32,059 bases of DNA from Auxenochlorella pyrenoidosa. Taxonomy: Eukaryota; Chlorophyta; Trebouxiophyceae; Chlorellales; Chlorellaceae. Below, piece after piece: positions 1 through 32,059 of this stretch. Every line of letters begins with the position of its first letter. Position 1 is the first letter of the stretch. The stretch spans positions 979,082 through 1,011,140 of the forward strand of contig KQ481993.1 in assembly GCA_001430745.1 (NCBI GenBank). Reading direction: 5' to 3'. The position numbers and the translations under genes are program-made. Below the pieces are notes generated by a model, which saw only the letters and a list, made by a program, of their open reading frames with translations, ran no database searches and had not been told where the DNA came from.

Positions 1-3000
1 CCCCGGCCCTCTGCCGCCGCCGCCACCGGCGCCTAGCCCAGACCCAGACGACCCAGACGATCCAGACTCCAAGCGGGAGTATGACGAAATGTTCCTGCCG
101 CTGGTGCTGCTCGCTGGGTTCCTGGTGTCGATGGCGGGCATGATGTCGGGCCTCACGCTGGGCCTCATGTCGCTGGACCAGGTGGACATCGAGGTGGGTG
201 CCCGCAGCGCTGGCCGCCCACAAGGGGCCCGCAGGCTTCCGGCCTGGCTGTCAGGCTTGGCTTGCCTGCAGGAGCATGTGCTGGCCGGCTGGCTGCCCAG
301 AAGTTCATGCTGCGCAAGTGGGCACCCTGGCAGCTCACGTCCGAGGCCAGCAGGCGTGGGTCTGTTGTCAGTGCAGCCGCTCTCCATGTCTAACGGTGCT
401 TGAAAAGGGCCTGGCCCCCCGGCAGTCCACACCCAAAGCGACCAGCCTTGATGTTCTGCCACTCCCCCCCACACACCCCTGCAGATTCTGCGGCGCAGCG
501 GCACCGACCGGCAGCGCCGCCTGGCGCAGCGCATCCAGCCGGTGCTGTCGCGGCCGCACGTGCTGCTGGTGACGCTGCTGGTGTGCAACGCGCTGGCGGC
601 GGAGGCGCTGCCGCTGGTGCTGGACCGCCTGGCTGACCCGGCCACCGCCATCATCCTGTCGGTGTCTGTGGTGCTGCTGTTTGGTGAGGCTGGGGGTGTC
701 GCATGTGCAGGCTGGGGCTGGGTGGACTGGCTGGCGGGTCCGGATGCGGCAACTTGCTGTTTGCTTTGGGCCAATGGCAGGGATGGTTGCTAGGTGCGCA
801 GGGGAGGTGGAGTGAGGACGAGTTGCTCCTCTTGAGGCGCGTCTCGGTTTGCTGCTGTTGGGGAGGCACTCCGCAGGCTGCTGCGTGCCTGGCTGTGCCT
901 GTCCAGATTCCTTCCACAGCCTCGCGCTGCTGCCACTGCCCCTCCCGGCTGCAGGGGAGATCATCCCGCAGGCGGCCTGCTCGCGCTACGGTCTGGAGAT
1001 CGGCGCCGCCTCTGCGCCCTTTGTGCGCCTGCTCATGTGGCTCACCGCCCCGGTGTCCTACCCCATTGGCTGGGTGCTGGACCGGGTGCTCGGGGACCGC
1101 CACACCGCGCTGTTCAGGTGGGCCGCTCCGGCACCGCGCCCCCAGCGGCGGCTTTGTTGAGCAGAGGCCTGGCAACCAGCTGGTGGCAGCTGGGTGGGCG
1201 GGTTGAACTAGGCTACGCCTCGAGGCCGCGTTGGCTGACAGCGGGTGCCGGTCTGGCCACACCAGAAACTTTCCAGCAGTTCAGGCTGTGCAAGGCAGGC
1301 TAGCTATGCCTGCAGCGGCCCCAGCAACTTGCTGACGAGCATGGTTGAAAGCAACCTCCTTGCTAAGCTATCAACACTGGCATCCTGCCTGCCTGCCTGG
1401 CGCAGGCGCGCGGAATTAAAGGCTCTGGTGGACATTCACCGAGAGGGCCAGGAGTTTGGGGGCCAGCTGTCGGCAGGTGCGGCCAGCCGCCGGCCAGGGG
1501 GCAGGCCCGCCAGGGCTGCTTCCACAGACTTGAGCTCCTCGTGCCGGCAGGCTGGCACGAAGCTGCGCCTTGCGCAGCCACAACGGCTGGCCCCACCCTT
1601 GTTTCTGGGAGCCGCCTGCAGCGGGCTGGGCTCAGCGCGGCCCTAAGGACGCTCGTGCCCGCCTCGGCCGCGTCACCCCACTCTGCTTTCCCTGCGTGTG
1701 CCTGCGCGTGTGTGTGTCCCATACGCCACCCGCAGACGAGGTGGCCATCATCAAGGGCGCGCTGGACATGACGCACAAGACGGCGCGGCACTGCATGACC
1801 CCCATCGACATGGTCTTCATGCTGCCCACCGACCGTGTGCTGAATGAGGAGACGCTGACGGCCATCATGGCGTCGGGTGGGTGGAGGGGTGGGGGGTGGT
1901 TGGGGGCAGGGGTGGGTTGGGGTGGGAGCTTGGAGCAGCATGGACCTGAATTATCTGCTGTGCGTGCGCCAGGCGCGGCGTGCAAGCGTCTGCGCTGCTG
2001 CGCCAGCAGCCGAGGCCCGGTGACCGGCTGTTGAGCTGCTGGGGGGCGGCGGTCCCGTTTGGGCCCGGACCCCTGCGTCGCGCATATGGCACGGGCGCAC
2101 CCTGCATGGGTGTACGCGGGCCTGTGTGCCCAGAGGCGCTGTCAGCCCTCCCCTCTGCGTCCCTGTGCCCCGCCCAGGCCACTCGCGCATCCCCGTGCAC
2201 AAGCCGGGCGACCGGTCGGCCATCCTGGGCATCATGCTGGTCAAGGAGCTGCTCATGGTGGACAGGGGCCAGGGGAAGACGGTGGGGCACCAAAAGGTCC
2301 GGTCGCTGCCCGCCGTGCGCGCCGGTGAGCGGGGGGGACCGGCGGCTGGACTGGGGAAGTTGGGCGTGCGGTGCCTCCTGTGTGGTCTGTCGGCGGCACG
2401 GTGAGCGAGCGGCCTGTGCGGAGGTGCTGCGCGTGTCTATACCTCTGGGTGGCCTTGCCAAGGCCGCTGCTGTGCCAAAAACCATGTGTGACGCCCAGAG
2501 CGTGAGCCTGCATCGCTGCCGCCCCTGCCCCGCAGACACGCCGCTGTACGACATGCTGAAGCTGTTTGAGATCGGGCGCTCGCACATGGCGGTGCTGATG
2601 CAGCTGCGCAAGGAGGCCAAGGAGCGGCAGCGCAAGCTCACGTGAGGGGGACGCCGCCGCCGGGCGGGCTGCCCGGGCGGATGCAGCCACTGCGCGGGCG
2701 CAGGCGCAGCGTAACCACAGCGTGCCCCTCAGCCTAGTGTCGCTGCTTGCTGCTGCAGTGAGGAGCGCATGATGGTGCGGGTGGACTCAATGAGCGACGA
2801 CCCCAGCGGCGGCGACGTGAGTGTGATGCCTGTGCATGGCTGGTGCCCATCAGCGCGCTTGGCGCAGTGCCATCCACCCCCCCCAGGCCTCGGCACATGC
2901 GGATGTCTGCCACGGGCGTCCACAGGGAGAGGCCTGGGGGACAACAGGCATCTTTGCAGCCATGCCAGTGCAGGCGCCCCACCGTCGGCATGCACACCTG

Positions 3001-4751
3001 CTCCCGCCCTGCCCCGCAGTCTGACGAGGGTGATGATCTGTCGCCACGCCCAACCGCCCGCCCAGAAGATTTCATCTTTGACCACAGCGGTGGGTGGGGG
3101 GCAGCGGAACGCGGCGGTGCATGCAGGATTCGGCACCATGCACGAGCTCTCTCAGGGCACCCAAAGCGCTGCCCCCGCGCACAGCCCTGCTGCTGCTGGC
3201 AGTCTCCAGCGGGGCCCGCCGCCTGACGGCCGCCTGACCCACTGCGAGTGGGCAGCACTGTGGCTGCGGCCGGCCCCAGATCCTCAGGATGGTGCGCATC
3301 CTGCCTGCCCATCCTGCCTCCCTCACAGACTTTGAGCCGGTGGGCATCATCACCATCGAGGATGTGCTGGAGGAGCTGCTGCAGGCGGAGATCCTGGATG
3401 AAACGGACAAGTGGGCCGGGGGGCCGGGCCGCTGCCCTGGGGGGCTGCCGCCCTCTTTGCCAGTCGATCATTGGGCACCGGAGCAGCGCGATCAGGGGCG
3501 GTCGCAGGGATGGCAGGTGCTGCAGCTCGCTTGCTTGTTTGGGTTTAACTTTAAACCTGTCTAACCGCAACGGAATTGGCGACACAGACCAGCTGCATCA
3601 AGGGAGGCTGGCAAGCGTGGCCCCGCCATGGCCTGCCTCCCGTCGCCTCCGATGAGCGACCAACCCCCATGCGCCCCCCACCCCCCTTGCGGCGCAGGTT
3701 TGTGGACAACATGCAGCGCACGCCCGTGTCGGCCGCCGGCATCATGCGCTCGCTGCCGCCGCACCTGCGCAGCGTGTTTGGCGCGCGCGCGCTGCTGCCG
3801 CGCATCGGCGGCGCCGCCTTTATGGACCTGGATGGCCCGCTGCACAACCAGGGAGCAGAGACGATGGTGGCGGTGGCGGGCCTGGGCAAGCAACCCGCGG
3901 CAGCGGCAGCGGTGGTGCGGGCGGATGGCAGCGCGGCGGCCGCGGTGGCCGTGGCAGGAGGGGACGGGGCGGTGGCTGTTGCCTCAGGTTCGGGAGCGCC
4001 GCAGCAACTAGCTGACGCTGGCAAGTCGCCGCGGCACGCCCCGCTGCCGCCACGCAGCCTCCCAGCTGGCAGCCCCGCGCCCCTCAGCCCTGCCCCCAGC
4101 CCTCGCCCAGTCAGCCCGCAGCGGCCCAGCAGCGGTGGCGGCACGCCACGGCAGCTTCCCGCAGGGCGCGCCCGCAGCGGGGCCACCACTCCCCAGGGCG
4201 CCGGCAGCAGCATGCACGGCAGCGTGTCAGCGGGCTACCTCCTCAAGCAGGGAAGCCTGGGGGCGTCCCTGGTAGCAGAGGCATTGCGGCAGGAGATTGC
4301 TGCGCAGCTGGCAAGCGCAGCCGCCGTACAGGCTGGCGGCAGCGGCCCTGCAAATCGCCGCCGGGAGCGGTCGCGCTCGCTCTCCCCGCTGCCTTCAGCC
4401 AGGCAGGCCGGCAGCAGCCGGCACAGCCTGGCCGGGCAGGGTGGCGATGCCCTTGCGGCAGCCGCTGCCGCCCGGCCCAGCCCATTTGTGGCTGATGCAC
4501 CAGCAGGCGCCTTGGGGCGGCAGAGCCGCCCGGCGCAGCCAGCGACGCAGGCGCAGGCGCAGCAGCGCACCGCGCCAGAGGAAGTGCCGGGACCCATCTT
4601 CCCGGGCCTGCGCCGCTCTCGATCGGATGCCGCGCAGAGCGTGAGCAGCGGGGCGGCCACGCCGCGGCTGGTGGTGCCGCTGCAGGCGCCACCGCCGCGA
4701 CGCAGCACCAACTTGAGCCAGCGGGTGCAAGAGCAGGCAAGAGCAGGGTAG
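1..4751 (+). CDS. CNNM/DUF21-CBS family membrane protein (magnesium/metal transport related), 5' partial
   Basis: The frame is open from the left edge, so the N-terminus may lie outside; the first in-window Met is at 89. Exons: to 193, 485-683, 955-1117, 1406-1476, 1736-1876, 2178-2324, 2536-2641, 2759-2816, 3020-3089, 3329-3410, 3698-4751, giving 731 residues from that Met. The first helix carries MSGLTLGLMSLDQVDIE, and the following exons LLVTLLVCNALAAEALP and GEIIPQAACSRYGL, which are DUF21 signatures of plant and animal CNNM proteins. A CBS pair follows: MTPIDMVFMLPTD to GHSRIPVH, then TPLYDMLKLFEIG to VGIITIEDVLEELL. Family members sit in membranes and are linked to Mg2+ and other divalent-cation efflux. 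The last exon adds a tail of about 350 residues, rich in Ala, Ser, Gly and Arg and probably disordered. The final exon may end earlier at a GC donor (see findings). Confidence 0.9.
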
Positions 4752-5334
4752 GGTGCATGCAGGACTGGCGTTGCTTCTCAGCTTCCCAGCTGTTCAGAGG
4801 AGGGCTGCACGCAGGGCAGGACTGGCCCCTGCAGACTTGCCTTCCTGCGCGCCCTACCCTCTGTGCACAGATTGATCTGCTGCAGCCGCTGCTGAACAGC
4901 GGCAGCCGGCGAACGAGTACGGACCTGTCTCCTCGCACCAGCGGCGGTGGTGCTGCAGGATGACGCAGCCGAGCTGGATCTGTTCCGTTCAGTGGTGCAG
5001 GCAGCCCAGAACAGACGTGCTCTAACCCAGTGCAGCCATCCTTTTGTATCATTGTGTTCTAATTTTCAAACCATCATTCTTTGTGTCAATCCTGGCTACG
5101 ACTGCATTGCTGCTCAACCTCCTGCTAGCCTGCAATGCAGTTACGAGCTCGAAAGGTTGAAGCTTGTGCATCCGACGTGCACTTTTGCAACCCTTTTGAA
5201 AAAGAAAAAAGAGGATAGCAGCGCCGGGTTCATTTGCAGGTTGGCAAGCGCAGCAGTGCTACATTCGAGGGGAATGGCGTTCACAGGGCGGCTGCTGCAT
5301 GTCCGTCTGGCACACACCCTGCGTGAGTTGCCGG
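4752..5334. other. Convergent intergenic region, with possible extra last exon of the CNNM gene
   Basis: This stretch separates the CNNM gene from the minus-strand ORF. After an acceptor ending at 4870, the segment 4871-4963 reads in phase as a 30-residue Ser/Arg-rich tail ending in TGA at 4961-4963. It would be joined if the preceding exon stops at a GCAAGA donor near 4737. The rest (4964-5334) is comparatively AT-rich and looks like 3' untranslated sequence. I see no other gene. Confidence 0.4.
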
Positions 5335-6312
5335 TCACTTGGCGGCATGGCGGCTGCTTGAGCGAGGGCGCCTGTGAGGCAGCTCCCCTGTGGGCTGCTG
5401 CCGCTTCTTGCCCACCCTGCTTGCCTGGCTGCGGCCCAGCCCAGCCGCCTCCTTTGGGGGTGCCTGCTGGTGTCGCTGCTGCCGCCCTCGCTGCTGCACC
5501 GGTTGCTGCTCACCCTGCTTGCTGCCCATGTGTTGCTGCTGCCTGCCGGTATTCTTCTGCTGTCCTCTGCAGGCGCGCAACGGCAGCTGCCGCAACTCCA
5601 TGCTGCTGCCTGCCCTCTGCTCAGCAGCAACAGCAGCCACAGTAGCGGCAGCAGCAGCAGCAGCGGCAGCAGCAGCAGCAGCCGCAGTAGCAGCCCTGGT
5701 GCTGACAGCAGAGTCACACTGCTTGCTTCCGCCGCTGCTGCGCTTGGCAGGGGTGCTAAGATCCACAGCTTGACTGGGGTGGCTGGCGCCACCTGGAGGT
5801 GCATCCCTTACTGCTGCTGAGGCAGCAGGTGTCGGTGCCTCTGTGCTCGCGCTCTGACGGCGTGTGCGCTTGGGCTGCTGGGTGCCAGCATCTGCAGGCA
5901 GAGGCTCAGTGGCTTGCCCATGTGATTGGTCTGCCTGCGCCTCTGCTGCTGCTGCCACTGAAGTGCTGCCACGCTCAGTGGGCGCCCCTGCCGGTGCCAG
6001 AGCGGCGCTTGAGCTTGCTTTGCGTTTGGCTGACAGCCTGCTCTGCTCTGCTGCATCCTGCTTCCCACGAGGCGGCGACACCACGGTTGCTGCCGCCGGC
6101 ACAGTTGCTGCCAAGATACGCGGGCGCAGCACCGGGCCCTGCACAACCGCGTCACCACTGCCCTCGTCAGCCGCTTCCTGCACGCCTGATCCACTGCCTG
6201 CCAGCGCCAGGAGGCCTTGCAGGGCTTGCAAAGCTCTCTCCCCAGCGACAGGGCTGAATACAGGAAGCGCCTGGCTCTGGGTGCGTGGCTGCAGCGTACT
6301 TGGAGACTGCAT
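5335..6312 (-). CDS. Hypothetical low-complexity, possibly nuclear protein (single exon)
   Basis: This is a continuous 325-residue reading frame from an ATG at 6312 to TGA at 5335. I recognise no domain. The first 45 residues are moderately hydrophobic (ALQALQGLLALAG). The middle holds a basic patch (PKRTRRQS) that could be a nuclear localisation signal, followed by a run of about 15 alanines encoded by a CAG/GCT microsatellite. The C-terminal third is rich in Gln, Arg and Lys. It is divergent from the gene starting at 6510, with about 200 bases between. In GC-rich DNA such frames can be open by chance, and overlapping frames on the other strand are also open, so this is only a moderate-confidence gene. 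Confidence 0.4.
   Translation of the reverse strand: MQSPSTLQPRTQSQALPVFSPVAGERALQALQGLLALAGSGSGVQEAADEGSGDAVVQGPVLRPRILAATVPAAATVVSPPRGKQDAAEQSRLSAKRKASSSAALAPAGAPTERGSTSVAAAAEAQADQSHGQATEPLPADAGTQQPKRTRRQSASTEAPTPAASAAVRDAPPGGASHPSQAVDLSTPAKRSSGGSKQCDSAVSTRAATAAAAAAAAAAAAAATVAAVAAEQRAGSSMELRQLPLRACRGQQKNTGRQQQHMGSKQGEQQPVQQRGRQQRHQQAPPKEAAGLGRSQASRVGKKRQQPTGELPHRRPRSSSRHAAK
5641..5692. repeat. CAG/CGG-type trinucleotide microsatellite
   Basis: Imperfect tandem CAG units, interrupted by CGG and CCG, fill this stretch. On the minus strand they encode the polyalanine run of the orphan ORF. The repeat could vary in length between strains. Confidence 0.8.
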
Positions 6313-6509
6313 GCTGCCCCTCTTCCCAGCTGAGCTTGCCCAAGCGCTACTGGACGGAGGGAAGCCGATTTTGAATTGAGATATTGCTTTCCACTACGTC
6401 AGCAGGCGCCCCCTCCTCATGCCCTGTCTTGCACGATGAGTTGATGCCTCCTGATTTCTGTGTCTGATCTCTTGCCGGTGTGGTGTGTACCGTTGGGCAG
6501 CTTACAGCC
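6313..6509. promoter_or_regulatory. Putative divergent promoter region
   Basis: About 200 bases lie between the start of the minus-strand orphan ORF (6312) and the start of the plus-strand duplicated-motif gene (6510). Base composition drops to near-balanced around 6365-6480. If both genes are real they would share this region. I cannot point to a specific factor site. Confidence 0.3.
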
Positions 6510-7740
6510 ATGCAGGAGAGGGGAGGCAGTGGTGGCCTGGCACAAGCAAGCAGTGGCAGCCTAAAGCGGCCTCTGGACTCTCAACAGGACCTCAGTGAGT
6601 TCTGTAGGCTGCTGCGTGAGGATGCAAACCTGGACAGCAACTTTGCCAAGCGGCATGGTTCAACTGGAGCACCCCCTGAACCCATTGTATTGGCCTTTTC
6701 CTCTGAAGGACCTCCACAGGTGTTAGGGGAGCAGCAGAAGACCACGGACAGTGCGAGAGAAGGCGGCGGCGATGCAGCCAGCACGCGGCCCGCCTCTCCT
6801 GAAGCCGCTCATGGCTGTGGCGTGCCTGCAGGCACGACCGCTCAGGACCCAGCAGCATATTTAAATGGCAAGCCGAGCAGCAAGCCAGAAAATCAGGGCG
6901 ACAGCATGGAGCGCTCGAGCGGACGCTTGCAGGGGCAGCGCGACGGCGGCAGCTGCGGCAAGGTGAGGAAGGCGAGGAGGCACAGCACAGCGCGCACTGT
7001 CGGCGCTGGCGAGCCACGGCGCCCGTGGCGTGCCGCCCCGCCGCCCTTTGCTGGGCCCGCCTTCCACGCTGCGCCGCTGCACCCACCGTGCCTGTCTGAG
7101 CGCGGCCGATACTGGGTGGCGGCCTTCAGGCAGGAGCTGGCAGAGGATGCGGCGGTGGCCCCAGGGGATGCCCCCGCCCTGCTGGCAGAGTATGCCGCTG
7201 AGCTGGCGCAGGAGGAGCAGTTTGCGCACCCGGCCACTGCCGCCGCCCATCCACGGCTGAACGCGCGCGGCCGGCAGTGAGTGGAGGGAATGGGGGTGGG
7301 TGTGAGGTTGCGGCCCCACTCTCTTGGTACCCTTTGTTCCGGTGCAGTGCTGGGCATCTTGTAGGCACACCCGCCGGCATTCAACCGCAGCCCTGCCACA
7401 CGCCTGCCCTTGAAGACACCCCGCAGCCCAGGGTTCTCGCCAATCTTGCTGCCCGGCCCCGGAGCAGACAGGATGGGAACAGCTCAGGGGCGTGTCAGTC
7501 ACGCATCCTAACCACTTTTGATCCGACCTTTGCAGGTTTGTAGCGGCCTTCCGCCGCGAGCTGGCTGGCCACGGCAGGCAGCGGCTGGCAGGCGTCGACC
7601 CCGCGGAGCTGGTTACCGAGTATGCTGCAGAGCTGGAGCTTGAGGCACCCTTCTCAGCAGCGCCAGCAGCATCAGGAGGCGCCGCTGTCCGGTTGGGGGC
7701 GTCAGCCCCACAGCAGAGCGCGCTGCAGGGCCTGACGTAG
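6510..7740 (+). CDS. Unknown protein with a duplicated RxxVAAFRxEL...EYAAEL motif
   Basis: Two exons, 6510-7276 and 7536-7740, join in phase through a GTGAGT donor and a TGCAG acceptor and encode about 323 residues. The ATG at 6510 is chosen because the frame upstream offers only a GTG. I recognise no family. The N-terminus contains DLSEFCRLLREDANLDSNF, a possible helical motif, followed by a polar low-complexity stretch and a basic patch (KVRKARRHS). The C-terminal part has two copies of a roughly 40-residue motif. The first (7107-7223) runs from RYWVAAFRQELA to EYAAELAQEEQF. The second (7272-7276 plus 7536-7653) runs from RQFVAAFRRELA to EYAAELELEAPF and straddles the intron. The gene is convergent with ATG5, whose stop is 170 bases away. 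Its function is unknown. Confidence 0.7.
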
Positions 7741-7910
7741 GAGCGCTTGGCTGTGGTGTTGCTTGCCTGCAGTGCCTGCAAGTTCTGGCCCCACCACAGC
7801 TCCTTTCACACACGCGCCAGTGCCATGTGCCAGGCCAGGCTAGGCGGAAGGGCTTGTGGCAAGCTCTCATCCGTCCACCTCTGCTGGCCTGCATACCGGG
7901 GCTCTCACAC

Positions 7911-10265
7911 TCAGCCAGCCGCCAGGGCTCGGCCCAGGTGCAGCACAACGTACAGAAAGTAGTCGCCTGCATGCATCTGGGCATGCAGCCAGGCCAGCGG
8001 AGCGTCCAGGGGCGGCGCAGTGCCGCACACCAGCACGCCCCGCGCCGCAGCTGCCCGCTCCAGCGCCTCGGCCGCCGCTGCAGGCGCCGCTCCTGCTGCT
8101 GCTGCGACAGGCGGTCCTTGTGCTGCCGCTCCAGCTGCCGCAGAAGCAGGCGTTCCTGCTGCTGCTCGCGCCGTTCCTGCCTCCCCTTCCCCCGCGTATC
8201 CTTCTGCCGCCGCCATTTCTGTGTTTGCTGCCGTGCTGGAAGGAGCTGCTGCACCCGGGCTGCCCAGCGCGGCATGCTCATCCTGTCTTAAAGAGCTAGC
8301 TGCCGTTTCTGCTGGGCCAGGTGGCGCCTCTGAGTCAGCACTGGTACCAGCCGTTCCTCCGCGTCCCCTCATGCCCTCAGCGCCCTGCTCCTCTGCACCT
8401 GGCCCTGCTTCTGCTGGCCCCTCAGCCGCTGCCTGTGCCAGGCACTCTTCAACGAGCGGCAGCAGGGCCTGCCGAAGGGTGATGCTGCTGCCGTCGGCTG
8501 CCTGTGCCGCCATTGGACGCGAGGTGCAGGCAATGTCCTCATAGCTGCTCAGGTAGCCTGCACGGCCAGAGTTGGTCGAGAAGTGTCTGATTACTCAAGC
8601 CAGTTGCCACAGATGCGCTCAAGGCTGGGGCCCCTGCCCACTCTGGCCACCCCTCCAGTCGCCGGGCTGCCGGTGCAGCGTTCCTCCGTCCCGAATCCGC
8701 ACGGCCCGCCTTGGCGCCGGCACCTCACCGCCCGCATCCCTCCTTATGTACAGCCGCACAGGCACAGCGGCCGGGCCGCGGCCGCGCACCGCCGCCGGCG
8801 CCAGCTGCAGCGGCCCCGTGATGCGCTGGTACTGCTGCAGGCTGCCGGCCAGCACCTGGCGCCACAGGTCCTCCTGCAGGTGGCGGGGGGGTGGGGGGGT
8901 CGGGGGGGGGGAGGCGGCATGCAGCGGCGGAGCTATTGGAACGTGCCCCTGGTGGCATTGGATCATGGGCCACACACAGCAACAGCAGCCAGGCGCAGGG
9001 GCCTCCACAGTACGACTGCCTGCATCCCTCCGCCCGGCTCGGGGCCCTGGATGGCCCACCTGTGCCCCGGCTGCCATCTCCATCACACGCTGCGCGCTGC
9101 CGCGGCAGATGTGGGCCGCCTCCTTGAGCGAGTTGAAAAAGGCGCCCCGCAGCGCCGCCTCGCCCCCATAGGCCGGCAGCTGCCTGCAACGGGTCGGCAG
9201 GGGGGCGCGCCTGGCTCCAACAGCACTCAAAAACAACGCATGGGGTGCTCTGGGCGGGAGCGTGTTACCGCAAAGGGGTAAGCAAGGCATGTGCAAGAGC
9301 AGGCTGTAATGAGCATGGGTATCCCATTGTTGGCTGCCAGCACTGCCGGACATCTCCGAGCTGTCCTGCCCTGCCCTGCCGGCAGGCCCTCACCGGTCAG
9401 GAAAGCCCCTGAAGTGCAGCGTCAGCTGCCATGGCAGCTCCCCGCCAGGAGCGGCCACCAGATCGTACAGCACCCCGGCGGGCACGCCCCTGGTGCCAGG
9501 GAGGACGGCAAAGGAGTGAGCAGAGGCATGCTGGCAATACAGTCCAGCTGTTGCGGCTCAACTGCGGTAAACAGGGCAGCACCTAACTGGCGCTGTCGGA
9601 GCAGCAGCGGCGGCGGCGGCGGCTGCAGGAACATCTATGCCAACTTTGAAGGACAGAGGTGCATGCAGCTCAGGACCGCAGTCCCTTTGCTTGCAGCCCG
9701 CTGTGCTGAACTCACCACTTGAGCGGGAGGTGGCCATGCTCAAACCAGGGCACCAGCTCTCCTGGCGGCAGGAGGTGCTGCAGCAGCGGCAGCGCTCGTG
9801 GCACCAGGCTGTGCAGGTAACTGTGCCGGGGAACTAGGAACTGCAGCGGTGGGCCAGTGGAGAGTAAATCAGGTCAGTGTGTCCTGGCGACGCCTGCTGT
9901 TGCCTTTCCGTGCCACCAGCACCTCCTCAGCATGCCACACAGCAGCCAGTCTCACATATAGCACTGGCGGCTGCTCAAGCGAGGAGATCTCGCTCTCGGC
10001 CAGCCGTAGCTGCACCGGGATCTGCATGCAGGAGCAGAGCAGCTGGGTCGGTCGGGTGCCAGAAGGCCAGGCGTCGCCAGGCGGGAGCGGCACAGGGGCA
10101 GCCAGGGCAACGCCAGCACCGATGTCGAGTGTCGCAGAGGCGTTGTCAGCTCTGCATTCCATAAACCGGCCGTCAAAAGGGCTCAAAGGTGCGTTCCAGG
10201 CAGTCTCAGGCACTTACAGCGGCTCTCCAGCACTCTTCTGCTATCGAGCCGGTCTTGGGGAGCAT
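7911..10265 (-). CDS. ATG5: Autophagy protein 5 (ATG5), with a large insertion in the C-terminal ubiquitin-like domain
   Basis: ATG5 is covalently joined to ATG12 and, with ATG16, forms the complex that attaches ATG8 to phosphatidylethanolamine on growing autophagosomes. Seven exons (coding order 10265-10218, 10021-9956, 9840-9716, 9489-9394, 9183-9060, 8873-8729, 8557-7911) join in phase to 416 residues. Diagnostic segments, in order, are IPVQLRLAESEI, LVPRHSYLHSLVP, GHLPLKW, GVPAGVLYDL, LTLHFRGFP, FFNSLKEAAHI (acceptor lysine K132 by comparison with plant ATG5), EDLWRQVLAGSLQQY, VPVRLYIRR, YEDIACTSRPM, and C-terminal APPLDAPLAWLHAQMHAGDY. Residues about 243-374 form an Ala/Gly/Glu-rich insertion between two conserved parts of the C-terminal domain; relatives have a much shorter linker. 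The 16-residue first exon ends in WRAA just before IPVQ, matching the family N-terminus. Confidence 0.95.
8884..8915. repeat. G-rich tract (C-rich on the coding strand) in an ATG5 intron
   Basis: Long guanine runs on the plus strand lie within the intron between exons 5 and 6 of ATG5, just before its acceptor. On the transcript this is a polycytosine stretch acting as the pyrimidine tract ahead of the CTGCAG acceptor. Confidence 0.8.
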
Positions 10266-10547
10266 GGCGAAGCACTGGGAAGCTGATCATCGCGCTCAGA
10301 GCTTGAAAGAAGCACTCTCGTCTCGAGGGCGCAGCACGGTCGCAGCAGCGCAGCAGAATGGACGGGGCAGGATTTCGACACTCGCATCGCACCCCAATAG
10401 TGCCGAAGCTTTGGTTTCTTTATTCTTTCACCGCACAGCCCTCCTACTGCTCGGCCCACCGACTTGCTGAGCGGCGTGAGCTGCAGAGGCCTTGCGGCAT
10501 TCTTTCGTTCGGTTGTTTGCGATTTTCTATATCGCTGAGCAGTGACC
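10266..10547. promoter_or_regulatory. Divergent promoter between ATG5 and the PPR gene
   Basis: Only 282 bases separate the two start codons, so both promoters and 5' untranslated regions must fit here. The PPR side (about 10495-10540) is relatively AT-rich and contains CTATATCG. No specific factor site can be claimed. Confidence 0.45.
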
Positions 10548-13500
10548 ATGGCCGCTACAAGCGGCCTGGCGCTCTGCGCTCCCCGGCAGGGTGCCAGGCC
10601 CTCTAGGCCGGGCAGGGTGCTTGTGGCGGCCTCTTACACGTCCCGAGCGTTGAGACGGGGTCCAGCTGAGCCTGCAGCCGTGGCTGGGATGGTCCTGGAG
10701 TGTGCGGCGCAGCCCCTTGGTGGTGGCGGGGGAGCGGTGGCAGTGCAGCCGCAGGCAGCCCCGGCATCACGCAGTCCCGGCAACACGTGGGAGCTGATCT
10801 ACACACGGAAGAGCGGCAGCGACGGCAGCAGCGAGACGCCAGTGTTGCAGGCAGCGCCGCGGCGGCCCACCGCAGCACCTGCCACGGTGGCGGGCCAGCC
10901 TGGTGCAGACCCCCGGCTGGTGCGGCTCACGCAGCAGCTCATCGCCAGGGCTGGCAGGCCTGCAGAAATGCAGGCCCTGCTGGCGGGGCAGGCGCTGGAG
11001 GCGGCAGACGTGCGCCGGCTGCTCACGTACCTCGACCGCCAGGGCGCCGCTGACGTGGCGCTGGATGCCTTCCACGCCATGAAGCCGCTGCCGCAGTTCC
11101 ACACGGGTGGGTGCTGGTTGTGCGGCAAGCGTGTGCAAGCCCCACGCCTGCTGCCGCGACGAGGGCACCGTTCGCTGCTGCCCTGCGGGCGTGCTGCGCT
11201 GCTGCTGGTTCCGACCTGGTGTCACCGCACCAGGCGCTTTCCTTCCGCTGCAGACGACCCCGTGCTGCGCACCAAACTCATCAAGATGCACTCGCGGCGC
11301 CCCAAAGACACGGCTGCCGCCCTGGCGCTGTACGATGAAATGGTGGCAGACCGGGTGGCGCCGGATGCCGTGTGCTACAACACTGCACTCGGGGCGGCAG
11401 GTGCGGCCCCTGCAGGCGTGCATTCCCGAGCGGTGGCGCCCCTCTCTGGCATGCGTATGTCATGCTGCCCCGCAGCTGCAGCACCGCCCAGCCATGCTGC
11501 GCGGCCGGCGCTGCCAGGCTGCCGACCACCTCCCCTGCGGCACCCCGCCTGTTTCACAGGCCTGGGCCAGCACTGGGAGCGGGTGCTGTCGATCCTGGAG
11601 GACATGCGGGCCGCGGGGGTGCCCTGGGATGCCTTCACCTGCAGCGCGCTGCTGAGCGCCTGCCAGGCGTGCGGGCGGTGGGAGCAGGCGCTGGACTGGT
11701 TCCGCCAGGCGCAGTCCCTGCCGGGTGAGGCACGAGGCGACGCGACAGGGCAACATACCGGGAGTGCAGCAGCAGCCACTGCACACGCTCTGCATGCGGC
11801 GGAGGCTCGTGGCCTTTGCCAGCCAGTCGGGCTGGCATGGAGAGCTGCACTCTCACAGAGGAATCCCTTCCACGCTTTCCTCCCTGCCAGCAGGCCTGCA
11901 GCTGAATGTGGTGCACTACACGACGCTCATGAGCTGCCTGCAGAAGGCGGGGCAGGTGGGCTCCCGGCTTGGCACCCTGCCCCTGCTGCATGCACGACGG
12001 CGCCCTGACTGGCGGCAGTCCCCTGCCCTGGGTTGGTCTCGAGGTGCTCAGCAGTGGGCAGCAGTGCGTCCCACCCGGCCGCCTGCACCCATCCTGCGTG
12101 CCCCTGCCTGCAGTGGGAGCAGTCGATGCGCGTGTTCAAGGAGATGGAGGGGCAGGGCATTGTGCCAGACGTGGTGGCCCACAACGCAGCCATCGCCGCC
12201 TGCGCCAAGGTGCGCACCCGCGGCAGCTGCTGCGGGCAGCAATTGGGACCGCCATCTGGCCCTGCACCTGGCTTGTGGGCTGCGGTCCGAGGCGGTCCCA
12301 TGCAGCTGGGGCTCCGCCTCCTGCACATCCTGGAGATGCTGCACCCAGCCTGCGGCCTGCCCGTTCCCTCGTATGCCGGCATTTCCAAGTGAACCTTGGC
12401 TGGATTGCACAGCCCGCTCGACACGCCGCGTTACCTCCCCCCCTGCCTCCCACGCAGGGCGGCGAGTGGGAGAAGGCGTGGGCGGTGTTCCTGGCGATGA
12501 AGCAGGCCGGGCTGCGCCCCTCCACCGTCTCGTACAACGCACTCATCTCCGCCTGCGAGCGCTGCGGCCAGGCCGATAGGTGCGGCGGCCCGCAGGCAGC
12601 CCCGGGGCCAGCTGTGGCGCCGCGCTTGCGCTGGCCGCCAGCGGCAGGTGTACCGGCAGGGCGCCCCGCTGTGATGGTGCGCCCAGCTGCAGCCGCTCGA
12701 CGCGCCCTGCCCTGCGGCCCCGCCCACACCCCCGCAGGGCCCTGGAGGTCTTTGCCAGCATGCAGCGCCAGCAGGTGGCCCCCAACACTGTCACCTACAA
12801 CACCCTCATCTCCGCCTGCGCCAAGGCGGGCCTGTACGCGCGCGCGCAGGCGCTGCACGCCGAGATGCAGGCGGCGGGCGTCCCGGACGACGTGTTCACC
12901 CTCACCGCGCTCATCACAGGTGGGTGCGGTCGCCGAGACCGACCGGGCCGGGCCGGCTGTCCAGCCTTGCACTCCCCTTTCATGTGGCTGCGCTCGCCAA
13001 GTGAGTTCAGCGCGAGGCCTTGCTTGCACATGAAGGTAGGGGCAGGGAGCCGGCGCAGCATTGGGCTCACGCGCACCCCCCGCCCCCGCCCCCGCGCCGC
13101 AGCCTGCGAGCGCATCGGGCACTGGCAGGGCGCGGAGCAGCACTTCCAGGAGTTCCAGCGGCGGGGCATCCAGCCCAACACGGTGGCTTTCAACCGCCTC
13201 ATCTCGGCGCTGGGCCGCGGCGGGCAGTGGGAGCAGGCGCTGGCCGCCTTCCAGGCGATGCAGCAGCCAGCAGCCGAGCAGCTGCAGCACCGGCAGCAGC
13301 GCGGCGGCAGCAGGGTGGATGTTGGGAGCAGCCGAGCCAGCCAGCAACGCAGCGGCAGCAGCAGCAGCAGCAGCAGCTTGGATCCTCCGGCCCCGAGCCC
13401 GCGAGCACCAGCAGCGGCGACGATGGCCCCGATGTCACAAGGGGCGAGCTTGGCGGCTCCCCCTGCAGGGCAGGGTCAGCGGGGCCGGCGACGGAGCAGC

Positions 13501-14382
13501 CGCGGCAGCGGCCGCGGCAGCGACAGTGACACCCCCGAGCCCGTGGCCTACCCGCCCAGTCCGACAGCCCGGCCAGACCGCATCACCTATGGCTCGCTGA
13601 TTGCGGCGCTGGAGCGCGGCGGGCAGTGGGAGCGCGCGCTCGCGGTGTTTGAGGACATGCAGGCGCAGGGCATCCAGGCGAGGCGGGCGGCTTGGGTGGT
13701 GGGAAGCATAAGGGCAGGCCCGCGCAGACGGGCTCGAGGCAACTTCCCCCGTCCTTGCTGCGCGCCGTGTTAACCATGCAATGCCCGTCTCCGTGCCCTC
13801 CCTGCCTGCAGCCCAACGGGTACATTTTCACCTCGATCGTCAACGCCTGCGAGAAGGGCGGGCAGTGGGAGACGGCGGTGCGGCTGTTCAAGGCCATGCA
13901 GGCAAGAAATACAGCATGCTCCGGGCGGTGAAAGCCTGCGTGTGGTCGACACGTGCTTTACAGATTCCGATAGCTCTTCGCCGGGCGCGCAACCACCCGC
14001 CGGCGTGGCGGCGCGAGCATGCCTGCCGACTTGGCCGTCTTGCCCTGCCTGTAACTGCAGCAGCAGCAGGACATCCCGCTGGACAGCATGGCGATGGTTG
14101 CGCGCAAGGCTCTGTGAGTTGCCTCAGCAGCCTGCACAGCCAACGCTGCGTGCAGTCCTCTTCCTGGGCTGCTGACACTTGGTCCCAGCCTGGCTGTGGC
14201 ACAGCTCCGCCCACGCAGCTGCCCCTCACCATGAGCCGTTCTGCCCCACCGCCCCTTGCAGCTACGCCTTCCCCTCCCTCATCAAAGTCATGCCCGCTCC
14301 TCTGCTCGACGCCGCACGCGCAACCGTGGACTCGGGCCGCGCAGCACGGCAGTGGATTGAGAAGAAGCGGGACGACAGCTGA
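10548..14382 (+). CDS. Pentatricopeptide repeat (PPR) protein, probably organelle-targeted
   Basis: PPR proteins bind organellar RNA and control its processing, stability or translation. Exons 10548-11106, 11254-11400, 11560-11724, 11894-11955, 12114-12209, 12458-12579, 12738-12919, 13103-13677, 13812-13901, 14064-14113 and 14262-14382 join in phase to about 722 residues. The start sits in a good context (ACCATGG). The first 35 residues are Arg/Ser/Ala-rich and nearly acid-free, like a transit peptide. About ten or eleven repeats follow, with units such as VSYNALISACERCG, VTYNTLISACAKAG and GGQWERALAVFEDM; most introns fall inside repeats. A Gln/Ser/Arg-rich insertion of about 100 residues (13261-13566) interrupts one late repeat. 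Two introns (13678-13811 and 13902-14063) need GC donors; accepting them keeps the 35-residue repeat spacing. The RNA target and the organelle (plastid or mitochondrion) cannot be read from the sequence. Confidence 0.9.
13261..13566 (+). repeat. Low-complexity Gln/Ser/Arg-rich insertion inside a PPR repeat
   Basis: CAG- and AGC-rich sequence encodes a Gln-rich then Ser-rich stretch, followed by Arg/Gly/Ser. It lies between the AFQAM helix of one repeat and the ITYGSLIAALERGG helix of the next. The frame stays open throughout, so it is probably translated as a disordered loop. Confidence 0.75.
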
Positions 14383-14882
14383 CGGGTGGCTTCCCCCATG
14401 AGCCTGCTCACGGCGCTTCCCTTCCTGAGCATGCGCACGGCACAGCAGCCCATGCGCACCCTCTCTTCTTGCCCCGCCGGCTGCACACAAGCCTGCCTGC
14501 TCTGTACTGCCTGGCACTCCCTACTGTTCCAGAACTGCCCAGTTTTTTCACCCCTTCAGTCCCCGTGTACTTTCATGCGACCCAGGTATCCTGAGTTATT
14601 CCGTGCGGTTGCAACAGTGCCGCGAGAATCAAGTGCTGCACGCAGTGCCGAAAATTGCAATCCCAGAAGCAAGCGCACGCGCACGCACAGGGGAAAACTG
14701 GGTCGCAGCTGCTCCGCGCACGGGCGGCATGCGCGCAGCGATAGCTGTGCAGCCGAGGCGCATGCAGGGGGCATAGCCTGTCCATGCCGGCAGCAGTCCC
14801 TGGGCCGGGTCCACCTGCAGCCGCCTGCATGAACCCAGCATGCACAGCTTGGTCACTCCTACGCCGCAGCTTGTCGGTCCGC
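14383..14882. other. Convergent intergenic region between PPR and PLMT genes
   Basis: This 500-base stretch lies between two stop codons and should hold both 3' untranslated regions. I saw no conserved frame, RNA gene or repeat in it. Open frames here are short and not conserved. Confidence 0.6.
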
Positions 14883-16112
14883 TCAGTCCACGTGGCACTT
14901 GTCCTCCTGGATGGCTGTTGCCAGGTAGAGCAGCGACCAGTAGAGGACCAGCAGCCCCAGCCCCTGCGGCGCCTGCGTCCACACCTGCAGGGCGGCCCAA
15001 TGGGGAAGCGGAGCGCTGACGCCTATGGCACCTGAGAGCCTCCGCTGGCCCTGCGATGGCGCCGCTGCCTGTGGCCACAGCGCAGCATGCAGGTGCGCAT
15101 TTTTTGGCGCTGTGCACACTGCTGGCGGGTGACCACCATGCAGCTCTCACAGTCCAAGCCGTGAACACGGCCGCCAGCAATCCACCCGGCAGAGGCGAGG
15201 CCAGAACAAGCGAGGAGGCTGGGCACAGCGCCGCGCCGCCCGGAACAGGTGCCGCACAGGCAGAACACGGCAGGCCGGGTTCACATGCACGCAGGCGCAG
15301 CGCAGCAGGTCCTGGCAGCCCTGTGCTCACCAGCGCCGCGCCGCCCAGCACGGTGGCCACGCTGCCGACGTACTGGGGGTGTGCCACCACGTTGAAGGGG
15401 AAGCCCGACACCCAGGGCACGGTGTGCCCCAACTTGAAGCCGTAGTACACACCCGCGTGGCCGATGGCCCTGTAGATGCCCACGTTCAGCCACTGCGGCA
15501 AGGATAAGGCAGATGAGACGGTTGAGAGGGAGGGTGCAGGAGGCAAGGTGGTGAGCAGGTGGTTGGGTGCATGGCGGTTGCGCCCATGCACCGACGTGCA
15601 GCCGCATGCCGCCCGAGACAAAGACAGCACAGTGAGCCAATGCCGACGGGGTCCCTTGAACGAGATGGACACTGCTGCAGCACACCTGGCCAAAGCCGAC
15701 AAGGACGGCAAAGGCGATCCATCCGAGAGGCGGCACGGCGGCCAAGTCAATGCCGCTTGGCCGGCGCAGGAGGTACCAGTAGGCCACGCCAAGCGCCTGG
15801 ACCACTGCAGACGACAGCGGAGGCAGCAGGACAGCTGGTGGCGCCAAACCTTCGCCCTTGTCTTCAATCATAGTCGATTGATCGCGTGGCCCAGGACTCG
15901 CCTTTGAGCAGCCATGCCACGGTTTCAAACGTCTTGCAGCTGTTCTTGCCGAACAGGGCCATCCAGCGGCGAGGGAAGAACCAGATATAGGCGTAGAGGA
16001 GGTGGGGCGCCGCCAGGGCGGCGCACACAGTGTAGTTGCTGAATTCCAGGCGATCCATGTCGACCGGAAACCGAATTGAATAGCGGGAGGGACCTGGTCT
16101 TGCCTTGCTCAT
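14883..16112 (-). CDS. PLMT: Phospholipid N-methyltransferase (PEMT/PLMT family)
   Basis: This small ER membrane enzyme family uses S-adenosylmethionine to methylate the headgroup of phosphatidyl-(mono/di)methylethanolamine towards phosphatidylcholine. Four exons in coding order (16112-15902, 15804-15686, 15492-15331, 14984-14883) join in phase to 197 residues, a usual size for the family. Key segments are WLNVGIYRAIGHAGVYYGFK, HTVPWVSGFPFNVV and HPQYVGSVATVLGG, followed by a last hydrophobic helix (LGLLVLYWSLLYLATA) ending in an acidic motif, IQED. About four membrane helices are visible. Intron 1 uses a GC donor (GCGAGT at 15901). The ATG at 16112 is preferred to 16058 because it gives the fuller N-terminus; either is possible. 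The start lies 152 bases downstream of the IPK stop on the same strand. Confidence 0.85.
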
Positions 16113-16232
16113 GCCCCCCGCTGCCACTGCCCCAGCAGCCAGAGCAGTCTCGTCGGCCCCACACCTGCTGCTGCCCTCGTCTATTGCTGTCAGGAATGTT
16201 CATGCTGTCTCGACCATCCCCAGCAGCAGCAT

Positions 16233-16237
16233 TTACA
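16233..16237 (-). terminator. Candidate TGTAA polyadenylation signal for IPK
   Basis: TGTAA on the minus strand, 28 bases past the IPK stop, lies in the short gap before the PLMT start. TGTAA is the known poly(A) signal of volvocine green algae; its use here is inferred. Confidence 0.45.
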
Positions 16238-16264
16238 TAATTGTCAACAGCTGTCCCATTGCAG

Positions 16265-17702
16265 CTATCCACTCTCCCGCAGCCGCACCACAGTGCCCAC
16301 CCAGCGTGCTGGCAGCGGCGCCGGCAAGCACGCTGCCGGCGCGCTGGGCCCGCCAGCGGCGGCTATTCGAACCTCCGCACCCAGGCGCGCCACCGCTGCT
16401 GCCTCCCTGATCTTTGTGGCAACGCCGCCTGTGGTGTCATGCGCTGCTGCGGCCGTCTGCAGCGCGGGCACCCTGCCGCCGTCGGCTGCAAAAGCGGCGA
16501 AGCGCGGCAGCGCGGCCGGGCTGCTCTGGCCGCGACTGCTTGCATCAGTGCCGCCCGCTTTGCTGCCGCCGCTGTTTGGAGCATCAGTATCGTCTTCCAC
16601 TTCTAGCCGGGCAATCAGCTGGGCGCCCTCCAGCTCGGGCGGCCGGTCAAAAATGCCGTCGACGTTTGTCTGCAGACAGCCAGGACCATGCTAGATAGCT
16701 GGCATGAATGAAACATGAAGCAAATAGAGAGAGAGGGATGAGCAATAACTCTTAAAACAATCGTGGAGCAGGAAGGCTGCCTCAATGTCCCCCATTGGCA
16801 GGCGCACCCACCAGGAACGCCACCACGGGCGGGCGGAAGCGTTCGCACAGCCTGCTGATGATGAGGTCGCCAGACAGGATGGTGCAGCCCAGCTGCGAGT
16901 CCAGCACCGCGTCGCCATGCAGCACAGGCACCAGCCCTGCCGCCAGCAGGTCGGCCACCGCGGCGCAGCTGTCGGCAGCCACCTCCCGGCCCCGGGTGGC
17001 CCACGCGCCGCACGGCGACAGCCCCACCGCAGGCACGCCCACCGCCAGCAGCGCGGAGACGACCAGCTGGTTGAGCCGCGTCACAGAGGCGCGCGTGTCG
17101 GCAAAGCCTCGGCGCACGGCGTGCGAGGTGGCGATGCCGCCGTGCGCCACACCCGCCTTGGAGGCGGTGTGGTGCCCAAAGGAACCTGTGGTGGGCAGGG
17201 GTGAGGGAGGCACGATGCAATTCTTGGTGGGCAGGTGCACTGGCAGCAAGGCAGGAGGGCGGGCAGCAAGGGGCAGGTGCGCAGGGAGCAGTTTCACATA
17301 CCTGAGCGGCAGCTGGCCTGCCCTTGCCCGCCCACCTGCTCCATGCACGACCACCAGCCGGGCCGGGGCACTGCTGTCGCCGTCTGCTGTGCAGCAGCCC
17401 AGCTGGCGGTGCACCGTAGCCAGCAGACGGGCGCATGCCTGCAGCACCTCTCCGTTGAGCGTCTCAAAGTCCTGCTTGTGCGTGATGGCGGCCTGCAGGG
17501 GTGTGTGTAGCAACGAGGCTGCCGTCTGCAGGCATGGCAGAGCTGCAATGTGGGCAGTCGGCATGGGGGAAACTGCGCCAGCCAGCTCCAACTCATGCGT
17601 CCAATTTGTTCACTCCCATGCCAGCCACACTCTCCGGCAAGCACTCACTCCTCCAAGCTTCACGACTGTGAGCAGCTGTGCCTCAAGGCAGGCTGGGTCC
17701 AT
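16265..17702 (-). CDS. IPK: Isopentenyl phosphate kinase (IPK), amino acid kinase fold
   Basis: IPK phosphorylates isopentenyl or dimethylallyl monophosphate with ATP, feeding the isoprenoid precursor pool. Exons in coding order are 17702-17649, 17492-17336, 17185-16812 and 16669-16265, joining in phase to 329 residues. The family pattern is clear: TVVKLGGAAITHK (nucleotide-binding loop), VVHGAGSFGHHTASKAG (H75 in the GH of this motif matches the catalytic histidine of archaeal IPK, by my recollection), GFADTRASVTRLNQLVV, VPVLHGDAVLD, TILSGDLIISRL, FLTNVDGIFDRPPE, and HDTTGGVATKIREAA. About 45 residues of Ala/Ser/Gly-rich sequence are inserted between the TNVDGIF and DTTGG segments. A TGTAA element lies 28 bases past the stop. 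Plant homologues are cytosolic; no targeting sequence is evident here. Confidence 0.92.
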
Positions 17703-18507
17703 CTGGTGCCCAAAGAGTCAACAACACTGCAAACGCAATAATAGCGACAGTGGTAGAGCAGCAGCCACACTCAGTCCACAAAGGATGGCGCAGTGATGGG
17801 CAGCACGTCCCCAAGCTGGGCGGCGGCCGTGGCGGCAGCAACAGGAGCATCGCCCGCAGGCAGGCGACAGATGCAGCCAGGTGCTGCAGGTTGACCGTCA
17901 ATTGCCCGCTTGCAGCTGTGCCTAAGCTCGCCTGTGCTGTAGAGGGAGGCTGCAGGCCGTAAAGCTGCAGGGCTGCAAGGAAAACGTGCTTGACGCTCGG
18001 CACTCGCCAGCGATCGAATCGGCGAATGTTATAGAGTGGTGTGATCGCCCATGACCTGCATCCTCGTGCGCCGGGCAAGCCCTATTGGACGACATGCCCC
18101 AGCAAGGTCCTTAATTATCAAACCGACGAGCCAAATTTAAATAACAGGCTGTACTGTGGCATTGTATCCTGCGGCGAAACGGGAGAGCGCCAGAATCGGC
18201 TCGACCGGAGTGCAGCCACAAGCAGGCTGCCTGGCTGCCTCTTATCGCCCTACCTCAGATCTCTCGACACTTATTAGATCTGCCAGGCCGCAGCAGCTGC
18301 GACCCTCCTCTCTGCACCACCGCTGCCGCTGCCGCCAGCGCCTCTGTTCATTGCTGCCGCTGCCGCTGCCGCGAGGGCCTCTCCCTTCACCTCTGGTGAC
18401 AGCTTGCATTATGCCAGCCAGGAAATTGAGCTAGTCCGGCAGCTGGGAGCTAAAGCAGAGGAAGAAGAAGTAACAGAAGCGGTGGCAGTGGCGGCGACGG
18501 CGGCAGG
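17703..18507. promoter_or_regulatory. Divergent intergenic/promoter region between IPK and the Popeye-like gene
   Basis: About 800 bases lie between two start codons. An AT-rich island around 18108-18150 (with TTAATTATC and AAATTTAAATAAC) stands out in the GC-rich surroundings and could be a core promoter. A seven-codon upstream ORF (18411-18434) precedes the plus-strand gene. No other gene is supported. Confidence 0.4.
18411..18434 (+). promoter_or_regulatory. Short upstream ORF in the leader of the Popeye-like gene
   Basis: An ATG followed by six codons and TAG ends 73 bases before the main start codon at 18508. If transcription begins upstream of it, it could reduce translation of the main frame. 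Confidence 0.35.
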
Positions 18508-21500
18508 ATGGTGGTCTACCTGCCTGGCGGGCCTGCAGCGCAGCTGGCCAACTTGTCGTTCTTCCTGGCGGCCCTGGTGTCTGATGTCCTCCTCATCCGG
18601 TTCTTCTTGGTGTCGGCATACCTCTGGCTGCTAATCTGTGAGGGGCCGGCAGCATGTGGGGTTTGTTCGGGGCAGCAGAGCCGCAGGCAAGACAGGGCCT
18701 GGAGCCTGAACACTGCTGTGCTCATGCTGGCACCGACGTTGATTGTACTGCCTGGATGCTGCCTCACCCCTGTGGCCTGCAGCCGCCTCCCTTGGAGTGC
18801 CCAGGTGGCCTTCAATGAACTCTACTGGCGGCGTGGCCGTGGACAGCATCGTCTGGTGAGTGGATTGACGGGTCTGGTTGGTGCTGCCGGGGCATGATGC
18901 TCGACATGGGGAGTCAATGCGACTCGAATTTTTAAGCCCTGGACCGCCCAGCCGCCCACCCCCACCCCAAGCTGGGCCCCACCCCTGTGCTGTGCCGCAG
19001 GGCCTGCCTGTGCCTCTTCTTCCACGGCCTGTCGCTGTTCCGCCTCGTGTTTGACGAGCGGCGCATCGGCTTCAAGAGCGAGGACGAGGAGCAGCTGTGG
19101 CGCTACATGTACCGCCGGGGGGGCATGCCGCGACTGGAGTTTAAGCAGGTGGGTGGGTGGGCACCCCCCGGGTCGGGTCGTGGCAGCTGAGGAGCCTCGA
19201 CTCGCCGGCTGTAGCCTCTGCAGGGGCGGGCGCGCGTGGGGCTGCCAACACTCTGCGCCAGGGGTCCAGCTCACAGGCGCGCATGCATGCAGGCCGCACC
19301 CGCCGTACCGCCACGCACGCTCCTTCACACCGCCGTCGCCCCCGGCGCCCGCGCCCGCGTGCAGGTGCTCAAGCACGGCCGCTGGCAGCGCGTGACGGCG
19401 GGCCAGCCCATCATCCGGGGCAGCGAGGCACACCTGCGCTTCTTCATCCTGGTCGAGGGCCTGGCCAGCCTGCGGCTGCTGCACAAGGGGCAGTCTGAGG
19501 AGCCGCGCCTGCAGCGCAGCGGCAGCTGCTTCGACCTCAGTGAGTGCGGCCTGCGCGGCGCGCGTGTGTACGCTTGCGCCCGCGTGCGGCCGTTTGCCCC
19601 CGCTCGGTCCCCAGAGTCGCCAACTGCGCGCGGCGCCTGCGCCCGGCGTTGCGGACAGGCGGGCCTGTGCCTGCCTGCCTGTTGGATGTGCCTCAGCGGG
19701 CCGCCAGCAGCTGTTTGAGCGCCCGGCCCCGCCGCCCCCCCCCGCAGACCTGCTCAACGTGTTTGGCATCTACATCCACTTTGAGAAGAGCGAGGCGCAC
19801 CTGCTGAGCGTGGAAGCGCTCACCGACTGCCTGCTGTACAGGCGAGCGCCGCGGCCCAGCCGTGCGCCGCCTGCCCCCGCCGCTGCGCAAGGCGGGCGCC
19901 GCGTTCCTGTGGTGCATGCGGCGAGGGGCGGGCGGCCACAAGCCATGGGCCTGGCAAGCCTGTGCCCGGCGGCTCCTGCGTGTGGTTCAGCGGCACGCCA
20001 GGCACCGCTCCATAGCGCCGCGCAAGGCGGCGCGCGACACTGGAGGGCTGAGTTGCGCACCGTCCTTTGTTGTTCCTGTTGGCTGCAGCTGGAGCGCAGA
20101 GGAGATGTCGATCATGGCCACCGGCATGGCGCCCGCAGGTGGGTGCGGCGCCGAGTCGTTGAGGGGCCGCCCTGCTCTGCTGCGCACCGGCGGGGCAGCG
20201 GCAGATGCCGACAGCCAGCGGGAGCTGCAGAGCCAATGCAGGCTCTCAGAAGCAAACCCCAACCTCTGCTGGTGCAGCCGCCGCCAGACCTCCGCGCTGC
20301 AGCCGCTTCCGGTTCCCAGCTGCTGCCTCTGCGCCCTCCCCTGCAGTTGGCGCCTACTGGCGCAACTTTGCGCTCTGCACCCTGGGCCTGAACTTTGGGC
20401 AGACGTCGCGGTCGCTGCTGTGCGCAACCGGGGAGCCCGAGGGGGACGATGTGCTGCAGGGTGGGTTGCGAGGGAGGGGGGTGCGGGGAGTGGGTGGGTG
20501 GGGTGGGGGGGGGTGGCGGGGGGGGGGGGGCCTGGGGGTGCACCAGCGTGCGCCCTGCCCTGGGCGCCAGGTGCTCCTGCCCGCAGCCGACATGTCTTTG
20601 CCCCTCGAATGGGGGTTGTCTTTGCAACACCTGTAGGCCTGGCATCCGCGTTTGGCTGTCTTCACAGCATGGCGTGGAGGCTGGGCAGCAAGCGTATTAA
20701 ATGGGTACGCCCCGCTGGCTTGCAGTAGCCCCCCACCTGCGGCGCTCACTGCCCCCGACCTCCCCTGCCCCTGCCGCCCCTGCAGGTGGTCGCAGCAGGG
20801 ACTTCACCAACCCGCTGCGCGGCTTTGAGTCGCAGGGGCCCACGCTGCGGGGCATCCTGCGCTGGCTGCGCCGCTCCTTCCACCCCTTCCCGCCCCCCGG
20901 CCTGCGCCACAACCAGCTGCCGATCACCGGAATCATGGTACAGTGCCGGCGGCGCGGCGGGGGGAAGGTCCAAGGGCGGCCCGCTGCGACATGCCTGACT
21001 TGGATGGCGCCCAGCGTGGCCGCTGCTCCCCTCGCCCTCGCGCTGCGCCCATGCCCACCCAGTGCCCTTTCCCCTGCCTGCGCGCCTCCCGACCTCGGCC
21101 CCATCACACCTGACCCTCCGCGCCGCAGGCCCGCAACCGCCTGATTGCGTTGAAGACCGCCACTGCGACGGCGGCCATCGAGCAGGAGGGCAGCGCCAGC
21201 GGGTGGGACCCCATGCAGGCCAGCGAGGCCAGCGCGCACGGCGGGCAGGCGGCCCGGCGCTACCTGCTGGCCCTGCACAGCCTGCGGCGCATCGACGAGA
21301 CCACGGTGGAGGAGCTGCTGGATGCTGCGGCGCAGGCGCTGCCCTGCATGCACCTGCAGCGCAGCCGCAGCTTCACGGCAGGCGGCCGCCGGCGCAGCCG
21401 CAGCGGCAGCGGACGCGGGTGGCGCGCCAAGCAGGGCCTGTACTCCGCCCCAACCTCGCCGGTGGCGGCAGCCGCCCTGGCCGCACCAGCGATGCCGCGA

Positions 21501-22034
21501 GGGTCTGGCGCTTTTGCCGGGGCTGCAGAGGGCAGCGCCCACGGCGGGGCTGGAAGCTTTGCTAGCGCCGGCACGCCGCCCAGCCACCGCAGCAGGAGCC
21601 GGGGCAGCGGCAGCGACGGCAGACGCAGCGGCAGCTGGTCGCAGCGCCTACTGTCGGCGCTGCGCTCTCAGAGCCTGCCAGAGGCGGAAGGCGCAGCTGG
21701 CGGCGCCGCTGGCACGCCCGCGGCTGGGGCAGACAGCCCGGCGTGGGAGGCAAGCTCCCGTCATGCCATCGCTCGCGCCGCCAACGCGGGCAGCCCGCAA
21801 GCCCTGCGCCCGCTGCGCCCTGCCAGCGTTGCCAGCGGCAGCGGCTTGCTGCTCAGCGAGTATGACGTCGAGAGCCGCGGCGACAGCAGGGGCATGCAGC
21901 CCGCAGCAGGCAGCGCTGGCGAGCTGGCGCCCCCCGCCATTGAGACCCAGCAGCAGCAGGAGGGGGGCAGGGGATTGGGGAATTATGTACGCCACATTTC
22001 CAGCACGTCGCAGCAGCAGCCATCTCAGGGGTGA
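18508..22034 (+). CDS. Popeye-domain-like membrane protein (cyclic-nucleotide-binding-like fold)
   Basis: Exons 18508-18637, 18783-18855, 19001-19148, 19365-19539, 19748-19841, 20089-20138, 20347-20460, 20786-20937 and 21129-22034 join in phase to 613 residues. The ATG at 18508 has A at -3 and G at +4. Hydrophobic segments cover residues about 13-43 and the region VDSIVWACLCLFFHGLSLF. Next comes WRYMYRRGGMPRLEFKQVLK, then a beta-roll-like stretch (VTAGQPIIRGSEAHLRFFIL, VEGLASLRLLHKG), LLNVFGIYIHF and LTDCLLYSWSAEEM. This order of short membrane helices followed by a divergent nucleotide-binding barrel resembles Popeye (POPDC) proteins, which bind cAMP in animals. The canonical phosphate-binding cassette of classical cNMP domains is not visible. 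The last 280 residues are Ser/Arg/Ala-rich and probably disordered. Intron 5 has a GC donor. Binding of any cyclic nucleotide is inference. Confidence 0.7.
20471..20537. repeat. Guanine-rich tract in intron 7 of the Popeye-like gene
   Basis: Many runs of three or more guanines, ending in a run of over ten, lie on the coding strand inside the intron 20461-20785. The spacing allows G-quadruplex formation in DNA and pre-mRNA. Confidence 0.8.
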
Positions 22035-22432
22035 GCGACCGCGCTGGCGACGCTCGGGTGCAGCTGCAGTGAGCCACTGATGCGCTGCAGCAGCTGCTCC
22101 CGCTCTGCAGCCCCTACATCCTGTCCCTGCAGCACCGCCACCTTGATTACTGAACCTTTTCCCCCCTTTCTGTACCTAATTATTGCACTGTTTAGCAGCC
22201 CTTCCCTAATTCCTGGCTTCCCATGCCGTGCGCGACTTGACTGCAGCTTGGCCTTACCGCTTGACAAAATGAACCTCCTTTCTCCCCCAGCATTCTCGCC
22301 TTGCACCTGTATCTTTGCACAGCCCTGCAACAATTTTTACTCCTTCGTTCTCTTGCCTCAAAGCAAATTGACTGAACAAGAAGTCTGTGGCGTGAGCGCA
22401 CAAGAGCACGCTGTGGTGTCGACCGCGGTCGC
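22035..22432. other. Intergenic region after the Popeye-like gene
   Basis: This stretch of about 400 bases is pyrimidine-rich and less GC-rich than its neighbours around 22140-22380. It should contain the 3' untranslated region of the upstream gene and the promoter of the methyltransferase. I saw no conserved coding frame. Confidence 0.5.
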
Positions 22433-23777
22433 ATGGGGTTGGCCCACCTTCATGAGCGGGCTACTGGTGAACTTGGGATGCCCTCTCCCGATTTCAAGTT
22501 CCTGTTCACCCCCAAATGCATGAAAATCATGGGCGCGGCAGCACAGGTGCGCCCTTGCCCAAGGTCCCAAGTCCAGCTGGGGTGTAGTGTGCGCAGGGAC
22601 TGATGTCGATCGCTGGTATCAAATTTCAAGTGCTCAACAAATTGCAGAACAGCGCCGATCGCGGCGCTGCAGTGCCAACTGGCCCCGCCCGCTCGCCAGC
22701 GGCACTCACCAGCTGCCACACATTCACCCGCCGTTCCCTTCCTCTCCTCCCCCTCGCCCCCTGCAGGACAGCTACAAAACAGCTGGCTTTGCCGAGTTCT
22801 ACGACCTCATGGTCGAGTCGCTGCCTCCTGAGTTTGAGGCCGGCAGGGATGTGCACGACGTCTACTGGCCCCTGCTCACCGAGCTCGTCGCCGCCGCTGG
22901 CGGCAGCCCCGGCCCCAGCGCAACAACAGTGCTTGACCTGTGCTGCGGCAGCGGGCGCGTGGCGCTGGGGCTCGCGGGAAAGTGGGCCGCATGGGACGGC
23001 CGCCCAGCTGGCGCAGCGCTGGCCCTGACGGGGGTGGATAGCAGCGAGGAGATGCTGGCAGCAGCGCGGGCCAAGCAGGCAGCGCAGGCAGGCAGCCCCG
23101 GCCCTGGCAGCTGTAGCAGCAGCGGCGGCAGCAGCGGGAACAGCGAAGCGGGGGCAGCCAGCATCTCTTGGCGCTGCGCCGACATGGCCGCGCTCGACTC
23201 TGCCTCGGCTCTGGCACCGCTCCGCGGCCGGTGCAGCCTGGCCGTTGTGTCGGCCGGCTCTTTCCACCACCTCCTCACCGCCGCAGACCAGGGGGCATGC
23301 CTTCGCGGCCTGGCAGCCTGCCTGCAGCAGCCGCCGGCCCCGGCATACGTGGTGCTCAATATCTTCTGCCCCTCCCACCTCCAAGCAGCCCCTGGCGGGG
23401 CCTTGGTGGCAGGCGCCTTCCGCCGCACCTGCCTGTCGCAGTCGCGAGAGCAGGCCGCCGACGGCGGCTCGGTCTGGCGGCAACGCTTTGCACTGGAGCG
23501 CTACGCCAGCGCAGCAGCGGCTGCGGCAGCAGCTGGCGGCAGCAGTGAGGGCGTCCGCAGCGAGGCGCCGCTCTGGCGACGGGATGAGGAGTGGGCCCTG
23601 CGGGAGGTGAGCCCCGCTGAGCTGGAGCAGCGGGCAGGAGCGGCAGGGCTCCGGGTGGTGCGCCGCCAGGCTCACTGGTCTGATGGCTGGCCGGGAGCGG
23701 ATGGCGGTAGCCAGGGCAGCGACAGCGGGTGCAGCCTGGAGGATGCACGCATTTTTGTGCTGCGGCTGGCGGCCTGA
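22433..23777 (+). CDS. Class I SAM-dependent methyltransferase
   Basis: The long second exon (22767-23777) encodes a Rossmann-fold methyltransferase of the Methyltransf_25/11 type. Motif I is VLDLCCGSGRVALGL, the acidic strand is ALTGVDSSEEMLAAA, then come CADMAALD and VVSAGSFHHLLTAADQGACL. Upstream, KTAGFAEFYDLMVESLP resembles the YDx segment that often precedes motif I. Exon 1 is less certain: 22433-22546 joins in phase 0 through a GTGCGC donor and a CTGCAG acceptor and adds 38 residues, giving 374 in total; an internal Met at 22478 is an alternative start. Two low-complexity insertions (Ser/Gly-rich and Ala-rich) interrupt the domain. The substrate cannot be predicted. It is convergent with the pseudoprotease gene, with stops 223 bases apart. 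Confidence 0.82.
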
Positions 23778-23918
23778 GCAGGCTGAGTCGCGCTGCGGAG
23801 CAGGTCACAGCGTGCGGCAACCTGCGTGCTTGCGCTTGTTGGTGCCCACCATCAGCCCCTGCCCCCGCCATTTCCAGACCTTGCCATGCTGTGCCCTCCT
23901 GGCTGCCGCCTGGTCATG

Positions 23919-23923
23919 TTACA
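23919..23923 (-). terminator. Candidate TGTAA polyadenylation signal for the pseudoprotease
   Basis: TGTAA on the minus strand lies 78 bases past the stop codon, in the gap between the two convergent genes. The match to the green-algal poly(A) signal is inferred only from sequence and position. Confidence 0.4.
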
Positions 23924-24000
23924 AACCTCTCATGCACGCTCCTCAAAACAGCTGTCGCTCTCTACAAGACTGCGCAGAATCAGGCAGCGCGTGGCTGGCG

Positions 24001-25339
24001 TCAGTCGGAGCCCGCCCCCGCCTCTGCAGCCGCCTCAACCTTCTTGCCCAGCCAGTCTGCGTAGCGCGGCAGCCAGATGTAGAGCGCGGGGGAGCTGGCG
24101 CTGGCCACTGCCCGGTCGGTGCTGCAGGAGAAGCCGGAAGTGAGGAGGCCCAGCTGGAGGGGGCCGCCGCCGGGCGCGGCGCGCGGCAGCAGCAGCGCCC
24201 CGCCCGCGTTGCCGCTGGCGCAGGCGCGGAAAGCGTGGCTCAGGCCTGCGGTGGCGGGCAGGGGCGGGGGCGTCCCGGTCGCTGTCAAGCCAGAGGGATG
24301 CCAGTCTGCTGCCTGCGCTGTGGTTGTGCCGTCCATCCTCTACCACGTCCCACACCCTCGCAAGCCCCAGGCCCGTTCAAACCCCGAGCGCGACGGCATG
24401 CCCGGATTCCCTGCCATCTCGCTCGCCTGTGCAGGCCTGCGGGGCGGGCCCGCTGTGTGCGGGGGTGGCCGCCCACCAGCGGCCGTAGGCCGTCTGCAGG
24501 CCCCCGCACTCCTCCTCGGGCAGCAGCACCAGGTCATCCACGTGCAGCTGCGGGAAAAAGCCGTCGGCGCTCAGGCTGCCGTAGCCCAGCGCGCGCACCG
24601 CGGTGGAGTTGGGGGGGTAGTCAAAGGAGGCTGCAGGGCGAGGGGGGGCCCACTTGGGGCTCATGCACGGGTGGACGGCGGCACAGTGTGCTGCCGTTCA
24701 TGCGGTGCACAAGCGCACGCAGCGATGACATGCTGGCACGGAGCCCTGCCTGCAAGGGCCCTGCGGGCAGGGCCGGTCAGGGCAACGAGCACTGCACGCC
24801 GCACCGTCGGCTATGGCAACCGGCTTGTGCTTGCTGGGCTTGTTCAGGCGCAGCAGGGCCAGGTTGTTCTGGTTTGTGTCGCTGGACTTGAAGTCTGGGT
24901 GCACCTCCACGTGCTCCACCTTGCGGATCTCGTACCGCCCCTCCCGCCTGCGCGGCGGACCGAGGAGGACACTGTTGCGCACACGGAGGAATGGCAGGCA
25001 GGCAGGCACAGAGAGCAAGGGCGGCGTTCTCTGCAATCTGCGGGGTGGCTCGCCTGACCTCGCCTACAGGACATGGCACACATCCACACACCTGAATTCG
25101 TCTAGAAAGAAGTTGTAGTAGCCCAAGTAGACAAATGCGGGTTTAGAGCGTGCGCAGGATGCGGAGGTCAGAACCAGCTCTGGCGCAACCAGTGCCCCGC
25201 TGCAGAGAGGCACCTCTTTGCTGGTGATGAGTGCCGCAAACGGGTAGAGGTCTGCAAGAGTGTGTGAGGCCGCAGCGGCAAGCCTGCACAGAGAGAGGAG
25301 AACGAGGACCAGCAGCAACGGCGACATGCGGGTGGGCAT
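24001..25339 (-). CDS. Secreted trypsin-fold (S1 family) pseudoprotease
   Basis: Exons in coding order 25339-25092, 24947-24805, 24630-24427 and 24245-24001 join in phase to 279 residues. The N-terminus is a signal peptide (hydrophobic residues about 7-24, SPLLLVLVLLSLCRLAAAA), so the product is probably exported. The chymotrypsin fold is recognisable: PFAALITSKEVPLCSGALVA, LVLTSASC, HPDF, NNLALLRL, ALGYGS, ACTG, CASGNAGGAL, GLLTSGFSC and IWLPRYADWL. At the His57 position (LTAAHC in active enzymes) there is S61; at Asp102 (NDIALL) there is N111; at Ser195 (GDSGGP) there is A212, with N211 replacing Asp194. The Cys46/Cys62 pair next to the lost histidine is kept. It should therefore be folded but not catalytic. 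A binding, inhibitor or scaffold role is possible, but unknown. Intron 3 has a GC donor. Confidence 0.85.
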
Positions 25340-25933
25340 GTTTGTTGCAAACCGGACGGCTGAATGTTTCGTACACATATGTGCAGTGCAATGCATCGTC
25401 GATAGACTCACAATGTCGCTGTAAACAACAGAACAGCCGCCAGAAGGCCGCCACAAGGCGCGCCCATGGCGGGCCGGCGGTTGCAGCCAGCGATCTGGCT
25501 CTTTACAGCTTTATCGAGACTCGATCAGTAACCGGTGCGCGGAGCTGCGCCCCCTGATGCCAAAACGGGCGCAGGGAGGGGAAGAAAGTGGAAGCAGTTG
25601 CAGGCAGTTCCTGACAGAAATGCCGCCCAGTCAATTCGAGGAGGCGAAGAATATCGATCGGCTGCGATAGACCTGCGTCGCTGCAGCCCCGCTGAAATCG
25701 GCACGCTGCGATGCTGGCACTGGCGCCGTGGCCACGCGTGGTGGCGCCACTGCCGCACGTGTGCGCACCACGGGCCCAGTGTCATTCACTCGACTCACTT
25801 GCGGGCTGAACGAGAAGACAGTATTTACAAAAGGATTTGATCATGTTGCAAAGCATTCAACCCCTGATGGATCTGTGCCCAATGCCGACATAGCAGCGTA
25901 TACCCCTCACTCCGCCGCACAAGCAAGCATCAC
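25340..25933. other. Intergenic region between nitrate reductase 3' end and the pseudoprotease start
   Basis: About 590 bases lie between two tandem minus-strand genes. The part next to 25933 should hold the nitrate reductase 3' untranslated region with a TGTAA element at 25825-25829; the part next to 25340 should be the promoter and leader of the pseudoprotease. An upstream in-frame Met exists at 25456 but would bury the signal peptide. No other gene is seen. Confidence 0.5.
25825..25829 (-). terminator. Candidate TGTAA polyadenylation signal for nitrate reductase
   Basis: TGTAA on the minus strand lies 105 bases past the nitrate reductase stop, in a locally AT-rich stretch. Assignment is by similarity to the known green-algal signal and by position. 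Confidence 0.4.
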
Positions 25934-28900
25934 TCAAAACACGACAATATGCTCCTCATCAAATCCGAGCTCGCGCAGGGCCGGCAGGCAGGCGCGCTCC
26001 ACCATGGGAGGCGGACCACAGACCAGGGATATTGTGCCGCCGCCGGCGCGGCCATCGTCGTGCTGCCCCTTGCCGCCCTCGCCCGTGTGTTCCTCTGCGC
26101 CGTCCTCTGCGCCACCCTCCGCCCTGCGCCCCTCCAGGGCAGCTGCGCTGCTGCCGCTCTCATCCTGGGCCCTACCGTCGCTGCTATTGATGCCGGCTTC
26201 TGTTGAGTTGCCGCTATCCTGCGCCGCAGCGCCTGCATTGCCGCCGCCACGAGGCTTCATGTTGCTGCCCGCCTTGCCGGCCTGCTCTTCTGCCTCATCG
26301 CCTCGGCCCTCCGATTTGCCTGCAGCAGGCTCATCAGCTCCCCCCTCCTGGCCTGTGGCCCCGTCATGTTCCACGCCACTGTTGCTGCTGGCGCTGGTGG
26401 TGTTGTCTGGAGGGAACATGTGCTCCTGCGGGGCGCAAATGGGGGTGGGGGGCAAGGCACGATTCGGCAAGCCTCAAGTGACCAGCGCCAGAACGCAACG
26501 TTCTGCTGATATGGCCTCTGAACACTATGCTGAGCCCGGGTGCCCATGCCGCCTGGTCCGTAGCCTTCGATCCAGCAGTGCTGCGCAGCTCGCGCCCGCC
26601 CACCTGCACCAGCTCCTTGGTGACATGGCCGACGCTGTAGTGCCAGTTGTCGCCCGGGCTCTGGTCCAGGGTGTACCACACCCGCAGCTTGTGCCGGTAC
26701 CGCTGCAGGCACGGGGACGAAGGGCAGGCAGGGCGTTGCTTGCTGCGCTGGCCCTTGGCTGCCGCACACTGATTGTCAACTTTGGGTGCTCCGGGTCAGA
26801 ATGGAGCCGCAAAAATGTCCGCTGCCACTGAAGGCCTGCCTGGCTGGCAGTACTCCTGCCTTCTTCCAGGCTGGCGCACAGCGCGTTTGTCGCTGCTGCG
26901 GCTGCCGGCCTGCTGGGCCCGCGCAGATGCATGCACGGTCCGCCCCCACCTCGGAGGCCTCCTGCAGGCGCTCCCTCAGCAGGATGTCGGCCTCGGTCTT
27001 GTTGGCAAACAGCAGGCACAGCTGGGTGGAGTCGCACTGGTCCTCCATGACGCGCCGCATGACCTGCGGGGGCAACAGAGCGCAGCCAGCAGGCAAGGTG
27101 AGGCTGCCGCCCTCGTTGCGCAGCCGGAACACATGCATTCGGTGCTGCCCAACGACACCGAGCCCACCTGGTACAGCGGCGTGATGCCGGTGCCGCCGCC
27201 CAGCAGGTTGATGCGGCGGCAGCGCCCCTCGCGGCCCTGGTGCCTGCGGGGGAGCCGTGCAGAAGGCGTAGCAGCCACATCAGGGCCACAGGAGGTCGAG
27301 CAGGCAGCACATGGCCTGCGGGGAGCCGCCCATGCGCCCGCCGACTTCCCTCGCTGCCCACACCAGCTGGGCAGCCTGCAGGCATCTGGGCCGCCCGCCC
27401 ACGGCGAGGTAGCGCTCATGACAAGGCAGAGCGCTCACGTGAAGCGCCCGCTCCCCAGGTATGTGAACTCGCCAAAGGGGCCCCGCACACGGATGGTGTC
27501 CCCAACTGCACAGGGCAGGATGAGCCCACTGTCAACCCCAGCGCAAGGGCAAGACAGCACAGGATGGCGCTCAAGAGGGCACAAGGCAGCGCAAGGCGTC
27601 GCCAGCGCAGCATAGACCCTGGTCAAGCGCCTGCACACCACGCCGCCCCGCACCCCTTTGTGTACGCACTCTGCAGCCGGTCCATGTGCTGGCTCATCTT
27701 GCCGCCCTGCAGGGAGCGCGGGGGCCAGCATGAGAGGGACAGTTGGCAGCCCATCAGGCAGCGCCTGCTTCACGGAGCAGACGGTCATTCGGCCGCCATG
27801 GCTGCCACGGCTGCTGAGGGTCATGGAGTGGCGCGCCTGCCAGCCTGGATACCTTGGCCCCTGCCGTGCACGCTGCACATGAACCTCGCAACCCTTGCAA
27901 CCCAGCGATGCCCCATTCAATCATCGGCCTGCCCCCGCCGAGAGCACATCTACGCCTCTGCCCACCTCTGGGTGCTTGGGATCCTCGCCGGCATGGTAGA
28001 CCTTGATGCACAGGTCGAAGTGGCCGCGCTCGTGGTCCAGGGTGACTGCAGGGGGAGTGGCGTGTGAGAAGGGGGTTGCGGTCGGGGGAGGAGGTGGGGG
28101 GGGGGGGGGGGCGAGCCGGCGCCGAGCATGCAGGTATGCCTGTGTGAGGGCGTAGGCAGAGGAGCACCAGCAGCGGCTGGTGCAGGCTCCAAGCGGTTGC
28201 ACCGCAAACCTGCGCACACGCCACCTGGCCGCCGCTGGTCATGCCTGCAGCGGCATGGCGGGCGCGCACCTGGGGTGTAGGGCCGGATGACCTTCTCTCC
28301 GTTGATCTGCGGGCAGAGCAGAGGTGGCGGTAAGCAGTGGCCTCCGGTGGAGTTGCTGATTGCCACCGCTTGGACACCTCCTGCATGCGATCCCCTCCTT
28401 TGCCCGCCCCCGTTGCTGTCCCCCTGCCGCCTGCGCACACCTCTGCCGTGACCGTGATGTGGTGCCCCACAGGCAGGCCCAGCCGCTGGTCCTGCAGGCA
28501 CGGCAGGCAAGGGCATGCACCTTTGTAGGCACATGAACCCTGCCTGGCTGGATTGCCACACTCGGCAATGCAGCAGCTTCCATGTGGCCAGGCCCCTGGC
28601 ATTCCACGCTGTCCAGTGCAGCAGGTGCGGTCACAGCACGTGATGGGCTCGCCTTGCGGGGCAGCTCAAAGGTGAAGAGGCGCGTGTCGTGGGTGACCAC
28701 CTCTTTATGCGCCAGCCTGGCCTGCACAGGCAACAGGGTGTGGGCCAGCCGTTGAGCACCGCCAGCCACATATGCTGCGGTGCCGCTGTGGTTTTGCTGC
28801 AGCCAAGGGGCATCGCCAGAGGTGCTTCATTAAAATGCAACGCCCCCCTCAGCCTTGCCTCGAGCACCTGGCCCTTTTTCAGGGCCGGCTCATCCTCCTC

Positions 28901-31900
28901 CTCGGCCTGGCCAGATTCTTTCCCGGCAGCTGCGCCCGCCTCCCCCGCCTCCTGCGCGCCCTGGTCCCTGCCCGGCGCTGCTTGGAAGGGCGGCTGCGCC
29001 CCCTTCAGCTTGCCAATCAGGTACTCTGCACACCAGAAACAAGCCAGGCGTTTGCTTGCATCAGCACAAGAAAAGAGGGAGCACGGCAGCTGGCAGAGTG
29101 CAGCACACAGACGTACCGCCGAGTGGTCCCGGCAGGCAAGCGGCCACACCCACCCAGCGTCATCTCCCGGGCATCCGAGGAGTGGATCGGGTCGAACTCG
29201 GAGCTCGCATCCTGCCCTGCACAGGAGGGCAGTGCGGCAGCACCTTGGGCCCAGGCCAGACGAGAGGCACTAGCTTGGGACCAGGATTGCAGCTGCCAAC
29301 ATTCGCTTTGCCGTGCCGCCGCCAAAACAGGCGCGCTGGCAGTCTCCGCGGCCCAGCTCCCAAATCCTGCCCCCCAGCTTGCCTGCCTGCCCCAGGATTG
29401 CAGCGGCGCCGCCCGGGTGCTTGCTGAGGAAGGAGGTCGCATCGTACACTCGGCCATCACGCACAAACCAGCAGGACTCCTGGCTGGTGTGCTGCCGGAT
29501 CTGCACCAGCAGCGCCGCGGGCAGCAGGGCAGGAAGTCGGCCCTTCCCTGGGCAGAGCAATAAGAGCACATGCATCGCTAGACATGGAGTGTGCGCGCCC
29601 GACAAGGAGCCGAGCACCCGCCCGTCCTGTTGCCGGCCTCGCGCCACCCAGGATTGTGAGCTCAGCCTTAACGCAGCCCCCTCACCTCCTCCCAGTCGTA
29701 CTCTTTCAGTTGGTCCCAGCCTTTGCCCTTCTTGGCCGCCGCCTCCTCCTCCCTCTTCTGCTCGGGGTTGGGCCCGCCTGCACCGGCCATCAGAGAGGGA
29801 GATTGGGACAGCTCTTCAACCCGCAAAGGTCGGCACGGCGCAGCAGCAGAGGAGCACAGCCGAGGCAGGCTTCAAGGCCGCACGCAGGCGCTGCATGCTG
29901 TGCTGCCTGCGCGGGCTGTGTGCGAGCTGTATGCAGCTGAACAGGGACGCGTCCTACCCCCTTCCTGCTCTCACCAGCCTCAGCATCCGCCCCTTCTTTT
30001 TGCCGCTTCTCCTCCACCATCCAGCCCCTGCAGGCGTCCCTTTAAAGCAGAGACATGACGCACTGCTGCACGGCCCAGCCCTGCTGGCTGATATGCCCCG
30101 GCGTGACGGCATGTAGAGCGCGCGGTCAGCCCTCCCTGCCTCAGGCTTCGCCCATGATGCAGCGCATGCCGGGCACAGGGAAAGCACGACCTGTCTGGCC
30201 GGCAACTGCCTCAGCTGGGGTCTGGCCCTTACCCAGGATCCCGACCGTTGGCAACGGGGTGCAGGAAGCGCAGCTGGCGGCGGCCTAGGACACAGGGGTA
30301 AGAGTGGTTGGGAATGGTGTTGTGCGTGTGGCTGGGTGGGTGTGGGTTGAGCTGGGGGGCCGGGGGCGAACGCATGGGCACGTGCGCGAACAAAGCCCAG
30401 GTGTCGCTGGGCAAGGATGAGGGCCACTGGGGCGCGTGGCTGGCATGCACATAGTCCTGAGTGCGCATGTCAGGCCACACGCACAGAGCAGAGTGGGGCA
30501 GTGCAGCCCGCAAAGCCATCCCTCACCCTCTGCGCCTTCCACAGTCTCCTTGCGAATCTTCACAATGAAGTGGCTGCACAGCAACAGGGTTGACACACCC
30601 TCCGAAAATGAGACGCGAGCAGCGCAACAGGCTGCGCTCCTGAACAATGCACGTGCCCCACCCCCTGCTGCGGCGCAGCATGCCTCCTGCCTGCCGCCCT
30701 GGCCACCCCAACCTGTTGTTCATCAATCCAATCAGGTTCCAGCTGGGCCTGCGGGGGAGGTGCAGGGGCCGGGCAGTGCGCCCGGCCTGTCTGGGCACAG
30801 GCACGAACGTGATGAGCACCTCTGCATGCCATGCACAGCAGGGTGCACCCCCAGGCAGCGCAGATGCCAGCAACTGCCGATGATGTCCAGCCCCCAAAGT
30901 GCTGCCGAGGCAAGCCACCTGGCGCCTCACTTTTCCGGCTGCGTGTTCATGGTCTCGTCAACTGCTCGCACGTGGACTTCCTCAGCAGCGGCCAGGTCAG
31001 CAATGGAGATCTGCATGCATTGACCAAGTGCTTGAGCTTAGGCCTGCAAAGTTGGCGGGGCCTTTGTGGCACTCTTGCAGGGCTACAGCTGGCAGCGGCA
31101 TTCTATCACGGCAGGGGGGGAGCCAGGCGGGACTCGCGAGCAGTGCGCTCACCTGCGCCTCCCACAGCACCCAGCACCAGTTCTTATCGGTGGCGGTGCG
31201 CTGCAGGGACGGCGGTCAGAGGACGGGGAGTGAGACGAACCATTGGATTGGCCGGGGAAGCTTCAGGGACTGGCCAGCCAGTTGCCCGCCCACGTGCCAG
31301 CCCAGAGAGTTGGGGAGAGGGGGAGGCTGAGCAAGCGGTGCGCACCCCTGGCTCCCGCTCCGCGATGTCCGCCTGGCGCCAGCTGTACCCCCCATCCAGC
31401 GACAGCTCCACCCGTATGATCAGGTGCCCCGCCCCTGCAGCCCGGGGCAAGGCAAGCCCAGTGAAGGGCTGCTGCCAGAGGACGCGGCTGAGGGGGTGCC
31501 AGCATGCGGGCCGCCCACAAGGCAGCTCCTCCGGGCGCAACAGCTGCAGAGCGTGCAGGGCCAGGCCATGAACAGACCCTCTGGGAGCTGCATGGCGCAC
31601 CTGTGTGGGCAAAGCCGCGCAGGGTGTACGAGCTGCCGCCGCCGCCGCCGCCGCCTGCGCTGCCGGCGTCGCTGCAGCGCGGCGCGGCTTGCGGCAGCGG
31701 CAGCACCTCGTCGTGCGCGGGGGCGGCGATGACGGAGCCGATGTTCAGGTTGTAGCACACGTACTGCGGCCGGCTCCACCAGTCTGGCAAGGGCAGGTCG
31801 CCCAGCGCCTGGCTTGCTCAGCAGGACAGAGCAGGGCAGGCGCACGGCAGGGCCCCGCGGCAAGGCGGTCCCTGGGCTGCCTGCTGCTTGGTCTCCCCGT

Positions 31901-32020
31901 GCAGTCAGCCCAACCCTTCCCCCTGCCCTGCCCCCTCACCCTCCCGGTTGGCCCGCTCCTGGTCCACATCCGGCGGCAGCACCTTGTTGTCCTGCAGGTG
32001 GTAGTGGTTGCGGCTCTCCT
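25934..32020 (-). CDS. NR: Nitrate reductase (NAD(P)H), C-terminal 739 residues; 5' part beyond the window
   Basis: Cytosolic enzyme reducing nitrate to nitrite. Twenty-three exons (coding order): 32020-31940, 31783-31601, 31434-31346, 31200-31153, 31010-30931, 30748-30713, 30573-30527, 30284-30233, 30027-29975, 29777-29686, 29500-29383, 29216-29154, 29025-28868, 28721-28653, 28491-28441, 28306-28270, 28045-27966, 27706-27670, 27505-27439, 27243-27168, 27063-26950, 26702-26604, 26425-25934. In order: molybdenum dimerisation domain (YNLNIGSVIAAP, LSLDGGYSW, NWCWVLWEA, TMNTQPEK, LIGLMNN); hinge 1; cytochrome b5 (SKHPGG, EFDPIHS with both haem histidines); FAD domain (GLPVGHH, RPYTP, GGKMSQ, GPFGEF); NAD(P)H domain (GGGTGITP, FANKTEADILL, CGPPPM, terminal HIVVF). 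A 122-residue acidic/Gly-rich insertion (26042-26407) precedes the CGPPPM strand, and a Gly-rich insertion lies in the exon 31783-31601. Two introns have GC donors. The catalytic molybdopterin domain lies mostly outside the window. Confidence 0.95.
26042..26407 (-). repeat. Low-complexity insertion in the NAD(P)H domain of nitrate reductase
   Basis: These 366 bases encode 122 residues rich in Gly, Ala, Glu, Asp and Ser between HMFPP and the GTISLVCGPPPM strand. In other nitrate reductases these two segments are only a few residues apart. The frame is open throughout and no splice pair removes it neatly. Confidence 0.8.
28096..28111. repeat. Homopolymer G run (C run on the coding strand) in a nitrate reductase intron
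   Basis: Sixteen consecutive guanines lie on the plus strand inside the intron 28046-28269. On the transcript this is a polycytosine tract. It is likely to be length-variable and prone to sequencing error. Confidence 0.8.
31638..31661. repeat. GCC trinucleotide run encoding polyglycine in nitrate reductase
   Basis: Tandem GCC units on the plus strand read as GGC on the coding strand. They give about seven glycines in a loop between LPLP and YTLRGFAH of the dimerisation domain. Confidence 0.75.
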
Positions 32021-32059
32021 CTGCAGCGGGGGTGGGGTGGGGTGGGGCGGGTCGGGGTC

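What the first reader, a model, noticed from the sequence alone, without database searches (positions are those of the whole stretch)
24001..25339. Trypsin-fold protein with all three catalytic residues replaced
The S1 fold is well preserved, including the signal peptide, the Cys46/Cys62 pair, the LALLRL strand, the ACTG cysteine and the final TSGFSC...YADWL helix. Yet His57 is Ser (LTSASC), Asp102 is Asn (NNLALL), Ser195 is Ala and Asp194 is Asn (GNAGGA). A randomly decaying gene would not keep four exons in frame with intact splice sites, so this looks like a maintained non-enzymatic protein. Secreted pseudoproteases of this fold act as ligands, inhibitors or regulators in animals; I know of no described role in a green alga.
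Basis: partly seen in the sequence, partly recalled or inferred. Interest (0 to 1): 0.75.

Follow-up and report, generated by a model that had tools for sequence, protein, structure and literature searches.

The report
Conserved catalytically dead algal trypsin
A green-alga gene makes a probably secreted protein folded like the digestive enzyme trypsin but with all its cutting residues replaced, and its relatives in related algae share the loss, so it seems to be kept for a job other than cutting proteins.

The parts
25412..25467 (-). exon 1: start codon and hydrophobic N-terminus (MGAPCGGLLAAVLLFTAT), donor ATT|GTGAGT, phase 2
   Evidence: N-termini of P0001 and P0002; spliced alignment; protein match at this place
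25092..25283 (-). exon 2: N-terminal part of the domain, Cys42 and Cys58 equivalents, His57 replaced by Ser (25159-25157)
24805..24947 (-). exon 3: Asp102 replaced by Asn (24865-24863)
24427..24630 (-). exon 4: conserved 140-180 region (GSLSADGFFPQLH, LLPEEECGGLQTAYGRWWA) up to Cys182 equivalent
24246..24426 (-). intron 4 (181 bases), GC-AG type, phase 1
   Evidence: same protein junction in P0001-P0004
24001..24245 (-). exon 5: former active-site segment with Asn194 (24210-24208) and Ala195 (24207-24205), lengthened 220 loop, C-terminal helix, stop codon TGA (24003-24001)

Best explanation
The gene encodes a probably secreted, disulfide-stabilised protein of the trypsin/chymotrypsin (S1) fold that has lost catalysis and is kept by selection as a binding protein. 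Shown from sequence: catalytic His, Asp and Ser are replaced here and in the family members in which they can be read, together with both partners of the zymogen-activation salt bridge (the Ile16-type N-terminus and Asp194), while cysteines and the predicted fold are kept. Inferred: the loss happened once, before the Micractinium and Chlorella sorokiniana lineages separated, after duplication of an S1 protease gene; the domain stays in a zymogen-like, never-activated state and uses the remodelled face made by the 170 loop, the 186-195 loop and the lengthened 220 loop to bind a partner outside the cell or in the secretory pathway. What it binds is not known.
Against: No transcript, secretion, binding or activity data; no DNA of orthologues, so no dN/dS. 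Only six full-length sequences, three of them close. The neutral simulation ignores indels and the habit of gene callers to avoid stops. The density of invariant columns varies modestly (10 of 20 also at 41-60 and 241-260), and part of it is what any S1 fold would keep. The loops proposed as binding face are poorly modelled (pLDDT under 50 at 180-195 and 236-251 of P0001).
Confidence: 0.7

Rival explanations
1. A dedicated cofactor or allosteric regulator of an active S1 protease of the same alga, for example the L010 product, as insect serine protease homologues are for their partner enzymes. This is a special form of the best explanation.
For: L010 lies about 11 kb away, divergently oriented, has an intact triad and shares two phase-1 intron positions; it is the sister of the family in one tree (87/90, not starred).
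Against: The sister relation is not recovered in the other tree, and a grouping with L022 is not rejected (p-AU 0.189). Proximity may only reflect an old duplication. No interaction data.
Confidence: 0.2
2. A decoy that soaks up protease inhibitors (of microbes, viruses or the alga itself) which would otherwise block active S1 proteases.
For: The fold is kept and active S1 genes are present in the genome. Kazal-type inhibitors exist in another green alga, Chlamydomonas (passage in PMC8643629).
Against: A decoy needs an open, enzyme-like cleft; here position 195 is Val or Leu in relatives, 194 is Asn, position 189 is Arg, and the loop after Cys220 is longer, so the cleft is probably remodelled.
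Confidence: 0.07
3. A decaying pseudogene.
For: All catalytic residues are lost; no expression evidence for this very locus.
Against: Orthologues with unbroken frames and the same losses down to 49% identity; invariant cysteines; shared exon junctions; neutral simulation.
Confidence: 0.03
4. An enzyme with a new, unrelated catalytic arrangement on the old fold.
For: Some polar residues are invariant in 6 of 6, such as D106 and H160, and the old active-site segment is well conserved.
Against: No Ser/Cys-His-Asp set near the old cleft is evident from the sequence; H202 is Arg in C. sorokiniana; Asp194 and the activating N-terminus are gone. Model coordinates were not inspected.
Confidence: 0.04

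Closest known systems
Active S1A serine peptidases (Pfam PF00089), e.g. complement factor D, chymotrypsin, kallikrein 6
   Different: No catalytic His, Asp, Ser; no Asp194; no IVGG-type N-terminus; Arg at 189; longer 220 loop
Insect serine protease homologues (non-catalytic S1 proteins, many with clip domains)
   Same: S1 domain without catalysis, kept for a non-enzymatic role (starts of abstracts, e.g. PMC6901238, PMC3764210)
   Different: No clip domain found by Pfam in the four family members scanned; algal lineage; no role shown
Azurocidin / heparin-binding protein (human)
   Same: Inactive single-domain secreted S1 fold; His57 is Ser there too (recalled); sequence match E 3.8e-9 with the family profile
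   Different: Ser195 is Gly there (recalled); antimicrobial and heparin-binding role has no counterpart tested here; active kallikreins match better
M. conductrix 'serine protease' (P0003) and C. sorokiniana 'serine endopeptidase' (P0009)
   Same: Members of this family, 182 of 278 and 130 of 263 residues identical, with the same positions replaced
   Different: Named as enzymes in the databases, although their sequences lack the triad

Membership tests
S1 / Trypsin domain family (PF00089) | Profile match above the curated cut-off | tested here: met
   66.1 bits against 20.6; P0003, P0004, P0009 63.1 to 79.5 bits
S1 / Trypsin domain family (PF00089) | Double beta-barrel chymotrypsin fold | tested here: met
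Active S1 serine peptidase | His57, Asp102, Ser195 | tested here: not met
   Ser, Asn, Ala in the window protein; replaced in 6 of 6 full-length members
Active S1 serine peptidase | Zymogen activation: Ile16-type N-terminus pairing with Asp194 | tested here: not met
   No IVGG-type motif, and Asn at 194, in 6 of 6
S1 pseudoprotease (serine protease homologue) | S1 domain that lacks catalytic residues in an evolutionarily kept gene | tested here: met
   Family conservation and neutral simulation; dN/dS not available
S1 pseudoprotease (serine protease homologue) | Absence of peptidase activity and a non-enzymatic function shown by experiment | not testable with these tools
   Needs expressed protein
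Clip-domain serine protease homologues | N-terminal clip domain | tested here: not met
   Only Trypsin matched in Pfam for the window protein at E up to 1 and for P0003, P0004, P0009 at E up to 0.01
Azurocidin-like proteins | Orthology to azurocidin | tested here: inconclusive
   The family profile matches it (E 3.8e-9) but matches active kallikrein 6 better (E 5.1e-16); no tree with animal sequences was made

The most novel reading that the evidence does not exclude
Chlorellaceae evolved, independently of animals, a secreted trypsin-fold pseudoprotease that acts as a ligand or cofactor at the cell surface, perhaps in contact with microbes or with ciliate hosts, using the dead active-site face as its binding site. 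One member comes from a ciliate endosymbiont, M. tetrahymenae (abstract start of PMC12516953); M. conductrix is one as well (recalled).
Probability: 0.12. Interest if true: 0.7.

Novelty: new member of a known kind. Interest (0 to 1): 0.45.

Why it matters
S1 pseudoproteases are established regulators in animal immunity, but my searches of the held library showed none described from algae (listings only, plus passages of PMC8643629). A compact single-domain family, with no second close copy found in this genome and an active relative nearby, would be a clean system for asking how a protease becomes a binding protein. It also means that database names such as 'serine endopeptidase' (P0009) and 'serine protease' (P0003) mislead for this family.

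Tried and rejected
Pseudogene, sequencing error or wrong exon structure: made unlikely by proteins of other organisms with the same replacements and junctions. Intron 4 with a GT donor: no GT of matching phase in the stretch listed.

A second dead paralogue in the same genome: searched with the window protein and with P0009. Besides the window gene only C2:1592898 (L034, intact triad), C57:842293 or 842257 (second gene in L016, His and Asp intact), and C35:242740 and C2:1145962 (L035, L036: no S1 gene seen) came up. Pfam Trypsin gave 21 exon-level matches, which fall into 17 genes; with L034 that makes 18. All three residues were read in 13 (L010, L011, L012a, L012b, L013-L019 without the second L016 gene, L022, L034). 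Five were read in part: L012c (His and Ser), second L016 gene (His and Asp), L020 (His and an Asp; Ser not found), L021 (His and Ser; an NDVMLLYL stretch is present but not aligned to position 102), L023 (only the C-terminal end; it has GMSG in place of GDSG and may be another kind of S1 protein or a second altered one). These are my homology-based models, not transcripts, and the same locus sometimes read differently (L016, L019). The Trypsin_2 match (L024) gave no usable model. The family search misses genes whose exons score low, as it missed the window gene, so other altered S1 genes may exist.

Viral and prokaryotic collections: no relative among 31 pattern matches in viral contigs or 192 in genome contigs. 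A third protein search, with residues 140-295 of P0009, found only P0009 itself, not even the known relatives, so it says little. The first two searches scored only the 7996 and 7997 candidates sharing most words; more distant members may exist.

Rfam and tRNA scans of the window: none.

Literature: (listings and starts of abstracts only). One search listed the FtsHi pseudo-proteases of Arabidopsis, another protease class. Passages read: PMC8643629 (the passages concern DegP and a V8-type S1 protease with a Kazal domain, no S1 pseudoprotease) and PMC12213679 (unrelated).

Full report
What is there. The numbering follows the cysteine framework and an alignment with active paralogues of the same genome.

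Gene model. Orthologues P0001 (Micractinium sp. CCAP 211/92) and P0002 (M. tetrahymenae) begin MGAPRGDLLAAVLL and MGAPSGGLLAACLL. The window encodes MGAPCGGLLAAVLLFTAT at 25467-25412, followed by a GTGAGT donor; a spliced aligner that I wrote accepts a phase-2 junction to 25283, giving 279 residues as in P0001. Exons: 25467-25412, 25283-25092, 24947-24805, 24630-24427, 24245-24001. The last intron has a GC donor; GC donors also occur in my models of other S1 genes of this genome. Relatives P0001-P0004 align across all later junctions without a gap there, and frames P0005, P0006 and P0010, which read on into other sequence, leave and rejoin the family sequence at junctions of this model. P0004 is an unbroken 293-residue frame on contigs of at most 1097 bases, whereas the window gene spans 1467 bases from start to stop; I infer that P0004 comes from a transcript.

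A family, all without the triad. Two protein searches gave five full-length relatives: identities to the window protein are 245 of 279 (P0001), 242 of 277 (P0002), 182 of 278 (P0003, M. conductrix), 187 of 279 (P0004, no name) and 130 of 263 (P0009, Chlorella sorokiniana). In these and the window protein position 57 reads S,A,A,S,S,A; 102 and 194 are Asn in all six; 195 reads A,A,A,V,A,L; cysteines 46, 62, 172, 197, 207 and 239 are invariant. All six lack an IVGG-type N-terminus, so both partners of the activation salt bridge are gone. Two residues before Cys191 all six have Arg. Six partial frames (P0005-P0008, P0010, P0011) were left out of these counts; where they cover the positions they read S at 57 (P0010, P0011), N at 102 (P0005, P0006, P0008, P0010), and N then V or L at 194-195 (P0005, P0006, P0007). 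The remaining three hits (P0012 from Aggregicoccus, P0013 and P0014 without names; E 5.2e-6 to 6.7e-5) have TAAHC and GDSGG or GDSGA: ordinary active-site sequences, not orthologues.

Contrast inside the genome. Pfam Trypsin has 21 exon-level matches, in 17 genes; the window gene is not among them. With L034 (found) I read 18 other S1-like genes by homology: 13 show His, Asp and Ser, 5 were read only in part, and of these only L023 shows an altered active-site stretch (GMSG). L010 starts about 11 kb from the start of the window gene, divergently oriented; it has LVGG, TAGHC, PNDLAL and GDSGG and shares two phase-1 intron positions with the window gene.

Selection. Random evolution of the coding sequence (300 runs each, kappa 2, no indels) to 88%, 71% and 49% identity left no stop codon in 29%, 6% and 0.3% of runs. 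Indels would make the test stricter; gene callers, which avoid stops, make it laxer. Invariant columns per 20 residues range from 12 (201-220, the former active-site segment) and 11 (161-180) through 10 (41-60, 241-260) to 4-5 (1-40, 121-140, 181-200) and 1 of 19 at the end. Part of this any S1 fold would keep. The family is one clade (100/100) on a long stem in both trees. L010 is its sister with 87/90 in one tree (four rows dropped: P0012-P0014 and the long-branched L011), not in the other, and a grouping with L022 is not rejected (p-AU 0.189).

How it may work. Fold and loss of the known catalytic residues are the well-supported parts. The rest is inference: a secreted binding domain in a zymogen-like state, with the 170, 186-195 and 220 loops as binding face. 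Those loops are also the least certain parts of the model. Cofactor of an active S1 protease and inhibitor decoy are the main rivals; the remodelled cleft speaks against the decoy.

What is known. Non-catalytic S1 proteins are well known in animals (starts of abstracts). Searches that joined pseudoprotease, serine protease homologue or S1 terms with algae gave no described algal case. I therefore file it as a new lineage of a known kind.

Noticed in passing
window 22764-23777, + strand: Neighbouring gene end with a methyltransferase domain (Methyltransf_25, 35 bits, cut-off 27).
   Followed up: partly
L010 4541-6750 (G000:C26:1015681 onward): S1 protease gene with intact triad, about 11 kb from the window gene, divergently oriented, eight coding exons in my model.
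   Followed up: partly
L012 (G000:C1:132000-141500): Three S1 genes in tandem on the minus strand.
   Followed up: partly
L023 (G000:C49:26053-26172, - strand): Weak S1 match (E 4.6e-4) with GMSG where S1 enzymes have GDSG; the rest of the gene was not resolved. Could be another kind of S1 protein or a second altered one.
   Followed up: no
P0003 and P0009 (public protein records): Named 'serine protease' (M. conductrix) and 'serine endopeptidase' (C. sorokiniana) although they lack the catalytic residues.
   Followed up: yes
P0006 against P0003 (M. conductrix-like): A frame that reads through introns suggests one more intron, inside the last exon, in M. conductrix than in the window gene.
   Followed up: no
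window 24246-24426; L014, L019, L022: GC-AG introns with donors such as CAG|GCAAGT or CAG|GCAAGC recur in my models of S1 genes of this alga.
   Followed up: no
window 10542-12008, + strand: Open frame with pentatricopeptide repeats (PPR_2, 39.2 bits, cut-off 30).
   Followed up: no
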